This document shows, one piece after another, positions 1-64,000 of a DNA stretch of 64,000 nucleotides. The first letter of the stretch is position 1; each line of letters opens with the position of its first letter. The notes beneath the pieces were generated by a model. It had not been told where the DNA came from and did no database searches. It saw nothing but the letters and a program-made list of their open reading frames with translations. Made by a program: the position numbers and the translations under genes. The stretch spans positions 62,001-126,000 of the forward strand of contig NZ_CBTY010000008.1 in NCBI RefSeq assembly GCF_000723185.1, in the 5' to 3' direction. Source of the stretch: Candidatus Nitrosotenuis uzonensis. GTDB lineage: Archaea > Thermoproteota > Nitrososphaeria > Nitrososphaerales > Nitrosopumilaceae.

Positions 1-60
1 GGCAGTTATCCCTCCTGGAATCACGCCATCTATTCCTCCAAGCCATATCCTGCTGCTCAT
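1..60 (-). CDS. 5' end of an unidentified protein, truncated by window edge
   Basis: On the minus strand an ATG at 58-60 opens a frame that runs off the window; the visible 20 residues begin MSSRIWLGG and continue IDGVIPGGIT. The frame is closed upstream by a stop at 79-81, and a T/A-rich stretch at about 82-90 sits some 25 nt upstream, as expected for a leaderless archaeal start. The Gly-rich start loosely resembles the region before the P-loop of KaiC/RadA-like ATPases, but 20 residues cannot establish that. It is divergent from the solute-binding protein gene at 172. Confidence 0.4.
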   Translation of the reverse strand, partial: MSSRIWLGGIDGVIPGGITA

Positions 61-171
61 GAACAATCTGTCTTGTTTTTAATTTTAAATGTTGCAGATA
101 ATTTGCATCATGTGCTGGAATATACTGTGGCATCCTTGGAGCTTTAAATTGGATGTCATGCAAGTACTTGT

Positions 172-2628
172 GTGAGGATTTTTTTCCTGTTTCTTATCAT
201 CTCGTCCGGAATAAGTCCGGCGTTTGCAGAAAAGGGAACATATGTTGATACAGTGCAATTCATTCAATATCTTGAAGAAAGTACTGCTCTTGAGGAGGTA
301 AAAAAGGGCAATTTGGACATGTATTATTCTCGTATGCCGTTTGAGCTGCTCGAACAAAAAGAATCGCTGACAAACCTGAAGGTGTTTTACACTACGGGCG
401 GCTCGTTTTCGCTTCTGTTAAATCCTGCACAAGGAGAAAAATTCAATCCGTTTGCGTTTCAAGAAGTTAGGTTTGCACTAAATTACCTTGTTGACCGAAA
501 CCTGATAGTAGACGAGCTTATGGGTGGATACGGGGTCCCAATGGTATCTAACTATGGGCCTTTTGATCCTGATTATCTTCTAATTGTAGACGAGCTTGAA
601 AAGTTCGGCTTTAGATACAATCCAGAGTACGCCCGCCAAGTGATATCTGAGACTCTTGAAAAAAACGGTGCAGAGAAAATCAATGGCGTGTGGACATACA
701 TGGGCAAGCCTGTAGAAGTTACAGTGTTTATCAGAAATGATGATGCGGTAAGAAAATCTATAGGCGAGATAATCTCATCTGAGCTTGAAAAATCTGGATT
801 TGTTGTCAGCAAAGATTTTGGTGATTTGAACAAGGCGTTTGTTATAGTGTATGGCTCTGATCCTGCGGAACTAAGATGGAGCATATACACGGAAGGATAT
901 GCCGGAAGATCTGCTTTTGTAAAGTATGATCCGTTGGGACTTGCGCAGATGTATGCACCATGGTTCTCAAATATGCCTGGGCTTAACAATCCGTCATACT
1001 GGAACTACAAGAACGCAAAGCTCGATGAGATAACACAGAAAATCTATTCGGCAAACTTTACATCCTCAGATGAACGGGCGGCGTTAATCAAGCTTGCAAC
1101 AAAGGAGGGAGTAAACGAGTCTGTCAGGATATTCCTTGCGGCAAAGATAGACCCGTACGTGACAAACAAAAATGTCGAAGGTGTCATAAACGATTTTGGC
1201 GGAGGAATCACAACAAGGTTTACCGCAATAAACTCAAGGACAGGAGATGCTGATCTGAAAATCGGAGTAAAGCAGATCTATCAGGGGGCATGGAACCCAA
1301 TTAGGGGATTCTCAGACATGTATAGCAAAAATGTCTGGGACACATTATATGATCCAGGAATTTTCAAAAATCCGTATTCTGGAGAAAATTTTGCGGTGCG
1401 GCAGAGCTGGAGTGTCCAGAGTGCAGGACCTGAAGGAACTTTGGATGTGCCTGACGATGCAATAAGGTGGAATCCAGATTTGCAAGAGTGGGAGTTAGTT
1501 GGACCCAACGCAAGGGCAGTAAGCAAGATAACATATGATTTGTTGCTAGGGGACTGGCACCATGGTCAGAAAATCGACTTGAACGACGTATTATACTCTG
1601 TCTACTTTACGCAGGAATGGGCAACGCAGAAGGAAAATGACAAGACATTTGACCCGGAATACTCACCGCAGGCCGCGCCAGGGGCTAGCACATTAGTTGC
1701 GCTCAGGCCTCTTGATGAGGATACTGTAGAAGTTTACGTGAATTATTGGCACTTTGATGAATCAGACATTGCTGATTGGGGCGGAGTATGGGTGACAATG
1801 CCTTGGGAAATTATGTATGCCATGGAACAGGCAGTGGTGGACGGCAAGGCTTCGTTTTCAAGAACTGATGCACAGGCAAAGAGCCTCAATTGGCTCTCAC
1901 TCATAGTTCCACGTGATGCGTCTCTCATAAAGCAATATCTTGAGCAGTTTATAGTCGAAAAACAGGTTCCACCGGCATTGGAAGGCAGTGATTGGCAGTA
2001 CTATGAATCAAGATATTTGGCTGCAATAGAGTGGATAAAGGAGAAGAATCATGCCGTGATTAGTAATGGGCCGTTCTATCTGCAGAGTTACTCTCCTGAG
2101 GCAAGAACAATCACAATAAAAGCATTTGTGAGTGAGAATTATCCGTTCGCCGCAGGGCACTGGTCAGAATTTGAGAGTGTGGATTTGCCACAAATCACAA
2201 GCATTAGCGTTCCAGAGAAGATTGAATCCGGCTCTTCAATTGAGATCCCAATTGTGGTATCTAACACATCCGTATTGTATTATTTTATCACGGATGCCCG
2301 CGGTGAGCAGGTGGCAGGTGGAGTGCTGCCAGTGATAGATAACACCTCAAAGCTGATACTAACTGGCGAAGAAACAAAAAAGATGGAAATAGGCGCAGTG
2401 GATTTGAAACTATATGCCGTTTCCGACTCAGTGCTCAGACCTGATATCTACTCAACTAGCTTTCTTGTGGTCGGACAGGACAGCGGGGATGTAATAGAAA
2501 CTATGCTTGAGCAAAAAACGTCCAATATTGCGGACAATACTTGGTTTGTCTCTATAGCAGTAGGTGTTATAGTGCTAGCATCTGTGCTGTATGTGCGCTT
2601 ACGCAAAAAGAAGCGTACTGAGCTTTGA
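172..2628 (+). CDS. Extracellular solute-binding protein, family 5 (peptide/oligosaccharide ABC type), membrane anchored
   Basis: An 818-aa protein. The GTG start is followed by a hydrophobic signal peptide (residues 1-19, ending near PAFAEKG), then a long exported domain with the features of family 5 solute-binding proteins (DppA/OppA type), such as FALNYLVDRNLIV around residue 105 and repeated segments with KITYDLLLGDWHHGQ. Residues about 794-810 form one transmembrane helix followed by a basic tail (RLRKKKR), so the protein should stand on the outer face of the cytoplasmic membrane, as is usual for archaeal binding proteins. A ttaaat box lies about 25 nt upstream. No permease genes adjoin it here; an OppF-type ATPase lies far away at 28865-29833. 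The substrate cannot be told from sequence. Confidence 0.85.
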   Translation: MRIFFLFLIISSGISPAFAEKGTYVDTVQFIQYLEESTALEEVKKGNLDMYYSRMPFELLEQKESLTNLKVFYTTGGSFSLLLNPAQGEKFNPFAFQEVRFALNYLVDRNLIVDELMGGYGVPMVSNYGPFDPDYLLIVDELEKFGFRYNPEYARQVISETLEKNGAEKINGVWTYMGKPVEVTVFIRNDDAVRKSIGEIISSELEKSGFVVSKDFGDLNKAFVIVYGSDPAELRWSIYTEGYAGRSAFVKYDPLGLAQMYAPWFSNMPGLNNPSYWNYKNAKLDEITQKIYSANFTSSDERAALIKLATKEGVNESVRIFLAAKIDPYVTNKNVEGVINDFGGGITTRFTAINSRTGDADLKIGVKQIYQGAWNPIRGFSDMYSKNVWDTLYDPGIFKNPYSGENFAVRQSWSVQSAGPEGTLDVPDDAIRWNPDLQEWELVGPNARAVSKITYDLLLGDWHHGQKIDLNDVLYSVYFTQEWATQKENDKTFDPEYSPQAAPGASTLVALRPLDEDTVEVYVNYWHFDESDIADWGGVWVTMPWEIMYAMEQAVVDGKASFSRTDAQAKSLNWLSLIVPRDASLIKQYLEQFIVEKQVPPALEGSDWQYYESRYLAAIEWIKEKNHAVISNGPFYLQSYSPEARTITIKAFVSENYPFAAGHWSEFESVDLPQITSISVPEKIESGSSIEIPIVVSNTSVLYYFITDARGEQVAGGVLPVIDNTSKLILTGEETKKMEIGAVDLKLYAVSDSVLRPDIYSTSFLVVGQDSGDVIETMLEQKTSNIADNTWFVSIAVGVIVLASVLYVRLRKKKRTEL

Positions 2629-2677
2629 TACGAACAATTTCTACTCAAATCTTATATGCAAAATTGGAACAGCGACA

Positions 2678-2902
2678 ATGAGAAACATGCCAGATGAATC
2701 ATGTAGAAATTGCGGTGGAAAGCTCACAAAATGCACCGTGTGTGCAGAATGTAGAATGCCTGTGAGCATGATCTGCCTTGAATGTGGCAAGCGTACTGGA
2801 GAACAGGTTCATGCTCTCTGCTTTATGACAAACATTCCAAAAATAGAAGAACCGAACGCAACTCCAAGCGGGATATTTGCAAGACAGATTCTGGTGGCAT
2901 GA
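2678..2902 (+). CDS. Small zinc-ribbon protein
   Basis: A 74-aa protein. I chose the ATG at 2678 because a TATA-like box (cttatatg) lies about 25 nt upstream; the open frame extends further 5' but into the end of the previous gene. Four CxxC pairs are visible (CRNC, CTVC/CAEC and CLEC), a double zinc-ribbon pattern, followed by a short polar tail. No enzymatic motif is seen; a role in nucleic-acid or protein binding is only a guess. It lies between two genes for exported proteins. Confidence 0.6.
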   Translation: MRNMPDESCRNCGGKLTKCTVCAECRMPVSMICLECGKRTGEQVHALCFMTNIPKIEEPNATPSGIFARQILVA

Positions 2903-2962
2903 GCACACTGCGGAACAAAGATACCCAAGACTTAAGTAGTAAATTCAGACTTTTTAATTTCT

Positions 2963-4789
2963 ATGCGACGGATTGGTTTGGCAGCATTCGCGCTAATCGT
3001 TCTTGTGCCTGCAATAGCGCATGGACAGACATTACAGATTACACTGCTTGACACATTCGGAGAGTTCAAGCGCGATGAACAGATTTTCGTCTTTGGCCAA
3101 GTATCGCAAATCTCACCTGACCTGTTCATCGTAGTGCAGATACTAAATCCGCGTGGGGATCTCTGCCAAGTCCAGCAGCTAAAGCCATTGTCTGATGGCC
3201 ACTTTATCACCGAGCCTGGAACTCTTTCTGGGAGCATATGTGGAATACCTGGCGAGTATGCAGTGCGCGTGTTTTATGGCGATTTTACGGCATCTGACAA
3301 ATTCGTACTGAAAAGCGAAAGGGTCAAGGCAAGTACTGACGTGGAATACATTTCCGCGGCAACATCGCTTCTTGAATCAAAAATAAACTCGCTTGACAGT
3401 GAGAGTGCCGCAACAGAGTTTGCAGATAGACTTGACCAGATAAGGGCGATCTCTGCATCTTCTACTGCCATAATACAGATGCGTGATCTTTACACCGATG
3501 TACTTCTATCTGATTTTGAAGAGTCTGACACATTCGGATTAAATCCTACATTTAGGCCTGCTATTGATGCATCGCTTGAAATTGTAGATAAAATGGTGAC
3601 TTCGTCAGTACTTGATCAGTCAGGAGCCAAAAAAATAAAGGAGCAGGTGTATGCTGCCATGTTTTATGCCCACATAGGTAACAACCGGGAGGCACTGAGC
3701 ACGATAAGTGACGTATATGTGCAAATAACAAATGCTACGCCGCAAAAAGTTCCTTCGGAGCAGCCACCAACGTATGAGGAAATTAATCAGACACTACTTA
3801 ACATGATGACCAAGTCCAACTCAATTATGAACAGGCAGCTAAAGGAAGAGATTGGTTTCATATTTGCACGCGGGACAGGACCGCTTTACATTGAGGATCT
3901 CAGAGATCTTCTTGATATGATCACAAAAGCAAGAACGCTTGATACAACGCTACGACAGGATGATGTCCTCACACTTACAATACGAAACGAATGGAGCACG
4001 TTACGCGAATCGCTCTTGACAAAAGAAACATTGTCTGATTTTCTTGAGCAAAAGGACCGTGTAGACACACTCTTTGATGCTATAGTATTACTTCGAAATC
4101 TTGACAGAGTTGATAGGTTCATAACAAGAGATCCACAGCCTGAACTGGCTGAAGTAATCAAACCAAGACTGGACGAGCTGATGTTGAATCTCCGCACTGC
4201 GTCATCTCCGGAACAGATAGTCTTACTCAAGAAGGACATTCTTGACATGAAAAATGTCATAGACATATCAGCTAGAATTTCAACTACGATCGAGTTTTCA
4301 AGGGCAAACAACGCAGATCCAAAACTAATTTCCTCATTCGAAACGATGCTGGAGCAGGTAAGGGCTGCAACTACGGTGGGAGAAATACTGAAAGTTGTGG
4401 CGGACTTTGATGGAGTGATAAACGAATTGAGGGAAAAGCGAAGTCCTCTCTCAGTACTCAAATTCGATTACGAAAAGTTGCGCACAAAGGCCGAACTGCA
4501 AGCAGACTATGAAAGTCTTGTCACAATCAATAATGCGCTAAAGGCAATAAACACTGCAATCGAGCTTGAGAAGGGAAGTCCAACTGTGAGTAAAATAGAC
4601 AAAATCGAGGTACTTTTAGCATGGGCTTCTCAACAAGAGCCAATAATTGAGGCAAAACTTGCATCCTACAGCAAGGACGCATACAAGATAAGAGCATCTG
4701 ATATTTTACAGCGTGCACAATCACTTGAGAACCTTGCCAACCTTGGAATAATCCACAATAGATTCCTTCCAGGATCGTGGACTATGTAA
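2963..4789 (+). CDS. Secreted multidomain protein, N-terminal part (likely split from next gene)
   Basis: A 608-aa product with a clear Sec signal peptide (residues 1-22, ending AHGQ), an N-terminal beta-rich module of about 95 residues (QITLLDTFGEF to ASDKFVL), then about 480 residues of predicted alpha-helix and coiled coil. The frame ends at TAA 4787-4789 just after FLPGSW. The next frame begins 13 nt earlier and continues with the same style of sequence, including two more beta modules that resemble the N-terminal one. I read the pair as one roughly 990-aa exported protein interrupted by a one-base shift near 4772-4776, although a coupled overlapping gene pair is not excluded. Function unknown; probably cell-envelope. 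Confidence 0.7.
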   Translation: MRRIGLAAFALIVLVPAIAHGQTLQITLLDTFGEFKRDEQIFVFGQVSQISPDLFIVVQILNPRGDLCQVQQLKPLSDGHFITEPGTLSGSICGIPGEYAVRVFYGDFTASDKFVLKSERVKASTDVEYISAATSLLESKINSLDSESAATEFADRLDQIRAISASSTAIIQMRDLYTDVLLSDFEESDTFGLNPTFRPAIDASLEIVDKMVTSSVLDQSGAKKIKEQVYAAMFYAHIGNNREALSTISDVYVQITNATPQKVPSEQPPTYEEINQTLLNMMTKSNSIMNRQLKEEIGFIFARGTGPLYIEDLRDLLDMITKARTLDTTLRQDDVLTLTIRNEWSTLRESLLTKETLSDFLEQKDRVDTLFDAIVLLRNLDRVDRFITRDPQPELAEVIKPRLDELMLNLRTASSPEQIVLLKKDILDMKNVIDISARISTTIEFSRANNADPKLISSFETMLEQVRAATTVGEILKVVADFDGVINELREKRSPLSVLKFDYEKLRTKAELQADYESLVTINNALKAINTAIELEKGSPTVSKIDKIEVLLAWASQQEPIIEAKLASYSKDAYKIRASDILQRAQSLENLANLGIIHNRFLPGSWTM

Positions 4790-5934
4790 ATTCGCTAAAA
4801 GACAAGCTTTCAACGGCAAGGAACCTTGTAATCAAAGGAGACCTTGATGGGGCAGATATTATAGTGAGAGAATCGTTTGCAGAATGGCAGCAGGTTTCAC
4901 AGAAATACTCTGAAGACCCATTTGGCTCAGAGGTTGGATATTCTGCGGGTGAAATCAGGAAAATAGAGTATCGTAAAAAGATTGGCGATCTCTCAGACTT
5001 TGCTACCCAATTTTACAACGCTGATTTTGCTGAAAATGCCAACGAGTTCAACAAACTCAAGGAAAAAGCATATGAGCTTGTAGAGTACGGCAACTTTGTC
5101 GACGCCGATTCCAAGATAAATGAAATACGAAACTTTCTTGCAGACAAGCTTGAGATGAAAAACAAAAAGATCATCTTTGACATATCGTATAATCCTGAAA
5201 AGCAGATATGGGTTATGAGTGGCGCTGTCGACAAGCAGATAATGGATAGGAGGGAGAACCTGTATCTGACAGTATACGATATGAAAGGAAGCAAGTATAG
5301 CACATTAAAATTCAGCGACACAAAACACGGAGAAATATTCACGCAATGGTATGCACCATCCGAGCCGGGAATGTATGTGGTACTGCTAGAATACCAAGCA
5401 TACCAGGCATCGCAGATTGTAGACGTGCCTGACAAGACTCGACCCGTGTTCAGCTCAACCGATCTCAAGACCGTAGACTATGCAAGGGAGTATGAGGAAC
5501 TAAAGTCCTTCATCAATACGTTCGGAGGCAACAACTATCAGGCAAATAAGGCCACATTCGACTCTACCATGAAGCAAATAGAAACTGCGCTTGCTAAAAA
5601 AGACTTCTCCACATCGAAATCAAAAATGACTGAATTGCAATCTATGATAGAAAGGTATCTGCCAAGCCGTTCTCGCACCGCGGTAATTGATGTTACCATT
5701 CAAGACGATAAACTCTATATTTCAGGCGCTATACAAAAGACGCTTGCATTCAGCGAGGATATCTTCATAGACATCTTTAATCAAAAGGGTGAGCGGGTAG
5801 ATGAGATTCCGCTCAAGGATTCCGCATCTGGCTCATTTAACCAGGTAATAAACAAAAAGTATCCGCGCGGAACGTATGTGGTACAGCTGCAATATCACGA
5901 CCTCGTTGTCTCTGATTTCTTCAGAGTCAACTAG
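4777..5934 (+). CDS. Secreted multidomain protein, C-terminal part with two beta modules
   Basis: A 385-aa frame opened by GTG at 4777, overlapping the previous one by 13 nt. It has no signal peptide, yet its modules (about residues 130-215 and 305-385) share the pattern of an exported beta domain with the N-terminus of the preceding frame: a strand ending in SGAV or SGAI, then a segment ending PGMYVVLLEY or RGTYVVQLQY. This makes an independent cytoplasmic gene unlikely. Reading one base back at 4774 would join LPG to IVDYVNSLK without a gap. Helical linkers separate the modules. Its last codons overlap the convergent reductase gene by 4 nt. Confidence 0.65.
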   Translation: MDYVNSLKDKLSTARNLVIKGDLDGADIIVRESFAEWQQVSQKYSEDPFGSEVGYSAGEIRKIEYRKKIGDLSDFATQFYNADFAENANEFNKLKEKAYELVEYGNFVDADSKINEIRNFLADKLEMKNKKIIFDISYNPEKQIWVMSGAVDKQIMDRRENLYLTVYDMKGSKYSTLKFSDTKHGEIFTQWYAPSEPGMYVVLLEYQAYQASQIVDVPDKTRPVFSSTDLKTVDYAREYEELKSFINTFGGNNYQANKATFDSTMKQIETALAKKDFSTSKSKMTELQSMIERYLPSRSRTAVIDVTIQDDKLYISGAIQKTLAFSEDIFIDIFNQKGERVDEIPLKDSASGSFNQVINKKYPRGTYVVQLQYHDLVVSDFFRVN

Positions 5935-7148
5935 TTGCGTTTTGCTGCGCCCTTTACAATGTTGAACAGCTGCCTTACTGCTACTTTTGGGTGGTGTGCT
6001 GCCATCTTGATTATGCTTGATAGGCCAAAATCGGCTTTGATAAAGTCAAGAAACTCATCTGCATTTAGCTCCTTGATTATGTCAATCTCTTCGTCCCACT
6101 GTTTATCATCAAGGCCTATCCATCGAGCCTGAACTCTTGCAGCCGAGTTTATTTTTGATTCTACTGCCTTTCTCCAACTCTCCTCATAACGTGCAAGCGA
6201 CTTCTCATCTAGTCTGTCGCCTATCGCCGCATCGGATGCTATTTGTCCTGCAAGCCTTCCGAATCTTATTGCATAACGTATTCCTTCCAAGACCAGTGGG
6301 TTTGCCTGCCCAGCGGTGTCACCTGCCAGTATGAGGTTGTCATAGACTGTCTTTCTTCTCAGTCCATCATTTGGAATTAGTCCGTAATGAAATTCTATAG
6401 GTGTTATTTTGCCAAGCCTTGCAATCGGGCCTTTTCTTTTCTCAATTAATTCTTTGAGGCGCTCTGTCGGATCGACTTGTGATTCTGGTTTGCCGATTCC
6501 GACACCTATCCGTACTGTCTTCTCACCAGTCGGAAATATCCACGCATATCCTGCAGGCGAGTACTCTTGCCCTACCATCAGCCACCATGTGTGCCTGTCG
6601 ACATTTTCTACTTGTGCCTCAAACTCTGCACCTGCTCCGAATCTTTTCCATTGAGAAACAAGCCCAAGTGATTTTGCTACAACAGTCTGAAATCCACTTG
6701 CATCAACTACCAATCTTGCTTTAACGTAGGTCTCTTCACCTGCAGATGCAGCTTTTAGAAGAATTCCGTACTGGTCTCTTTGAGCACCGATGACTGTAGT
6801 GTTTGTGAAAAGTTCCGCGCCTTCTTTTTGGGCAAGCCCTGCAAGCCATCTGTACGTTTTGCGCACATCTAGCACTGCGGCCCTTGGCTCTCTGTCCGAG
6901 ATGGTCGCCTCGTTATTAGGAGAGCAAAACGAATAGTTTTGGATCGGATTGTAACAGTCACTGGGAATACCGAACTCGTGTATGCTATCAATCCATGTGA
7001 CACCGCTAGTCCTTACAGTCTGGGAAACCGTCTGTTCCTTTTCTATCAATGCCACCTTTAGCCCTGTTCTTGCAGCAGAATATGCAGCAGATGAACCTGC
7101 TGGACCTGCCCCGACCACAGCTATGTCATAATCGACCTGTTTTACCAA
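5931..7148 (-). CDS. Geranylgeranyl reductase family FAD-dependent oxidoreductase
   Basis: A 405-aa protein. The N-terminal dinucleotide-binding motif VVGAGPAGSSAAY (residues 11-23) and the later flavin motif LILAGDTAGQANPL are those of the geranylgeranyl reductase family (a branch of p-hydroxybenzoate hydroxylase-fold enzymes). In archaea these enzymes saturate isoprenoid chains of membrane lipids or menaquinone; which substrate applies here is an inference. The start is TTG at 7146-7148. The gene is convergent with the preceding secreted-protein gene and lies 3' of the TPR gene on the same strand. Confidence 0.85.
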   Translation of the reverse strand: MVKQVDYDIAVVGAGPAGSSAAYSAARTGLKVALIEKEQTVSQTVRTSGVTWIDSIHEFGIPSDCYNPIQNYSFCSPNNEATISDREPRAAVLDVRKTYRWLAGLAQKEGAELFTNTTVIGAQRDQYGILLKAASAGEETYVKARLVVDASGFQTVVAKSLGLVSQWKRFGAGAEFEAQVENVDRHTWWLMVGQEYSPAGYAWIFPTGEKTVRIGVGIGKPESQVDPTERLKELIEKRKGPIARLGKITPIEFHYGLIPNDGLRRKTVYDNLILAGDTAGQANPLVLEGIRYAIRFGRLAGQIASDAAIGDRLDEKSLARYEESWRKAVESKINSAARVQARWIGLDDKQWDEEIDIIKELNADEFLDFIKADFGLSSIIKMAAHHPKVAVRQLFNIVKGAAKRN

Positions 7149-7227
7149 CTATTCCGCTCTGTCTGTGAAATATTTTAAATTATCAAGACTAGGCAAGAGG
7201 ACACCGGCTTGTCCGGCAGTAGTTCAT

Positions 7228-7719
7228 TTAGAGAACGATGCGCTTGAACTCGTTAGTCTTTGCAACGAATTCAAAATCAACGTCTGCCCTTGCTTTGTAC
7301 TTGTAAGAGTAATCAAGGCTAATTGCCTTCTCAAGAGTTTTGAGGCCTTCTTGGACTTTGCCAGCTCTGACAAGACTTGATGCTTTGTTGTACAGAGTTA
7401 CTGTACTGCTCGGCCTTTCCTGCAATACCTTGTCATAGCATGCTATGGCATCATCGTATCTTGCAAGATAGTGCAGTGCCAGACCTTTGTTTATCAGGGC
7501 AAGAGTGTTTTGGGGGGAATTCTCTAACACTTTATCATATGATGATATCGCGTCATGGTACCTACCGAACTTGCCATAAATGTTGCCGCACCTTACAAGC
7601 GAATCCAAATGGAGAGGTTCGACCTGCAAGATCTGCTTGAAAATTGCAAGCGCTTTTTTGGGGCTTCCAAGGTTTAGCTCTGTTATTGCAGCGTTGTAAA
7701 GACGTTCTATGTCATTCAA
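7228..7719 (-). CDS. Tetratricopeptide-repeat protein
   Basis: A 163-aa protein made of about three to four 34-residue TPR units with the expected small and aromatic positions (for example AISSYDKVLENSP and AIACYDKVLQERP). TPR proteins act as protein-binding scaffolds; there is no catalytic domain. It starts with TTG directly after the TAG stop of the zinc protein at 7720-7926, so the two are almost certainly co-transcribed and possibly translationally coupled. A second TPR protein lies at 44469-45554. Confidence 0.75.
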   Translation of the reverse strand: MNDIERLYNAAITELNLGSPKKALAIFKQILQVEPLHLDSLVRCGNIYGKFGRYHDAISSYDKVLENSPQNTLALINKGLALHYLARYDDAIACYDKVLQERPSSTVTLYNKASSLVRAGKVQEGLKTLEKAISLDYSYKYKARADVDFEFVAKTNEFKRIVL

Positions 7720-7926
7720 CTATTTTGTTATCGGCTTGCCCTTCTGGTCTGCCGCCCTTTCTTGGTCAAAAGTTGACATGTGTTGTGGGTCTCTATGCAT
7801 ATAGCTGTATGACTCGCCTGGCTTTTTTCTGCAGAACTTTTTATGGACAGCCTCTTCCACCTTTAGAGTGTCCTCGTTTTCGTGAGCCATTTTCTTACCG
7901 CAGTCCTTGCAAATTATCTCGGGCAT
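7720..7926 (-). CDS. Small Cys-containing (zinc finger-like) protein
   Basis: A 68-aa polar protein with CKDCGKK near the N-terminus and a later HKKFCRK, together giving a CxxC...HxxxC zinc-site candidate. The tail is rich in charged residues. It is the promoter-proximal gene of a pair with the TPR protein (0 nt spacing). A ttatttta element lies upstream, shared with the divergent 37-aa gene. Function not recognised. Confidence 0.6.
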   Translation of the reverse strand: MPEIICKDCGKKMAHENEDTLKVEEAVHKKFCRKKPGESYSYMHRDPQHMSTFDQERAADQKGKPITK

Positions 7927-7976
7927 ATGGCTACTCTAAATCGAATCTATTTATTTTATTCTAGCTGTGGTAAGGC

Positions 7977-8090
7977 ATGGAGGTCCAACCAGTACCATTT
8001 ATTATCTGGTCTGTGATCTCCGCCGCGGTCTTTGCGGCAACTGCTTTTGCATACAGGACGTATCTGCAGAAAAGAAAGAGCAGTGATTAA
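7977..8090 (+). CDS. Single-span membrane microprotein (37 aa)
   Basis: ATG at 7977, stop TAA at 8088-8090. Residues 7-26 are hydrophobic (PFIIWSVISAAVFAATAF), followed by a basic tail (RTYLQKRKSS): a typical N-out/C-in single transmembrane microprotein. A T/A-rich box (tatttatttta) lies about 25-30 nt upstream, supporting expression. It overlaps the end of the convergent dehydrogenase gene by 4 nt. No homolog is recognised, and short length limits confidence. Confidence 0.5.
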   Translation: MEVQPVPFIIWSVISAAVFAATAFAYRTYLQKRKSSD

Positions 8091-8959
8091 AGCTTGGCAG
8101 CATCCTTCAGGTATGCCAAAATCCCGGTATAGTCTATATCGCCAAACCCAGCATCGACTGCATTCTGGTATACTTCGTTTGCTTTGGCAGACATGGGAAG
8201 GTGTAGGCCAAATGATCTGGCTGCCTCGTTTATGGTGTCAAGATCCTTTTTGAGATTTCGTAGCGTGAACGTGGGCTCAAAAGAGTCATTTATCATTTTG
8301 TAAGCTTTGGTCTCACTCATTCCAGTTTTAAAATACGTGGAATTGAGTATCTGTAAGAATATTTGAGGGTCTATTGATGCCCCTCTGGCAAGGGTAATGC
8401 CTTCTGAGAGTGCAAGTGCGAGCATTGCTATCTGAAGATTCATTGCAAGTTTGACTGAATGTGCTGTCCCAATATTGCCAAGATAGAAGACTTTGCTTGC
8501 AACCGTCTTGAAGATCTTTTCGTATTTCTCATATGCGTTTTTGCTACCATCTATCATCATGACAAGTTGCCCGTTTATGGCAACGTTAGGCCCTCCCATG
8601 ACAGGTGTCCCAAGATATGTTATGTTTTTTTTCGCAAACTGTTCTGCAATCTCTTTTGCGCTGTTGGGATTTATTGTACTCATATCTGCCACTACGAGAT
8701 CGTCTCTTGCGCCGCAAGAGATACATCTATCTCCAAATGAGACCTTTCTTACTGCATCTGCATTCTTTACTACTACAAATACGATCTCTGATTTTTCTGC
8801 AACCTCTTTTGGTGAATCTGCTACATGTGCACCGTTTTTTTCAAGCTCCGCGGTCTTGCTTTCTGTCCTATTGAAGGCGTAAAGCTCATGCCCTGACCTC
8901 AGAATGTTCAGCCCTACGGCGTTTCCAAGAAGCCCGGTGCCAACAAGTCCAATCCTCAT
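8087..8959 (-). CDS. NAD(P)-dependent beta-hydroxyacid dehydrogenase (HIBADH family)
   Basis: A 290-aa protein with an N-terminal Rossmann motif GLVGTGLLGNAVGLNI, the substrate motif corresponding to DAPVxGG seen as GTPVMGGPNVA (about residue 118), and the catalytic-lysine region KLAMNLQIAML (K about 169). These features place it with 3-hydroxyisobutyrate and related dehydrogenases, including glyoxylate/succinic semialdehyde reductases. Succinic semialdehyde reductase activity would be relevant to the hydroxypropionate/hydroxybutyrate cycle of thaumarchaea, but this cannot be decided from sequence. Monocistronic by spacing. Confidence 0.8.
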   Translation of the reverse strand: MRIGLVGTGLLGNAVGLNILRSGHELYAFNRTESKTAELEKNGAHVADSPKEVAEKSEIVFVVVKNADAVRKVSFGDRCISCGARDDLVVADMSTINPNSAKEIAEQFAKKNITYLGTPVMGGPNVAINGQLVMMIDGSKNAYEKYEKIFKTVASKVFYLGNIGTAHSVKLAMNLQIAMLALALSEGITLARGASIDPQIFLQILNSTYFKTGMSETKAYKMINDSFEPTFTLRNLKKDLDTINEAARSFGLHLPMSAKANEVYQNAVDAGFGDIDYTGILAYLKDAAKL

Positions 8960-8996
8960 GCGGTGTTATTCTTCAAATGATTATTTGTATTGTGCA

Positions 8997-9386
8997 CTAT
9001 CGCAATTCTTCTGCAGAGACTTCCCACTTGCCGCCAAGCCTTGATGCTGTAAATGCTATGTGTCCTATTACCTTGTCTCCCTTGCGAACCATGCCGTAGT
9101 CCTGCTTGCTTATCTTTAATATGCGTTCTTTGGTCTTGTAGCTTCCCTCAATAACTTTGATCTTAAATCGCTTGCTAACTTTGACGATGAGCTTTCTTGC
9201 AACCTGTATGTCCCCTATCCAAGAAAACATCTCAAAACTGCCGAAATTCTGTGTGGTGATCTCCTGACCGTAAAGCCTTGCCTCGAATTTGAAATTGTTT
9301 TTCTTGGCCTCTTCGTTGAGCCAGTCAACCGCTTGCTGTCCATATCCTTTCTCCACAGCAAATGTTTCGGAATCGCTTTTGACCAT
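8997..9386 (-). CDS. Conserved hypothetical protein
   Basis: A 129-aa soluble protein with mixed alpha/beta character and many Lys and aromatic residues; no cysteine cluster, signal or membrane segment. A DxVIGHIAFTASRLGGKW stretch lies near the C-terminus. I do not recognise the family. It sits alone between convergent and divergent neighbours, and its start region faces the secreted-protein promoter at about 9430. Confidence 0.55.
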   Translation of the reverse strand: MVKSDSETFAVEKGYGQQAVDWLNEEAKKNNFKFEARLYGQEITTQNFGSFEMFSWIGDIQVARKLIVKVSKRFKIKVIEGSYKTKERILKISKQDYGMVRKGDKVIGHIAFTASRLGGKWEVSAEELR

Positions 9387-9462
9387 ATCCGAAGTGATCC
9401 TAACCCGGTCTTATTCTATCATCTTGAAAAAGGTTAAATCCTAAGTCAAATCAGATCAATCA

Positions 9463-9978
9463 ATGCAAAAGTTTGCATCGCTGTTTCTATTTGTAATAAT
9501 TGGTTTGCTGACGTTATACTTGAATTCCGCATTTGCACAAATGGAAAACGAGGAAGCAATGGAGGATGCTACGATGGAAGATGAAATGATGATGACGATG
9601 GCAGACGATGTGATACTTCCACCATTGCAGCAACTCAGTCTTGGTGTGAATCCACATGATATAGAATGTCGCGACGGTCAACAGCTGGTCTTCAAGGCAA
9701 GTAACTGGCAACCTGCATGTATAAACGAGTCAAGCTACTCAGTTTTGTCTGCACGTGGCTGGATCGCACAACACGATCCAACTCATGCCGATCTGGAAAA
9801 AATGATGGAAAAATATATGGAAAACCACCCACACGAATCAGAAACTGATGACGGCCAAGTTGACATAAAAGAAGAAATCAAAGTAGATGGACAGACCGGA
9901 GTTAACGGCACTACTGTGGAGGAACCAAAAAGCCACGTAATTGAGCTTCGGGAAGACATGGAAATGGGCGCAAACTAG
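9463..9978 (+). CDS. Secreted acidic protein with PLQQ/CxnC domain
   Basis: A 171-aa protein. Residues 1-25 are a signal peptide (ending NSAFAQ), followed by a Met/Glu/Asp-rich segment (MENEEAMEDATMEDEMMM) and a domain of about 50 residues running PPLQQLSLGVNPHDIEC...QPACINE...RGW. The C-terminal tail is acidic. The same domain ends the larger secreted protein at 31425-32645, with both Cys, the NxxPAC block and the final GW kept, so it is a mobile extracellular module whose two Cys may form a disulfide. The Met/acid-rich stretch could bind metal, which is inference. A ttaaatc box lies about 28 nt upstream of the ATG. Confidence 0.7.
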   Translation: MQKFASLFLFVIIGLLTLYLNSAFAQMENEEAMEDATMEDEMMMTMADDVILPPLQQLSLGVNPHDIECRDGQQLVFKASNWQPACINESSYSVLSARGWIAQHDPTHADLEKMMEKYMENHPHESETDDGQVDIKEEIKVDGQTGVNGTTVEEPKSHVIELREDMEMGAN

Positions 9979-10068
9979 TGAAGGCGTATCTGATAAACAA
10001 TTACACAATTCAGTACAAGAATTTTTAATGCATTGTAGATTAGTGCGTGCCATACTCGAATTCTAGAT

Positions 10069-11349
10069 TTGGAGCCTATTAGCAAAAGATGGATCTGGTT
10101 CGTCTTCCCTATTAACATAGCAGCCGAGGGGCTGCACACCGTGATTCCACTCTTTGTCATACGACTAGGCGGTGGAATAAGTGAGGTATCTGTGGTAATA
10201 TCTGTTCATTATGGAACTGCCGCACTCGGCTCTATATTCTGGGGAAAGATTCTTGACAAATATCACGCAAAAAAAGCTGTACTGCTAGTCGCGTTTTCCA
10301 TGATTCTTCTTAGCTGTGTGTGGCTCTACTATACGGACCAAATACCTATAGTGTACGCAATATCGGCACTAACAGGACTGTTTCTAGTAGCACGCGGGCC
10401 TGTAACACAAATGCTCGTAATGGAAACTAGTCCGAACAATCAATGGAGCAAATTTTTTGCTAGAACATCTATTCTTTCCACATTTGGAAGCCTTGGCGCC
10501 ATGCTCATAGGCGCAGTCTGGAGCTTTTACTTTGATACACGCCAGTATTTTCTTATCTGTGCCATTTCCACTGGAATCGCAATAGTAATCAGTCTGCAGA
10601 TATCAAAGACACACTTTCACATTGAGCGCAGTATGATAGCTCACTCCATCCATGGAATGCAGCATATATTCAGTCATTTTAGGTTCCACAATCATTTTGT
10701 ATTTCCAAAGGTTCCTGAACTATACGACTTTAAGCATATCATAATAATTCTCAAAGGAAAGGTCTCACATGAGATAGGATTTTTGTTTCTGACTAATTTT
10801 ATGTTCTACTTTGGCAGTAACATGTATTTTACAGCACTCACACCATTCCTCAAGCAGCTTGGCCTTGCAGACTCTACCGTTTTCACGCTTTACTTGATTC
10901 AGACATGTGTGATGGCAATGATATTTTTCTTGGCCCCGAAGATAATTGGTAGATTGGGTGAGGAACGATCCATGATACTTGCTTACGCCCCAAGAATCAG
11001 CGGCATATTGGTTGCGGGATTTCTTGTCAACATGTTTTTGATGCCTAACTCTCTGATCTTTGTTATAATCTCCATGTGTCTTATGGTACTGGGATTCTCA
11101 GTTTATAGCACTGCTAACTCTGTTTTACTCTTCAAGACAATTCCAAAAGGATTTGAGGGCACGTATCTTGGCGTCAACAGTTCGATGATTGGTATGGGTG
11201 TATTTGGCGGAGCTCTCAGTACAGGCATCATAACAAAATCATTTGGATATACAGAGACATTTCTCATAGCGTCATTTGTACTGGCCGGCTCGCTATTCCT
11301 ATTCAGACTCTATTTGCGTCATCGACTCTCAGGTAGAACTGGAAATTAA
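10069..11349 (+). CDS. Major facilitator superfamily transporter with His-rich central loop
   Basis: A 426-aa integral membrane protein with about 12 transmembrane helices and the MFS loop motif seen as GKILDKYHAKKAVL between helices 2 and 3. The central cytoplasmic loop (about residues 185-230) is unusually His-rich, with about ten His in 45 residues (for example FRFHNHF). Substrate unknown; drug or metal export are both possible. The TTG start at 10069 is the first start after an upstream in-frame stop. The terminal AAAT/TAAAAA run at 11345-11365 separates it from the convergent secreted-protein gene. Confidence 0.8.
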   Translation: MEPISKRWIWFVFPINIAAEGLHTVIPLFVIRLGGGISEVSVVISVHYGTAALGSIFWGKILDKYHAKKAVLLVAFSMILLSCVWLYYTDQIPIVYAISALTGLFLVARGPVTQMLVMETSPNNQWSKFFARTSILSTFGSLGAMLIGAVWSFYFDTRQYFLICAISTGIAIVISLQISKTHFHIERSMIAHSIHGMQHIFSHFRFHNHFVFPKVPELYDFKHIIIILKGKVSHEIGFLFLTNFMFYFGSNMYFTALTPFLKQLGLADSTVFTLYLIQTCVMAMIFFLAPKIIGRLGEERSMILAYAPRISGILVAGFLVNMFLMPNSLIFVIISMCLMVLGFSVYSTANSVLLFKTIPKGFEGTYLGVNSSMIGMGVFGGALSTGIITKSFGYTETFLIASFVLAGSLFLFRLYLRHRLSGRTGN

Positions 11350-11366
11350 AAAATTAAAAAGAAAAA

Positions 11367-11966
11367 CTAGTCGCTTCTTGGAAGCTTACCGTTTTTGTCA
11401 AATGACAGCTGTGTGGCGGCACTGGCCCCTGCATACTTGACGTTGTAGTCCTTGGTCAGCTCTATCATCTTGATCCTTTTTATTGCAGATTCGGTCTGAT
11501 AGGCTTTCCATGCTTGTTCGCTTGTCCCTCCGCCTGAGAGCACTTTACTGCGCGCATCCTGCGCTGATTTCACCTTGTCTTGCTGGTAGTTGAACATGGC
11601 CCAGTATATGGATTGAATTTGCGCCGGCTTGTCTGCTACAAATCTCTCAAACGCGTTCTTTGGCGTGTATGGTTGATAGTCCTTGTTCATCCTCTCCAAA
11701 TCAGAGCTCAGCTTTGCCTGAGCTGTCTTCTTTGCCTCTTGAAGCATGAGTGATTTTTGTTCTTGGATCTTTTTTGTTTGCTGTATCTCCGCTAGAATTT
11801 TTTTTGACATCTCAATTTTCTTGAGTATTTCCATGGCGGCAGGATTCTTTTTTATTTGCTCTGTTGCCTTTATCGTGCTGTCATCAATTGCGAAGCTTTC
11901 CGTTGCCGCAGTTATGATCACAAAAAGTGACATCATGCATGCGCAGAAAGCTAGTCTTCTTGCCAT
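11367..11966 (-). CDS. Secreted alpha-helical protein
   Basis: A 199-aa protein. I chose the ATG at 11964-11966 (MARRLAFCACMMSL), which gives a compact signal peptide (ending ESFAID) and sits about 27 nt downstream of a T/A-rich element; a longer start 4 codons upstream exists. The mature part is almost all predicted helix with Lys/Gln-rich heptads (KKILAEIQQTKKIQEQK), then a less regular C-terminal region. No known domain is recognised. Probably an envelope-associated or extracytoplasmic protein. Confidence 0.6.
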   Translation of the reverse strand: MARRLAFCACMMSLFVIITAATESFAIDDSTIKATEQIKKNPAAMEILKKIEMSKKILAEIQQTKKIQEQKSLMLQEAKKTAQAKLSSDLERMNKDYQPYTPKNAFERFVADKPAQIQSIYWAMFNYQQDKVKSAQDARSKVLSGGGTSEQAWKAYQTESAIKRIKMIELTKDYNVKYAGASAATQLSFDKNGKLPRSD

Positions 11967-12082
11967 TAAGCTGAGCAAAGTCTGATTTCGTATTTAGCGA
12001 TTTGACAGAAATTTGTAGCAATGCTTAAGTGCCTGATCAACCAAGAAGCACAATTAAAAATGCCTGCCGATCAAGGACCAGC

Positions 12083-12445
12083 GTGATCACGGTAGACTGC
12101 AGGGAGGCCGAGCATCTCAAACACGAAATGGCAGTTTTTGTTTCCGACTGGGTAGGTGCAATACCTAGCACCAAGCTGCATGAATTCATGCTATCCCCGA
12201 TTGAGAGTGAACCGCTTGACAAAGCGCGAGTTGTAAATGCAATACGAGAGTTTTTTGCATCAATTGGTGAAACAGGTAACTATGCTGTTCTGCCAAAGGA
12301 TAACCACATCCTGATAAAAGCTCTACACGAGAGGCCTAAAGAGACGGCAAGACCTGTCCAGTCGCTGTTCTCTTGCGTGCACTGCGGATACGTAACGCCG
12401 TACGAGGTGCTATGGCAAAATCACATGAAAATGCACTATCTCTGA
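12083..12445 (+). CDS. Protein with C-terminal C2H2 zinc finger
   Basis: A 120-aa protein from GTG at 12083. This start is favoured by an attaaaaa element about 28 nt upstream; the frame is open 18 codons further 5'. The C-terminal 25 residues form a C2H2 finger, CVHCGYVTPYEVLWQNHMKMH. The preceding 85 residues are a mixed alpha/beta domain with no recognised fold. Archaeal C2H2 proteins often bind nucleic acid or partner proteins; the target here is unknown. It overlaps the convergent gene at its 3' end by 10 nt. Confidence 0.6.
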   Translation: MITVDCREAEHLKHEMAVFVSDWVGAIPSTKLHEFMLSPIESEPLDKARVVNAIREFFASIGETGNYAVLPKDNHILIKALHERPKETARPVQSLFSCVHCGYVTPYEVLWQNHMKMHYL

Positions 12446-12729
12446 GCCCAAAATGCCGTAAATGCAAACCTTCTTGTCAGCGGCAACCTTGATTCTAGGA
12501 CAAACTCGTAACTGGGAAACATCTGTGAATAATGCTTTGCAAATGAGACTGCAGCAGAATGCGTATTGAACACCGTTCTCAACTCACTTATGCTAACTTG
12601 GAACCCGAGTTTATCGTATACTGCTATCCTATATGGTTGAGGAACCTCGCATTTTCTTGTAAAAAACCACAGGGAGCCGAACACACCCACAAAAATCATG
12701 GTTATAATAGTCTCAATTACTCTGCCCAC
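12436..12729 (-). CDS. Small membrane-anchored hypothetical protein
   Basis: A 97-aa protein with one N-terminal transmembrane segment (residues 5-23, IETIITMIFVGVFGSLWFF) followed by about 70 soluble residues. No cleavage site is obvious, so it is likely anchored. Family not recognised. Its 3' end overlaps the C2H2 gene by 10 nt in convergent orientation. Confidence 0.5.
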   Translation of the reverse strand: MGRVIETIITMIFVGVFGSLWFFTRKCEVPQPYRIAVYDKLGFQVSISELRTVFNTHSAAVSFAKHYSQMFPSYEFVLESRLPLTRRFAFTAFWAQR

Positions 12730-12805
12730 AACTAGAGTTCGCAGCTCGAATTATAAGCATACTGGGCACAAAAACGTCTTATATTCAATTGAGCGATACT
12801 CAAAT

Positions 12806-12901
12806 GTGGACAAGACAGAATCTGACAAAGAAATTCAATGTGACAGCTGCCCTATTGATAGTGCGATCTCAAAGATAGCTAGGCTGTTTAGGCGCAAATA
12901 G
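12806..12901 (+). CDS. Possible 31-aa CxxC microprotein
   Basis: A short frame begins with GTG at 12806, about 25 nt downstream of a clear TATA-like element (tcttatatt, 12777-12785), and encodes 31 residues with one CDSC pair and a basic C-terminus (RLFRRK). Upstream extension is possible but runs through the promoter-like sequence. Evidence is limited to promoter position and the CxxC pair. Confidence 0.35.
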   Translation: MDKTESDKEIQCDSCPIDSAISKIARLFRRK

Positions 12902-12923
12902 GGAAAAATCTTTTGGCACGTCT

Positions 12924-13415
12924 GTGAAGCTGATGGGATTGACTGGCGCCATAAAAATAGTGTTCTCAAAGCCCGAATACATCGGAATGGCAGCTGTGGT
13001 TTTTGTGGCAATGTTCTTCATACTTGCATATCTGTCAGAATTTGTCTTCTTTGAGCCATATTTTGTCTTGTACGTTCCAGCTGACAGAGCTGTCTCGTTT
13101 GTAACGTTGGTCACAGTGGCCGCAATGTCCGGGCTTGTCATTCCACTTAGTGTGTTCAGACTCATACTGCTTAACGTGCAGACCCGCAAGATTGGAGGAA
13201 GCTTCATTGGCTCACTAGTTGGCGTCTCAGCAGGCGCATGCAGTTGCGGCCCTGTTGGGTTTGCGATAATCTCTACATTTGGTGCTGCAGGCGGAGTGGC
13301 AACGTCGTTTTTGACGGCGTACGAGATCCCACTGAGGCTTGTATCTATTGCAATACTTGGCGTGGTTTACTATACCGCATCAAGATCCATACGAGCTGAA
13401 TGCAGGATAAAGTAA
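12924..13415 (+). CDS. Four-helix membrane protein with GACSCGPVG motif
   Basis: A 163-aa protein with about four transmembrane helices. A GTG at 12924 opens the frame, and an ATG three codons later is an alternative. Between helices 2 and 3 lies VSAGACSCGPVGFA, two Cys separated by one residue in a Gly-rich turn that could bind metal or form a redox pair. Family not recognised; neighbours give no clear hint beyond the nearby BtuF-like gene on the other strand. Confidence 0.6.
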   Translation: MKLMGLTGAIKIVFSKPEYIGMAAVVFVAMFFILAYLSEFVFFEPYFVLYVPADRAVSFVTLVTVAAMSGLVIPLSVFRLILLNVQTRKIGGSFIGSLVGVSAGACSCGPVGFAIISTFGAAGGVATSFLTAYEIPLRLVSIAILGVVYYTASRSIRAECRIK

Positions 13416-13714
13416 ACGCTCTGAATCACAAACGACTGTTGTCGCGAGATAGGACTTGAAAGGATGATTCAGGCGTTCTTAATATTACAGAGCGAATGTT
13501 GAATATCAGAGAATGTGTGTTGAGAATAAACAAACCATGTCTTAATATTGGAACGTCTTGACAAACAAACCACAATTACCAAAAAGTTAGTTTTTACAGA
13601 CCTGATATTCTATGAACTGCAGTGCTGCCATACTGTTATGACAGTATTGTTTGTACCAGCGAGGCCTAGCAAGCGCACGTTGCATCCAGATTCTGATGAC
13701 TCTGATGGCACAGC
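13416..13714. other. Intergenic region of about 300 bp
   Basis: No convincing long gene. The region contains two taatatt segments (about 13479 and 13544), repeated aacaaacca strings, and the inverted repeat listed separately. A 26-codon frame starts at ATG 13638 (MTVLFVPARPSKR...) and ends inside the next gene's 3' end; support is too weak to call it a gene. Confidence 0.5.
13630..13647. promoter_or_regulatory. Perfect 7-bp inverted repeat (atactgt-tatg-acagtat)
   Basis: Two perfect 7-bp arms separated by 4 nt, about 70 bp past the 3' end of the convergent BtuF-like gene. It could be a hairpin terminator-like element or a dimeric regulator site; there is no adjoining U-run, which argues mildly against a terminator. 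Confidence 0.35.
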
Positions 13715-14641
13715 CTAAAACGTCATGCGTCTGTAAGAGCCTGCTGGAACGATAAGATCCTCTGTTTCTTGGGGATGGAATATCTTTGCAAGTATCTCTA
13801 TTCCAGTGATCGTCCTTATGCTGGGTTTTGAAAAGTAGGAATTTGCATCAACACAAAACACATGATCTTCTTTGACTGCTCTAAGATTCTTCCATGTTCT
13901 TTTTTCGGCAAGACTTGAGACGCATTCTGCAGACGTGCGTTCTGCATCAAAGCCGCACGGCATCATCACAATAATGTCTGGGTCTGTGGCTGCTACCTCC
14001 TCCATGCTCATTCTCCTTGAGTGTTTACCTGCTTCACCGATTGCGTTAATCCCGCCTGCAATCTGAACCATCTCTGGAATCCAATGGCCGGCAGTAAAGA
14101 ATGGCTCGACCCACTCGATACACAAAACCTTCGGTCTTGTCGCAAAGTTTCTTGTTTTCATTGTATTGACTCTGTTCTGCAGTGTTGTGACAAGTTTGGC
14201 GCCTTGCTCTTCACTTTCAATTTTTCTTGCAATATTTCTAACGCTTTCAAGTATGTCTTGTATAGAATGCGGATCAAGCACTTCTATCTGCGGTCTGTAG
14301 CCTAGGATCTGCAGTGCTTTATTCAGCTCGTTAGTATGTGCTGAGCAGACAGCACATGTTCCCTGTGCTATTATCAGGTCTGGCCTGGCATTTCTTAGTG
14401 CATCCTCGTTTACAATAAAAAGATCCTCACCGTTGCGGGCAAGCTCGGATACAGTCCTGTCGATCTCAGCTGAGCTCATCTTATCGGAATCAAAGACTGA
14501 TCTTATCACACGCGGTTTGCTCTTGGCCGCCTCTGGATAGACGCATTCATGAGTAACGCCCACTATCTTCTCATGCGCCCCAAGCTCAAATAACAGCTCA
14601 GTTGCGCTTGGAAGAAACGAGACGATTCTTTCAGCAACCAT
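13715..14641 (-). CDS. Cobalamin-binding BtuF-like protein lacking a signal peptide
   Basis: A 308-aa protein of the helical-backbone (TroA/BtuF) metal-receptor superfamily: RIVSFLPSATELLFELG at the start, IVGVTHECVYP, a central long helix, and FTAGHWIPEMVQIAGG in the second lobe, all typical of BtuF. A CAVC pair (about residue 97) is present. The N-terminus starts directly with the first strand, so there is no signal peptide or lipobox; it should be cytoplasmic, unlike canonical BtuF. It may be a cytosolic corrinoid-binding protein; substrate is inferred from family only. Confidence 0.75.
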   Translation of the reverse strand: MVAERIVSFLPSATELLFELGAHEKIVGVTHECVYPEAAKSKPRVIRSVFDSDKMSSAEIDRTVSELARNGEDLFIVNEDALRNARPDLIIAQGTCAVCSAHTNELNKALQILGYRPQIEVLDPHSIQDILESVRNIARKIESEEQGAKLVTTLQNRVNTMKTRNFATRPKVLCIEWVEPFFTAGHWIPEMVQIAGGINAIGEAGKHSRRMSMEEVAATDPDIIVMMPCGFDAERTSAECVSSLAEKRTWKNLRAVKEDHVFCVDANSYFSKPSIRTITGIEILAKIFHPQETEDLIVPAGSYRRMTF

Positions 14642-14732
14642 GCTGTTACAAAGGTCATGCGAGATTTAACTCATCTTTACACTATAGTGCATCAACAAAT
14701 CAGGCTAAATAGCGCACAATAGTAATTGTATT

Positions 14733-15893
14733 GTGGGGCCAACTGCAAAAGATGTTCGTAGAACAATAGAGCAAAACTGGAATGAATATCTCTCAAAATA
14801 CGCAAACCTCTTCTCCTCTGACTCGATCTCAGGCTCTAGCCCACCATCTGTCTTTGTAGGCTCTTTTGGTTATCCAAAAGTGGGAGTGGGACCGATGGTC
14901 CCGCCAATTCACGGTGATACCAGCCTACTTGATACACCTGAACGATGGCTTGGAAAAACACTCGAGGAAATAGTGAATTTTAGATTAAATCTTGTCAGAG
15001 GAGTACAAAAAGTCTCAGTGCATGCTCCGAAGGGACGATACATTGAGGACCTGCAGGAGATTGCGATGGCAAATAACACGCCAGACTCTGAAATAAAGTT
15101 TGAGAGAAACACCGTTCCGGTCACAACAATAGATGGCGAGTCTGCACCGTTTGGACCGATAGGAGAAATAAAGAGTGCAAAATTCTCTGGCATCTCATCC
15201 AGCAAACCAATTGAGAAAATCTACTATGACAGGGACATGAAGGCAGAGGATGCAATTTTATCGCTGTATAATTCTGGCATTGAGATCTCAAAGATACAAA
15301 AATGTCTCTCGATAGGTATGTTCGGAAAAAAACGCAGGATGGTGCCGACAAGGTGGAGTATCACTGCAACTGATGATGTAATATCAAAAAATATCATAAG
15401 TGATATTCTGGATCATCCGAGCATCGACAGCTATGAGGTGTTCTCACACGAACACCTCGGAAACACATTCTCAGTATTGCTGTTCCCCCACAGGTGGATA
15501 TTTGAGATGGAGGAGGCCTGGTATACAGAGTCAGGACAGATAGGTTTTGGGGCGGATGCGGAAGATGCAAATGGTCTTGATCACTATCCTGAGATAGCTG
15601 GAGCCTACTTTGCGGCAAGACTAGGTGTTGCAGAATACCTAAGAGAGAAAAAAAGGCAAGCAGGAGTACTGGTCTTGCGCGAAATACGCCCAGAATACGC
15701 GGTTCCTGTAGGGGTGTGGCAGGTAAGGGAAGCTATACGTGCCGCAATGAAAGGCCAGCCGGTCAGGACGGAAACACTCGAGAAGGGGATCGATGAAGCA
15801 TGCAAAAAAATGAGTATCAGCAAGGGTGAATGGCTTGCAAAGGGAACCCTGCTCAAAATGCTAAAGCAAAAGTCAATCACGGACTATTTTTAA
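14733..15893 (+). CDS. Nre-family DNA repair protein with PCNA-binding tail
   Basis: A 386-aa protein from GTG at 14733. The conserved blocks VFVGSFGYPKVGVGPM, ERNTVPVTTIDGESAPFGP and VPTRWSITATDD are those of the archaeal Nre proteins (NreA/NreB), which act in DNA repair through PCNA. The C-terminus KQKSITDYF is a PIP box (QxxIxxYF), the feature used for PCNA binding. The N-terminal zinc finger present in NreA-type members is not visible, so this may be the NreB-type. Transcribed alone; the 3' end is followed by about 85 bp before the next small gene. Confidence 0.8.
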   Translation: MGPTAKDVRRTIEQNWNEYLSKYANLFSSDSISGSSPPSVFVGSFGYPKVGVGPMVPPIHGDTSLLDTPERWLGKTLEEIVNFRLNLVRGVQKVSVHAPKGRYIEDLQEIAMANNTPDSEIKFERNTVPVTTIDGESAPFGPIGEIKSAKFSGISSSKPIEKIYYDRDMKAEDAILSLYNSGIEISKIQKCLSIGMFGKKRRMVPTRWSITATDDVISKNIISDILDHPSIDSYEVFSHEHLGNTFSVLLFPHRWIFEMEEAWYTESGQIGFGADAEDANGLDHYPEIAGAYFAARLGVAEYLREKKRQAGVLVLREIRPEYAVPVGVWQVREAIRAAMKGQPVRTETLEKGIDEACKKMSISKGEWLAKGTLLKMLKQKSITDYF

Positions 15894-15978
15894 TCGTAAT
15901 TTTGGCAAACCTCCTTGAAAGCATTGGCACGGATCATTCCTACCATATTCTTAAATCCAAATCCTCAATTGCTATTGC

Positions 15979-16074
15979 ATGAGACGATCACGTGTCTACA
16001 AGGCTTACGCAGATGATCGACTTTCTTATACTGTGGAGTTAAAGTCGCATCATATGGATGAAAAAGTGAAGTAA
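15979..16074 (+). CDS. 31-aa peptide leading the tubulin-like operon
   Basis: ATG 15979 to TAA 16072-16074 encodes a basic 31-residue peptide (MRRSRVYKAYADD...HHMDEKVK). A tattcttaaat element lies about 25 nt upstream, and the stop is followed after one base by the ATG of the tubulin-like gene, so if transcribed it is the first cistron of that operon and could couple translation. No homolog recognised. Confidence 0.45.
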   Translation: MRRSRVYKAYADDRLSYTVELKSHHMDEKVK

Positions 16075-16075
16075 T

Positions 16076-17467
16076 ATGGCCCAGTCTACAGCACCATTGC
16101 CACCAGCCCCCGTACTGATGACCTGTTTTGGTCACTGTGGAATAGGCCTTGGAGCAGAATCCTATAGACGTCTCCTGCTGGATGTGGGGGCAGACCCGCT
16201 CAAGCCAGTATTGAAGGACACAAAAGACGAATCAAGAATCCTAAAAAGATATGGGAGTACCATACTGAGATTTCCCGGGGCATACACGGGAGGAGAAACA
16301 CCACTCATACCAAGAGCTCTACTCGTGGATCTTGACCCGAGAGCGGCCAATCTTATTTTACAGTCTTATCCTGATCTGTTTGCACTCCGAGACAAGCATG
16401 TGATTCATGGCGCCGGAGGAGCGGCAAGAAACTGGGCGGAGGGAAGATCACGATTCAAAAACGAGGTAACGCAGAAATGGGATTTTGCAAAACAGCTTAC
16501 CGCACTGTCCCCTGAACCAGTAAGGGGTTACACCGTGCCGTTTGCTATGGGTGGAGGCACAGGAAGCTCATTTGCATGCTCGTTTATCGAGTTTGTCAAA
16601 AGCAACACAAAGGAGCATGCAACTATTGCTACGCTTGGACTATTGCCAGAATTTGGCTGGGACCCTGTCATACTGGAGGCTGCGGCAATTAACATCGTCA
16701 TGAACCTTGAATATCAAATAAAGTATTCTGATTGCTCATTCCTGTTCTCGAACAAAAGACTGCGAGAGCTTGCGCACAAATACGAAAAACGTGTAGACAA
16801 GATCCCATCAATAATTGACGATCTTCCAAAGGAACACGAGGTAGGCTGGAAGGATTACAAGGGAATGAACCTTATTGCTGCAAATGCCATATCGATGTTT
16901 ATCTCTTCATTTGCAAGAGAAACCGAATGGGACATGTCAAACTACAGAACGTGGCTTGCAACAAAGAGGCCTAAATTTGCAATACCATGGGTCATACCGG
17001 TTCTTCCTGATGAAGATCAGTGGAACCTCAACCAGATAACTGGAAACAAGCACAATACCATGGACTCTATAATTGAAAACCTCAACAAAAAACAGGATGC
17101 CATACTGTTTGACATAGACGAGACAGACATTCGAAACTACGGTGGACCAAAAGACTCTTGCTGTGCGCTTGTGAAAGTAAAGGGCGACTTTGACATCAAA
17201 GAAAGAGAAATTCTCAAGCGAGTCATAAAGGAGAGATTCAACATCGAAGATTCTAGAATGATATTCGTTAAAATCCCGATAATGGACAAGGAACAGGCAA
17301 ATGTAACGATCCTTGTTAACACGAAAGCTATAGGCCCCAAGATACTAGAGATAGCAAGAGAAGCAGAGGAATCTTGGGATGGATACAAGGAAGAGTATGG
17401 CCGATGGGGCCTTACAACTGAAGACTTTAAGCAATCACTCATGGATGTAGTGCACCAGTTCAGCTAG
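16076..17467 (+). CDS. Divergent tubulin/FtsZ-superfamily GTPase
   Basis: A 463-aa protein. The signature glycine loop FAMGGGTGSSFACSF (about residue 163) matches the T4 motif GGGTGSG of tubulins and FtsZ. Upstream, RALLVDLDPRAANLI and GAARNWAEG match the tubulin T3 region (VDLEP... and GAGNNWAKG) better than bacterial FtsZ, and LFSNKRLRELA matches the FLFDNEAL region. The first loop is CFGHCGIGLG. The catalytic T7 loop (NxDxxE in FtsZ, NADLR in tubulin) is not clearly kept; the matching stretch is WDMSNYRTWL, so GTP hydrolysis is uncertain. Thaumarchaea are known to carry a divergent FtsZ besides Cdv proteins, and some carry artubulins; this product looks intermediate. It is followed by a coiled-coil gene 12 nt downstream. 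Confidence 0.8.
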   Translation: MAQSTAPLPPAPVLMTCFGHCGIGLGAESYRRLLLDVGADPLKPVLKDTKDESRILKRYGSTILRFPGAYTGGETPLIPRALLVDLDPRAANLILQSYPDLFALRDKHVIHGAGGAARNWAEGRSRFKNEVTQKWDFAKQLTALSPEPVRGYTVPFAMGGGTGSSFACSFIEFVKSNTKEHATIATLGLLPEFGWDPVILEAAAINIVMNLEYQIKYSDCSFLFSNKRLRELAHKYEKRVDKIPSIIDDLPKEHEVGWKDYKGMNLIAANAISMFISSFARETEWDMSNYRTWLATKRPKFAIPWVIPVLPDEDQWNLNQITGNKHNTMDSIIENLNKKQDAILFDIDETDIRNYGGPKDSCCALVKVKGDFDIKEREILKRVIKERFNIEDSRMIFVKIPIMDKEQANVTILVNTKAIGPKILEIAREAEESWDGYKEEYGRWGLTTEDFKQSLMDVVHQFS

Positions 17468-17479
17468 TCGGTGAGAATC

Positions 17480-18025
17480 ATGGCCGATTTTAATTATCTT
17501 GAAGAAATAGCACGACAAATCAAGACAAACAGAAACTATCTTAATCAGATCGAGGAAGAGCTCAAGATAATCAACATGAAGCTACATGAGCTTCCGTTGA
17601 AAAAACCAACAGAAGCGACATTTGCAAAGATGATTGGCACACAATACGAGGACCAGCAGGAGCAGCTTGAAAAATCAAAGGCAAACCTTGAAGCAAAAAA
17701 AGAAGAGCTTACAAACGCGGTAAAATCGGACACTTCTAAATTCATCTCGGAGATGACCTCGCCAGATCTTGTAATCCCGCTTGACCCAAAACCCCAGTTC
17801 AAAAACGGCAATGTGATGTTCCAATACAAAGACGCAACAAAATTCCATAATCTGTTTGAGTTCCTAAGTGAACTACTAGGCCTTAGTGCGCCATTGGTTG
17901 TAAAAGACGTGCTGCTGTCCTCAACTGAAGTGATAATTAAAGTCTCAAACGAGTATGATGCAAAACAAAAGTTCATCTCGTCTATGAACGAGATACAAAA
18001 GACGCTTACTATCAAGAAGAAATAA
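17480..18025 (+). CDS. Coiled-coil protein, likely partner of the tubulin-like GTPase
   Basis: A 181-aa protein starting at ATG 17480 (a GTG three codons earlier is also in frame). Residues about 1-90 are a long coiled coil (NYLNQIEEELKIINMKLHEL onward), and residues about 95-180 form a globular alpha/beta part ending in Lys-rich sequence. No signal or membrane segment. The gene follows the tubulin-like gene with 12 nt spacing in the same direction, so it is probably co-expressed and could be an assembly partner; this is context inference only. Confidence 0.65.
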   Translation: MADFNYLEEIARQIKTNRNYLNQIEEELKIINMKLHELPLKKPTEATFAKMIGTQYEDQQEQLEKSKANLEAKKEELTNAVKSDTSKFISEMTSPDLVIPLDPKPQFKNGNVMFQYKDATKFHNLFEFLSELLGLSAPLVVKDVLLSSTEVIIKVSNEYDAKQKFISSMNEIQKTLTIKKK

Positions 18026-18108
18026 CCGCCGGTTTTTGGTGCGGAACCATATTATCAAAAATGAGATTTTCCTGTTATTGTCTTATATCGTTATACTGAC
18101 ACTAGGTT

Positions 18109-19113
18109 ATGACCAAATCAAAGTTTGAGAATCAAGAAAAGAGCAATCATGAGCATTTAGTGGACACAAAAATGACAAGAAAGTATCTTGCATTTAGTCC
18201 ATCCGAGACTGTTGAAAGGATTGAGGATGTACTTGATTTTAAGGCAAGAGAATTTGAAACGATAGGCTATGTTTATGCAATCGATGAAAATGGAATTCTT
18301 GTAGGTGTTGTATCGCTAAAACAAATACTGCAATCAAAACATGGAACGCAGCTTAAGGAGATAATGAACACCAATGTAATTTCGCTCAAACAACACGAGC
18401 ATCAGGAGAGGGCTGTGTATGTTGCACTAAAGCATGGTCTCAAAGTAATTCCAGTTGTAGATTCGGAACATCGTCTTCTTGGGGTGGTCACACAAAAGTC
18501 AATTCTTTCTATATTTCACCACGAATTCAGAAAAAATTTGTTTAGAACTAGTGGCATCAAACATGTTAAAGAAATAGAATCAATGGATACTCCAGTGTTC
18601 AGTCTTGTCAAAGTGAGATTTCCGTCACTATTCATAGGGATGCTTGGAGGGCTAATAGCTGCCTCGATTGTCACAAATTTTGAGCATGTGCTCAGCTCCT
18701 ACATCGCACTTGCATCGTTCATACCCGTCATTGTATATCTTACCGATGCAATAGGAACTCAATCACAAACGTTGGTGGTAAGACTACTTGCTATAGAGCC
18801 AGGATTTCCAGTCTCAAGATATGTCTTGCGAGAAATAAAAATTGGGATAATACTCGGATTTGTCTTTGCTGCGATGTTGTTTGTAGCAGAGATCGTTGGT
18901 TGGCAGCAAATCAAGCTCGGAATAGTTGTAGGTATGGCTGTATTCTTTAGCATGATCTTTCAGGCATTCTTTTCCACGTATCTTTCAATCGCTCTATCGA
19001 GGATGAAAAAAGATCCTGCAATTGCATCAGGTCCGATTGCCACAATAATAAGTGATGTAACTACAATAGCTATGTACTTTGCAATAGCAATGATGATTCT
19101 ACAAATATTCTGA
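18109..19113 (+). CDS. MgtE-family magnesium transporter with CBS domains
   Basis: A 334-aa protein. Residues about 25-140 hold two CBS domains (YAIDENGILVGVVSLKQIL and VVDSEHRLLGVVTQKSIL), and residues about 165-334 hold five transmembrane helices with the MgtE pore signature DAIGTQSQTLVVRLLA. Compared with bacterial MgtE (about 450 aa) the N-terminal superhelical sensor domain is missing, so gating would rely on the CBS pair alone. Preceded by a tcttatatc promoter-like element. Mg2+ (possibly Co2+) uptake inferred from family. Confidence 0.85.
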   Translation: MTKSKFENQEKSNHEHLVDTKMTRKYLAFSPSETVERIEDVLDFKAREFETIGYVYAIDENGILVGVVSLKQILQSKHGTQLKEIMNTNVISLKQHEHQERAVYVALKHGLKVIPVVDSEHRLLGVVTQKSILSIFHHEFRKNLFRTSGIKHVKEIESMDTPVFSLVKVRFPSLFIGMLGGLIAASIVTNFEHVLSSYIALASFIPVIVYLTDAIGTQSQTLVVRLLAIEPGFPVSRYVLREIKIGIILGFVFAAMLFVAEIVGWQQIKLGIVVGMAVFFSMIFQAFFSTYLSIALSRMKKDPAIASGPIATIISDVTTIAMYFAIAMMILQIF

Positions 19114-19171
19114 ACTATTCGGCGATACTACATCTGATGGTTTTTATTCGCTAACAAATTTCAAAAATCTA

Positions 19172-20089
19172 TTGCAAAACAAGACTCTGGTAGCGGCAAT
19201 ACTGATAATAATCGGACCGGCCATGTTTGCACTAGTCGCATATCCTGATACGTTCAGTCTAAGCTGGAATCAGGGAAGAGGAGGTTTTCTGTTTGCAATG
19301 GCGTTCATAGTCGCAGAGCTTATCGGTCTGAGACTTCAGATATCGAAGACAAAACTGCTTGCGCTCATTCCGTTGGCTGCGTTAGTAATTGCATATCTTG
19401 TGAGCCTTGATTTTGGCCTTCGTGATTACATTACTGACTCTGCCAAACACTACAACGTCAATCTGATATACTCTTGGACATGGATGTGGGATTTTATTGT
19501 CATGGGAATATTCGTTGTCGCGTCTGTAAGCATTTTGTTTGGGAAAAGATGGGTAAGAATAGCTCCAGCAGGTCCTATATTTCTGTGTGGCAGCGCAATA
19601 ATACTTTCACTTGATGCATTCTTCCCTTATGACACGCTGGGTCCGCTGCAGTATGTAGTGCCGTATCTGGTAAAGGCAAACGTCTCAATAATTGAGTTCT
19701 TTGATCTTGGAACTGCCATAGCACGAGACAACCTCATGTTCCTCCGGGGAGAGCATGGCTCGATGGCACTACAGGTATTCTGGCCGTCGGCAGGTGTGCA
19801 TAGCGTGATAATTTACTCGCTTGTAATGATGGCGTTTCTACTTAAGATGAATATACCGAGAAAGCGCAAGCTCATCTATTTTGGAATAGGAATACTTGGA
19901 ACAATAGGAGTGAACATGATACGAATATTCTCGCTTTCAATATTTGTGCTCAAAGTATCTGCAAATCCAGTCAAGTTTGAAGAATTTCACGGTATAGCAG
20001 GCGAGATAATGTTCCTGCCGTGGTTGTTTGCGTATCTGTTTCTTGTGACTGCGGTAGAAACAAAGCGCCTCAAAAAGCAGACAGCCTAG
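19172..20089 (+). CDS. Thaumarchaeal-type archaeosortase with Ser in place of catalytic Cys
   Basis: A 305-aa polytopic membrane protein (about eight hydrophobic segments) from TTG at 19172. The three conserved positions of the exosortase/archaeosortase family are visible: VFWPSAGVHS, where S206 stands at the position of the usual catalytic Cys (CSGxxS), GVNMIRIFSL with R251, and EFHGIAGE with H273. These enzymes cleave or transfer C-terminally anchored surface proteins (PEF/PEFG-CTERM type). I recall that the thaumarchaeal subfamily has Ser here, but could not verify it. No clear PEFG-tailed substrate is encoded in this window. The 3' end overlaps the polymerase gene by 4 nt. Confidence 0.8.
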   Translation: MQNKTLVAAILIIIGPAMFALVAYPDTFSLSWNQGRGGFLFAMAFIVAELIGLRLQISKTKLLALIPLAALVIAYLVSLDFGLRDYITDSAKHYNVNLIYSWTWMWDFIVMGIFVVASVSILFGKRWVRIAPAGPIFLCGSAIILSLDAFFPYDTLGPLQYVVPYLVKANVSIIEFFDLGTAIARDNLMFLRGEHGSMALQVFWPSAGVHSVIIYSLVMMAFLLKMNIPRKRKLIYFGIGILGTIGVNMIRIFSLSIFVLKVSANPVKFEEFHGIAGEIMFLPWLFAYLFLVTAVETKRLKKQTA

Positions 20090-21183
20090 AAAAAGTTTGT
20101 AATTGAGCTTTGTCCTTCAAAATCTGAAAGTTCAGATACCTTTACACCGAGCCTTCTTACATCGATTGATTGGTCTGTGAGCGCTTCTTGCAAAAGTTGC
20201 ATTGCTGTTTTTTTCAACTCGTCAATACTGGATGTGGGGTTTCGTAACATTCTTGACTTTGTCTTGTTGGAAAGATCCGACTGAACGAACTGAATTCCAA
20301 CTGATTTGAACATCTTACCGTTCTTTAACACAACATTGTGGAGCTCAGTGCAGATTTCGTCCAGGTTGGCTGCAAGAAAGTTAAAATCTCTGGAATCTTC
20401 TTTGAGGGTGGTAATCTTGCTGTATTGTATGGTGGGTTGTCTTTGTGCTACTGGCTCATCATCTATTCCCTTTGCAGCATTGTAGATATACGCTGAAATC
20501 TTGCGGCCAAACATTTTGTTGAGTGTAAATATGTTGATCTCTTTTAACTCCTTGATAGTTTTAATTCCAATTTCTGCAAACTTTTCCTCTGTGACCTTTC
20601 CTATGCCGGGAATGTCTCCTATCTTTAGTGGATTCAAAAACGATTCTATGTTTGCAGGCTCTACCACTGTCAACCCATCCGGTTTTCTGAATCCTGATGC
20701 AATCTTTGAGACAATCTTGTTGGGTGAAACTCCTATAGAACAGGTAAGTTTTACCTCATCTCGGATTTTGTTTTTTAGCTGCTGAGCATGATGCGCTGCT
20801 TTCTGAAAGTCACCGTCAGTACACAAAGACACGTCAAGATACGCTTCATCCTTTCCTACGTACTCGAAAATATCGGCATGATTCCTTATTATTTCCATTG
20901 CCCGTTCTGAAATGTCAGAATAATATGTAAAATCAGCTGGCAAGAATACCGCATCTGCAATTGTGGCAAGTCTTGCCTTTGCAAATTTAATTGGCATACC
21001 TGATTTGACTCCATATTTTCTTGCAATATAGTTGGCAGTTGCAATTGCACCACTGTCGCCACCTCTATCGGAGAATATGCAAACCGCTACTGGTCTGGTC
21101 TTGAGTGATTGATTTCGTATCTCCTCACATTGCGCAAAAAAATAATCAAAGTCTATGTGGAATACAATCCTTTTGTCCAACAC
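20086..21183 (-). CDS. dinB: Y-family DNA polymerase (Pol IV / Dpo4 type)
   Basis: About 365 aa. I start at GTG 21181-21183 (TTG follows), because the family begins at IVFHIDFDYFFAQCEE; an ATG ten codons further upstream is in frame. Catalytic acidic residues are visible in HIDFDYFFAQ and YVGKDEAYLDVS, with the helix-hairpin-helix IPGIGKVTEEKFAEIG and a little-finger domain after it. The C-terminus SSITNFF resembles a PCNA-binding PIP box. It performs translesion synthesis. Monocistronic and convergent with the archaeosortase gene. Confidence 0.9.
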   Translation of the reverse strand: MLDKRIVFHIDFDYFFAQCEEIRNQSLKTRPVAVCIFSDRGGDSGAIATANYIARKYGVKSGMPIKFAKARLATIADAVFLPADFTYYSDISERAMEIIRNHADIFEYVGKDEAYLDVSLCTDGDFQKAAHHAQQLKNKIRDEVKLTCSIGVSPNKIVSKIASGFRKPDGLTVVEPANIESFLNPLKIGDIPGIGKVTEEKFAEIGIKTIKELKEINIFTLNKMFGRKISAYIYNAAKGIDDEPVAQRQPTIQYSKITTLKEDSRDFNFLAANLDEICTELHNVVLKNGKMFKSVGIQFVQSDLSNKTKSRMLRNPTSSIDELKKTAMQLLQEALTDQSIDVRRLGVKVSELSDFEGQSSITNFF

Positions 21184-21259
21184 AGCAAATATCCAAAAAA
21201 TGCTTATTATCATATCGAAAAACGTGATACTCTAAATACCGTGCTCACAACTTATAGTT

Positions 21260-21508
21260 GTGCCATACCCTGTTTCAGCCGATGAAGGAGGTATCAAGAT
21301 AAAGCCTGAATACATGGAGAAAGAAAAAATGTATTACTGTCTTCACAAAGAAAAGCTTCTTTTGGTGTTCAAAGATGAACAAGAATTTCTCAACTGTTAT
21401 GAGATAGAAGACCAAGAAATACTTCAAAATGTAAAGCAGTGCAATGATCCTGATGAGATTGAGAAAGCACTAAATGCTTTCCTTGTAAAAAAGGACATTA
21501 AACATTAA
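21260..21508 (+). CDS. Small conserved hypothetical protein
   Basis: An 82-aa acidic/Lys-rich soluble protein with two Cys (CLHKEK and NCYEIE) but no CxxC pair. It starts with GTG and is followed after 40 nt by the Alba gene on the same strand. No family recognised; the charged composition would suit a small regulatory or nucleoid-linked protein, but nothing in the sequence shows that. Confidence 0.5.
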   Translation: MPYPVSADEGGIKIKPEYMEKEKMYYCLHKEKLLLVFKDEQEFLNCYEIEDQEILQNVKQCNDPDEIEKALNAFLVKKDIKH

Positions 21509-21548
21509 ATAAACGCAGAATATTCAGATCAAATTATAGGTTAACGTA

Positions 21549-21917
21549 ATGAGTGATCAAAACAACCCTACAGACGCAGAACAAATCATTGCGGAATCCC
21601 AGCAACTCAAAGATGTTGGAGTAACACATGAAGATGATTCCAAAAAGACGCGTGATGTGATTTTTGTAGGTACCAAGCCGATAATGACGTATGTGACAGC
21701 CACGCTAACGCAGCTATCTACGCAGCCATTTGTTACAATAAAGGCGCGCGGTCAGAGAATTACACAGGCAGTGGATGTTTCTCAAATGATTGTAAAGCGA
21801 ATGAATACTGTGGGATACAAGATCAAAGATGTCAGGATTGCCTCTGACTCACTCCAATCTCAAGACGGTAAGACAAGGAATGTATCAACTATAGAAATTG
21901 ATATTACAAAGGCATAA
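21549..21917 (+). CDS. alba: Alba-family DNA/RNA-binding protein
   Basis: A 122-aa protein: an acidic N-terminal extension of about 35 residues, then the Alba fold with VIFVGTKPIMTYVTA, VTIKARGQRITQAVDVSQM (the ARG...KAVD signature) and the C-terminal TIEIDIT strand. Alba dimers coat DNA and RNA in archaea. The N-terminal acidic extension is longer than in classical Alba (about 90-97 aa). Followed by an overlapping small membrane-protein frame. Confidence 0.9.
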   Translation: MSDQNNPTDAEQIIAESQQLKDVGVTHEDDSKKTRDVIFVGTKPIMTYVTATLTQLSTQPFVTIKARGQRITQAVDVSQMIVKRMNTVGYKIKDVRIASDSLQSQDGKTRNVSTIEIDITKA

Positions 21918-22137
21918 TTACTTTAGACTCTCAGTAATTGTAGGCATAGCGATAATCGCCTCGCTCATTTTGTTTCAAAACTTTAACTCGTGCCCAGCGC
22001 GACAGTTTGCAATAATTGATGAGATAATAGCATACGAGAGAACACTTGATCCTAATTCATGTATCTCGCTTGTAGAAAAAATACACCAGTTAAACTCAGA
22101 GTGCAGCTCAGATCTGGAAATTGTGGATTGCGGATAG
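21898..22137 (+). CDS. Small exported or membrane-anchored protein
   Basis: A 79-aa frame from TTG at 21898, overlapping the alba 3' end by 20 nt. Residues 10-28 are hydrophobic (RLSVIVGIAIIASLILF), then about 50 polar residues with four Cys (NSCPARQF, NSCISL, SECSS, VDCG) that could form two disulfides outside the cell. The start is uncertain; no ATG or GTG lies near. The 3' end overlaps the convergent LysE gene by 30 nt. Confidence 0.5.
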   Translation: MILQRHNYFRLSVIVGIAIIASLILFQNFNSCPARQFAIIDEIIAYERTLDPNSCISLVEKIHQLNSECSSDLEIVDCG

Positions 22138-22746
22138 ATAGTCTAACACAAACAACACACCAAAATAAACTAGCACAATATTAATTCCTACTAAAAGTGC
22201 ACGATATTTTCTGCTTGACAGTAGGTGTGCTCCTTTTGCTGACAGTGAAGATACGAGTGTGAGCCATGCATAATCCATCCATATGTGTAGGCCGAACATG
22301 ATCAGAATCCCCCAGAATGCCCAGAGCAAATATGCATCGGAGATTATCTTAATGCCTATTGTGAACCACCAAACAAGGAAGAATGGGTTAAGTCCTGTCA
22401 GTAACACGCCTGTGAGCAATGAACCGTACCTGGATTTGACAGTGTTTTGCTCTGCCTTAAGCGATGAGCGAATTTGCAGTGCAGCAAATGCAAATATGCT
22501 CAGCGCACCGATGATGCTTACTGTGGCCCGGAACTGTGGTAGTGACTCTAGCGTAAGAACTCCTATTCCGATCAGAATCACAAGAGGAAGCTCTACAAGT
22601 GCGTGACCGTGGGCTATCTTCAGACCTGCTTTTGCACCTTCTTTTGCACCACTGCTTACAGTGGCTGCAAAAAGCGGTCCTGGGGCCATCACGCCAGAGG
22701 CTGAAATTATTATTACTGCGGCTACCAGCTGGTATATCTCTTGCAA
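22108..22746 (-). CDS. LysE-family translocator
   Basis: A 212-aa membrane protein with about six transmembrane helices. The N-terminal block SGVMAPGPLFAATVSSGAKEG matches the PGP motif of LysE/RhtB-type exporters, and LTGLNPFFLVWWFTIG matches the second conserved NP block. The family exports amino acids or other small solutes; the substrate here is unknown. It lies immediately 3' (0 nt) of the PAC2 gene, so co-transcription with PAC2 and deoxyhypusine synthase is likely. Confidence 0.8.
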   Translation of the reverse strand: MQEIYQLVAAVIIISASGVMAPGPLFAATVSSGAKEGAKAGLKIAHGHALVELPLVILIGIGVLTLESLPQFRATVSIIGALSIFAFAALQIRSSLKAEQNTVKSRYGSLLTGVLLTGLNPFFLVWWFTIGIKIISDAYLLWAFWGILIMFGLHIWMDYAWLTLVSSLSAKGAHLLSSRKYRALLVGINIVLVYFGVLFVLDYLSAIHNFQI

Positions 22747-23478
22747 TTATCCGTACATCGAGTCGCGCAAAGCCCTAGTTTCCTTCTCGGTCTCCCTGAT
22801 TTCTTTTTCTGCTATCTGTGCCTGCTTTTGCATCATGGTCAAGTCGCAGGAAACGCCTGGAAGAAGTTTTGAGACTGCCATACACAGGTGAACGCTTGAC
22901 TTAAAGTCCGGACTTGCATTGCCGCCAACATTTACTAGGACTACTATCACATTCTGGTCGTGCAACATTCCCTCGTTTAGCAGTGCTCCTGGAATTCCTG
23001 GGATGGTTCCATGTTCCAATACTGTCATGCCTGCATACTTTATCTTCTCACGCGCATCTACCGTGCTTCCAGCAGCTACAACTTGGCTTTCCGCCCCTTC
23101 AGGAAGGTTCATCGGGGCACTACTGACTATTAGTGCACACTTGTTCTTTCTTGCCCAGCTTAGCATCATTTTTGCGATAGGGCGGTGATATGGTTCGTTT
23201 ATCGTAAGGTACGAGCTAAATATCCCTACTTTGAGGTCTGAATTAACAAAGATTCTTGTAGCGTAATTTGGTGTTCCGTCCTTGATTACAGATACGGTTG
23301 GAAAGTCTATCGAGTCAACGAATCCGACAAGCTCGTACTGGGCAGTGTGCATCAGCGATTCGCTTGCTATGGCGCTGGTAAACCCAACCGATGGGAATCC
23401 GTCTATTAGGTATCCTCCCTCTATGTTGTATTTTTTCGTCTCTCTTACCCAGAGGCGGGGAAACATACTTTTTTTCAT
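22747..23478 (-). CDS. PAC2-family (proteasome assembly chaperone-like) protein
   Basis: A 243-aa protein with the PAC2 pattern: GGYLIDGFPSVGFTSAIAS, then IFSSYLTINEPYH, SSAPMNLPEGAE and IPGIPGALLNEGM. The C-terminal 40 residues are a coiled coil (AQIAEKEIRETEKETRALR). PAC2 proteins in archaea are ATP-grasp-neighbour or chaperone-like factors related to eukaryotic proteasome assembly chaperones; direct function is not proven. A proteasome beta subunit is encoded in this window (56642), though not nearby. Likely in an operon with LysE and deoxyhypusine synthase. Confidence 0.75.
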   Translation of the reverse strand: MKKSMFPRLWVRETKKYNIEGGYLIDGFPSVGFTSAIASESLMHTAQYELVGFVDSIDFPTVSVIKDGTPNYATRIFVNSDLKVGIFSSYLTINEPYHRPIAKMMLSWARKNKCALIVSSAPMNLPEGAESQVVAAGSTVDAREKIKYAGMTVLEHGTIPGIPGALLNEGMLHDQNVIVVLVNVGGNASPDFKSSVHLCMAVSKLLPGVSCDLTMMQKQAQIAEKEIRETEKETRALRDSMYG

Positions 23479-23507
23479 TTATTATAACTGATATACTTTC
23501 TGAAATT

Positions 23508-24446
23508 TTACGTGATTTTCGCCAAGAGTGCTCTATACAAGAATGGCAGCATTGTTGTGATCTCTGCATGTATTGTAGTCTGTTTTGCAGATTGGGTAAC
23601 CTTTCCCCATGATATTGCCTCTCTTACCAGCGCACCGCTAAGACTACCATCAAATTCTTGGGCAGTAGTAAGATAAACAGCATAGTCTAGGCCATCGCGA
23701 TACTGATTCCACCAAAGAGTATGATGTTTTGATATCCCGCCTCCGAGCATGAGCGCACCTGACTTTTTTGCTTTGAAGATAAGGCCTGACAAAAAGTTAG
23801 CATCCTCAATCATATTGAGCTTAAAATCGGGATGATTCTGCGCGAACATCCAGACTTGGCTACCCACTGCACCATCCATTATGCCTGGTACTATTACCGG
23901 TATGTTGTTTTTCTGTGCCCAGTAAAGAAACGAGTCGTCTCCAAGTCTTTTTCCTATTTCTGCAGTTATCTGTGCAGTTGACATTTCTTTCCTGCCTTCC
24001 TTATATGCATCTTCAAGTATGTGTTGGACTTTTTCCTCTATGAGGGGACCGTAGCTTTCCATCGGGACAAGAACATTCCCTAGCCTGTGTATGTTTTGGT
24101 CTGCAAGTTGGGCATCATCCATGGTAAACGAACCCTGCTTATAATGTGAAAAATGTCTTGCGATATCGTGATCAAGTGCGCCACATGTAGTTAGAACCAC
24201 GTCGAACCATTCTCTCTTGATCATATCTTTTATTATGCCTCGGTTGCCAGTTGAGACGATCGCACCTACAAACGAGAGAAACTTGAGGCAGTCTTTGTCT
24301 TGTATCATGGCCGCTAGAATTTCGAGACCTTCTGCGAGGTTTCTTGCCTCAAATCCTCCAGAGTTTGCCATCTGGGAAAATATCTCCTCGATTTTTGTCT
24401 GCTCTGTTATTGAGATATCCTTGACGGGGCCTCCTGGCTCAATCAT
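23508..24446 (-). CDS. dys: Deoxyhypusine synthase
   Basis: A 312-aa protein that transfers the aminobutyl group of spermidine to a lysine of aIF5A. The NAD-binding and active-site sequences are evident: IVSTGNRG, TTCGALDHDIARHF, and GGGISKHHTLWWNQYRDG with the catalytic lysine at K240, followed by TTAQEFDGSLSGA. Length is close to other archaeal members. It is the likely first gene of the run with PAC2 and LysE. Confidence 0.92.
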   Translation of the reverse strand: MIEPGGPVKDISITEQTKIEEIFSQMANSGGFEARNLAEGLEILAAMIQDKDCLKFLSFVGAIVSTGNRGIIKDMIKREWFDVVLTTCGALDHDIARHFSHYKQGSFTMDDAQLADQNIHRLGNVLVPMESYGPLIEEKVQHILEDAYKEGRKEMSTAQITAEIGKRLGDDSFLYWAQKNNIPVIVPGIMDGAVGSQVWMFAQNHPDFKLNMIEDANFLSGLIFKAKKSGALMLGGGISKHHTLWWNQYRDGLDYAVYLTTAQEFDGSLSGALVREAISWGKVTQSAKQTTIHAEITTMLPFLYRALLAKIT

Positions 24447-24486
24447 ACTGATATCAACATTTCTCGGTTATAAAACTGGATGCCGC

Positions 24487-25224
24487 TCAGACAAACTTGT
24501 GGTGATCAGAATATCTTGATTTTCTTGGCTTTTCATATTTTTTGAGATCGAATTCTGCGTACTTGGCACTCTGGCCTGTAAGCAATGTTCGGCTGGGAAT
24601 CATCACACCGTTTTTTTCAGTCATGTCTGTTATTATGCTCTTTCCTCCGTATTTCCAACTCTCTATATTCGCAGCAAGAACTGGCATGCGATTTTCTAGT
24701 GATCGAACCTGCACGTACATGTGCCATGGAACAATTCCGCGCCTCACTATTCTGGACGGTGAGAGGAGCACTTGGGCACCCTTTTTTCCAAGCATCTCTG
24801 CAACATCAGAGAATACCATATCATAGCATATTAAAACACCAAATCTGCAGCCAGATTTGAAGACTTTTATCTTTGTGCCTGCTTGAATCTTGTTCCGCTC
24901 ATAGTCGAAGGGGTGAATCTTGTCCTGTTCTCCAATAATGTCTCCTGATGGGCCTATGATGGGCGCAGATATGACGAGACTGCGTTCTTTTTTATGATAG
25001 AACGCACCCGCAATCACAGTCATGCTGTATTCCCTTGCTATTTTTTTGAACTCGTAGAAACGCGCATCAAAATCATCAATTCTGTTCTCATTTAGCCACT
25101 GTTCGGGAAGACATACAATGTCTGTCTCACTCTTACCAAGTCTCCTTAGCATTCTTGCAGCAGCTGCAATCGCACGTTCATCATTATCATGTGCCTGCAT
25201 CTGAACTATGCCTAACTTTGTCAT
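24487..25224 (-). CDS. Nitrilase-superfamily carbon-nitrogen hydrolase
   Basis: A 245-aa protein with the full Glu-Lys-Cys triad: CLPEQW (E41), EQDKIHPF (K102) and GVLICYDMVF (C133). Typical single-domain amidase/omega-amidase length; specific amide substrate is unknown. It precedes the deoxyhypusine synthase gene by 40 nt on the same strand and is divergent from SMC, with the shared promoter region at 25225-25354. Confidence 0.85.
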   Translation of the reverse strand: MTKLGIVQMQAHDNDERAIAAAARMLRRLGKSETDIVCLPEQWLNENRIDDFDARFYEFKKIAREYSMTVIAGAFYHKKERSLVISAPIIGPSGDIIGEQDKIHPFDYERNKIQAGTKIKVFKSGCRFGVLICYDMVFSDVAEMLGKKGAQVLLSPSRIVRRGIVPWHMYVQVRSLENRMPVLAANIESWKYGGKSIITDMTEKNGVMIPSRTLLTGQSAKYAEFDLKKYEKPRKSRYSDHHKFV

Positions 25225-25293
25225 ACTGCTTGAATCGGATCCCAGCAGTAATTAAATGCGCGCTGACAAACTTGATAGCATTACAACAATTGT

Positions 25294-25305
25294 TTGACTG
25301 GTCAA
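25294..25305. promoter_or_regulatory. 12-bp palindrome ttgactggtcaa between nitrilase and smc
   Basis: A 5-bp inverted repeat with a 2-nt centre, about 50 bp upstream of the smc start, flanked by related strings aaacttg and aaacctg on both sides. It could be an operator for either divergent gene; there is no independent support. Confidence 0.25.
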
Positions 25306-25354
25306 CTAAACTTGTCAATATTTGATTAACAAACCTGATCTTCAAAGGTAAGCA

Positions 25355-28300
25355 TTGGTTCACATCAAAAAAGTCGATATTTTCGGTTTCAAATCATTCG
25401 GATTTACAAATACCACAGTTAACTTTGAGCCTGGACTCGTCTCAATATCTGGCCCCAACGGATCCGGTAAAAGTAACATCCTTGACGCGATAATCTTTGC
25501 TCTTGGCGAAAACAGACCAAAAATAATGAGGGTGGACAAGCTCCGATCTCTGATCCACGACATCGAAGGCACTCGACGTGGAACAAAGATGGCACGTGTG
25601 AGCCTGCATTTTGACAACACCGACAGAAAGATCCCGGTAGACTCTAACTCGGTTGTGATAACAAGGGAGATGGACGAGCACGGTGAGAACATATACTATC
25701 TCAACCAAAAACAGACAAACAGGAATCAGATTCTGGATCTTTTGGAGGTTGCGAATGCAAGCCTCAACCAGCTTAACGCAGTACAGCAGGGAACGGTGAC
25801 CAGAATATCCGAGTTTACAGCCGAGGAAAAGCGAACCGTTATCGAAGACCTGATAGGACTTGCCTATTTTGACGAGAAAAAGACAGAGTCTATAAAACAA
25901 CTTGAGGATGCCGACAGGCGTCTTGAGGTTGCGCTTGCAAGGATGGATGAGATCAAAAAAAGGATAGACGAGCTTGAGGTGGAACGTAACCTAAAATTAA
26001 GGTATGAACTGATAAACCGCGAAATCGGAAGATTCCATGCAATATCTGCATCCAACAAGATGAAGGTGATTCAAGCAGAAAAAATCTCAAAGGAGAGAAG
26101 CATGCATTCGCTTGTCTCAGAGGCAAAAAAACTTGACGAGGAACGGGCTAGGCTGAAAAAAGAAATCGCCGAGCTAGAGTCCCAAAAGAACGCATTCATG
26201 GCAGAAGCCAACGCATACAATCAAGCAAAGGCATCAATCGACTCGGAGATAAGCGCTGCAATGCAAATCTATGAGAGCGCTAACACTGAAACAATAACAA
26301 AAACGAGGCGGTTGGAACAGATACTTGCAAGACTACCTGAAATATCGGCAGAACTTGAACGTCTTCATCAAACTCGTTCTGAGATAGAAGCAAAGATTGC
26401 GGAACAAAAGACAATTCTGGCCCAAATACGGGAACAAAAGAATCAGTCATTTCAAGAAATCAAGATACTGGAATCGGAAATATCTCAGGTATACAAGCAG
26501 CAAGCTCAGGTAATAGCGCAAAGAAAGGAGGTGGACAGCAAGATACAGAGTCTGACATCAAAGTTGACAAACGCCAGAATCACTTTTGGAAAAATAGAAT
26601 CTGAAATCGAGGACTCTGAAACTAAAATCGCGAATAACCAAAAACGACACTCGGAACTTCTGGAAGAGGCAACAAAACTTGATCAGCTAAAAATAAGACT
26701 GGAGTCAATCAGAACAAATCACAAGGATGCTGTTGCAGAGCTCAAATCAAGGATAACTGAGCAGACATCCAAGCATGAAAGAGTCGAGCGCGATATTGAG
26801 GAGATAACGCAGATATTGGAAAAGGCCTCAAGGGCTGCCGCTCAATACGATGCAAAAATCAAGGTCGTAAAAGGAATAATGCATGAAGATTACACCATCG
26901 CAAGTCTCAAAGAGCACGGCGCGGAGCTTGGAATCGATGGACTTGTTTATGAGCTGATAAGCTGGGATAAGGAACACGAACGAGCAGTGCTAGCAGCTGC
27001 ATCCGACTGGATAAAGTCATTTGTGGTAAAAGACTTTACAACGCTTCTTAGCCTTGCAGAGATAGCCCGTACAAAAAAACTACCAAAGCTGAAAATAATC
27101 CCACTTGAGGCAATACCGAAATTCTCACTCTCACTACCTCAGGACCATGGCGTAATTGGCATACTGTCTGATTATGTAAGATGTGAGGAAAAGTTTGCAT
27201 CACTCAAAACATTCTTGTTTGGAAATATCGTCCTTGTAGACTCGCGCGAGTCTGCCATGCGCATCTCTAAATCTGGCTACAAAACAGTCACGCTGGAAGG
27301 AGAGTTCTTTGAATCAAAGGGCAGCGCTGTAATAATAGATATCAACTCCAAGATATCCAAACTGACAAAAATAATCTCAATGAGCACGTCTGTTGACGGG
27401 CTCAACCAGTCAATCAACCTGCTCAAAAAATTCATTCAAAAGAAGAGGTTTACACTCAAAAAAATCGAAGGAATAGTGGAAAGCTACAGAGAACGTCTCA
27501 CGATATCTGAAACCGGTCTTACGAATGCGGAGATGAGCTACTCTGATTTGAAGGTAAAACTTGCAACTATTGCAAAAACGCGCGACCAACTACATTCGAG
27601 AATATCTCAGCTGCAAAGACATGTTGAAAAACTAAGGGCGGATCGTGCAAAAGAAGAGTCCTTCATCGCATCGCTTGAAGAAAGGATAGCGATGATGCAT
27701 GATAACTATGCTGACGGCGAGACAAGCAGGATAGCATCTGACCTTTCCAGGCTTAATCAACGACGATCTGATCTTATGACAAAACAATCTACGATAGTAA
27801 ACGATCTCAGAGAGAAAGAATCTGAGCTTGCCACACTTGCAGCCCAGGAGCTTGGTGAGAAGGCAAAGATGCGAAACCTGCATGAAGAACAAACAACACT
27901 GAACCGAGAAAGACACGAAATCGAATCGCGCATCAACGCCATTGCCAAGGAAAAGGAGATTGCGAACGAAAATCTGGTCAAGCTAAGAGAAAAGGAACAG
28001 CAACTAATTGCAACATCTGGCACATCAATTTCCAAACTCCAAGAGTTTGACCAAAGACTATCGGAGCTCAACGAACAAGAACGCTCGATCACCAAGGAGA
28101 TAAACGCATACGAAAGACAATCTGATTCACTTGCAAGGGACATAAAAGATATAACGGAAAACGAAGTCAAAATACAAAAAATTCTTGAAAAATACGGCTA
28201 CGAAGAAATTACTGAAACATTTGACGTTGATTCAATTCTCAGCTCGCTGGAATCCGAAATGAACTCGCTTACATCCAAACTCAACGCAACTGCACCAGAA

Positions 28301-28879
28301 ACATATGTAGAAGTGTCTAGCGGATACCGCTCAATGTCTGATAGAAAGAACGAACTGGAAGCAGAAAGAAACGCTATAGTTGCATTCATTGAGGAAATAG
28401 ATAAGGACAAGCGCCAGACGTTCCTTGAGGCATTTGACAAAGTCGACAAGGAGATACGTGAAGCATTTAACACTATGACTGGCGGCGAGGCATGGCTTGA
28501 GCTACAAAATGAGGACGATATATTCAATTCCGGAATATCTTATCTTATCCAGTTCCCAAACAAACCGAAAAGAGAATCGACCTCTATTTCCGGCGGAGAA
28601 AAGACACTCGCTGCAATAGTATTCGTACTAGCGCTACAGAAGCTAAAACCTTCAGTTTTTTACCTTTTCGATGAGGTTGACGCACACCTTGATGCGCCAA
28701 ACTCTGAAAAGCTTGCCAAGATTATCGAACAACGCTCCGAAGGTAGCCAGTTCATAATGGTCTCACTAAAAGACTCGGTAGTCCAGAAAGCAAAGCTCAT
28801 CTACGGTGTGTATCCAAAGAACGGCGTCTCGCACGTGGTCACATACAAGGACAAACGAATGCCATCAATCACCGGATGA
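25355..28879 (+). CDS. smc: Chromosome segregation ATPase SMC
   Basis: A 1174-aa SMC protein from TTG at 25355. Walker A GPNGSGKSN at about residue 33, coiled coil about 170-490, hinge about 500-660 (HGAELGIDGLVYELI through the Gly-rich turn), return coiled coil to about 1020, then the signature SISGGEKTLAAIVF and Walker B VFYLFDEVDAHLD. It organises and segregates chromosomes together with ScpA/kleisin; no scpA is seen next to it here. The 3' end overlaps the convergent OppF gene by 15 nt. Confidence 0.95.
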   Translation: MVHIKKVDIFGFKSFGFTNTTVNFEPGLVSISGPNGSGKSNILDAIIFALGENRPKIMRVDKLRSLIHDIEGTRRGTKMARVSLHFDNTDRKIPVDSNSVVITREMDEHGENIYYLNQKQTNRNQILDLLEVANASLNQLNAVQQGTVTRISEFTAEEKRTVIEDLIGLAYFDEKKTESIKQLEDADRRLEVALARMDEIKKRIDELEVERNLKLRYELINREIGRFHAISASNKMKVIQAEKISKERSMHSLVSEAKKLDEERARLKKEIAELESQKNAFMAEANAYNQAKASIDSEISAAMQIYESANTETITKTRRLEQILARLPEISAELERLHQTRSEIEAKIAEQKTILAQIREQKNQSFQEIKILESEISQVYKQQAQVIAQRKEVDSKIQSLTSKLTNARITFGKIESEIEDSETKIANNQKRHSELLEEATKLDQLKIRLESIRTNHKDAVAELKSRITEQTSKHERVERDIEEITQILEKASRAAAQYDAKIKVVKGIMHEDYTIASLKEHGAELGIDGLVYELISWDKEHERAVLAAASDWIKSFVVKDFTTLLSLAEIARTKKLPKLKIIPLEAIPKFSLSLPQDHGVIGILSDYVRCEEKFASLKTFLFGNIVLVDSRESAMRISKSGYKTVTLEGEFFESKGSAVIIDINSKISKLTKIISMSTSVDGLNQSINLLKKFIQKKRFTLKKIEGIVESYRERLTISETGLTNAEMSYSDLKVKLATIAKTRDQLHSRISQLQRHVEKLRADRAKEESFIASLEERIAMMHDNYADGETSRIASDLSRLNQRRSDLMTKQSTIVNDLREKESELATLAAQELGEKAKMRNLHEEQTTLNRERHEIESRINAIAKEKEIANENLVKLREKEQQLIATSGTSISKLQEFDQRLSELNEQERSITKEINAYERQSDSLARDIKDITENEVKIQKILEKYGYEEITETFDVDSILSSLESEMNSLTSKLNATAPETYVEVSSGYRSMSDRKNELEAERNAIVAFIEEIDKDKRQTFLEAFDKVDKEIREAFNTMTGGEAWLELQNEDDIFNSGISYLIQFPNKPKRESTSISGGEKTLAAIVFVLALQKLKPSVFYLFDEVDAHLDAPNSEKLAKIIEQRSEGSQFIMVSLKDSVVQKAKLIYGVYPKNGVSHVVTYKDKRMPSITG

Positions 28880-29833
28880 TTTTACTGCAAAGCACGCTAC
28901 CTTTCTTTCACCTTTTTCCTCAAGGGGAGGCTCTACCGTACATTTATCAAACGCATAGGGGCACCGAGCAATAAACCTGCACCCTTGGTATACATCTGCA
29001 TCTGATGGCTCGTTTATTCTGATTGTCTTTTTACGATGCAGATTTTTTGGGTCGGGTTCTGATATCGCGTCAATTAATGCCTGGGTGTATGGATGCATCG
29101 GGTTTGTCAAAACATCGTTGATTGGGCCAATTTCGACTATCTTTCCCAAATACATGATGGCAATTACATGTCCAAAGTATCTGGCTGTTGCAAGATCATG
29201 TGTGATGTATATGAAGGAGATTCCATGCTTTTGCCTCAAGCTTTCCATGAGTTCAAGAATCTCTGCTCTCACAGACACATCAAGCATGGATACTGGTTCA
29301 TCTGCGATTATCATCTTTGGTCTGAGTACAAGCGCCCTTGCAAGCACAACGCGTTGTCTTTGTCCTCCTGATAGCATGTGCGGATATTTTTCCATTATCT
29401 CCAGCGCCGGTTCCAACCTGACTTCGTGCAAGGCCTCTATTACCATCTGCTCACGCTCTTTTGCATTTCCAACATTATGAATCTCAATTGGTTCTGCAAC
29501 AATGTCTCTTATTTTCATCTGTGGGTTTATCGAGTCATACGGATCCTGGTAAACCATCTGGCACCCCATTCGTATTTTTCTTAATGATTCAGTGCTATCT
29601 GTAATCTCATCTCCATCAAAGAACACTTTTCCAGAATCAGGCCTAATTGCTCTGAGAATCATCTTTGCTACAGTAGATTTGCCTGATCCTGATTCGCCTG
29701 CAAGTACTAGTATCTGTCCGGCATTAAGTGAGAAGGAAACTCCGTCCACGGCCCTGACTACGCTCTGCTTTCCAAGCCAGCCTTTCTTGACAAAATGCTT
29801 TACCAGCTTCTCAACTCGCAGTATCTCACTCAA
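28865..29833 (-). CDS. Oligopeptide/dipeptide ABC transporter ATPase (OppF type)
   Basis: A 322-aa ABC ATPase: Walker A GESGSGKST, Q-loop VYQDPYDSINP, signature LSGGQRQRVVLARAL, Walker B MIIADEPVSMLD and the switch His in YITHDLATA. The C-terminal oligopeptide-type extension CRFIARCPYAFDKC is present. It belongs to an importer with a family 5 binding protein, such as the one at 172-2628, but no permease or OppD gene adjoins it, so it is an orphan ATPase in this window. Runs in the same direction as, and 32 nt downstream of, proS. Confidence 0.88.
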   Translation of the reverse strand: MSEILRVEKLVKHFVKKGWLGKQSVVRAVDGVSFSLNAGQILVLAGESGSGKSTVAKMILRAIRPDSGKVFFDGDEITDSTESLRKIRMGCQMVYQDPYDSINPQMKIRDIVAEPIEIHNVGNAKEREQMVIEALHEVRLEPALEIMEKYPHMLSGGQRQRVVLARALVLRPKMIIADEPVSMLDVSVRAEILELMESLRQKHGISFIYITHDLATARYFGHVIAIMYLGKIVEIGPINDVLTNPMHPYTQALIDAISEPDPKNLHRKKTIRINEPSDADVYQGCRFIARCPYAFDKCTVEPPLEEKGERKVACFAVKSSGD

Positions 29834-29865
29834 TGCATATTTTTGTATTGATGAGTATATCAGAA

Positions 29866-31314
29866 TTAGTATGCTCTACCAAATATGACATCTGCGCTAC
29901 CTTGCTGACCGCAGTAGATGCACTTTCCAGTACTGTTCTCGCTTCCAAAAGGTATGACCCTTATGTCCGCCATCGTCTCTTCTTTGATCTTCTCCTCGCA
30001 GGTTGCATTACCGCACCATGGTGCCTTGATAAAATGTCCTTTCTCAAGCTCCGGCTTGAATCTGGAATAATCTGTTAGCGTAACAGTTCTATCATCGAGC
30101 ATTTTCTTTGCAGCAGTAAACATCTCATCTTGTATTTGCTGCAGTATGGTCCCAATTTCTGAGCCTATCTTATCGAATGGGAGATCCGATTTTTGCCTGT
30201 TATGACGCCTAGCTACGGTGACCTTTTGCTTGTCAAGATCCTTTGGGCCAATCTCAATTCTGAGGGGGACTCCTCTGAGCTCCCATTCATTGTACTTGAA
30301 TCCAGGAGTGAGCTCGTCCCTTCTGTCTACATGCACCCTGAGACCCTTGCTTACAAGCAGTCTTTCTACTTCGTCGGCTTTTTGATTTACACGTTGAGCG
30401 TCCTTATCGGAGTAATATATTGGAACGATTACAATTTGTATGGGGGCCACCCGCGGAGGAAGTACAAGTCCCTTGTCATCACCATGAACCATTATTGTTG
30501 CTCCTATTAGTCTCCATGATACTCCCCATGATGTCTGCCACGCATAATTTTCTACGTTATTCTTGTCAAGAAACTTGACATCAAACGGTTTTGAAAAATT
30601 CTGACCGAGAAAATGTGACGTGCCCATCTGGAGTGCCTTGCCGTCAGGCATGATTGACTCCATGGTGGTAGTGTATACGGCGCCGACAAATTTCTCCTTG
30701 TTGCTTTTCTTTCCTGTGATTACTGGTATTGCAAGCTCTTCCTCTACAGTCTTTTTGTAAATCTCAAGTATAGCCAGAACTTCACTTTCAGCTTCCTCCT
30801 GTGTAGCATGGACAGTGTGCCCCTCCTGCCATAGAAATTCCGATGTTCTCAAAAACGGTTTTGTCGCCTTTATCTCTGCCCTTAGTGCAGTATTCCAAAA
30901 GTTAATTTTCAACGGCAGGTCTCGCCAACTTTGTATCCATTTTGAGTAAAGCGAATATGCCAAAGTCTCGGATGTGGGACGCAGTGCTAGCCTGTCGCCT
31001 ATCTCAGTGTCGCCTGAATGGGTGACCCAAAATACCTCGGGATTAAATCCTGCAAAATGGCTCTTTTCTTTTCCAAGCAACGACTCTGGAATTAATATGG
31101 GAAGAAAGCCATTTCGATGTCCTGTCTTTTTGAGTTTCTCATCAAGTATTGTTCTAATTGATTCCCATATTGCATAGCCGTCAGGCCTTAGGACAATGAG
31201 ACCTTTTACAGGCGCATAATCTGCAAGCTGAGCTTTGAGTACCACCTGTGTGTACCACTCACTAAAGTCTTCTTTTTTTGATACTGTGATGCCTACCTCT
31301 TCCTTATTCAACAA
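29866..31314 (-). CDS. proS: Prolyl-tRNA synthetase (archaeal/eukaryotic type)
   Basis: A 482-aa class II synthetase. Motif 2 is visible in TALRAEIKATKPFLRTSEF and the ATP-site sequence in TSWGVSWRLIGATIMVHGD, followed by the anticodon-binding domain (IVIVPIYYSDKDA) and the C-terminal zinc-binding region with four Cys (WCGNATC and CIYCGQQG) ending in GRAY, as in archaeal ProRS. It charges tRNA-Pro. Transcribed leftward with oppF following. Confidence 0.95.
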   Translation of the reverse strand: MLNKEEVGITVSKKEDFSEWYTQVVLKAQLADYAPVKGLIVLRPDGYAIWESIRTILDEKLKKTGHRNGFLPILIPESLLGKEKSHFAGFNPEVFWVTHSGDTEIGDRLALRPTSETLAYSLYSKWIQSWRDLPLKINFWNTALRAEIKATKPFLRTSEFLWQEGHTVHATQEEAESEVLAILEIYKKTVEEELAIPVITGKKSNKEKFVGAVYTTTMESIMPDGKALQMGTSHFLGQNFSKPFDVKFLDKNNVENYAWQTSWGVSWRLIGATIMVHGDDKGLVLPPRVAPIQIVIVPIYYSDKDAQRVNQKADEVERLLVSKGLRVHVDRRDELTPGFKYNEWELRGVPLRIEIGPKDLDKQKVTVARRHNRQKSDLPFDKIGSEIGTILQQIQDEMFTAAKKMLDDRTVTLTDYSRFKPELEKGHFIKAPWCGNATCEEKIKEETMADIRVIPFGSENSTGKCIYCGQQGSADVIFGRAY

Positions 31315-31424
31315 AGTTGGGCCTCGATTTTGACTAATGAGCGTTTCTTAAACGGTTCCTGTCATCGTTCTAAAGATTTGGAATCTGGTCGCTCCTTTAA
31401 ATGAGAATGTCCTATCCGTCAAAT

Positions 31425-32645
31425 ATGCACAAGGTAACATGTGTAGTAATTACAACGTTACTTTTTGCAGTCGGATTTTCTTCGGCTAGCGCAGATCAGA
31501 GCGAGAAGCTCGAATTTGCGTCGGCATTGGAAGAGACACTTGGGCACTTTCACGCACTTGAGCTGAACCTTGATGAGAACAATGCAGTACTTGCAATGGT
31601 GCACGCAACACATCCAATAGCGGAGCTGTATGATTTGATGAGGCCTACCCTGCAAGAAAGCGACCCTGAACTTGATGCAAAGATCCAAACCACACTTATG
31701 GAATTACGCACCAACACTGTCAACGCTACACGGGAAGATGCACAAAAGGCACTAGATGATGCAAGAATGATCATCGAGGAGGCAAGAATCCTAATCGTTG
31801 GCCAAGATCTTAGTAACAATCCAATGTTCAAGCTTGCACTCATGAAGACACTGCTTGAAACTTCAGCCGCAGAATACGCTGAGGCCGTAGAGAATGGAAC
31901 CATAAACGAGATGGCAGAATTCCAAGACGGATCTGCATTCGTATGGAGATCTCAGCAAATCTTTGAGGAGATAAAAGGAGATGTACCAGAAGACGCCTCT
32001 ATGGAGATAAATGATCTTTACTCTACGCTCTGGCAAGCATACGATGAGAGAGCTGACCCCTCGGATATCGAAACACTGGTAGGCGGACTACTTGCTGAAA
32101 TCGATGAAATCACAGGAGTTGAATCGGTTATGCGTGGACCTGAAACTTACTTTGAGAACATAGAGAGTCTGCTAGACCAGGTAAAAGAACAGTACGCAAA
32201 TGGAATGAGTGAAGAAGCGCTCAGTCTTGCTACAAAGGCGTATCTTGACAACTACGAATTCCTTGAAGGTCCAATAGCAAAACACGACACAAAACTGATG
32301 GAGGAAATAGAGGTCATGTTGAGGCAGGAATTGCGTAACATGATAAACGAAGGTGTTACTTCAGACAAAATAGACTCGCATGTGGACGCCATAGTGGAAA
32401 AGCTCCACGAAGCAGCAATGCTGATAGGCGCAGAACACGAACACAAAGAGCAAGAACACGAGGAACAAGAACAGCAAGACATGTCGCCACTACAACAAGT
32501 CGAGTTCGGCATAGAACCAGAAGACGTAGTTTGCGATTCCGGAATGGAGCTCATCATAAAGACTGGTAACTCATCGCCTGCATGCGTCAAATCCGAAACT
32601 GCAGAAAGACTGATACAACTAGGCTGGGGAACCAGACCTCAATAA
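31425..32645 (+). CDS. Secreted helical protein with C-terminal PLQQ/CxnC domain
   Basis: A 406-aa protein. I chose the ATG at 31425 because it follows a ctttaaatg element by 25-30 nt and gives a clean signal peptide (MHKVTCVVITTLLFAV...SASADQ); an ATG at 31401 is in frame. The mature region is about 300 residues of acidic alpha-helix (repeated hairpins around residues 30-330), then a His/Glu/Gln-rich spacer (EHEHKEQEHEEQEQQ) and a C-terminal domain of about 50 residues matching the one at 9463-9978 (SPLQQVEFGIEPEDVVC...SPACVKSE...GW). The helical part recalls exported domains of archaeal iron-permease-type proteins, but this is a weak impression. Probably extracellular. Confidence 0.65.
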   Translation: MHKVTCVVITTLLFAVGFSSASADQSEKLEFASALEETLGHFHALELNLDENNAVLAMVHATHPIAELYDLMRPTLQESDPELDAKIQTTLMELRTNTVNATREDAQKALDDARMIIEEARILIVGQDLSNNPMFKLALMKTLLETSAAEYAEAVENGTINEMAEFQDGSAFVWRSQQIFEEIKGDVPEDASMEINDLYSTLWQAYDERADPSDIETLVGGLLAEIDEITGVESVMRGPETYFENIESLLDQVKEQYANGMSEEALSLATKAYLDNYEFLEGPIAKHDTKLMEEIEVMLRQELRNMINEGVTSDKIDSHVDAIVEKLHEAAMLIGAEHEHKEQEHEEQEQQDMSPLQQVEFGIEPEDVVCDSGMELIIKTGNSSPACVKSETAERLIQLGWGTRPQ

Positions 32646-32647
32646 CT

Positions 32648-32938
32648 TTATTTTTTTAGTAAATCGCCCTTGCACAACACTTTGCCCATCACCCTACTTT
32701 GGAAATTAGGGCATACAAAGCATTGGATGAACTGTATGTTTGATTTGAGAACAGGACAGTCAACAAATTCAGTCTTCATCTTTTTGAGCATCTTGGGACT
32801 GACTCCTTTCAGCTTTAACTTGCCTTTCTCGTCCATCATGCCAGAAGCCTTTAGTTCATCTTTGACATCCTCTGGAAGTCTTTGTTGTTTTTCTGATAAT
32901 TTGACTTCTACCTCATATTTGTGCTCAAGCTCATCCAT
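32648..32938 (-). CDS. Small Cys-rich hypothetical protein
   Basis: A 96-aa protein, charged N-terminal half (Lys/Glu), then a four-Cys region: VDCPVLK, QCFVCPNFQ and VLCKGD. The spacing C-x12-C-x2-C-x11-C could bind zinc or an iron-sulfur cluster. Family not recognised. It is convergent with the secreted helical protein (2 nt gap) and divergent from the SerB-like gene. Confidence 0.6.
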   Translation of the reverse strand: MDELEHKYEVEVKLSEKQQRLPEDVKDELKASGMMDEKGKLKLKGVSPKMLKKMKTEFVDCPVLKSNIQFIQCFVCPNFQSRVMGKVLCKGDLLKK

Positions 32939-32975
32939 GATGTGAATTCACTACTACCTTGATTTAATATTAGCG

Positions 32976-33692
32976 TTGAGCGATCTAAAAACAAACTTCA
33001 ACTTTTATATTGATAGCATTTTCCCCAAAAATTGGAATCAGTTGCTTGCAATTTTCGATGTAGAAGGAGTACTGTTTGACGCAGAATATCTTCCAATTCT
33101 TGCAGAAAAAGTTAACAAAGAAAAAGAAATCTGGGAAATAACAAGAAAGGGAATACAGGGACTGATAAACTGGGAGGATGGACTAAGGACTAGAGTCGCA
33201 GCCTTGCGCGGACTTGGCTATGAAACATGCAAACAAGTGGCTGATGAGCTCCCAATAATGACTGGCGCAAAAGAAACCTGCAGGGTTCTCAAATCTGCAG
33301 GCTGGAAGATACTTGCAGTATCTGGCGGATTCACCATAATGACTGACAGACTAAAAGAAGAACTAGGTCTTGACTATGTTTACTCTAATGAGCTAATCTT
33401 CAAGGACGGCAAGCTTGATGATGTAAAAATTAACGTCACATCAGATAAAGCAAAGTCAGCTAGAGCAAAAATTGCAGAATGGAACGAAAAAAAGGAAAAC
33501 ATAGTTGTCACAGTGGATGGCGCAAACGATCTTACACTATTTGACATATGCGGCCTAGGTGTGGCATTTCGCGCACAAGACATAGTGAAAGAAAAAGCGA
33601 CAGTAACAATTGAAGAAAAAAACCTGACTCACCTAATCGAGATCATTAACAAACATTACAAACTGAATCTACAGTTACAGACTGTTGCCTAG
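32976..33692 (+). CDS. SerB-like HAD hydrolase with altered catalytic motif
   Basis: A 238-aa protein resembling archaeal phosphoserine phosphatase along its length: LINWEDGLRTRVAALRGL, VSGGFTIMTDRLKEELGLDY, and VTVDGANDLTLFDICGLG. The N-terminal HAD motif reads FDVEGVLFD rather than DxDSTL: the first Asp is kept but the general acid/base Asp is Glu and the Ser/Thr is Val. Activity and substrate are therefore uncertain; a phosphatase with shifted specificity is possible. Start TTG at 32976. Confidence 0.75.
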   Translation: MSDLKTNFNFYIDSIFPKNWNQLLAIFDVEGVLFDAEYLPILAEKVNKEKEIWEITRKGIQGLINWEDGLRTRVAALRGLGYETCKQVADELPIMTGAKETCRVLKSAGWKILAVSGGFTIMTDRLKEELGLDYVYSNELIFKDGKLDDVKINVTSDKAKSARAKIAEWNEKKENIVVTVDGANDLTLFDICGLGVAFRAQDIVKEKATVTIEEKNLTHLIEIINKHYKLNLQLQTVA

Positions 33693-33699
33693 CTAGCAA

Positions 33700-33876
33700 T
33701 CATACGTAATCGAACGTATCGAACGTGTCTGGCTTGAAGCCTTTGCCTGAGTGCTGCTGTATGTACCTGTCAAGTTTTTCAAGCTGTATGCATATTGGGG
33801 CATCACTCTTGCGCAGTCCGTATATTTCCCCGTGAACTTTTTTGAGCTGTTCCCGGTTTAACCTTATCTGCATCAT
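33700..33876 (-). CDS. Small hypothetical protein (58 aa)
   Basis: A complete 58-codon frame, with tandem ATG codons at 33871-33876 and a TGA at 33700-33702, encodes a charged, helical peptide (MMQIRLNREQLKKVHG..., with one Cys) ending in a TFDTFDYV repeat. A/T-rich sequence lies upstream (ttattttt). It fills most of the otherwise empty space between the SerB-like gene and cofE. No family recognised. Confidence 0.5.
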   Translation of the reverse strand: MMQIRLNREQLKKVHGEIYGLRKSDAPICIQLEKLDRYIQQHSGKGFKPDTFDTFDYV

Positions 33877-34023
33877 GGCGTATAATAGAAGAAAAATAAT
33901 GTAAATTTATCCAAAAATTATCCGTTCAATTCGTCCAAACGTGGATAAGCTCAAAAATCTGTTCAGGATTTTAAAACTGCAAAAGCGTTAAGCAATTAAA
34001 CAGACCTGATAAAATACAACCAG

Positions 34024-34758
34024 ATGGCCTTGGAAATAATCCCAATTATCATAAAAAAAGAAATTCAAAAAGGGGACGATCTGGCAAAAGTCTTTCTATC
34101 AAACTTTAAGGGCGTTCAGGAAGGCGACGTCATAGTGGTGGCACAAAAAGCAATCTCCAAACAGGAGGGAAAGATAGTTGATCTCTCCCAAGTAATCCCA
34201 TCGATACTTGCAGTCGGAATTGCGGCAGAATACGGAAAGGATCCGAAATTGGTGGAGGTCATACTCTCAGAAGCGCAGAGGATCGTACGTATGCAGGGTG
34301 GAGTGATAATCACGGAGACAAAGCACGGATTTGTGTGTGCAAATTCCGGAGTTGATGAAAGTAATCTTCCTAAGGGTTTTGCATCATTGCTCCCTGACGA
34401 CCCTGATAGATCTGCGTTAACCTTTCAGAGCAAGATATCTGAAATTACTGGCAAGAAGGTTGCAGTGATAATATCCGATACGTTTGGAAGGCCATTCAGA
34501 GAGGGACAGACAAACCATGCAATAGGCATTGCTGGGATGAGACCTATTAATGACTATGCTGGAAAGAAGGACTCTTTTGGCAAAACTTTGCGAGTTACCG
34601 CAATTGCTCAGGCCGACGAGCTTTGCGGTGCGGCAGAGCTTGTGATGAAAAAATCTGCAAACTGTCCATTTGCAATAATACGTAACTTTGATTACGAGTC
34701 TGCCAACGAGAGCATACGATCACTGCTTAGGCCCAAGAGTTCTGACCTGTTTAGGTAG
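34024..34758 (+). CDS. cofE: Coenzyme F420-0:L-glutamate ligase
   Basis: A 244-aa protein with the CofE features EGDVIVVAQKAISKQEGK, TKHGFVCANSGVDESN and ISDTFGRPFREGQTNHAIG. The enzyme adds glutamate to F420-0 using GTP. Its presence fits F420 synthesis, known in thaumarchaea. No other cof gene is adjacent. The promoter region lies in the A/T-rich stretch at about 33990-34000. Confidence 0.92.
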   Translation: MALEIIPIIIKKEIQKGDDLAKVFLSNFKGVQEGDVIVVAQKAISKQEGKIVDLSQVIPSILAVGIAAEYGKDPKLVEVILSEAQRIVRMQGGVIITETKHGFVCANSGVDESNLPKGFASLLPDDPDRSALTFQSKISEITGKKVAVIISDTFGRPFREGQTNHAIGIAGMRPINDYAGKKDSFGKTLRVTAIAQADELCGAAELVMKKSANCPFAIIRNFDYESANESIRSLLRPKSSDLFR

Positions 34759-34803
34759 AAATACAAAAAAGATTATAATCGCAGCTGCAAGATTGCAGTT
34801 GAT

Positions 34804-35721
34804 TTGGATCACATACGAGCAGAATTGCATTGCCATAATCTGTTCTCAAACTTTCATGTCGGTGAGAAGGAGCCTCCTTTTGACTGCAACATTACAATTA
34901 CAGAGCAGCTTGAGCGATGTAGAACACTTGGGCTTGGAGCCATGTTTGTAACAAATCATAACACGCTCAACGGTTACACGCAAATACTGGAATACAAAAA
35001 TGATCATGTAAAATACAGAGACATACAGATCTACCCTGCCGAGGAGATCACTACTGACACGGGAGCACATGTTATAGCGTATGGAATACATGACGAGATA
35101 CCTGCAGGCCTGCCGCTTGAAGAAATAGTTGATGAGATAAGGCGTCAGGATGCCATCTCTTGCGCCCCACACCCGTTCAGCCTGCTTGATGCATTGCGGG
35201 AAAAAGCCAAGATGTGCGACCTAATAGAGGTGTTCAACAGCAATAACGTGGACGTGATCTCTAATGCTCGCGCAACAAAATTCTCAATGGAACACAACAA
35301 AATAGGCGTCGCAGGAAGCGATTCTCACGTGCTTTCAACTCTTGGAAGATGTGTGAACCTGTTGGAAGCGGAAAACAACCTAGATGATGCCCTGTATTCT
35401 ATGAGGCATGGAAAGATCTCAATACTTAGCACCGGATACGCAAGAGAAAAGGAGACACTTGAACACATCAAGTACAAAATCAACAATTCCAAAGATTATC
35501 TTGCAGAATACATACGGGAGCATTATCCGAACTCAGAATGGATGCTTTCATTTCTCTTGAGAATATATGATGCAAATCAGAATAGTTATCTGTGGTCTCT
35601 TGTATACAAGCTTGCAGTGTTTTTGATGAAAAGAGTATCAAGAAAAATCAACATGCTTGATTATGATCCGTCCGAGATTGCCAGCAGAAATCTATCAAGA
35701 ATGCTCAAGATGGCAATATAG
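34804..35721 (+). CDS. PHP-domain metal-dependent phosphoesterase
   Basis: A 305-aa protein from TTG at 34804. The PHP metal ligands are seen: ELHCHNLFSNFH, VTNHNTL, YPAEEITT, SCAPHPFSL and VAGSDSHVL. The roughly 85 C-terminal residues after the PHP core are a helical extension of unknown role. PHP proteins hydrolyse phosphoesters such as histidinol phosphate or nucleotides; substrate here is unknown. Downstream of cofE by about 45 nt. Confidence 0.8.
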   Translation: MDHIRAELHCHNLFSNFHVGEKEPPFDCNITITEQLERCRTLGLGAMFVTNHNTLNGYTQILEYKNDHVKYRDIQIYPAEEITTDTGAHVIAYGIHDEIPAGLPLEEIVDEIRRQDAISCAPHPFSLLDALREKAKMCDLIEVFNSNNVDVISNARATKFSMEHNKIGVAGSDSHVLSTLGRCVNLLEAENNLDDALYSMRHGKISILSTGYAREKETLEHIKYKINNSKDYLAEYIREHYPNSEWMLSFLLRIYDANQNSYLWSLVYKLAVFLMKRVSRKINMLDYDPSEIASRNLSRMLKMAI

Positions 35722-35779
35722 GATCTGTAATCAAATTCTACCAAATCGCAGTATTCAAGATAAAATAAATAAAAATCAG

Positions 35780-35802
35780 CTTTAGCTTTAACTAAAGTTA
35801 AA
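35780..35802. promoter_or_regulatory. Overlapping inverted repeats upstream of tusA
   Basis: Two nested perfect inverted repeats: ctttag-ctttaa-ctaaag (35780-35797) and tttaac-taaa-gttaaa (35787-35802). They lie just 5' of the likely TATA element for tusA (ttttaatat, about 35812), a usual place for a regulator or BRE-proximal operator. Low-complexity A/T content makes chance possible. Confidence 0.35.
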
Positions 35803-35839
35803 TAGATTTTAATATGCATTCGGGCACTGGAGATCATCT

Positions 35840-36073
35840 ATGAGTGCAACCACAAAAAAACTCGATGCACGGGGACTGTTTTGCCCCGAACCTGTCTTTA
35901 GAACAAAGATTGAAGTTGAAAAAATGCAGGTTGGTGAGATCCTGACAGTTCTTGCAGACGACCCAAATGCGGAAGAGGACATATCAAGATGGGTCAAGCG
36001 AAACGGTCATGAGCTTTTGGGATTGCAAAAAAGAGATTCAGAGCTGGAATTCTCAATTAAAAAGGTGAAATAA
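35840..36073 (+). CDS. tusA: TusA-family sulfur carrier protein
   Basis: A 77-aa protein of the SirA/TusA family with the CPxP motif GLFCPEPVFRTK (Cys15 as the persulfide site) and a second strand SELEFSIKK. It relays sulfur from desulfurases to acceptors. It sits 15 nt upstream of a cysteine synthase-family gene, so both are probably co-transcribed from the promoter at about 35812. Confidence 0.85.
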   Translation: MSATTKKLDARGLFCPEPVFRTKIEVEKMQVGEILTVLADDPNAEEDISRWVKRNGHELLGLQKRDSELEFSIKKVK

Positions 36074-36088
36074 CTTCTGGCAACCAAA

Positions 36089-37075
36089 GTGCTAACTGAT
36101 CAAGAGATCCTAAAAAGAATTGGTAACACCCCGCTTGTGAAATTAGAATCATTATCAAATTCCAAGACCACGTATTTTGCAAAGCTAGAGGGGCACAACC
36201 CATTCGGTTCAGTCAAAGACCGTGCAGCATACTGGATGATAAAGGATGCAGAAGAAAAAGGTAGGCTAAAGCGCGGCGAGACAATAATCATAGAACCGAC
36301 ATCGGGAAATACGGGAATCGCACTTACTGGAATTGCAAACCTTCTTGGATATCAGGTGGAAATTGTGATTCCAGAAAAGGCAAGCGAGGAGACAAAAAAG
36401 ATCATCTCTTCACTTGGCGCAAAGCTTTACGAGACAAGTGACGATCTATGCCCGAAGGTCGGCTCTGGAACAGACCAGAGCATCGCACTTGCCACCTCAA
36501 TTGCATCGGCAAGGCCAGACAAGTATTTCTCGCCAAACCAATATTCAAACGAGGCAAATTTTCTTGGTCACTACAGGGGGACCGGTCCTGAAATATGGAA
36601 TCAGACTGAGGGTAAGGTCACCCACTTTTTCACTGGCGTGGGCACTGGCGGTACAATCACTGGAATCTCATCGTATCTTAAGGAGCAGAACCCAAAAATC
36701 AAGACGATCGCAGTACAGCCGCAGCAAAATCACCTCATCCAAGGTCTAAGAAACTTTGAAGAGTCAGCAAAACCGGACTTGTTCCTCAGACGCGAGAAGG
36801 TAGTTGATGACTGGATCACAGTTACAAATGACCAGGCATTTGCATCGGTAAGGGAAATATTTGAAAAAGAAAAGATGCTTGTTAGCCCATCATCTGCCGC
36901 AGTGTATACAGGAATGAAAAACTACAAAATTGATGAGGGATGCGTAGTTGGAATCTTTGCAGATGATGGAAGGAAATTCAAAAGCCTGTACGCTCAACAA
37001 AAAGTATTCACAGAAGAAGACTTTGATAGGGCCCTAAAGGAAGCAAAACACGTATCCAAAATTGTTTACATGTAA
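36089..37075 (+). CDS. cysK: Cysteine synthase family PLP enzyme
   Basis: A 328-aa PLP enzyme from GTG at 36089. The lysine for PLP is in PFGSVKDRAA (K43), the phosphate loop in PTSGNTGIA, and the glycine loop in GVGTGGTITG. It would make cysteine from an activated serine (O-acetylserine or O-phosphoserine) and sulfide. O-phosphoserine use is possible given the SerB-like gene, but is not shown. Probably in an operon with tusA. Confidence 0.88.
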   Translation: MLTDQEILKRIGNTPLVKLESLSNSKTTYFAKLEGHNPFGSVKDRAAYWMIKDAEEKGRLKRGETIIIEPTSGNTGIALTGIANLLGYQVEIVIPEKASEETKKIISSLGAKLYETSDDLCPKVGSGTDQSIALATSIASARPDKYFSPNQYSNEANFLGHYRGTGPEIWNQTEGKVTHFFTGVGTGGTITGISSYLKEQNPKIKTIAVQPQQNHLIQGLRNFEESAKPDLFLRREKVVDDWITVTNDQAFASVREIFEKEKMLVSPSSAAVYTGMKNYKIDEGCVVGIFADDGRKFKSLYAQQKVFTEEDFDRALKEAKHVSKIVYM

Positions 37076-37078
37076 TGC

Positions 37079-37468
37079 TTAGGCCTGTATCTTGCTAATC
37101 ATCGTGTTTAACGAAAACGGTTTTTCTAGCACTTCGACGCTTTCAGGTATCGTACCGGGCGTCTTCAGAAGCGAGTTAATATCGTACGCTGATGCAAAAA
37201 TAATCCTTTGATTCGGCCTTTTATCCAGTATTTCTTTTGCAACCTCGACTCCACTTTTTTTTGGCATGTTGTTATCTAACAACACCACATCAAATGGATT
37301 CTTATCTATTGAGTTGAATTCTGACTTGATAAGCTCATCAGAATATCTTTCTATGCATTCCTGTCCGTCCCTTGCAATCACAACACTGTGACCGCTTTTT
37401 TCCAACACGCGTGCATACTGGGTAGCAGTAAACACATTGTCTTCTGCAACAAGTATCTTCAATGCCAT
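37079..37468 (-). CDS. Response regulator (receiver domain only)
   Basis: A 129-aa single-domain receiver. I chose the ATG at 37468 because a ttaaattatt element lies 25-30 nt upstream; the frame is open another 20 codons. Acidic pocket AEDN, phospho-acceptor VVLLDNNMPKKSG (D about 66), FASAY at the Thr/Ser position and conserved Lys in EKPF. No DNA-binding domain. It lies 3' of a histidine kinase on the same strand and is a likely partner. A close paralogue with the same insert lies at 52410. Confidence 0.85.
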   Translation of the reverse strand: MALKILVAEDNVFTATQYARVLEKSGHSVVIARDGQECIERYSDELIKSEFNSIDKNPFDVVLLDNNMPKKSGVEVAKEILDKRPNQRIIFASAYDINSLLKTPGTIPESVEVLEKPFSLNTMISKIQA

Positions 37469-37527
37469 CGATCCACTGTTGAATTCCGTGAATAATTTAA
37501 GATGAGTTTGTCTAAAGCACACAAACA

Positions 37528-38961
37528 CTAATTTGCCATGGTCTCGACCGTCTTTTCCGCAAGCGGAAGCGAGAACTCAAAGCTTGCACCCCGGTCAGCG
37601 TTGTTTCTTGCGCTGATCCTGCCTCCGTGGGCCTCCACAATTCCCTTGCACAAAAATAACCCAAGTCCGTTGCCGCTTTGATTCTCTCGCTCATGTCCTT
37701 TTGTGACAAACTTGCCAAATATGTTGGGCAGTATCTCTTTTGGTATGCCCAATCCGGTATCACTAATAGTGACTAACAGACTTGCGGTGCGTGCGTCTAT
37801 GTGTGTTTTTACTCTAATGGTGCCTTTTTCGGTAAACTTGATTGCGTTCCCAATTAAATTGCGTAGAACCTGCTCTATTCTCACTCTGTCTACTTCAACT
37901 TCCGCATCGTCGGCAAGCTCCTCAACAATTGACAAATCTTTACTTAGTGATTTTCTCATCATGTTTATCGTGTCTTTGATTATTTCATTAATTGGCAGTT
38001 TTTCCTGATACAAAGTTAGTCTGTTGCTTTCTATGCGCGTGACATCAAGTACATCGTTTGCCAAATCCTGGAGCTTTTTGGCAAGTGTGGTTACGCCATC
38101 CCATGCCTCCTTCTGGTCTATATCTCCTGACTGTGCTAGCTCTGCAAATCCGAATATGGGCTGTATTGGGCTTTTTAGTTCGTGCGAGGCTATGCTGATG
38201 AATTCGTTTTTCATCCTGTCCATTTCCTGCAGCTTTTTGTTGGCCTCTCTTAGCTCTTCTGTCTTGCTATCGATCTCTTTTTTCAGCTCTCCATTTATCT
38301 GGCCTATGAACTGCCTCATAAACAGTGCAATTATGCCTACTGCGATTATTATTCCGATTTGAACATAAAGCCAACCGCGCTCGTACTCTTCTATGGCGCT
38401 AATTGACTGATCATTGAACGTTGCAATCTGATCTGCTATACCGTCAATCTTACTTTGTAGATGCGATTTTTTTGCAGCAACCTGCCCCAAGACAAACTGG
38501 TCGTATTTGTCTGAACTGATAGCATCCTTTGTAATCTGCTCAAGCTCAAGGTGCGCCTTCTCCAGCTCGACAAAATTACTGTGTATTGTCCTAAAACTAC
38601 TGATGGCCTCCTCCGTGGCTGCCACCGTATATCCTGTCTCTGCAAGATTCTTGCCCTGCTGGATGTTTGATTTGACCAGCACGTTGCTTGACCAGAATTC
38701 TTCTTTGGCTCTGTCAAGATCTGCTCTGCTTTGACTAATCATTGCCTTCTCAAAACTGTCCACCTGTGCAGCCTGATGGTACCTGATTTCACCTAGTATG
38801 TTTTGTAGCGGCTCGTATGCTTCAGATATGTTAACTATCTCACTACTCACCTTGGACATCTGGTACATTCCAAACAGTACTGTGATTCCAAGAAGTAAGA
38901 TGATGATCCCGACAGTGCCACTTATCTTAAAACTAGTCCTACCAAACAACACGTCTGTCAC
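37528..38961 (-). CDS. Membrane sensor histidine kinase
   Basis: A 477-aa protein from GTG at 38959-38961. Transmembrane helices at about 13-33 and 198-214 flank an extracytoplasmic helical sensor (about 160 residues, four-helix/CHASE3-like), followed by a coiled coil, the H-box IASHELKSPIQP (H260), N-box LRNLIGNAIKF and G-boxes SDTGLGIP and GNGLGLFLCK. Probably signals to the receiver protein encoded just downstream at 37079. The ligand is unknown. Confidence 0.9.
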   Translation of the reverse strand: MTDVLFGRTSFKISGTVGIIILLLGITVLFGMYQMSKVSSEIVNISEAYEPLQNILGEIRYHQAAQVDSFEKAMISQSRADLDRAKEEFWSSNVLVKSNIQQGKNLAETGYTVAATEEAISSFRTIHSNFVELEKAHLELEQITKDAISSDKYDQFVLGQVAAKKSHLQSKIDGIADQIATFNDQSISAIEEYERGWLYVQIGIIIAVGIIALFMRQFIGQINGELKKEIDSKTEELREANKKLQEMDRMKNEFISIASHELKSPIQPIFGFAELAQSGDIDQKEAWDGVTTLAKKLQDLANDVLDVTRIESNRLTLYQEKLPINEIIKDTINMMRKSLSKDLSIVEELADDAEVEVDRVRIEQVLRNLIGNAIKFTEKGTIRVKTHIDARTASLLVTISDTGLGIPKEILPNIFGKFVTKGHERENQSGNGLGLFLCKGIVEAHGGRISARNNADRGASFEFSLPLAEKTVETMAN

Positions 38962-39008
38962 CTTGCGGCATGCATTCCAATCAATATCGTATTCTTTCTG
39001 TGAATGTT

Positions 39009-39027
39009 TGTCTGAATCGAACAGACA
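39009..39027. promoter_or_regulatory. Inverted repeat tgtctg-(7 nt)-cagaca between trxB and kinase gene
   Basis: A 6-bp perfect inverted repeat in the 68-bp gap between the trxB stop and the kinase start, about 50 nt upstream of the latter. It could be a transcription terminator hairpin for trxB or an operator for the kinase gene. Confidence 0.3.
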
Positions 39028-39029
39028 GA

Positions 39030-40013
39030 TTATTTGTTCTCTGTAAGGTATCTGTCAACGTCTATTGCTGCCATGCAGCCAAAGCCGGCAGCGGTGATTG
39101 CCTGTCTGTATCTGTGATCGTGAACATCACCTGCAGCAAATACTCCCTCGACGCTGGTTCTGGTGTGATTTTTTAGAACCACATATCCTTGCGAATCAAG
39201 CTCTACTTGCTTTTCAAATATTTTGGTGTTGGGGGTGTGTCCAATTGCAACGAATATGCCGCCTACTGGAAGTGATGTTTTCTGTTCATTTTTCAAATTC
39301 TTGATTGTTACGCCGTTGACTTTTTGCTCTCCTATTATCTCAACTACTTCGCTGTCCCAATGGAATTGTATTTTGGAGTTTGCAAAGGCCCTCTCTTGCA
39401 TTATCTTGCTTGCCTTAAGAGTATCGCGTCTATGCACTAGGTGTACCTTGCTTGCAAATTTTGTCAGAAAAGTGGCTTCTTCTATTGCAGAGTCGCCGCC
39501 GCCAACTACGGCAAGCTCTTGATTTCTGAAGAATGGTCCGTCACAAGTTGCACAATACGAGACGCCTCTTCCGCCGAAAGTCATCTCTCCTTCAAGTCCA
39601 AGCTTCCTTGGTGATGCCCCTGTTGCAATGATGACTGCTCTGCAATCGTATTCTTCTGATGCTGTAAGTATCTTAAACGGCTTGTGTCTAAAGTCCACAT
39701 TAACCACTTCATCATCTATGATGGTAGTGCCCATCCGTTCTGTCTGCTTTCTTATAGTCATCATAAGATCCGGCCCCATTATGCCGTTCTCAAATCCCGG
39801 ATAGTTTTCAACCTCAGTGGTGTTGACAAGCTGGCCTCCCGGCAGGATACCTGAGAGTATCAGGGTATCGTATTTTGCCCTTGAGCAGTAAATGCCCGCT
39901 GTGTAGCCTGCAGGCCCTGCTCCGATTATTATCACATCATAACTTGTCTTTTTTCTCTCTGACTTTGGAAACTCTTTTTCTACGAGCACAGAGCTTCCGG
40001 CATCTGCCATCAT
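39030..40013 (-). CDS. trxB: Thioredoxin reductase
   Basis: A 327-aa low-molecular-weight thioredoxin reductase. FAD motif IIGAGPAGYTAGI, NADPH motif AVVGGGDSAIEEA, redox-active CATC in SYCATCDGPFF, and C-terminal GVFAAGDVHDHRYRQ. It reduces thioredoxins with NAD(P)H. It follows the DUF6775-like gene on the same strand (17 nt gap). Confidence 0.93.
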   Translation of the reverse strand: MMADAGSSVLVEKEFPKSERKKTSYDVIIIGAGPAGYTAGIYCSRAKYDTLILSGILPGGQLVNTTEVENYPGFENGIMGPDLMMTIRKQTERMGTTIIDDEVVNVDFRHKPFKILTASEEYDCRAVIIATGASPRKLGLEGEMTFGGRGVSYCATCDGPFFRNQELAVVGGGDSAIEEATFLTKFASKVHLVHRRDTLKASKIMQERAFANSKIQFHWDSEVVEIIGEQKVNGVTIKNLKNEQKTSLPVGGIFVAIGHTPNTKIFEKQVELDSQGYVVLKNHTRTSVEGVFAAGDVHDHRYRQAITAAGFGCMAAIDVDRYLTENK

Positions 40014-40030
40014 GAATCAGGCTAGACTGC

Positions 40031-40822
40031 TCAACAATTTAAGTCATTCAAGGCAGTCCATCTCCTAAGAATGTCCTCGTGTTTACTGCAAATCTTGCCA
40101 AACTCTATCTGCGAGTACAGCAGATCTCTTTGCCAGTGCGCGTTATGCAGTCTACAATTAAGAAGATCACAGAATGGCTCGCCTGTAATGTGGTAGAATA
40201 TGGCCTGCATGCAGTAACCTTCTACTATGGTTTCAAGGCGTTCATCAGCATAATCTAGATACTGTCCATGGTACTTTTCCTTTACCGAGTCTACGTTGAG
40301 GCCCTGCGTGTAGTTTTTCATCATATCGATATAGTAATCTTTTGGCTTTGCAGGGGCCTCTACTATCCCAGTAGTTGATATGATAGACGGATTTGCACAT
40401 ATCAGTGCTCTACCGTGGTATCTGTAGTCATTGTAATCAAAAGTGCAAGTAAGCTTGTTTGTAAATACGACATGCAAGTTATCTATGGTGGACTCTTTCT
40501 CAGGAACAAGTCCTGCAATTATTTTTTGAAATTCAAATCCATCGTACAAGACTATTCCATCATTGCTGGCAGAATTTGAGAAGCTCTGCATCTCAATTTT
40601 AATTTCCTCGTCCGTAGGGGTATGCATCTCAAAAGGCGTTCTATAGTTGAATACTCGTGCAGCTGCAAGCTGTCGTGCGGTTTCTCTGTCCGCATGTGCA
40701 AAAATACTCTCTTTTCTGATGACGCTTACGCGGAATGTTCTTTTAAGAAATGTAACAAGATTTTCTAGGTTTATCTGGGGTACTGCAGGCTCGTCGTAAA
40801 GAAATATCCTGGAAATTCTCAC
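40031..40822 (-). CDS. DUF6775-like putative metallopeptidase
   Basis: A 263-aa soluble protein. Its overall pattern (a beta-rich start RISRIFLYDEPAVPQINL, a C-terminal CDLLNCRLHNAHWQRDLL stretch) matches what I recall of the archaeal DUF6775 family, described as putative metallopeptidases of the archaemetzincin type; no HExxH motif is visible to me. It lies between thi4 (5 nt upstream) and trxB on the same strand, so it is likely co-transcribed with them. Confidence 0.5.
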   Translation of the reverse strand: MRISRIFLYDEPAVPQINLENLVTFLKRTFRVSVIRKESIFAHADRETARQLAAARVFNYRTPFEMHTPTDEEIKIEMQSFSNSASNDGIVLYDGFEFQKIIAGLVPEKESTIDNLHVVFTNKLTCTFDYNDYRYHGRALICANPSIISTTGIVEAPAKPKDYYIDMMKNYTQGLNVDSVKEKYHGQYLDYADERLETIVEGYCMQAIFYHITGEPFCDLLNCRLHNAHWQRDLLYSQIEFGKICSKHEDILRRWTALNDLNC

Positions 40823-40827
40823 AAGTC

Positions 40828-41670
40828 TTAGCTTCTGTTAAGCTCTTTTAGCTTTGCAGCAGTAATTTCGGCAGCCCTCTTTCCTGAGAACAGCATGGAG
40901 CCAAATGTAGGACCCATTCTTGGCAATCCGTGGGTTTCAGTAACTGACATTCCTGCTATGACCAGACCTGGATAGACTTCTCCTGTGTGAGTTACAACTT
41001 TGTCCTCGCCGTCTTCTACCCACATCGGATTCATTCCTTTCCATTCTACCAGCTTTCTGTCAACTAGTCTTTTTACTGCTACAGAGTCGTGCCCTGATGC
41101 GTCAATTACCATCTTGGATTCCAGTGCTACTGGGTCCACACAAGTGATGTTTCTTGGAAGCGCAGAAACTGGCATCCAGTTGACCACAAGACCTGAAACT
41201 CTGCCATACTTTAGTATGAGATCATCAAACTTGGTGAGATTGAGAAACTTTACTCCTGCATCACAGGTTGCGGCAATAAGTTTGGATACTGCATGAGGGC
41301 CAGCAGTAATGTAGAGTCCGTCTGATACTTTTTTGTATGGCACTCCAAGCTCGTCCCAAATCTTCTGGGCTGGTGCTCTGACAGTCACTGGATTCATCAT
41401 GTATCCTCCAAGCCAGTACCCTCCTCCGAGATAGTTGTTTTGTTCTATGATGAGCACCTTGTATCCCATTAGGGAAAGCTCCCTTCCTGCAGTAAGGCCA
41501 GCTGGCCCTGCGCCAATTATTATCACATCTGATGTTATTCTCTCATTGAATACTGAGAAAAACTCGTCTGCAATAGCGCGAGTTATCTCCGCCTCACTTA
41601 CATCTGCAAAAATTTTCGTTTGCTCTTTAATTGAGGCGCTTTGCATATTGATAAACCTGATAAAAGACAT
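40828..41670 (-). CDS. thi4: Thiazole synthase Thi4 (Cys-type)
   Basis: A 280-aa FAD/NAD-fold protein making the thiamin thiazole from NAD and glycine. GAGPAGLTAGREL is the dinucleotide motif and GGGYWLGGYMMNP and GPTFGSMLFSG are Thi4 signatures. The sulfur-donor position is Cys: NITCVDP (C177), as in yeast and Haloferax suicide enzymes, rather than His as in Methanocaldococcus. The ATG at 41670 is used here; the ATG at 41646 (M9) is equally plausible. No TPP-riboswitch consensus was found upstream. Confidence 0.85.
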   Translation of the reverse strand: MSFIRFINMQSASIKEQTKIFADVSEAEITRAIADEFFSVFNERITSDVIIIGAGPAGLTAGRELSLMGYKVLIIEQNNYLGGGYWLGGYMMNPVTVRAPAQKIWDELGVPYKKVSDGLYITAGPHAVSKLIAATCDAGVKFLNLTKFDDLILKYGRVSGLVVNWMPVSALPRNITCVDPVALESKMVIDASGHDSVAVKRLVDRKLVEWKGMNPMWVEDGEDKVVTHTGEVYPGLVIAGMSVTETHGLPRMGPTFGSMLFSGKRAAEITAAKLKELNRS

Positions 41671-41856
41671 TAATAGTTTATCGTCGGCTTCAACCCTTAC
41701 TGGAGCTCAAACGCGGTAATTCCATTCCATGCTTTGCCTCTCATTAGGTGACACTAATTTTACATCTGGTATATGGAAAATTACGACAGTTATTTTGCTT
41801 AACTAGGCGAAAATACCGTTTCTCAAAAATTTATATCCAAATTTGAGAGAAGCTAC

Positions 41857-43668
41857 TTGAAATTGAGTAGTACTGTGGTGAAAAAACAAAGGGATTCTAG
41901 GACGCCTAAAATCAACTGGGCAAGAGCTGAGGAAGCAGAGCATTTTGCAAAAACTGTCAAACTGTACCGACAGGGAAAAATTGACTCTGACTCGTTCAGG
42001 AGATTCAGGCTACAGCACGGTGCGTATGGCACCAGGATGACTGATGATTATGCGATGGTCAGAATAAAGATTCCAGCAGGCGAGATATATCCTAGACAGC
42101 TAGAGAAAATTGCAAGTCTTAGCGAAGCTTTCTCAATTGGAAGCGCACATGTCTCTACGAGGCAAAACTTTCAGCTACACTGGGTCGTACTTGAGGACGT
42201 ATCGGAAATCATGGCAGGGCTTGCCGAGGTGGGCCTGACATCAAGGGAGGCATGTGGAAACACAGTACGCAATGTCATGTGTAGTCCGCTTGCCGGAACT
42301 TGCAACGAAGAGCAGTTTGACGCAACTCCATATGCTATGGCTACAGCAAAATTCCTCCTTAGGAATCCGCTAAACCAAGCACTGCCAAGAAAATTCAAGT
42401 TTAACTTTACGTGTTGTGAGAATCACGGAATGGTCAGGATGACCGACGTAGGCCTGATTCCACAAATAAGAATCATTGATGGCAAGGAGCAACGCGGATT
42501 CAAGGTATTTCTTGGCGGCGGCCTTGGAAACAAATCGTTTGTAGGTCACCAGCTCGAAGACTTTACACCGGAAGAAGATCTACTGTACACATCGATTGCC
42601 ACACTCAGAATATTTGACAGATTGGGCGACAGGAAAAACACAGCGCGCAATAGAATGAGATATCTTGTAGATCAAATAGGTTGGGAACAATTCAAAAATC
42701 TGGTGTTAAAGGAAAGGGCCATAGTGCGTGCCACACAGTCAGTTATAGTACGACTCAATGTTGACACTACACCGCAAAAGCTACTATCGCCAGTTAGGAT
42801 CAGCGGCTCTGATGGCAAATCAGTCCCAGACGGATTTTCAAGATGGAAAAAGAGTAACACGTACAAGCAAAAACAGGACGGTTACTATTGTGTCGCAGTA
42901 ACACTTGAAGCAGGCGATATCACTGCAAGCCAGTTAAGGGCGTTAGCCGATATTTCGCGAGAGTTCTCAGCTGAAGGATGCGCAAGGACTGGATTCGTTC
43001 AAGATGTGATAATAAGATGGGTACAGGAATCAGATTTGCGGCTACTTTACTCCAGACTGCTGGAAGTAGGCCTTGCAAATCCCGGAGCGCTTACAATGGT
43101 TCATCCAATAGGGTGCTCTGGCACAACATCGTGCAATCTTGCACTCACGAACTCGCACCGCTTAGCCAAGGAAATACAAAGAAAGTTCATCGAGATGCGA
43201 CTTGACGAGGACGACGATCTACGTGACTCTACAATCAAAATAAGCGGATGCCCAAACTCATGCGGACAGCACGAGATTGCCACAATAGGGTTCTTTGGTG
43301 GAGGCGGCAGAAACGGCAAGGACATGTATCCTGTATACCAGCTGTCGTTGGGAGGCAGGTCTGATGAATACACGATGCTTGGAACAAACGTACTGCGGAT
43401 TCCTGCCAAAAGGGTGATTCCGGCAATTCTGAAAATAATAGAGACTTTCAAGACCGACAAGAGAGAAGGCGAGACACTAAAGTCTTGGGTTCACAAGATA
43501 GTGACAGGACAAAGTGACTCGAAGCTAAAGTCAGTAGATGATATTAAAAAAATTCTCTTGCCATTTACTGCGGCACCGCCAATTGAGAGCGACAAGGATT
43601 TCTATGCAGATTATGGAAGTGATTCTAGCTATCACACAAGAACCGGCAAGGGCGAATGCGCAGCTTGA
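41857..43668 (+). CDS. Siroheme-dependent sulfite/nitrite reductase (NirA/Sir type)
   Basis: A 603-aa protein from TTG at 41857, about 25 nt after an atttatatcc box. The siroheme/4Fe-4S Cys ligands are visible: GCSGTTSCNLAL and SGCPNSCGQHE. Two ferredoxin-like substrate domains (HVSTRQNFQLHW and ARTGFVQDVIIRW) complete the fold. Ferredoxin-dependent assimilatory sulfite reductase and nitrite reductase share this architecture; the adjacent rhodanese and local sulfur genes make sulfite reduction more likely. Overlaps the rhodanese gene by 13 nt, so translation is probably coupled. Confidence 0.88.
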   Translation: MKLSSTVVKKQRDSRTPKINWARAEEAEHFAKTVKLYRQGKIDSDSFRRFRLQHGAYGTRMTDDYAMVRIKIPAGEIYPRQLEKIASLSEAFSIGSAHVSTRQNFQLHWVVLEDVSEIMAGLAEVGLTSREACGNTVRNVMCSPLAGTCNEEQFDATPYAMATAKFLLRNPLNQALPRKFKFNFTCCENHGMVRMTDVGLIPQIRIIDGKEQRGFKVFLGGGLGNKSFVGHQLEDFTPEEDLLYTSIATLRIFDRLGDRKNTARNRMRYLVDQIGWEQFKNLVLKERAIVRATQSVIVRLNVDTTPQKLLSPVRISGSDGKSVPDGFSRWKKSNTYKQKQDGYYCVAVTLEAGDITASQLRALADISREFSAEGCARTGFVQDVIIRWVQESDLRLLYSRLLEVGLANPGALTMVHPIGCSGTTSCNLALTNSHRLAKEIQRKFIEMRLDEDDDLRDSTIKISGCPNSCGQHEIATIGFFGGGGRNGKDMYPVYQLSLGGRSDEYTMLGTNVLRIPAKRVIPAILKIIETFKTDKREGETLKSWVHKIVTGQSDSKLKSVDDIKKILLPFTAAPPIESDKDFYADYGSDSSYHTRTGKGECAA

Positions 43669-44468
43669 GCAAGCAAAGATCAGTTAAAACCACAATTGAC
43701 GCAGATACGCTGCGCTCTGAGCTGCGTGATAACAGCGTGCGAGTGATTGATGTTAGAAGAAAAGAAGACTATCAAAAGGATCACATACCAAAATCAGTTA
43801 ACTTGCCTCTTGCAGAGCTGCTTGCAGACGACAGCCCAGAACGCGTCTTGAAGATGGCCCAGTCAATGGGAATAGATGATGAGACACCCGTTGTAGTATA
43901 TGATGACACATTTGGCGCATTGGCATCACGTGTGGCATGGACACTTGAATATCTGGGACACTCTGATGTCTCGCTACTTGATATGACGTACAGTAACTGG
44001 AAGTCAATCGGACTTGAAACTGACTCGAACGAGGTCTCATTTGGAACAAAACAGCATTCAATAAAGCTAAGGCCTGAAATTCTTGCAACGGCTGATTATC
44101 TTGAGAGGAAAAAGGATGAAAAGAACGTCATCGTGCTTGACAACAGAGAAAGGCTCAACTATCTTGAGCAGCACATTCCCGGAGCAATCAACATCCCATA
44201 CAGAACTCTTGCTTCGGATGAAAAAATACTTAGGCCAAGAAATGAGCTGAAAAGAATACTGCAAAACAGAGGCGTTTCAGAAGACTCGGAAATTATAACA
44301 TACTGTGGTAGTGTTGGAACGCTTTCGGGGCTTGCATATTATGCATTAAAGTCGACCGATTATCCAAACGTGCGCTTGTATGTACGCTCATTTAAGGAAT
44401 GGAAAGGACTTAACAAACCAATAGTAAAACAGGAAAATGCAAACTATTGGGATCTTTCGGCCGAATAG
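43656..44468 (+). CDS. Tandem-rhodanese sulfurtransferase
   Basis: A 270-aa protein with two rhodanese domains. The first (about residues 8-125) lacks the active Cys (VVVYDDTFGALASR), and the second (about 140-260) carries it in ITYCGSVGTLSG. This is the arrangement of thiosulfate and 3-mercaptopyruvate sulfurtransferases. Translation overlaps the reductase gene, suggesting sulfide or sulfane-sulfur handling in the same pathway. Confidence 0.9.
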   Translation: MRSLSKQRSVKTTIDADTLRSELRDNSVRVIDVRRKEDYQKDHIPKSVNLPLAELLADDSPERVLKMAQSMGIDDETPVVVYDDTFGALASRVAWTLEYLGHSDVSLLDMTYSNWKSIGLETDSNEVSFGTKQHSIKLRPEILATADYLERKKDEKNVIVLDNRERLNYLEQHIPGAINIPYRTLASDEKILRPRNELKRILQNRGVSEDSEIITYCGSVGTLSGLAYYALKSTDYPNVRLYVRSFKEWKGLNKPIVKQENANYWDLSAE

Positions 44469-45554
44469 CTAGCCTCTGATTTTTTTTGTTATCGTAGCTT
44501 CCAAATTGTCGAACAGCTCGAGAATCTTACCCTTATTCTCACTTAGATAATCTGCACCTTTTTCTTCAAGTCTTACTTTCAACAATCTTATCTCACGGTG
44601 CTCTTCGAGAAATTGCTCTATCATCATACCACCAAGCTTGTTAGGTTCTATAAAGTCGTCAAAATTAGAAATAATTTTTTCTATGTTTTCTTCCTCTATG
44701 GCGATTTTGGTTGTCTGTATTGCGTCACTGATCTCTTTGAGTCCTTTGATTACTCCTGGAAGCTTTTTGGTGGTGCCAAGCAGACTCCTCCTTTCGACTC
44801 CTACCTTGTTTGCAAGCTCTGGCTCTATGTCATAAGTGTCAATTTTGTTGAGGCCTTGTCTTTTTTCGTTTCTCACAATGAGACCTTTTTCAAGAAGTTT
44901 CTGAAGTGCATGTTCTGCATCTGCTTTACTGATGAACGTGGTCCAGACTATTGCACCTATGGTATGATACCCCTGTCTTATAGATTCAAGTACCACTACC
45001 TCGACTATTCTCTTGAAGCCTTCCTCGATTCTGACGTTTGTAAAGTCCTTGTCCTTGACTGCGCGTTTGGCGTTTTTGACATCGATCTCAATTGAGCGCC
45101 TCAACGACTCTAATGATGCAGGAACTTCGTTCAGTAATGATAGATAGCAAGCCTTGTTGTACCAGGCCATCCCAAATGTGGGATCTGATTCTATTGCTTT
45201 TTCAACACAGTCCAGTGCCTTTGCGTAGTTTTTTTGCTGGTAGTGCACGAGCGACTTGAGGTTCCATGCCTCTGCATTGGCAACATCTATGTCTAGCACT
45301 TTATCGTATGCGGCTAGGGCACCGGAATAATCATCAAGGTGAAACTTGGAATAACCTAGCTTTAGCAACGCCTCGACGTTACCAGGATCAAATCTGAGGA
45401 CTTGGTCAAAGACCCTTACTGCCTCCTCAAGCTTTTCGTCTGCCATCAGGTGGATGCCTTTTTTAATCAGCTTATTTTTCTGGTAGTCTGCCTTGACTAG
45501 GCTGGTCTCACCCTCGTCTACCTTCTTTGGCAGGTTTTTTTCCTGATCCTTCAT
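44469..45554 (-). CDS. TPR protein with winged-helix-like domain
   Basis: A 361-aa protein: about three TPR units (residues 25-160, for example AVRVFDQVLRFDPGNVEALL), then a region with winged-helix character (about 185-260, GYHTIGAIVWTTFISKADAE and LQKLLEKGLIV), and a C-terminal coiled coil. The combination suggests a regulatory or adaptor protein that may bind DNA or RNA; no catalytic residues are seen. Divergent from the collagen-like gene with about 80 bp between them. Confidence 0.7.
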   Translation of the reverse strand: MKDQEKNLPKKVDEGETSLVKADYQKNKLIKKGIHLMADEKLEEAVRVFDQVLRFDPGNVEALLKLGYSKFHLDDYSGALAAYDKVLDIDVANAEAWNLKSLVHYQQKNYAKALDCVEKAIESDPTFGMAWYNKACYLSLLNEVPASLESLRRSIEIDVKNAKRAVKDKDFTNVRIEEGFKRIVEVVVLESIRQGYHTIGAIVWTTFISKADAEHALQKLLEKGLIVRNEKRQGLNKIDTYDIEPELANKVGVERRSLLGTTKKLPGVIKGLKEISDAIQTTKIAIEEENIEKIISNFDDFIEPNKLGGMMIEQFLEEHREIRLLKVRLEEKGADYLSENKGKILELFDNLEATITKKIRG

Positions 45555-45576
45555 TTAGGAGCTTTGCGGCGTCTTT

Positions 45577-45590
45577 TGGATAAATACTAT
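45577..45590 (+). promoter_or_regulatory. TATA-like element of the collagen-like gene
   Basis: The sequence ataaatac sits about 30 nt upstream of the tandem ATG at 45614 and is the only TATA-like box in the 80-bp divergent region. It would place the transcript start near the first ATG of the short leader frame. Confidence 0.4.
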
Positions 45591-45613
45591 TCCTGTGCGT
45601 TGGAAGGAGAACA

Positions 45614-45664
45614 ATGATGGAAAATACAAAAATACATGCACATTACAAGTTGTATATTGCCTAG
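45614..45664 (+). other. Possible 16-codon leader frame before the collagen-like gene
   Basis: ATG ATG at 45614-45619, preceded by a ggaga string, opens a 16-codon frame ending at TAG 45662-45664; four bases later stands ATG 45669 in the collagen-like frame. This could couple translation, or could mark a sequencing frameshift that hides the true N-terminus of the collagen-like protein. Confidence 0.3.
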
Positions 45665-47240
45665 CGATATGAAAAAACTAGAGGTTTCAGGCACAGCACC
45701 ATTCAAGCAGGCAGGCGTATACGAAGTTCAAATCATACTATGCGATATCAAGCCCACAACGGAAGAGATTATCGAGAAAAGATTCAGTTCTTTGTGGCAG
45801 GATGGATTTCATTTACACGTAAAAGATAACAAATTCACACAGGTGTTAGGTAGCAACACCAACCCACTCCCGGAATCGATTTTTGATTTACCGTCGATCT
45901 GGGTTGTGGTAAGAGATCAGTTCTCATCACTTCATTCTGTTTTTGAAGTTTCTCTGGGGGGTGGCCATCATGAGGAGGCTGCACCGCCTGTACGACAAAA
46001 AAGGACAAGGGAGACTATGGAAGAGACTCCAGCACCTATGCAAGAAGATCGATTCATTTCAGCAAGAGGTGAACGCGGTCCCCCTGGCCCCCGCGGCCCG
46101 CCAGGCGACAAAGGCCCGACAGGCCCGCCAGGCGACAAAGGCGACAAAGGCCCGACAGGACCGCCAGGCGACAAAGGCGACAAGGGACCACAGGGTCCAC
46201 CAGGACCACCGGGTGATAAAGGCGACAAAGGCCCGACAGGACCGCCAGGCGATAGGGGCGATAGAGGTATCACAGGCCCGCCCGGCGACAAAGGCGACAA
46301 GGGAGAAAAAGGATTAACTGGTGATAAAGGCGACAAAGGCGACAAAGGCCCTCCTGGCCCGCAGGGAGACAAGGGAGAAAAAGGATTAACTGGTGATAAA
46401 GGCGACAAAGGCGACAAAGGTCCGACAGGACCGCCAGGCGACAAAGGCGACAAAGGTCCACTCGGTCCGCAAGGCGACAAAGGAGTAACAGGCCCAATTG
46501 GTCCGCAAGGCGACAAAGGTCCACTCGGTCCGCCAGGCGACAAAGGCGACAAAGGAGTAACAGGCCCAATTGGTCCGCCTGGTGATAAGGGACCTACCGG
46601 CCCTCCCGGTCCGCAAGGCGACAAAGGAATTCAAGGTCCTATAGGTGAGAGGGGTCCAAGGGGGCCACAGGGACCCACTGGTGATAAGGGTCCGCAAGGC
46701 CCGCCCGGTCCTATAGGCGAGAAAGGTCCAAGAGGACCCGCTGGAGAGGTTGGCGACAAAGGTCCACAAGGTCCGCAAGGCCCGCCCGGCGAGAAGGGAT
46801 TGACAGGCGTTCCCGGTCCGCAAGGAGAACGCGGTCCGCGTGGTCCGCAAGGCCCGCCCGGCGAGAAGGGACTTACTGGTCCGCAAGGCCCGCCCGGCGA
46901 CAAAGGCGTTCCCGGTCCGCAAGGCCCACAAGGTGAACCTGGTCCACAAGGTCTCCCAGGAGAGAAAGGCCCACAAGGTCCGCAAGGGATACAAGGCCCA
47001 CAAGGCGAACGAGGCCCACAGGGTCCTAGGGGCCCACCTGGAGAGAAAGGCCCACAAGGTCCGCAAGGCCCGCCCGGCGACAAAGGTCCTAGAGGTCCAC
47101 CTGGTACGCCTGGTCCTGCAGGAGCCGCAGGAATGTCAGACGAACAAAAGGCACTATTCAGAGAGATGTTGGAGATTCTTACAAATAAGAACATCATAAC
47201 AACTGAAGAACAGATAAAGCTGATGAGCTATCTATACTAA
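45636..47240 (+). CDS. Archaeal collagen-like protein (Gly-X-Y)n
   Basis: A 534-aa protein in three parts. Residues about 12-108 form a beta-rich N-terminal domain with the pattern [12 protein letters not shown]...[22 protein letters not shown], which resembles the globular LWxE/PLPxSxF domain found beside repeats in many bacterial surface proteins. A basic/acidic linker (about 109-144) follows. Residues 145-498 are 118 consecutive Gly-X-Y triplets with no interruption (for example [19 protein letters not shown]), rich in GDKGDKG and GEKG pairs that can form interchain salt bridges. A 35-residue helical tail may trimerise the chains. No signal peptide or membrane helix is visible, so location is unclear; the start may be at 45669. 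Confidence 0.85.
46068..47129 (+). repeat. Tandem Gly-X-Y coding repeat
   Basis: 118 triplets of nine nucleotides, Gly fixed at position 1, with near-identical longer units such as ggcgacaaaggcgacaaagg repeated many times. The unit repeats suggest expansion by unequal exchange. Base composition is richer in G and C than the flanks. Confidence 0.9.
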
Positions 47241-47255
47241 GTCTGGGCGAGGTAC

Positions 47256-47537
47256 TTGAGCGATCCAAAAAACAAAATTGAATTCAAAATGCTCGACTAT
47301 GAACGAGTAGGGGCCGATTTTGTCTCATTCAAATTAGAGGACGGTACGATAGTGAAAGTCAAAGTTGATCTGGACCGCGTTGGTATTGCAACGAATCACA
47401 AAAATCCTGATGGCACACCGCATTATGCGATAAATACATCGGTGAAGCTGACAATAATTCCAAGCGACAGAAAATTCTCAGTGGAGAAAAATCTTAAAGA
47501 CAAACAACCGCCTCCGCCAAGCCAAATGTTCAGCTAG
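47256..47537 (+). CDS. Small conserved hypothetical protein
   Basis: A 93-aa protein from TTG at 47256, preceded by a gaggt string. It is a beta-rich domain (DFVSFKLEDGTIVKVKVDL, NTSVKLTIIP) with a Pro-rich C-terminus (KQPPPPSQMFS). It follows the collagen-like gene by 15 nt in the same direction and may be co-transcribed. Not recognised further. Confidence 0.6.
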   Translation: MSDPKNKIEFKMLDYERVGADFVSFKLEDGTIVKVKVDLDRVGIATNHKNPDGTPHYAINTSVKLTIIPSDRKFSVEKNLKDKQPPPPSQMFS

Positions 47538-47595
47538 AAACGAACTCTAAAAATAATAAAAAAACGTCAATAAAATTGACGAGTGTTCGACGCGT

Positions 47596-47733
47596 TTAAC
47601 GTCGTTTCTTTGTAGCTTTCTTCTTTGTAGCTTTGCGCTTCGCTGCTTTTCGTGGTGCCTTTCGAGCTGCTGTCTTCTTCGCTGCTTTTCGTGGTGCTTT
47701 GCGTTTAGCTTTTGATTTTCGTTTAGTAGCCAT
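47596..47733 (-). CDS. Histone H1-like Lys/Ala-rich basic microprotein (45 aa)
   Basis: ATG 47731-47733 to TAA 47596-47598 encodes 45 residues with about 23 Lys or Arg, built from repeats such as KAPRKAAKK and ARKAPRKAAK, closely resembling the C-terminal tails of histone H1 or bacterial Hc1-type proteins. A direct nucleotide repeat of about 21 nt lies within. Such a peptide should bind DNA or RNA non-specifically and could help compact chromatin along with Alba and SMC. An A/T-rich promoter region lies upstream (about 47750-47800). Confidence 0.65.
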   Translation of the reverse strand: MATKRKSKAKRKAPRKAAKKTAARKAPRKAAKRKATKKKATKKRR

Positions 47734-47838
47734 TACCAACGTTAACTTCTACTTGTTTTTCTATAGCTAAACTAAACAAAATTACACAATTTGATTACAA
47801 TTTGTAAACGATTTCAAAAATTTTTGATCGCAAAAATC

Positions 47839-48015
47839 TCAGTAAACACTTTCAGCTGACGGTCTTTTTCCTTGCAACCAGCTTGTATGATTACAAATTG
47901 TGCACTTGTATTGCCGTCTGCGTTTGTATGTTGCATTCTGAGGAATGAAAACTATCTGTTGTGTCGTTTTCATCATACAAAATTTGCACCATCGATCCTC
48001 TTTTTCATGATCCAT
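47839..48015 (-). CDS. Small zinc-ribbon protein (58 aa)
   Basis: ATG 48013-48015 to TGA 47839-47841 encodes a 58-aa protein with two CxxC pairs, WCKFCMM and YKCTICNHT, separated by 25 residues: a zinc ribbon. Between them is a basic stretch (KRRRQYK) suited to nucleic-acid binding. It follows the DRG GTPase gene by 10 nt on the same strand and is probably co-transcribed. Confidence 0.6.
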   Translation of the reverse strand: MDHEKEDRWCKFCMMKTTQQIVFIPQNATYKRRRQYKCTICNHTSWLQGKRPSAESVY

Positions 48016-48025
48016 ATTTTGTAAT

Positions 48026-49129
48026 TCACCTCGTTTTGATTATTGTGAGTACGTCTTCATCCTGCAGTACGTGTTGGATGCCTACTCTTTGTCCGCCAAA
48101 CTTTACACTCTTGCCCCAAACAAGACCGTAACGAAACTCTTTCTTGAGATTTCGGTGCAGCTTGTTGCAGACATCCTCAATGGTAGAATTTCTTCTGATA
48201 ATCAGGGGTTCCTTGTAGTCTGTTTCTCCTCCCTTCGGTCTCATGTATATTCTGATAAAGTCCAGTTTGTCGTAGATTTTGTCTTTTAGCAACTCTATGT
48301 TGACTCCGCCATCTGCTGAAACGGGAATCACCTCGGACTTTACTTTGCTTTTGACTTCTTTTACGAATCTCTCATCTACCAAGTCGATTTTATTGAGGAC
48401 TGTCAGCGAACTTGCATATTTTTTATCCCCCGTAAGATGGTCAACAAGCTGTTCTGATGTTATATCCTCACGAATGAGTACTCTTGCGCTAGTTATGCCA
48501 TATATGTGCAAAATCTCTTTTATGGTCTTCTCAGAAAGTGATGTAAGCTTTACCTGCTGTGCTATGGAGATTCCTCCTATCGCAGCCTTTTCTATTACAA
48601 TGTCTGGAGGCTTTTGGTCTAACCTTATTCCTATATTGCCAAGTTCCGTTCTTAGTACCTCTTCATGGTATGGCTGAAACACGTCTAGGACTAGCACTAC
48701 CAAATCTGCACTCCTTGCAACTGAGAGAATCCTCTTTCCAAGTCCCTTTCCCTGAGACGCACCCTCGATAATGCCTGGCAAGTCAAGAACTTGAATTCTC
48801 GCACCTCTGTAGTCCAGCATGCCCGGAACCACCGTGACCGTGGTAAACTGGTATGCGCCTACCGTTGACTTCGAACCGGTAAGCTTGTTCAGCAAGGTTG
48901 ACTTGCCCACACTTGGTAGTCCGATGAACACCACTGTGGCATCACCACTCCTTCTTACATCAAAACCGTCTGAAGAGACTCCTGATTTTTTTGCTTGGCG
49001 CGTTTCCTGCTCTCTTCTAAGCTTGGCAATCTTTGCCTTAAGCAGACCTATGTGATGCTCTGTAGCTTTGTTGATTTGCGTTTTGTGTATTTCATCTTGT
49101 ATTGCCTTTATCTTTTCAGGAATTCCCAT
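48026..49129 (-). CDS. DRG-family GTPase with TGS domain
   Basis: A 367-aa OBG-superfamily GTPase. P-loop FIGLPSVGKSTLLNKL, DLPGI, NKID and ARxDL-type switch positions are in place, with an N-terminal helical segment and a C-terminal TGS domain (about residues 290-367, PKGGETDYKEPLIIR onwards). Archaeal DRG proteins associate with ribosomes and translation. Transcribed with the small zinc ribbon gene just downstream. Confidence 0.9.
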   Translation of the reverse strand: MGIPEKIKAIQDEIHKTQINKATEHHIGLLKAKIAKLRREQETRQAKKSGVSSDGFDVRRSGDATVVFIGLPSVGKSTLLNKLTGSKSTVGAYQFTTVTVVPGMLDYRGARIQVLDLPGIIEGASQGKGLGKRILSVARSADLVVLVLDVFQPYHEEVLRTELGNIGIRLDQKPPDIVIEKAAIGGISIAQQVKLTSLSEKTIKEILHIYGITSARVLIREDITSEQLVDHLTGDKKYASSLTVLNKIDLVDERFVKEVKSKVKSEVIPVSADGGVNIELLKDKIYDKLDFIRIYMRPKGGETDYKEPLIIRRNSTIEDVCNKLHRNLKKEFRYGLVWGKSVKFGGQRVGIQHVLQDEDVLTIIKTR

Positions 49130-49205
49130 CCTTGAACATGGAATTGATTTTCTAAATAAAAATCCTCCTTGATTGATTATTATCTAGGTCTACAAAGACA
49201 ACAGC

Positions 49206-49898
49206 ATGCGTCGAAGAACGTTTGCAGTTGATATTGACGGAACAATAACTGAAAATGGCGGGGGCAGAATACACCTTGGTGCACTAAACGCATTACGATA
49301 CATGAAAAAGCTTGGTCACAATGTCATACTAGTTTCCGGCCGTTCTTCAGTGGAAGGTTATCTGCTTTCAGTGTTCGGTGGTCTGAACACTATTGCGGTG
49401 GGGGAAAATGGCGGGTGCATTACATATGGGGCAAACGAACACATCATGCTTGGTAACAAAGAAACATGCATTGAAGCTCTACACGCCATACGCTCTGAGA
49501 TAAACGTGGTTGAAAAGCCGGTGTTTCCAAGGATGACCGAAGTCGTACTTGAGAGGACATTTGATGTTGACGATGCCGTCAAAATAGTAAACGCGCGCAA
49601 AATGGGAGTGGTGCTCTCGGACAGCCAGTATGCAATACATATCAACTCGACTGGTATTAACAAGGCAACAGGATTTGAACATGTGATGAATAAAATGGGA
49701 ATACGACGCGAAGATGTGATCGCAATAGGTGATAGCGCAACTGACGTCCCACTCTTTAAGTTGAGTGGTTTGAGCATCGCGGTTGGAAATGCGCATCACA
49801 CAGTAAAATCTGCCGCCAGCATGCACGTCGAGTCACATGCAGGCGATGGTGTCGTGGAGGCGTTAAACAAAATTGCCCCAACACTTTCGGAGTCATAA
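49206..49898 (+). CDS. Phosphoglycolate phosphatase-type HAD hydrolase
   Basis: A 230-aa HAD enzyme: VDIDGTITENGG (motif I), LVSGRSS (motif II), NKATGFEHV with the catalytic Lys and IAIGDSATDVPLFKLSG (motif IV), in the archaeal phosphoglycolate phosphatase/sucrose-phosphatase-like family. It lies 2 nt upstream of argS on the same strand, so the pair is probably an operon. Confidence 0.85.
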   Translation: MRRRTFAVDIDGTITENGGGRIHLGALNALRYMKKLGHNVILVSGRSSVEGYLLSVFGGLNTIAVGENGGCITYGANEHIMLGNKETCIEALHAIRSEINVVEKPVFPRMTEVVLERTFDVDDAVKIVNARKMGVVLSDSQYAIHINSTGINKATGFEHVMNKMGIRREDVIAIGDSATDVPLFKLSGLSIAVGNAHHTVKSAASMHVESHAGDGVVEALNKIAPTLSES

Positions 49899-49900
49899 TC

Positions 49901-51778
49901 ATGAGCATACAAGTATTGCTTGATGAAATAAATGGCAATCTTACCAAGATTACTGCCAAACTTGGCATACCTCAGACAAACTACACCCTAGAGCCTGCCA
50001 AAGAAGGGTATGGAGATGTTACATGCAACATCGCATTTCTTGCTGCAAAACACCTCAAGAAAAAACCATATGATGTGGCAAAGGACTTGGCAGAACACTA
50101 TGCTGCATTTGTTGGCAGACTTGTCTTAAGAGTAGAGGCACATTCATCAGGTTACTTGAATTTTTTTGCAAACAACAGCTTATTGTCATCTATTATACTA
50201 AAAGGGACCCAAGAGCCCATCTTTGGCAAGGTGGATCTTGGCAAGGGCGCAAAGATTGTAGTGGAGCATACCAGTGTTAACCCAAACAAAGCACTTCACA
50301 TAGGACATGTAAGAAACGTGGTGATTGGGGATACTGTTGCAAGAATACTCAAAAGTGCGAACTATGATGTGAGTGTGCTCAACTATGTAGATGACTCTGG
50401 CCTTCAGGTGGCAGACATCCTTGTGGGATTCACACGACTTGGATTTTCACAAATGCCGGATAGTGGGCAAAAATTTGATCAGTATTGCGGCGATGTCGTA
50501 TATGTAAAGACTACAGAAAGGTATACAAGCGAGCCGGAACTCCAAGACATTCGCAACAAAATACTCAAAGAAATTGAGGATGGGCATTCTGAGATTGCCA
50601 AGTTTGCAAAGACAATAACTGCTCGCGTGCTAGCAGAGCAGCTAAAAACATGCTGGCGGCTTGGCGTTTCATATGATTGCCTTAATTTTGAATCCGAGAT
50701 CGTTCGCTCACAGTTATGGTCTGAGATATTTGAGAAACTAAAGGAACTTGGGAAGATAAAATTTGAGCAGGAAGGTAAAAACGCTGGATGCTGGGTTATA
50801 CCAGCTGAAGGTGAAGACGATAAGGTTCTGGTGCGAAGTAACGGCACTGCGACATACATTGCAAAAGACATACCGTACGCTGCATGGAAGCTTGGTCTAG
50901 TCGACGATCCGTTCAACTACAAAAAATATGCAGTACAGCACGACGGCCGCCTACTCTGGCAGACAACACTTGAACCTAGTGATCTGCCTAAACAAAACTT
51001 TTCTGCTGACAATGTAATCACTGTAATAGACTCAAGACAGGCAAGACTGCAGAACATAATAACAAAGCTTGTAGCTGACTTTTCCGGGAGTAAATCATAT
51101 TTGCACCTTGGCTATGAATCCGTCACACTAAGCTCTGACACTGCAAAAGTGCTTGGAATCGATACTGGAGGCAAGAATGCCCAGATGTCTGGCAGGAAAG
51201 GACTCTATGTTAACGCTGATTCTGTACTTGACATGCTTGAGCAAAAAACAATCGAGGAAACAAAAAAGCGCAATCCTGACTTTACTGCCGAGATACTAGC
51301 TGAAATTGCAGAAAAGATTGCAGTTGGAACAATTCGGTACGAGATGATAAAACAGGATCTTGATAAGATAATCACATTTGATCTCACAAAATCATTAAGT
51401 TTAGAAGGTGACACCGCTTCATATATACAATATTCTTACGTGCGGGCTACAAGAATACTGGAAAAGGCCGCAACTGTTCCTAACTTTGAGGCCTCATACG
51501 ACTTGCTTGCAAGCGAATATGAGCTAAGTCTTATCAGAGCAATAGGCAAATTCTCATTAAATATCAGGGATGCTGCAAACAACCTCTCACCCAAGGTGAT
51601 TGCAAGATACTGCTATTCTCTTGCGGTTGAATTCAACGCATTTTACGAACACGTGCGGGTCCTTGACAGTGATGATGGAGCCCTTCTTAATGCAAGACTG
51701 TGCCTTCTTGCCGCATTCAAATCTTGTCTTCAAAAGGCTCTTGACTTATTGGGAATATCAGTGCCGCAGCGGATGTAG
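49901..51778 (+). CDS. argS: Arginyl-tRNA synthetase
   Basis: A 625-aa class I synthetase. HIGH motif NPNKALHIGHVRN, N-terminal Add1-like domain (about 1-90), the KMSK-equivalent region in QMSGRKGLYVNADSV, and the C-terminal DALR-type anticodon domain (YIQYSYVRATRIL onward). It charges tRNA-Arg. Ends near a promoter-like stretch for the small zinc gene at 51838. Confidence 0.95.
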   Translation: MSIQVLLDEINGNLTKITAKLGIPQTNYTLEPAKEGYGDVTCNIAFLAAKHLKKKPYDVAKDLAEHYAAFVGRLVLRVEAHSSGYLNFFANNSLLSSIILKGTQEPIFGKVDLGKGAKIVVEHTSVNPNKALHIGHVRNVVIGDTVARILKSANYDVSVLNYVDDSGLQVADILVGFTRLGFSQMPDSGQKFDQYCGDVVYVKTTERYTSEPELQDIRNKILKEIEDGHSEIAKFAKTITARVLAEQLKTCWRLGVSYDCLNFESEIVRSQLWSEIFEKLKELGKIKFEQEGKNAGCWVIPAEGEDDKVLVRSNGTATYIAKDIPYAAWKLGLVDDPFNYKKYAVQHDGRLLWQTTLEPSDLPKQNFSADNVITVIDSRQARLQNIITKLVADFSGSKSYLHLGYESVTLSSDTAKVLGIDTGGKNAQMSGRKGLYVNADSVLDMLEQKTIEETKKRNPDFTAEILAEIAEKIAVGTIRYEMIKQDLDKIITFDLTKSLSLEGDTASYIQYSYVRATRILEKAATVPNFEASYDLLASEYELSLIRAIGKFSLNIRDAANNLSPKVIARYCYSLAVEFNAFYEHVRVLDSDDGALLNARLCLLAAFKSCLQKALDLLGISVPQRM

Positions 51779-51837
51779 CAAGATGTTTGTTTAAAATAAA
51801 CAGACTAGCGGATAATATTACTTTACCATAAGAGTCA

Positions 51838-52011
51838 ATGTCTGATATGGAGTGTCTTGAGAAGATTATGCCAACGATATTGTGTGATGTATGCAGGAAT
51901 GTAGTGGAAATAATGCCAGGAACCGTACTTTTCGATGCAAGGTGGTATCATAAAACATGCTGGGTTATTCTGAAAGATGGTGAACAGTTTGGTCAAAGTA
52001 ATAGTAATTGA
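51838..52011 (+). CDS. Small LIM/zinc-finger-like protein overlapping a response regulator gene
   Basis: A 57-aa frame from ATG at 51838, about 25-30 nt after a gataatatta element. It shows CDVC...WYHKTCW, a C-x2-C...H-x2-C zinc-site pattern resembling half of a LIM or FYVE-like finger. Its 3' end overlaps the start of the response regulator at 51977 by 35 nt, suggesting translational coupling. It is not recognised as a known family. Confidence 0.5.
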   Translation: MSDMECLEKIMPTILCDVCRNVVEIMPGTVLFDARWYHKTCWVILKDGEQFGQSNSN

Positions 52012-52369
52012 TGATGATGTAGACACAGTTGAAGTATTCTGCGAGTATCTTGAAATCAAAGATATAACTGTCGTTGGTAGAGGCTACAACGGCAAGACTG
52101 CAGTTGAATTGTACGAGAAATTGAGGCCAGACATAGCGCTACTTGATGTTATGATGCCCGAGTATGATGGCTTTTACGGAATAGAGAATATCAAGAAAAT
52201 AAACCCTGACGCCAAAGTAATAATGGTTACTGCCGATCTTACATACGATACGGAAAAAAGATTAAAGGCACTTGACGCTTCCGCTGTAATCTACAAGCCG
52301 TACGAGATTGATAGCGTAATAGACATCATTCACAAGGTACACAAGGGAACACTGGCGTTAACGCCATAA
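51977..52369 (+). CDS. Response regulator (receiver domain only)
   Basis: A 130-aa single-domain receiver. VIVIDDDVDTVEVF, phospho-Asp in IALLDVMMPEYDG, VTAD at the Thr position and YKPYEID with the conserved Lys. The start region offers an ATG at 51977, a GTG at 51980 and a TTG at 51989. No output domain. It overlaps the small zinc protein gene upstream. No kinase is adjacent. Confidence 0.85.
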   Translation: MVNSLVKVIVIDDDVDTVEVFCEYLEIKDITVVGRGYNGKTAVELYEKLRPDIALLDVMMPEYDGFYGIENIKKINPDAKVIMVTADLTYDTEKRLKALDASAVIYKPYEIDSVIDIIHKVHKGTLALTP

Positions 52370-52380
52370 GCAAAAAACAC

Positions 52381-52388
52381 TATAAATG
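52381..52388 (+). promoter_or_regulatory. TATA box tataaatg for the second response regulator
   Basis: The sequence tataaatg lies 29-22 nt upstream of ATG 52410, the usual spacing for a leaderless archaeal transcript. It also contains an ATG (52386) that would give an 8-residue longer product, which is less likely. Confidence 0.5.
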
Positions 52389-52409
52389 ACACAGCAATTG
52401 ATAAGAACA

Positions 52410-52907
52410 ATGAAGATCCTGATAGCCGACGATGAGCCGGACCTACTATCGCAGTATAGTACAGTCCTAACTGACAGAAATCATACGGTTGTGACTACAA
52501 GTGACGGCCAATCATGTGTTGCCAAATACGAGGAAGAATTTGCACGTTCTCCAGATCATGTATTTGATGCAGTTGTCCTTGACTATTCTATGCCAAAGAT
52601 GAACGGCCTTGATGCTGCAAAAAAGATATTGGAAATGAACAAATCCCAGAGGATAATATTTGCATCTGCATACGTGCAAGAAACTCTCATAGATTCCATC
52701 CAGAATCTCAAACAGATAGTGGAACTGCTCCAAAAGCCATTCAGTCTGCAGGATCTAATTGATACCATAGAAGACAAGACGATATATGATGAGCTTGCAA
52801 AGCTGAACGTCAACATACAAAATCTACGCGACTTGAACCCAACCCACGCCCAAATCCGTGATTATCTTGAGGCACTAAGGAAGATACAGAAAGCAAAGAC
52901 TTTCTAG
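52410..52907 (+). CDS. Response regulator with C-terminal helical extension
   Basis: A 165-aa protein. Start at ATG 52410 by TATA spacing. ILIADDEPDLLSQ, phospho-Asp in VVLDYSMPKMNG, FASAY and LLQKPFS. The receiver has the same insert (YEEEFARSPDHVFDA) as the regulator at 37079, and is its paralogue. A C-terminal helical tail (ELAKLNVNIQNLRDLN) of about 45 residues may dimerise or bind a partner. No DNA-binding domain. Confidence 0.85.
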   Translation: MKILIADDEPDLLSQYSTVLTDRNHTVVTTSDGQSCVAKYEEEFARSPDHVFDAVVLDYSMPKMNGLDAAKKILEMNKSQRIIFASAYVQETLIDSIQNLKQIVELLQKPFSLQDLIDTIEDKTIYDELAKLNVNIQNLRDLNPTHAQIRDYLEALRKIQKAKTF

Positions 52908-52947
52908 AATTCGCTAGGTTATTATCCAAAAAATCTAGTGCAAAGTC

Positions 52948-53742
52948 ATGACCAAGATAAAAAACAACTCTTACGTTCTGTTTTTCTATAATGACTCCAA
53001 AAAGTGGTTGAATAAGATATCAAAGGACCAATCACTTCATACCCATGTAGGAGTGATAAAACACAGCGACGCAATAGGCAAAGAATATGGCTCCAGAATC
53101 CGTACAAACAAGGATAAGTACGTCTATCTTCTGGAACCGACAATACATGATTTTGTAATGAAGAGCCAACACGGCACACAAATAGTATACCCAAAGGATC
53201 TTGGATACATTGCTGCAAGGGCAGGAGTACAGAGTGGGCAGAAGATAGTAGAGATTGGAACTGGTAGTGGTGCGCTAACTACGTTTCTTGCAAGCATAGT
53301 AAAGCCGCGTGGTCACGTGTACACATTTGACGTAGAACCAAAATTCATGCAGATTGCGGAAAAAAACATCACAAGGGCAGGCATGATAAAGTACGTGACG
53401 ATGGAAAATCTGAACATCAAGGAAGCAAAAAAAATGCCAGTTACGGAGGCGGACATGGCAATAATTGACCTTGGGGATCCATGGACAGTCATTCCACAGG
53501 TGCGCAAAATGCTAAAAGGCAGCGGAGCTGTTGTCTCAATCTGTCCTACGATGAATCAGCTTGAAAAGCTGACGATTGCTCTGATAGAAAACGAGTTTAC
53601 TGATATTGAATGCAGCGAGCACATCCTACGAACAATAGATGCACGTGAAGGCAAGACAAGGCACTCATTTTACGGCATAGGACACACCACATACCTTGCA
53701 TATGCAAGAAAGGCGTTCTTTGACAGGAAGGAGAAAAAATAA
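52948..53742 (+). CDS. trmI: tRNA (adenine-N1)-methyltransferase TrmI
   Basis: A 264-aa protein. An N-terminal beta-rich domain, then the SAM fold with VEIGTGSGALTTFLAS, FDVEPKFMQIAEKN and DLGDPWTVIPQV, matching archaeal TrmI, which makes m1A57/m1A58 in the tRNA T-loop. The start is uncertain by a few codons; ATG at 52948 follows an attatcc element. Monocistronic. Confidence 0.88.
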   Translation: MTKIKNNSYVLFFYNDSKKWLNKISKDQSLHTHVGVIKHSDAIGKEYGSRIRTNKDKYVYLLEPTIHDFVMKSQHGTQIVYPKDLGYIAARAGVQSGQKIVEIGTGSGALTTFLASIVKPRGHVYTFDVEPKFMQIAEKNITRAGMIKYVTMENLNIKEAKKMPVTEADMAIIDLGDPWTVIPQVRKMLKGSGAVVSICPTMNQLEKLTIALIENEFTDIECSEHILRTIDAREGKTRHSFYGIGHTTYLAYARKAFFDRKEKK

Positions 53743-53815
53743 CTACGCGGTGTTTGTATGCGACGCACAAACATAATCTAATAGTCAATTTAAGTGCAAA
53801 AAAACCGACCTAGAC

Positions 53816-54337
53816 TTGCTAGCCAAATCTAAAAAACCGGAAAAATACACGATATCTGAGCTAAACAAGGCACGCAAGAACGTGAACAGCTTCGGAACGC
53901 TACACCCGGAACATTACATAACAAAAGAAGACCTTCAGAAGATAAGCTTCGCAGACGAGATTGGCAAGATAAAGTCTGTCAAAAGAGAGAAACTTCTTGA
54001 GGAGCTTTCTTACCTGCTCAACGATAAGGTGCGCGAATTTGAGCGCAAAGAACAGGAAGACAAATGGAAAGAATCAATGTTGCAAAAGCTTAATGCAGAA
54101 TTAAACGAAAAAGTGTCTCAACTTGAGACTGCAAACAGGCAGATAGCTGCAGAAAAGTCGCGTTCAGATGAGCTCAACAAGCAACTGCAGACAGCATTAC
54201 TGAAACTGCAAAGCTCCGAAGAGCAACTCAGGCTTGAGAGGGATTGGCTTGCCCAGCAGGTGGAGGCAAGATCAAAGGAAGTCCTAGATACAATACGACA
54301 GATGATCGAATCAGAAAACAAACAACAGAGCAAATAG
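53816..54337 (+). CDS. Coiled-coil protein upstream of nnrD
   Basis: A 173-aa protein from TTG at 53816. Residues about 75-165 are a continuous coiled coil (LNEKVSQLETANRQIAAEKS...QLQTALLKLQSSEEQLRLE). The N-terminal 70 residues are globular. No membrane or metal motif. It lies in the same direction as nnrD, whose likely start is 35 nt past its stop. Not recognised further. Confidence 0.65.
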   Translation: MLAKSKKPEKYTISELNKARKNVNSFGTLHPEHYITKEDLQKISFADEIGKIKSVKREKLLEELSYLLNDKVREFERKEQEDKWKESMLQKLNAELNEKVSQLETANRQIAAEKSRSDELNKQLQTALLKLQSSEEQLRLERDWLAQQVEARSKEVLDTIRQMIESENKQQSK

Positions 54338-54372
54338 AAGAAGATTTATCGTCATACAATTTACGTAGTTTG

Positions 54373-55233
54373 TTGGCACAGCGGCTTCAAGCATCAAGTG
54401 TAAAAAAGTTCATTCCGCCAAGAAAACGTGATTCGCGCAAAGGAGACAATGGCAAGGTCGCAGTGATAGGAGGAAGTTACATGTATCATGGTGCACCAGT
54501 CTTATCGTCGCTTGCAGCTCTAAGATCTGGCACGGATCTCGTATATACATGCGTGCCCAAAGTAATATCAGAATCAGTCAGGGCAATCTCGCCAAATCTT
54601 ATTGTAATTCCGATGGTTGACTACAAACTTACAAGAGGTTCTGCAAACAAACTACTTGGCCAGCTTCCACCAGACCTTGATTCTGCAACAATCGGCATGG
54701 GACTTTCTATTGCAGATGAAGAGGGGCTCAAAAACATAGTTACATCGCTTTCTTCTCAGAACGTAATGCTTTCACTTGATGCAAGCGCACTAGTCAAATA
54801 CATACTTCCGTCAGTGTCCGGCAAAAAAGTAGTTCTGACCCCGCACGCCGGTGAGTTCAAAAGAATGTTCGGTGAAATGCCGCCTGCAGCCACCACTCCG
54901 AGAGTAAAAATGGTGGAAAAAGCTGCAAAGGAGAACTCTGTGGTGATACTTTTGAAGGGCAGCACCGACGTAATAACTGACGGACAGAGAACGTTTCTCA
55001 ACCCGAAAAATCTTGCATCAATGACAGTTGGTGGCACTGGTGACGTACTATCTGGCCTTGTTGCAGGACTTCTTGCAAAAAATCACAACCTGCTAGAGTC
55101 CTCTGCGGCTGCATCGTTTGTAAACGGCCTTGCCGGAAAGACCAGTCAAAGAAAGAACGGACTGCACATAGTGGCAACTGATCTGATCGACGCTATTCCG
55201 GCAGTAATGAAATTATTTGACAGAGTGATTTGA
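54373..55233 (+). CDS. nnrD: ADP/ATP-dependent NAD(P)H-hydrate dehydratase
   Basis: About 286 aa. TTG at 54373 is preferred because it comes about 25 nt after a gatttatcg element and gives the usual family length; the frame is open further 5' inside the coiled-coil gene. Ribokinase-like fold of NnrD: DNGKVAVIGGSYMYHGAP, LTPHAGEFKRMFG and VGGTGDVLSGLVAGLLA. It repairs hydrated NAD(P)H. The fused epimerase domain of some NnrD proteins is absent. Its stop overlaps the M20 gene start (ATGA type). Confidence 0.88.
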   Translation: MAQRLQASSVKKFIPPRKRDSRKGDNGKVAVIGGSYMYHGAPVLSSLAALRSGTDLVYTCVPKVISESVRAISPNLIVIPMVDYKLTRGSANKLLGQLPPDLDSATIGMGLSIADEEGLKNIVTSLSSQNVMLSLDASALVKYILPSVSGKKVVLTPHAGEFKRMFGEMPPAATTPRVKMVEKAAKENSVVILLKGSTDVITDGQRTFLNPKNLASMTVGGTGDVLSGLVAGLLAKNHNLLESSAAASFVNGLAGKTSQRKNGLHIVATDLIDAIPAVMKLFDRVI

Positions 55234-56591
55234 TGAGACGAGTTCTCAGACAAGTTGATAGTGATTTTTCCAATCTTGTTTCCGATCTTCAAAAACTGAT
55301 ACGACAGCCAAGCGTATCTGCAAAAAACCAAGGAATTGAAGAATGTGCCAGACTTGTCAGCAAAATAATGAGAAAATCCGGAATCAGGACGCAAATACTC
55401 AAAATTAGTAATGCCACACCACTAGTGTTCGGCGAGGTGCGCTCAAAGAAAAACCCGACAAAAACGCTCCTGTTTTACAACCATTATGATGTGCAGCCGG
55501 CGGAGCCTTTTGAGCTGTGGGATGACGAGCCGTTCAGCGGAAAGGTCAAGGGAAACAAAATCTTTGGACGTGGCTCTGCCGACGATAAGGGCGAGCTGAT
55601 AACACGAATCAAGGCAGTCGAATCCTTTCTAAAAGTTCATGGTGATGTCCCATGCAATATCAAATTCGTCATAGAAGGAGAAGAAGAAATTGGAAGTGCG
55701 CACATAGAATCATACCTTAAAAAATATCGGAAAAAATTCGCATGCGATGCAGTAATCTGGGAGTTCGGATATGTTGATTCCAAGAATAGACCGATAATCG
55801 GCCTTGGAATGAAAGGCTTGCTGTATGTGGAAATGTCGGTAAAGGAAGCAGTGCGAGATGCCCATTCGAGTCTTGCAGTGATAATAAAAAATCCTGCGTG
55901 GCGCCTGATAGAGGCCCTTGATACACTTCGCGATCCCAGTGGAAAGATATTGATAAGGAATTGGTACGACGAGGTCGAGCCGTTTAGCAAAGAAGACTTG
56001 GCATTGCTGCAAAAAGAGCCATTCGATGAGAGGGCGTTCAAATCAGAATATGGTGTGCGCGAATTTGTGGCAGGCAAAAGAGGTATTGAGGTAAAAAAAG
56101 CACTTGCAGGTGATCCGACATGCAACATAGCTGGGATGATCTCAGGGTATACTATGCAGGGAGCCAAGACCGTCCTGCCGGCATCGGCAACGGTAAAGAT
56201 AGATTTTAGACTCGTTCCAAGAATGGATCCGAAAAAACAGTTCGCACGACTAAAATCCCATCTGAGAAGAAATGGGTTTTCAGACATCAAAATAAAGAGG
56301 TATCATGGGGAGGCTGCGTCAAGAACCAATCCGACAGACCCGTTCGTCTCATGCGTCAGAGATGCAGCAAAGGACTCTTTTGGCAACTACGTCGTCAACG
56401 TATCAAATGCTGGAACAGGGCCGATGCACTCGTTTGCAAGCGTCTTGCGCGCGCCATGTGTGTCGATCGGCTCTACCCATGTCTTTTCCAGAATTCACTC
56501 TCCCAACGAGTATGCAAGACTTGATCTTCTAAAGAAGACCACAAAATGCATGTGCCTGATAATTGATAATTTCTCAAAACAGGCCAACTAA
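55233..56591 (+). CDS. M20-family metallopeptidase
   Basis: About 452 aa, ATG at 55233 overlapping the nnrD stop. Metal-binding residues in FYNHYDVQPAEP (H, D), GRGSADDKGE and FVIEGEEEIGSAH (E, E) and a dimerisation domain in the middle, ending with IHSPNEYARL near the last His ligand. M20 members hydrolyse dipeptides or deacylate amino acids; substrate unknown. Part of an operon with nnrD. Confidence 0.88.
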   Translation: MRRVLRQVDSDFSNLVSDLQKLIRQPSVSAKNQGIEECARLVSKIMRKSGIRTQILKISNATPLVFGEVRSKKNPTKTLLFYNHYDVQPAEPFELWDDEPFSGKVKGNKIFGRGSADDKGELITRIKAVESFLKVHGDVPCNIKFVIEGEEEIGSAHIESYLKKYRKKFACDAVIWEFGYVDSKNRPIIGLGMKGLLYVEMSVKEAVRDAHSSLAVIIKNPAWRLIEALDTLRDPSGKILIRNWYDEVEPFSKEDLALLQKEPFDERAFKSEYGVREFVAGKRGIEVKKALAGDPTCNIAGMISGYTMQGAKTVLPASATVKIDFRLVPRMDPKKQFARLKSHLRRNGFSDIKIKRYHGEAASRTNPTDPFVSCVRDAAKDSFGNYVVNVSNAGTGPMHSFASVLRAPCVSIGSTHVFSRIHSPNEYARLDLLKKTTKCMCLIIDNFSKQAN

Positions 56592-56641
56592 GGCTGTTTT
56601 TGTAGAAAAGGCTTTAATGTGCATCCAAAGCACGTCAGATT

Positions 56642-57235
56642 ATGTCAATGTACATGCCAGGTGCAACAGCCGTGGGAATAACATTTGATAACGGTGTAGT
56701 GTTTGCAAGTGAGAAAAGAATAGCTTATGGAAACTTTCTTGTAAGCAAAACTACGAAAAAGACGTTCTCGCTAACAGATCAGGTGGGCACGGCAATAGCC
56801 GGTCTTGTCGCAGACATGCAAATACTCGTTCTCCAGATAAAGGCACTTGCAAAGATAAGGAAGATGGAACTAAAAAGAGACATCCCGCCAAATTCGATTG
56901 CAAAGATGATGTCAAATCTGATGTATGAGAGAAGATTCTTTCCACTGCTGACACAGGTGATAGTAGGTGGTGTGGTTGACAAACCTGCAATTTACACTCT
57001 GGATCCACTCGGCTCAGTCCTTCCAGATGAATACGCCGCAGTCGGAACCGGCGCAGAAATGGCACTTGGTGTGCTTGATCAGCAATACAAGCCGGGAATG
57101 AAAGAAAAAGAGGCAACAGACCTTGCAATAAAATCAATTCGTGCAGCAACAATGCGAGATTCTTTTAGTGGAGACGGAATAGATGTGCTTGTAATTACAA
57201 AAGAAGGCACAAAAGAGTTTACAGAAAAACTCTAA
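56642..57235 (+). CDS. psmB: Proteasome beta-type subunit lacking catalytic Thr1
   Basis: A 197-aa 20S core beta subunit. The canonical G-TTTVG autoprocessing site is replaced by MPGATAVGI: aligning by GV-type position, the Thr1 site is Ala8. Glu17 and Lys33 equivalents remain (SEKRI and SKTTKKTF), as does AVGTGAEMALGVL. The product should assemble into the core without being a cleaving subunit, as known for one beta subunit of crenarchaeal proteasomes; a second active beta would be encoded elsewhere. It is preceded by an atgtgcatcc region about 15-20 nt upstream. Confidence 0.88.
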   Translation: MSMYMPGATAVGITFDNGVVFASEKRIAYGNFLVSKTTKKTFSLTDQVGTAIAGLVADMQILVLQIKALAKIRKMELKRDIPPNSIAKMMSNLMYERRFFPLLTQVIVGGVVDKPAIYTLDPLGSVLPDEYAAVGTGAEMALGVLDQQYKPGMKEKEATDLAIKSIRAATMRDSFSGDGIDVLVITKEGTKEFTEKL

Positions 57236-57343
57236 AAATAGAATCCCACGTAGGCATCAAAACAGACGGTATCTAGGCAAGCTGTACGACTTGATTTTGT
57301 TGGAAATTTTTAAACGCTAAAACTTCAATTTTTCATTCTTTTA

Positions 57344-57685
57344 TTAGAGTAGTTTGTATGGCTTACCATTTTTATCATAGGTAATCCATTCTCCAGATTT
57401 TTCTCCATTTTTAAAACGCCCAGAACGTATCTTCTTTCCATCTTTTCTGAACCATTCCAAATATCTCACAAGAACTCCATTGATTTTATTGCCTTTTGCT
57501 AAGATTGAACCATCTTTATGATATTCAACATGTTTGGTTTTTCCCATGATTGGTTCTATCTGTGATTTAGTATAACAATTTTTTATTATTGGATTTATAA
57601 GAAAAGCTCTTTGAATCTTTTCCTCACTCACGAAAACCTCTTCGTAATTTACTAGAAAAGCTTGTACCAGATCATACCCAGTCAC
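57344..57685 (-). CDS. MORN-repeat-like protein near a tRNA fragment
   Basis: A 113-aa protein from GTG at 57685. The C-terminal half has MORN_2-type repeats (HVEYHKDGSILAKG..., GRFKNGEKSGEWITYDKNGK), and the N-terminal half is helical. A/T content is clearly higher than neighbours. The open frame extends upstream to 57731 without a start codon, across the tRNA-Leu-like fragment, so the gene may be truncated or may have arrived with a mobile element. Function unknown. Confidence 0.5.
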   Translation of the reverse strand: MTGYDLVQAFLVNYEEVFVSEEKIQRAFLINPIIKNCYTKSQIEPIMGKTKHVEYHKDGSILAKGNKINGVLVRYLEWFRKDGKKIRSGRFKNGEKSGEWITYDKNGKPYKLL

Positions 57686-57686
57686 G

Positions 57687-57744
57687 AGCAGATCAAAGCT
57701 GTGAAGATATTGTAAATATCTGTGTTCAAATCACACCCATCCGC
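57687..57744 (+). tRNA. 3' fragment resembling tRNA-Leu(CAA), no 5' half
   Basis: From 57687 the sequence shows an anticodon arm (agcag-at-CAA-ag-ctgtg, four of five pairs), a long variable arm (gatatt-gta-aatatc, six perfect pairs), and a T-arm (tgtg-ttcaaat-caca) followed by the acceptor-like cccatccgct. No matching 5' acceptor (cggatgg) or D-arm lies upstream. This is the size and content of a tRNA 3' half left by site-specific integration. Not a functional tRNA; the identity rests on visual folding. Confidence 0.45.
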
Positions 57745-57835
57745 TAGAGGAATTAAAGATCCCAGCTATAATCTAAATCTGTTTAATCCTGACAAGATAA
57801 AGAGTTTTACTGGAAAAATACCAGATTCACGTATG

Positions 57836-58312
57836 TTAGTCTTTTAGCGACTTTTTGATTTCCCAGAATCTGTCTGAGATGTAATGGAGGTTTTCTACAA
57901 CTACACCCTTGTTCATTGCGGCCATTTCCTGACTTGAGACAAGTGCCCTGCCTACTGCAAGGAATTTTTTTTGCGATTCTTCTACTACGCACACAATACT
58001 GCCCTTCTCAAATTCTGTAAAACTTCTAATTCCGGGCCTCATCACATTTGCCCCATCGCACATGAACTTGACTGCGCCCATATCTACTGTTACACTCGGA
58101 AACATCTGGAGAATTTTAACATCGCTCAAAAACGGCAGATATGATTGACCCATCTTTATTGCGGTAATGCCCTCACCTACCAGTATCTGTGAGTTCTCGT
58201 CAATTTCATAGATTTTCAAGTTTTTTATTTTTGGTAGCTCGACTTTCCACTGCGAGGATATCTCTCTTAACACGTTTGCAGTGTCTGTTTTGGAGATCAG
58301 ATTTGATTTCAA
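57836..58312 (-). CDS. PUA-domain RNA-binding protein (MCT-1/TMA20-like)
   Basis: A 158-aa protein. The C-terminal 75 residues are a PUA domain (MCDGANVMRPGIRSF...GSIVCVVEESQKKFLAVGRAL). The N-terminal part (residues 1-75) matches the pre-PUA domain of archaeal and eukaryotic MCT-1/TMA20-type proteins, which bind rRNA or act in translation. Its start overlaps the homoserine dehydrogenase stop by 4 nt, indicating translational coupling. Confidence 0.8.
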   Translation of the reverse strand: MKSNLISKTDTANVLREISSQWKVELPKIKNLKIYEIDENSQILVGEGITAIKMGQSYLPFLSDVKILQMFPSVTVDMGAVKFMCDGANVMRPGIRSFTEFEKGSIVCVVEESQKKFLAVGRALVSSQEMAAMNKGVVVENLHYISDRFWEIKKSLKD

Positions 58313-59319
58313 TCCCTTGATATCTCCTTGCGGATATCCAAAAGATCTCTGAGTATTGAGCTTGCAGTCTCTGTGCCACCAGCTCCTCTACCTATTATGG
58401 TCTGCGTACCTGAATGCTCTGATGTGAACGATATTGCATTTAGCGTTCCGTTGACGCACAGCGGATCATCAACGGGAACCTCCCTTGGGGCTACAATCAA
58501 CTCCTTGTTGCAAGATGCGATTAGCTTGACTGCGCATTTTTTCTTTGCTGCCGCCTTGATGTCCTTTGTGGTAACTCCTCGTATTCCAGTTCTTTTGATA
58601 TCTGGCATGGTTACCTTCATGCCCATTATCCAGTTTGCAAGTATTACCAGCTTTGCAGCAGCATCAAGACCGTCAAGGTCTAGTGATTCGTCTGCCTCAA
58701 CATACCCTTTTGATTTTGCATCCTTGAGCGCTGCCTCAAAACTCATTCCCCTTGCCATATTTGTTAGGATGTAGTTTGTCGTGCCGTTGAGTATTCCAGC
58801 AAAAGATGTTATCTGTTCGCCTCTCAAGCTGTTTTTTGCATAGTCAAGTATCGGGGTGCCGCCTCCCACAGTGCCGCTAAACCTGAAAAGAACCTGGTTG
58901 TAAGTTGCAAGCTCCATCAGTGATGGAAATGCAAGTGCAAGAGGTCCTTTGTTGACCGATATGACATGCATCCTGCGCTTCATGGCCGATATTATATGAG
59001 ACATCCCCGGTTCTGCATCTCGGTAGTTGCTTGCGGTAGTCTCTACAAGAACATCTGCATCTACATTGTTGATTATGTCTAGGCCTACCATGTTCTTTTT
59101 TGACTTGTCATACTTTCTTATGGTCCCGAATTTCTTTTTGACTTCAATAAGCCTGTTTACATCAAGCCCTGCCGGATCAGATACTCCGCCTTTGCTGTCA
59201 AACGCCCCGACTATTCTTGGCTTTATCCCATACTTTGCATACAGATCATCCATGCGTGATACAAGAAGTTTTGCTAGGCTCTGGGCTACGGTGCCAAATC
59301 CGCAAATTATTATTCTCAA
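58309..59319 (-). CDS. hom: Homoserine dehydrogenase
   Basis: A 336-aa protein. N-terminal Rossmann GFGTVAQSLAKLLV, catalytic-region SVNKGPLALAF, FSGTVGGGTPILDYA, LNGTTNYILTNM and YVEADESLDLDGLDAAAKL are the family signature. Without an ACT domain. It makes homoserine for threonine and methionine. Co-translated with the PUA protein by a 4-nt overlap. Confidence 0.93.
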   Translation of the reverse strand: MRIIICGFGTVAQSLAKLLVSRMDDLYAKYGIKPRIVGAFDSKGGVSDPAGLDVNRLIEVKKKFGTIRKYDKSKKNMVGLDIINNVDADVLVETTASNYRDAEPGMSHIISAMKRRMHVISVNKGPLALAFPSLMELATYNQVLFRFSGTVGGGTPILDYAKNSLRGEQITSFAGILNGTTNYILTNMARGMSFEAALKDAKSKGYVEADESLDLDGLDAAAKLVILANWIMGMKVTMPDIKRTGIRGVTTKDIKAAAKKKCAVKLIASCNKELIVAPREVPVDDPLCVNGTLNAISFTSEHSGTQTIIGRGAGGTETASSILRDLLDIRKEISRD

Positions 59320-59416
59320 ACATCACACCTCCTGGTCTGTAATACTGCATGTTTTGTGGTTTCCAATCAAGATGAATTGGCTTGATGCTATCTTATTAAT
59401 GATGATGGTTTTCACA

Positions 59417-59809
59417 TTATGATTTTTCAAGGTTTAAAGAAACTGAGTTTATGCAAAACCTGCTAAACGTTGGAGCTGGACCGTCCTCAAAGACATGGCC
59501 AAGATGAGCATCACATTTTGCACACATGACCTCCGTGCGTAGCATGCCAAAGCTAGAGTCCGTCTCGTACTTGATGCTGTCCTCACTTATGGGCTCAAAG
59601 AAGCTAGGCCAGCCCGTGCCAGAATCAAACTTTGCCTCTGAGCCGAACAGCTTGTTGCCGCAACAGGCGCACTTGTATGTGCCGTTTTCCTTGCAATAAT
59701 TGTATGTTCCGCTAAACGGTGCCTCTGTAGCCTTCCTTCTGCATACATTATACTGTTCTTCTGTGAGGATGTTTTTCCATTCCTCATCTGTCTTTTTTAT
59801 CTTGTCCAC
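59417..59809 (-). CDS. msrB: Peptide methionine-R-sulfoxide reductase
   Basis: A 130-aa MsrB. Zinc Cys pairs CACCGNKLF and [10 protein letters not shown], substrate region [10 protein letters not shown], and catalytic Cys in [10 protein letters not shown]. Repairs oxidised methionine. It lies just downstream of thyX on the same strand (37 nt gap) and is probably co-transcribed or independently expressed; no terminator is visible. Confidence 0.92.
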
Positions 59810-59846
59810 AATGCAGTATGTGCAAAGCAGTATTATAGGATTCTTG

Positions 59847-61469
59847 CTATTTTGTGGTTTTTCTTTTCTCTTCTATTCTTTTTTCCGACTCGAATCTTTC
59901 AAGCTCATATGTGTTCATATCTGCAAATCTGATTATCCTGGACAGGGTCGGATGCCTCTTTTTTATCGCAAGAAACATCTTTTGTGCGACTTGGCGGTAA
60001 TCTGCGTGCCCCTGCGGTATAGTTCTAAGCTCAATTAGATGGCAGGCCTCTCTGAGGTTGAGCCTGACTAGAAACGGATAATTGTATGCAAAGTTGACCA
60101 CGTACTGCGCTTCCTGCGGATACTTTGCTCTCATCTTTTCAAATACGTGCTTTGTATTCTGCATGCACTCATTGTATTCCTTACCTAGTCCGATCTGGCT
60201 TATCTCATCGGGCATTGCAAATCCGTGATCTGTTGTGAGAAGCTGCCTTTGCATTGTCAGCACTCTATGTCTGTGCAGATCTCTGAACATGCCAAAATTG
60301 CCTATTATATCGAACGTATATTCTGTCATCTCAAAGGCGCGTGGTGGCCGATGTCTTCTGTTGGTGCGAAGCTTGGCAATGCCTTCTATTATGTTCGACT
60401 TTTCCTTTTTACTCATCTTTTTTACATCTGATAATATGGACCTGTAAGAGACTGTCTGAGGCTCGTACAAAAGCGAAGCGACTATCTTGTTCTGGGCCGA
60501 GCTTTCGCCCTCATAGTCGACAAGTCTTACAACCGCGCCTTGGGATCTTGCTGTGGATGCATGTCTTCTTGCCATGTTCTTTGTGTACTTGTTCACAGAC
60601 CTGAGGTATTCTTGCATGGCTTTTCCGTACTTGTCGTCGGATCTGCGCACAAATGACTTGATTGTGGTATCAAGCTCGTGTTTTATCTTGGCTGCAAGCT
60701 CTCTTTCTTCCCTTAGTTCGGAGCTAAAAAGTACTGTCAGTAGGTATTCAAAGGCACGTCCGTTCCCTGTAATGCCGACGTTGGTGATAGTGGAGGCAGG
60801 AAGCAGACCACGCAAAATGTCTAGCGCCTTTGCCTTGGTAGTTGCATTGTAGATGAACGTTGCAGACTTGATGTCTTGCGAGTCGCTAAGCTTGGAAAAC
60901 GGAATCTCCGTTCCAGAACGCATGTCTTTGAATTTGAGATTTTCGATAGGATCTCTTTCTCTTATGTATTTGAGCATGGGCTCTATGCTTTTTGCATATG
61001 TGTCAAAATCAAAATTACAGCATTCCAGATACATATCTGCAAATCTTGATTCCATTATGGTTGGCTCCCTGTAGAACTTGTAATTGCCATCAATTTTTTT
61101 ATCCCACGCGACATAGCGCGATGATTTTTCAAGATATGATAGGCCTATTCTCCTGTCTTCAATTTTTTTTACCGCAATGTTAGAGATTCCCTCAATGGCT
61201 ATCTGTGCGATGCCCAGCTCGGCTACAGAATCATCGCCGTACTCGATTAGTACTTTGTTATAAAATTCGTCGCCACGGTTTTCATTTGCAAGAAATTCAT
61301 CAAGAAAAATTCGTCGCATGCTCTTGTCCGTCCTACTGTATCTGGACATGAGAGCGCCGCGATCCACCTGGCGTGGGGTGGTTATGGCAAAGACAGAATC
61401 ATCCGCATTTGAAAAGTGTTTGAGCAGGATCTCTTTTTCGGACGGTGTGAATTCTGTCAATGAAATCAA
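59847..61469 (-). CDS. Tandem-domain ThyX-type flavin-dependent thymidylate synthase homolog
   Basis: A 540-aa protein about twice the usual ThyX length (about 220-250). Both halves keep ThyX-type segments (SRYVAWDKK... in the first, [19 protein letters not shown] in the second), but the RHRxxSxxxxSxR motif is degenerate: the second half reads [10 protein letters not shown]. Flavin and nucleotide contacts may come from both halves, or one may be structural. Same strand as msrB. Confidence 0.8.
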
Positions 61470-61491
61470 GAATTGGAGGATTGTAATTAAA

Positions 61492-61767
61492 CTATTTTCG
61501 TTTGATCTGGATTAGATCCGGCGTGGCTGATCTTCCTTTTGCCTGCCATCTTAGGAGCACTTCTTTTAGCGCGTTCGCGTCGCTTTCATTTTCGGTGTAT
61601 AGGAGCATCGTCATCCAATGGCCATTGCCTGCCTTTCCTCCAACCGAGTTCATCCAAAAGTTGCTTGGAAGATCTCTCAGTGCCGCATTGTTTGGATCTT
61701 TGCTAATCTCTATCCACCTTTTTGAGACAAAGTGCAATATCTGGTCCAGACCGCTTTTGTCTATCAT
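61492..61767 (-). CDS. Small conserved hypothetical protein
   Basis: A 91-aa soluble protein starting at ATG 61767, chosen because a ttttaaaat box lies 25-30 nt upstream; the frame is open much further 5' but into the cdvA gene region. One Trp-rich block ([10 protein letters not shown]...NFWMNSVGG...GHWMTMLL). No recognised family. 22 nt upstream of thyX on the same strand, so likely co-transcribed. Confidence 0.55.
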
Positions 61768-61867
61768 GAGTTGATTTTGACCAAGACCGGATTTTAAAAT
61801 TGCGAAAAATCCTGACTTTGTTAAATTGTTCTTACCAAAACTAGAAAGCTTGTTAACATTTTCCCGG

Positions 61868-61877
61868 TTATATAAAA
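61868..61877 (+). promoter_or_regulatory. TATA box of cdvA (ttatataaaa)
   Basis: A near-consensus archaeal TATA box about 22 nt upstream of the ATG at 61895, which fixes the start of cdvA and argues against the longer upstream reading. Confidence 0.65.
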
Positions 61878-61894
61878 CGCCAGAGTCCTTGTCA

Positions 61895-62842
61895 ATGAAC
61901 AAGGACGAGATAGAGATTATCGGCAAGAACGTCAAGGACATGTATGGAACGGCCGTCGGCAAGGTTATCGGAACGATAACTGACATTGACGGAAGCATAC
62001 AGACCGTGGGAATCGACTGTGGTCTTGAAGGACTAAAGCAGGTCCCATTTGAACAACTGGTTGTTCAAGGCGATGTCGTAATCTATATACCGAAATGGAG
62101 GCTCGATGCCCAGAGATTCCTCAGGGAAAAAGGACTGACCATTCGAAGACTCAAAGCTCTAATCGACATCGTATCCGAAAATGACGAAATGCGGGAAGAT
62201 GCTGAAATCATACATGAGAAGTACAAGTCAAAGCTGCTATCGCTCGAAGAAGCCGAGAAAGACATCTCGACTAGATTGTCGGCAAGACTTGAAGCACTCA
62301 ATGAACAGCTCAAATCCGTAAAGGTTCTATTGTTTGATGCAAAGGTGCAGTTCAAGAGTAATGAGATCACAGAGTCAAAGTACGATCTTATCAAGACCCA
62401 TACGGGAGAGATAATGGAGCACATTGACCACGAAAAGGCAGAAATCCTTAACATCCAAAGAAGAATCGCAGACATATCGCTTGATGGCGCCCAAGTACAG
62501 GTAAATCAGAGAGAACAGATACAGCATTCAGCAGTATCATATCTGGTAACTGACACGACGGCAGGCCAACAGGTGGAGACTCCATCAGTGCCTTCCTATG
62601 TGGACGAAACAAAGACTCCTGAGACTGCAAGCGCATCATCGCAGGGTGCACCGCAGACTGCAGATACGACATCTGCTCCTGAACCGGTAACCGCACAGCC
62701 AAGTGCAGCCTCTTCTTCGGCCGTACAAAATAAAGAAGTGGTAGCATGGCGTGGCGCGGTCGCGCAATCTGCTCCTGCTGTGAATAGTGTCAGCACACCT
62801 GATGCCGGATCAGACTGGTTCGCCAAAATGGAAGCCCAATAG
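61895..62842 (+). CDS. cdvA: Cell division protein CdvA
   Basis: A 315-aa protein from ATG at 61895 (set by the TATA box). An N-terminal PRC-barrel (residues about 5-75, GKNVKDMYGTAVGKVIGTI and VPFEQLVVQGDVVIYIP) is followed by a coiled coil (about 95-195), a disordered Ala/Ser/Thr/Gln/Pro-rich linker (about 210-295) and a conserved tail WFAKMEAQ. This is the CdvA layout of thaumarchaea. CdvA recruits ESCRT-III-like CdvB to midcell in the Cdv division system. Other cdv genes are not in this window; the genome also has a tubulin-like gene (16076). Confidence 0.9.
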   Translation: MNKDEIEIIGKNVKDMYGTAVGKVIGTITDIDGSIQTVGIDCGLEGLKQVPFEQLVVQGDVVIYIPKWRLDAQRFLREKGLTIRRLKALIDIVSENDEMREDAEIIHEKYKSKLLSLEEAEKDISTRLSARLEALNEQLKSVKVLLFDAKVQFKSNEITESKYDLIKTHTGEIMEHIDHEKAEILNIQRRIADISLDGAQVQVNQREQIQHSAVSYLVTDTTAGQQVETPSVPSYVDETKTPETASASSQGAPQTADTTSAPEPVTAQPSAASSSAVQNKEVVAWRGAVAQSAPAVNSVSTPDAGSDWFAKMEAQ

Positions 62843-62899
62843 AGAAGGCCCACATCCTATTTTTATAACATTTACAAATAACTACTCACAAATCATATC

Positions 62900-64000
62900 G
62901 TGCATTCTGAGACTTTCACAATCGGTCTTGGGAACAATAATACTGCTGTTAGAAAAGAGGCATCCGAAGACTATGTTGCTTTCTGGGCACGAGAAGCCCA
63001 AAAACTGACCTGGTTCAAAAAATGGAATAAAATACTTCAATGGGATCCGCCGTTTGCAAGGTGGTTTGTGGGAGGTACAATCAACGCCTCGTACAACGCG
63101 CTTGACGTTCACCAAAACAGGCAGAAAATTGCCATACTGTGGGAAGGCGAAAACGAGGACAGAAAGGTGATAACGTATGGGCAGCTTCACGACCATGTAC
63201 AACGGTTCTCCAACGCACTAAAGTCAGCCGGTGTGGGCAAAGGGGACAGGGTTACAATCTATCTTCCTATGGTGCCTGAGCTCATAGTCGCGATGCTATC
63301 ATGTGCCAGAATAGGCGCAATCCACACAGTAATATTTTCAGGGTTTAGCGCATCTTCAATCAAGGATCGCGTGGTTGACTCTAAATCAAAGGTCATAATA
63401 ACTGCTGATGGCGGGTACAGAAGAGGCTCTATTGTAAAGCTCAAGGATACCGTAGATAGCGCAATAGACGGACTTAATTTTGTAGAAAAAGTGGTTGTCT
63501 TGAAAAGGGCTGGCAACCAAATAACTCTGGGCAACAAGGATATCATGTGGGATGATTTTGTAAAAAATGCTACAGACAAATGCGATGCCGAACAGCTACC
63601 AAGCGAGCATCCGCTTTACATTCTGTACACATCTGGTACCACAGGCAAACCAAAAGGAGTGTTACACGATACTGGAGGATATCTGACACATATCAACTCG
63701 ACATTCAGGTGGGCATTTGATATAAAAGAATCCGACATTTATTTTTGCACTGCAGACATAGGATGGGTTACTGGTCACAGCTATGTCGCATACGGGCCTC
63801 TTATCTGCGGCGCAACAATGGTAATGTATGAAGGTGCGCCGGACTATCCCACCCCTGCACGAATGTGGGATATACTGCAAAGATATCGAGTCACAATATT
63901 TTACACAACGCCTACTGCGCTTAGAATGTTCATGAAGTTCGGAGATGCAATACCGAATTCGTATGATCTCTCCTCACTTCGGCTTCTTGGTACGGTGGGA
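62900..64000 (+). CDS. AMP-forming acyl-CoA (acetyl-CoA-type) synthetase, 5' part
   Basis: A frame from GTG at 62900, running off the window after 367 codons. It shows LTWFKKWNKILQWDPPFARW and the AMP-binding motif YILYTSGTTGKPKGVLHD, then WVTGHSYVAYGPL and TIFYTTPTALRMF, in order as in acetyl-CoA synthetase-type enzymes. Thaumarchaea use acyl-CoA synthetases in carbon fixation; which acid is used cannot be told. A tttacaaat stretch lies about 25 nt upstream. Confidence 0.85.
   Translation, partial: MHSETFTIGLGNNNTAVRKEASEDYVAFWAREAQKLTWFKKWNKILQWDPPFARWFVGGTINASYNALDVHQNRQKIAILWEGENEDRKVITYGQLHDHVQRFSNALKSAGVGKGDRVTIYLPMVPELIVAMLSCARIGAIHTVIFSGFSASSIKDRVVDSKSKVIITADGGYRRGSIVKLKDTVDSAIDGLNFVEKVVVLKRAGNQITLGNKDIMWDDFVKNATDKCDAEQLPSEHPLYILYTSGTTGKPKGVLHDTGGYLTHINSTFRWAFDIKESDIYFCTADIGWVTGHSYVAYGPLICGATMVMYEGAPDYPTPARMWDILQRYRVTIFYTTPTALRMFMKFGDAIPNSYDLSSLRLLGTVG

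Follow-up and report, generated by a model that had tools for sequence, protein, structure and literature searches.

The artubulin of Candidatus Nitrosotenuis uzonensis: a conserved coiled-coil partner gene and a T7 loop without the catalytic acid

The window analysed here (the whole stretch of 64,000 nucleotides from Candidatus Nitrosotenuis uzonensis) carries a member of a known protein family, artubulin, together with a conserved partner, a description of which we did not find, and with a change in the catalytic loop that runs through the family. Our best reading, to which we assign a probability of about 50%, is that artubulin forms a GTP-binding tubulin filament in which hydrolysis is slow or controlled by the partner. 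It has been discussed whether artubulins might be related to the ancestor from which eukaryotic tubulin arose. We found no report in the literature of their biochemistry (assembly, GTPase activity or interaction), and an obligate partner offers a concrete handle on whether artubulin forms filaments and whether it splits GTP.

Identity and phylogenetic placement

An earlier note on this DNA had reported a 463-residue frame with VDLDP, NWAEG and GGGTGSS segments and had mentioned that artubulins are described in some thaumarchaea. The frame is present at positions 16076–17467 of the forward strand, on which the other features of this locus given below also lie, and its product is itself an artubulin, because it is 78–79% identical over its full length to Nitrosarchaeum records, matching the ~79% published for N. 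uzonensis. This same thaumarchaeal tubulin family was described from Nitrosarchaeum in 2012 (PMC3349469) and from Ca. Nitrosotenuis uzonensis in 2013 (PMC3835317). Relatives that are 92–95% identical to the window protein include records named Candidatus Nitrosotenuis. The Pfam Tubulin family matched the protein with E=2e-13, and the closest solved structures are those of the Asgard tubulins AtubB and AtubA (PMC13394414), followed by gamma-tubulin. Profile alignment with alpha-, beta- and gamma-tubulin extended into the C-terminal domain (388 columns, E=4e-16) and revealed an artubulin-specific insertion before helix H7. Loops T1 (GHCG), T2 (VDLDP, residues 84–88, 16325–16339), T3 (GGAARNWAEG, residues 114–123, 16415–16444) and the glycine-rich GTP-binding loop T4 (GGGTGSS, residues 159–165, 16550–16570) all align with tubulin, and the start of H7 (KDYKGMN, 16850–16870) keeps the tubulin Y224/N228 pair. 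Purifying selection on the gene is strong, with pN/pS <0.08 in same-genus stretches of artubulin.

The phylogeny agrees with the earlier placement of the protein outside FtsZ. In a tree limited to 12 artubulins, 21 FtsZ sequences (two of them thaumarchaeal) and human alpha-, beta- and gamma-tubulin, with the human tubulin and E. coli FtsZ sequences as outgroups, artubulins grouped with tubulins and were split from FtsZ by a 100/100 branch, which rules out membership of the FtsZ clade. In published trees, artubulin lies near tubulin on a long branch and its placement is uncertain (PMC9871819, PMC13394414). The genome (1.64 Mb, 14 contigs) has one other tubulin-family gene, FtsZ, which shares the superfamily with artubulin but falls on the far side of the 100/100 branch and gave no significant profile match to artubulin. 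In this FtsZ (L028:1318-2262), the T4 loop reads NLAGKAG instead of GGGTG, and therefore it also looks degenerate.

The T7 loop and GTP hydrolysis

The T7/H8 region of artubulin, RETEWDMSNYRTW (16916–16954), departs from the NxDxx(E/D) motif of hydrolysing tubulin and FtsZ. The catalytic position (alpha-tubulin E254, FtsZ D212) corresponds to N289 by MAFFT, to Y290 by hhalign and to R291 by an ungapped count from N228, and it is non-acidic in all three alignments across 79 loci with identity down to ~52%. Thus, the missing catalytic pattern that the earlier note had seen in one protein extends to the family. The region reads RETEWDMSNYRTWL in 77 of the 79 covering loci, RDTEWDMSSYRTWL in one and RETEWDMSNFRTWL in one, which places N, Y or R at the catalytic position, depending on the alignment, with S or F there in single loci; this conservation is partly selected for in the scan of named genome contigs, because RETEWDM was one of its two seeds, whereas the whole-genome artubulin searches were not pattern-seeded. 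The structure model of artubulin, built from 12 close sequences, reached a pLDDT of only 41, so that the geometry of T7 is taken from the sequence alignment.

A lysine at the same position blocks hydrolysis of the neighbour's GTP in alpha/beta-tubulin and AtubAB (PMC13394414), which makes a loss of GTP hydrolysis in artubulin plausible. AtubA and beta-tubulin, like artubulin, have a non-catalytic residue there. However, AtubA/AtubB and alpha/beta-tubulin are each paired with a second, catalytic tubulin, whereas artubulin genomes normally have a single tubulin, and the acid would therefore be absent at every interface. In our best reading, artubulin would bind GTP and stack head to tail into protofilaments, by analogy with the characterised polymerising tubulins. 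Because its T7 loop would present N, Y or R to the GTP of the neighbour, hydrolysis may be slow or absent, and the filaments would be GTP-stable unless the partner acts.

Evidence against this reading comes from two acidic residues close to T7. The segment T-E284-W-D286 is invariant in 79 of 79 loci, and E284 and D286 might act in catalysis and could compensate for the missing acid. Artubulin would then be an ordinary hydrolysing tubulin in which one of these displaced acids is catalytic, with the partner as a filament-binding accessory protein. MAFFT sets D286 on the T7 aspartate and E284 on the T7 asparagine, giving ExDxxN for NxDxx(D/E), but neither acid falls on the catalytic position in any of the three alignments; we consider this alternative somewhat unlikely.

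The lack of the T7 acid would also suit a protein that does not polymerise and acts as a GTP-bound scaffold or switch in complex with its partner. The insertion ahead of H7 is consistent with such a role, as are the degenerate T4 loop of the same-genome FtsZ and the reported finding that N. maritimus FtsZ does not polymerise (PMC3684127). Nevertheless, the whole tubulin fold aligns, C-terminal domain included, and the gene is highly conserved, and a scaffold or switch is an unlikely explanation in our judgement.

The coiled-coil partner

The adjacency of the partner gene is the strongest new result. The earlier note had described a coiled-coil frame 12 nt after the tubulin stop and proposed that the protein has its own partner; the spacing was confirmed, and the operon partner proved to be conserved in other genomes. 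Relatives share the start codon ATG at 17480, which gives this same spacing and a protein of 181 aa (17480–18025); a GTG at 17471, which would give 184 aa, is not conserved. Measured from the conserved start, the partner lies 2–16 nt downstream of artubulin in 21/21 relatives with sequence there, and it is directly downstream in all 76 named loci that continue. Among 400 class-level genomes, artubulin was found in 87 and the partner in every one of these, a count for which three weak artubulin-profile matches (~900 aa frames) were set aside and one short contig-end match was kept; the genome-level Fisher test of this co-occurrence ignores shared ancestry. In genus g12, both genes are absent from most listed genomes, and the four artubulin carriers all have the partner. 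These results suggest that this uncharacterised coiled-coil protein is probably the working partner of artubulin, and in our best reading artubulin and this obligate partner make up a two-gene operon. Neither the partner, nor the loss at T7, nor the upstream element discussed below is described in the available sections of the artubulin papers (PMC3349469, PMC3835317), and a 2023 study found coiled-coil neighbours to be frequent beside archaeal tubulin-like genes in general (PMC9871819).

The AlphaFold2 model of the partner (48 sequences; pLDDT 91.9, pTM 0.80) confidently predicts an antiparallel coiled-coil hairpin (helices 4–51 and 60–92) followed by a small alpha/beta domain. The protein had no match above the cut-off in Pfam and NCBIfam, nothing significant among PDB sequences except designed antiparallel coiled coils, and no match at E<0.001, hence no solved-structure counterpart, in Foldseek. 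BtubA/BtubB of Prosthecobacter are likewise prokaryotic tubulins with an operon neighbour (PMC3349469), but that neighbour is a TPR protein. In our best reading, the partner would bind the filament, anchoring or cross-linking it through the hairpin and also controlling its assembly. A stronger version, in which a tubulin filament has no catalytic acid at any interface and hydrolysis or disassembly is supplied in trans by the dedicated coiled-coil protein, has in our estimate only a small chance of being correct. If true, this tubulin cytoskeleton would have two components and would differ from those of alpha/beta-tubulin, FtsZ and TubZ.

In 36 genomes, the partner family is present although artubulin is missing; it therefore has, or had, another role, which counts against our best reading. 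In one family of these genomes it lies next to a radical SAM gene, another family has a shorter form of ~130–150 aa, and some copies appear to be remnants. At two loci of family f2 (L052 and L053), the homologue sits next to a radical SAM gene and a small protein without family assignment. At a locus of the artubulin-free genome G048 (L051), several stop codons break the homologue, an apparent loss of the system. Two different artubulin–partner pairs lie on separate contigs of genome G038 (L021 and L026; ~1% contamination), and G377 also has two; such pairs may be genuine paralogues, in which case a mixed filament is conceivable, or they may reflect a mixture of strains. Open frames of ~900 aa in genomes G056 and G042 (L024 and L025) have a short match to the GTP-binding region of artubulin, possibly a tubulin-like domain within a large protein.

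The upstream region and other neighbours

The earlier note had also placed a 31-residue leader gene 1 nt upstream of artubulin. The open frame exists (15979–16074), but its status as a gene is unsupported, since the conserved DNA at this site shows the evolutionary pattern of noncoding sequence. The Nitrosotenuis sequences gave a pN/pS of 0.91 in this frame and each of the two other groups gave 1.04, no better than the other two frames, whereas the same test on artubulin as a control gave <0.08; thus, no purifying selection was seen in the frame in these three groups. Column permutation likewise put no reading frame of the region convincingly ahead, and the start codon is not conserved. A translated leader controlling the operon could explain why 45 of the 49 distinct loci have no stop codon in the frame across the conserved block and why most indels preserve the frame. 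Yet the other four loci have stops, Nitrosarchaeum-type and distant loci showed no counterpart of the frame or of the conserved element, and together with the substitution pattern this makes such a leader highly improbable.

What is conserved across loci is an element of ~55 bp, TGTCTAYAANNATCAAG ... GTTAAAG (15992–16045), confined to artubulin loci in artubulin-bearing genomes, bar single one-mismatch matches elsewhere. It is probably a promoter or operator. Its terminal TTAAAG lies ~38 nt before the artubulin start codon in the window, a distance at which it would fit a TATA-like box. A further possible TATA-like box, TTCTTAAATCC (15948–15958), is conserved within the genus. Membership of a known RNA family and a shared RNA fold were considered for the element and rejected, as there was no Rfam match and no consensus RNA fold. 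Nitrosarchaeum-type loci (L102–L108) have a different conserved stretch, GGTATAATTTCTTCTACTCTCTTATTAATGAG, upstream of artubulin, which suggests a replaced promoter.

The 2012 proposal that artubulin is a division factor acting with ESCRT-III/CdvB draws on gene neighbourhood. Seven Nitrosarchaeum-type loci do have a CdvB homologue immediately before artubulin, but none was matched in the searched flanks of any other artubulin locus, the window locus included, and the CdvB match of this genome is on a different contig. This accords with the published accounts of Snf7/CdvB adjacency in Nitrosarchaeum and its absence in N. uzonensis (PMC3349469, PMC3835317). Because this adjacency is lineage-specific, we did not count it as defining artubulin; the coiled-coil partner is not so restricted, and the case for a division role built on ESCRT-III becomes less compelling. 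Artubulin is, moreover, absent from most genomes of the class, and we regard the division proposal as improbable.

The window locus is flanked by NreA and an MgtE-CBS transporter. The remaining neighbours of artubulin are lineage-specific; Nitrosotalea, for instance, has a Na/H exchanger there as well as a TPR gene. The TPR protein, encoded upstream of artubulin (L086:6722-7537), recalls the TPR neighbour of bacterial BtubAB. A mobile or viral origin of the locus was rejected, since there was no plasmid match and the matches to phages and viral contigs were weak and partial. Elsewhere in the window, positions 19172–20089 encode an exosortase-like membrane protein in this thaumarchaeon, matching PF09721 at E=1e-4, below the cut-off.

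Follow-up and report, generated by a model that had tools for sequence, protein, structure and literature searches.

Collagen-like proteins in bacteria and archaea

In the literature covered here, the prokaryotic collagens are mainly adhesins and spore-surface hairs. In the streptococcal proteins Scl1/SclA (NCBIfam NF038330) and Scl2/SclB (NF038329), a globular head is carried on a long Gly-X-Y stalk that lacks hydroxylation. BclA-type exosporium collagens are made in the mother cell without a Sec signal. The BclA/F-Anchor exosporium collagens of Bacillus consist of a collagen stalk with conserved end domains (PMC11952670), and Lcl of Legionella is an extracellular protein with a collagen stalk (PMC11162425). 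That archaea encode collagen-like sequences is not in itself a novelty, given that 14 archaeal sequences were counted in the collagen Pfam family (PMC4565658); a putative collagen-like surface protein has also been reported in marine Euryarchaeota (PMC5069720), and in Ca. N. chungbukensis MY2 'LPXTG-anchored collagen-like adhesins' were reported to be highly expressed at low salinity, with one of them detected in the proteome (PMC13037477).

Here we analyze a collagen gene located in a stretch of 64,000 nucleotides of the Candidatus Nitrosotenuis uzonensis genome (hereinafter the window; contig NZ_CBTY010000008.1, positions 62,001 to 126,000). The encoded protein resembles Scl1 and Scl2 in overall layout but differs from both in having no signal peptide, no LPXTG motif and a conserved C-terminal helical hairpin; its scores are 196 bits against NF038330 (cut-off 400) and 231 bits against NF038329 (cut-off 325). 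The strongest NCBIfam match, 262 bits against a cut-off of 500, is to the Lcl model NF046116, and the collagen stalk is shared with that protein, whereas the family described here is represented by one gene throughout an environmental archaeal family. Like the Bacillus exosporium proteins, the window protein has conserved end domains, but neither a C1q nor a DUF4183 domain is found among them, and the organism forms no spores. What distinguishes this collagen is that it is near-universal in an archaeal family, usually single-copy, unbroken, fixed in its chromosomal place and devoid of an export signal; it is a real, strongly constrained, lineage-defining and leaderless collagen, neither a chance repeat nor a contaminant. 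We found no paper describing the leaderless collagen of Nitrosopumilaceae in the literature covered, most subscription journals and all supplements lying outside that coverage.

Architecture of the gene and its product

The open reading frame as called extends from ATG 45636 to 47240 on the forward strand and encodes 534 amino acids; with the TTG start proposed below (45657..47240), the product comprises 527 amino acids. Four segments of the same strand follow each other within it, namely an N-terminal head (45669..45965), delimited by the AlphaFold2 model, family alignments and library scans, a variable, charged and proline-rich linker recognized from the alignment (45966..46067), the collagen domain (46068..47138) and a C-terminal helical hairpin (47139..47237). 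Residues 145-501 of the frame as called are 119 unbroken Gly-X-Y triplets, or 118 (to residue 498) if GMS is assigned to the tail, in agreement with a sequence-only reading of the window that had described 118 uninterrupted triplets at residues 145-498 of this frame. The GDK-rich character of the repeat noted in that reading is likewise borne out, GDK being the commonest triplet (28 of 119). The run contains no Cys, Trp, Tyr, Phe, His or Asn, and 38% of its X and Y positions are charged. Pfam Collagen (PF01391) matches the frame with a best score of 41.5 bits, above the cut-off of 27.2; across the whole genome (1,636,125 bases in 14 contigs) this model matches seven stretches, all of them inside this frame, and no further run of at least six Gly-X-Y triplets is present in the six frames of the window. 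With the collagen rise of 0.286 nm per residue, the 357 residues of the run would form a rod of about 102 nm.

The head, which the sequence-only reading had described as beta-rich, is predicted by AlphaFold2 as an Ig-like beta-sandwich (pLDDT 81.3, pTM 0.68), and the tail as two helices (pLDDT 85.3), both segments being modeled as monomers. The tail had been described as helical in that reading too, but its length of 35 residues has to be reduced to the 33 that follow the last triplet. For the window head, no match was obtained in the Pfam, NCBIfam or PHROG libraries (the latter searched to E 1) or among the PDB sequences at E 10, nor did Foldseek detect a match for the head model in the PDB and viral models at E 0.001; when 63 family rows were compared with Pfam, the head gave a few isolated matches, none with an E value better than 0.013. 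A second structural comparison gave Z values of up to 7.0, the highest for SgrA of Enterococcus faecium (rmsd 3.4, 89 aligned residues), which according to the guidance of that tool falls in the range noted for models without a clear match. A known head domain was accordingly rejected, and the predicted fold appears to be of the generic Ig/FnIII kind, without a convincing relative. The head motif 'LGS..NPLP.S.F' may resemble one in bacterial secreted proteins; a match to a Neorhizobium plasmid with an E value of 0.6 was judged to be due to chance.

The tail is conserved nearly to the last residue. For the window copy, it has no Pfam match at E 10 and includes no C1q-like C-terminal domain, and a similarity to SHOCT suspected by eye gained no support from Pfam. 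Given the strong conservation directly after the repeat, we propose that the tail serves in trimerization and registration of the chains.

Start codon and promoter-like box

The frame named in the sequence-only reading is present, but its start is probably TTG 45657 rather than ATG 45636, because the corresponding codon in the relatives is ATG or GTG and a conserved element lies upstream at a fixed spacing. Across 81 aligned rows (the window and 80 named loci described below), the start codon is in every case 27-36 bases upstream of the first conserved Gly, with GTG used in 43 rows, ATG in 35 and TTG in 3 (window 45657, L065 and L067). In all 81 rows, a box of the form AAATACARAAATAC starts 34 or 35 bases upstream of the start codon, with no mismatches in 59 rows, one in 14 and two in 8. 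In the window, this conserved promoter-like box reads AAATACAAAAATAC (45622..45635, forward strand) and spans -35 to -22 relative to the proposed start. Such spacing agrees with that of the TATA region in archaeal genes transcribed without a leader, and the box probably represents a TATA/BRE region, a promoter role that we infer from its position and conservation. The exact 14-mer occurs once in the window genome; of nine genomes searched, six contain it, at most one copy each, and in five of these six it precedes the collagen gene. Thus, there is no sign of a regulon sharing this box in the nine genomes.

Distribution and conservation in the family

The head query (the N-terminal 143 residues) matched 56 of the 61 genomes of its own family, f1, and none of the 40 genomes of other families. 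When a profile of 63 rows was used against 300 genomes of the class, the 154 matching genomes comprised 154 of 171 from f1 and none of 129 others, 126 of the latter being assigned outside f1 from the kinship order. Each of the 17 f1 genomes without a match is a draft of at least 30 contigs. The match is single in 153 of the 154 genomes, with two found in G242. A pattern-based scan of 84,980 species genomes produced 108 relatives, of which 80 were kept; all 80 are titled archaeal, under names such as Nitrosotenuis, Nitrosarchaeum, Nitrosopumilus and Nitrosotalea, along with one locus titled Nitrososphaeraceae (L072) and several titled plainly 'archaeon'. On the strength of these titles, we take f1 to be the Nitrosopumilaceae, an abundant family of slender, ammonia-oxidizing archaea. 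The sequence-only reading had considered a collagen of this length unusual for such an archaeon, a view that finds no support in a gene that is near-universal in its family. The collagen repeat as such is more widespread than the head: PF01391 matches 57 of the 61 f1 genomes and 7 of the 40 other genomes of the order, and these seven genomes lack the family head.

The named set of 80 loci consists of 62 complete genes and 18 genes cut by contig ends. Every one of the 62 complete copies contains a single unbroken run, the lengths ranging from 72 to 163 triplets. The conserved hairpin terminates 61 of them; the exception, L066, has a different short end, which is also that of L014, from the same genome. 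In an overlapping first set (L008-L062; 55 loci, 8 of them cut), a single unbroken run is present in 44 of the 47 uncut copies. Of the three exceptions, L057 reflects an assembly gap, whereas L060, from a 0.8 Mb genome of genus g5 (G020), has a short interrupted run of 10+22 triplets; two further copies from g5, L059 in G041 and L058 in G056, end at contig ends. The third, L062 (G022; the same copy as L161, 4889-6546), has a collagen part disrupted by a change of frame and by an in-frame stop, leaving 18+68+37 triplets and an intact tail, and appears to be either a pseudogene or a sequencing error. The L060 and L062/L161 copies imply that some members of the family may do without a full rod. 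The longest run, 185 triplets in a 956-aa frame, is that of L048 in a 3.2 Mb genome (G038).

Runs of 123-125 triplets account for 25 of the 62 complete copies, and runs of equal length can differ to the extent that X/Y likeness falls to 17%. A strict length constraint is a suggestion only, given the span of run lengths in the set. The codons were compared in 68 pairs of copies with equal run length and 60-97% X/Y identity. At X and Y codons, the residue is changed in 25% and the change is silent in 26%; the Gly codons show 0.39 differences per codon at the third position and zero at the first and second positions. Because the runs were defined by Gly, this zero restates that they are unbroken, and the independent fact is the unbroken run in 62 of 62 copies. 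Taken as a whole, the collagen gene is normally single-copy and vertically inherited, and its origin probably lies with the ancestor of this family.

The GPP density of the window copy, 0.168, is the highest among 64 copies and, like its charged X and Y positions, in keeping with a triple helix. After correction for the G+C content of the flanks, this copy ranks second of 61, behind L091, which comes from a MAG named Centralia, presumably the coal-fire heated soil of that name; for total proline, likewise corrected, it ranks 8th of 61 and is not exceptional. Strain N4 of this species, the probable source of the window, was incubated at 46 C. Thermal adaptation of the repeat via GPP is suggestive, no more; should a stable triple helix be confirmed, the window protein would extend the known collagens to an organism growing at this temperature. 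A dedicated prolyl isomerase was considered as well and rejected, in that Pfam Rotamase (50 of 61 family genomes, 7 of 40 others) does not track the collagen.

Gene neighborhood

In the named loci, the usual gene order is sulfite-reductase-like, rhodanese, TPR/winged-helix (opposite strand), collagen, p93 (in some loci), GTPase, phosphatase and argS, where the gene names derive from our reading of the window genes. Homologs with the same neighbors in related genomes, which the sequence-only reading had suggested looking for, were thus found, and contamination or misassembly is rejected because the same household synteny recurs in the relatives. The window copy carries all the features by which we recognize the family, that is, the head, the unbroken Gly-X-Y run, the hairpin tail and the adjoining TPR/winged-helix gene. 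The latter (44469..45554, reverse strand) is a conserved divergent neighbor, present in 77 of the 80 named loci and located at most 300 bases from the collagen frame in 75 of these 77. Downstream of the collagen gene, p93 (47256..47537, forward strand, TTG start) encodes 93 amino acids; in 48 complete loci the sequence continues for 1500 bases or more past the collagen, and of these, 30 contain p93 and 46 the GTPase gene. The window copy of p93 has no Pfam match, and the mean column identity among 28 family members is 72%. Beside p93, on the reverse strand (47597-47733), the window contains a 45-aa frame rich in Lys, Arg and Ala (MATKRKSKAKRK...) that resembles a histone tail.

Both the TPR/winged-helix gene and p93 had been put forward in the sequence-only reading as possible partners of the collagen, a proposal that fits poorly with their distribution. 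Relatives of the TPR/winged-helix gene were detected in 58 of 61 f1 genomes and in 10 of 40 other genomes, those of p93 in just 37 of 61 and in 11 of 40, respectively, a few of the p93 matches being weak; these other genomes lack the head. Family f3 includes two genomes in which the TPR and p93 frames adjoin each other divergently, 45-65 bases apart and with no collagen between them; in one of the two, about 124 bases separate the start codons. Accordingly, both genes are probably older than the collagen and not dedicated to it, and p93 is not obligatory. Two scenarios can account for this arrangement: either the f1 ancestor acquired the collagen gene between two genes that were already there, or f3 lost it. 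Given the absence of the head from every other family sampled, a gain would be the simpler one.

Export signals, location and possible role

From the proposed start at TTG 45657, the window protein has 11 residues before the first conserved Gly, which leaves no space for a signal peptide, in accord with the sequence-only reading, in which no signal peptide was visible. The LPxTG motif is absent from all 62 complete family copies. The most hydrophobic 19-residue stretch in these copies reaches a maximum of 1.65, whereas three exported collagens from sister genomes reach 1.78, 2.30 and 2.72 by the same measure in their N-termini; signal peptides were assessed from hydropathy and reading by eye.

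Given that no export signal is apparent, the rod most likely works within the cytoplasm or against the inner side of the membrane, and we consider the chances to be about even that the gene encodes a trimeric collagen rod that is made in the cytoplasm and serves as a scaffold at one of these places. The analysis shows the gene and how well it is conserved, the uninterrupted repeat, the lack of export signals and the predicted folds; the triple helix, trimerization through the tail, the cellular location and the function as a scaffold are parts of the model that we infer. The chain would be translated in the cytoplasm from a leaderless mRNA; the C-terminal helical hairpin would gather three chains and set their register; the charge-paired, proline-rich Gly-X-Y run would zip up, without any need for hydroxyproline, to give a rod about 100 nm long; at its opposite end, the three Ig-like heads would bind a partner; and the rod would act as a stiff spacer or scaffold inside these thin rod-shaped cells or on the inner face of their membrane. 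The signal-like N-termini of the exported Nitrosotenuis collagens indicate that this genus can export collagen in the ordinary manner and that the leaderless family does not use that route. Against an intracellular place stands the general experience that Ig-like heads and collagens are more often extracellular. Should the protein be cytoplasmic, collagen would be an internal structural element of a whole lineage.

The same protein might instead be an envelope collagen that is exported non-classically, without a Sec/Tat signal, and lies between the membrane and the S-layer or projects through the latter, stiffening or spacing the envelope; this main rival appears a tenable but less probable reading, which would point to a secretion route still to be found. 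In its favor, NmPin, a small parvulin of N. maritimus, was reported outside the membrane, between it and the S-layer (PMC4922055), and the parvulin frames in the family are mostly 92-127 aa long, leaving little space for a signal, so that in these archaea a protein with no evident signal need not be cytosolic. The precedent is weak, however, because the same authors propose Sec/Tat as the routes (PMC4922055). The likeness of the predicted head to generic Ig/FnIII folds would also fit an envelope protein, as would the 'LPXTG-anchored collagen-like adhesin' of MY2 that was reported to be highly expressed at low salinity and detected in the proteome (PMC13037477); the MY2 member of the family (L067) scores 170 bits, below the cut-off, against the NCBIfam Scl2/SclB model carrying that name. 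On the other side, none of the 62 copies has an LPXTG motif or a stretch as hydrophobic as the N-termini of the exported collagens, and the sister genomes equip other collagens with apparent signal peptides. Release by lysis would remove the need for an export signal if the protein were a domesticated fiber of a virus or an injection system, and phage fibers are, as a rule, made in the cytoplasm without a signal. Yet no relatives of the head were found in viral contigs (the pattern scan returned 36 stretches, none confirmed), in phage records or in PHROGs (E 1), the neighbors are household genes in a fixed order in most loci, and all but one of the 154 matching genomes have a single match, all of which makes a viral origin highly improbable. 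We also regard as very unlikely that the repeat merely links head and tail as a soluble segment, disordered or of polyproline type, without forming trimers: the Gly period is unbroken in all 62 copies even though X/Y residues differ in about 25% of the codons, and disorder would not require Gly at each third residue.

A more specific version of the intracellular model, which we consider rather unlikely, is a collagen skeleton in which trimeric rods act as a cytoplasmic spacer or ruler and help to keep the Nitrosopumilaceae cells thin; the predicted rods would be about 60-140 nm long and, for the most frequent lengths of 123-125 triplets, about 106 nm. The presumed N4 cells are slender rods with a width of 0.2-0.3 um. 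Archaeal rod shape has been tied to actin-family filaments (PMC7613921). Pfam Actin matched none of the 61 f1 genomes and 3 of the 40 others, with six matching control genomes, none of them archaeal, so that the model may miss crenactin; within this limit, the search gave no sign of actin-family filaments in the family. Pfam MreB_Mbl matched 95 of 101 genomes, nearly all through frames of about 500-680 aa, which appear to be DnaK, along with a few shorter frames of 236-332 aa (e.g., in G006, G017 and G043). The lack of a Pfam Actin match leaves room for another shape element, although the collagen is not thereby shown to be one. Against an intracellular rod, the main texts of two cryo-tomography papers on N. 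maritimus cells (PMC11082331, PMC11153153) contain no word beginning with 'filament' or 'cytoskelet'.

Other collagens of Nitrosotenuis

Several Nitrosotenuis genomes encode other collagens, namely L145/L146 (MY2), L147 (G008), L148 (G012) and L149 (G016), most of which have an apparent signal peptide as judged by eye, the N-terminus of L145 being excluded from this assessment. These proteins share the genus and the Gly-X-Y runs with the leaderless family but differ from it in the apparent signal, in repeats that are rich in GAT/GPT in most cases, in large adhesin-like parts and in being present in some genomes only. NCBIfam gives the name 'LPXTG-anchored collagen-like adhesin' to the Scl1/Scl2 models. 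The exported MY2 fragments score 44 and 49 bits against the Scl2 model, and all MY2 scores are below the cut-off of 325. Judging from these sequence scores, the adhesin named in MY2 may be the leaderless family member, in which case the LPXTG part of the name is wrong; such automatic names, drawn by the repeats, call for caution. The exported collagen of G008, L147, contains 559 unbroken triplets in a frame of 2518 aa.
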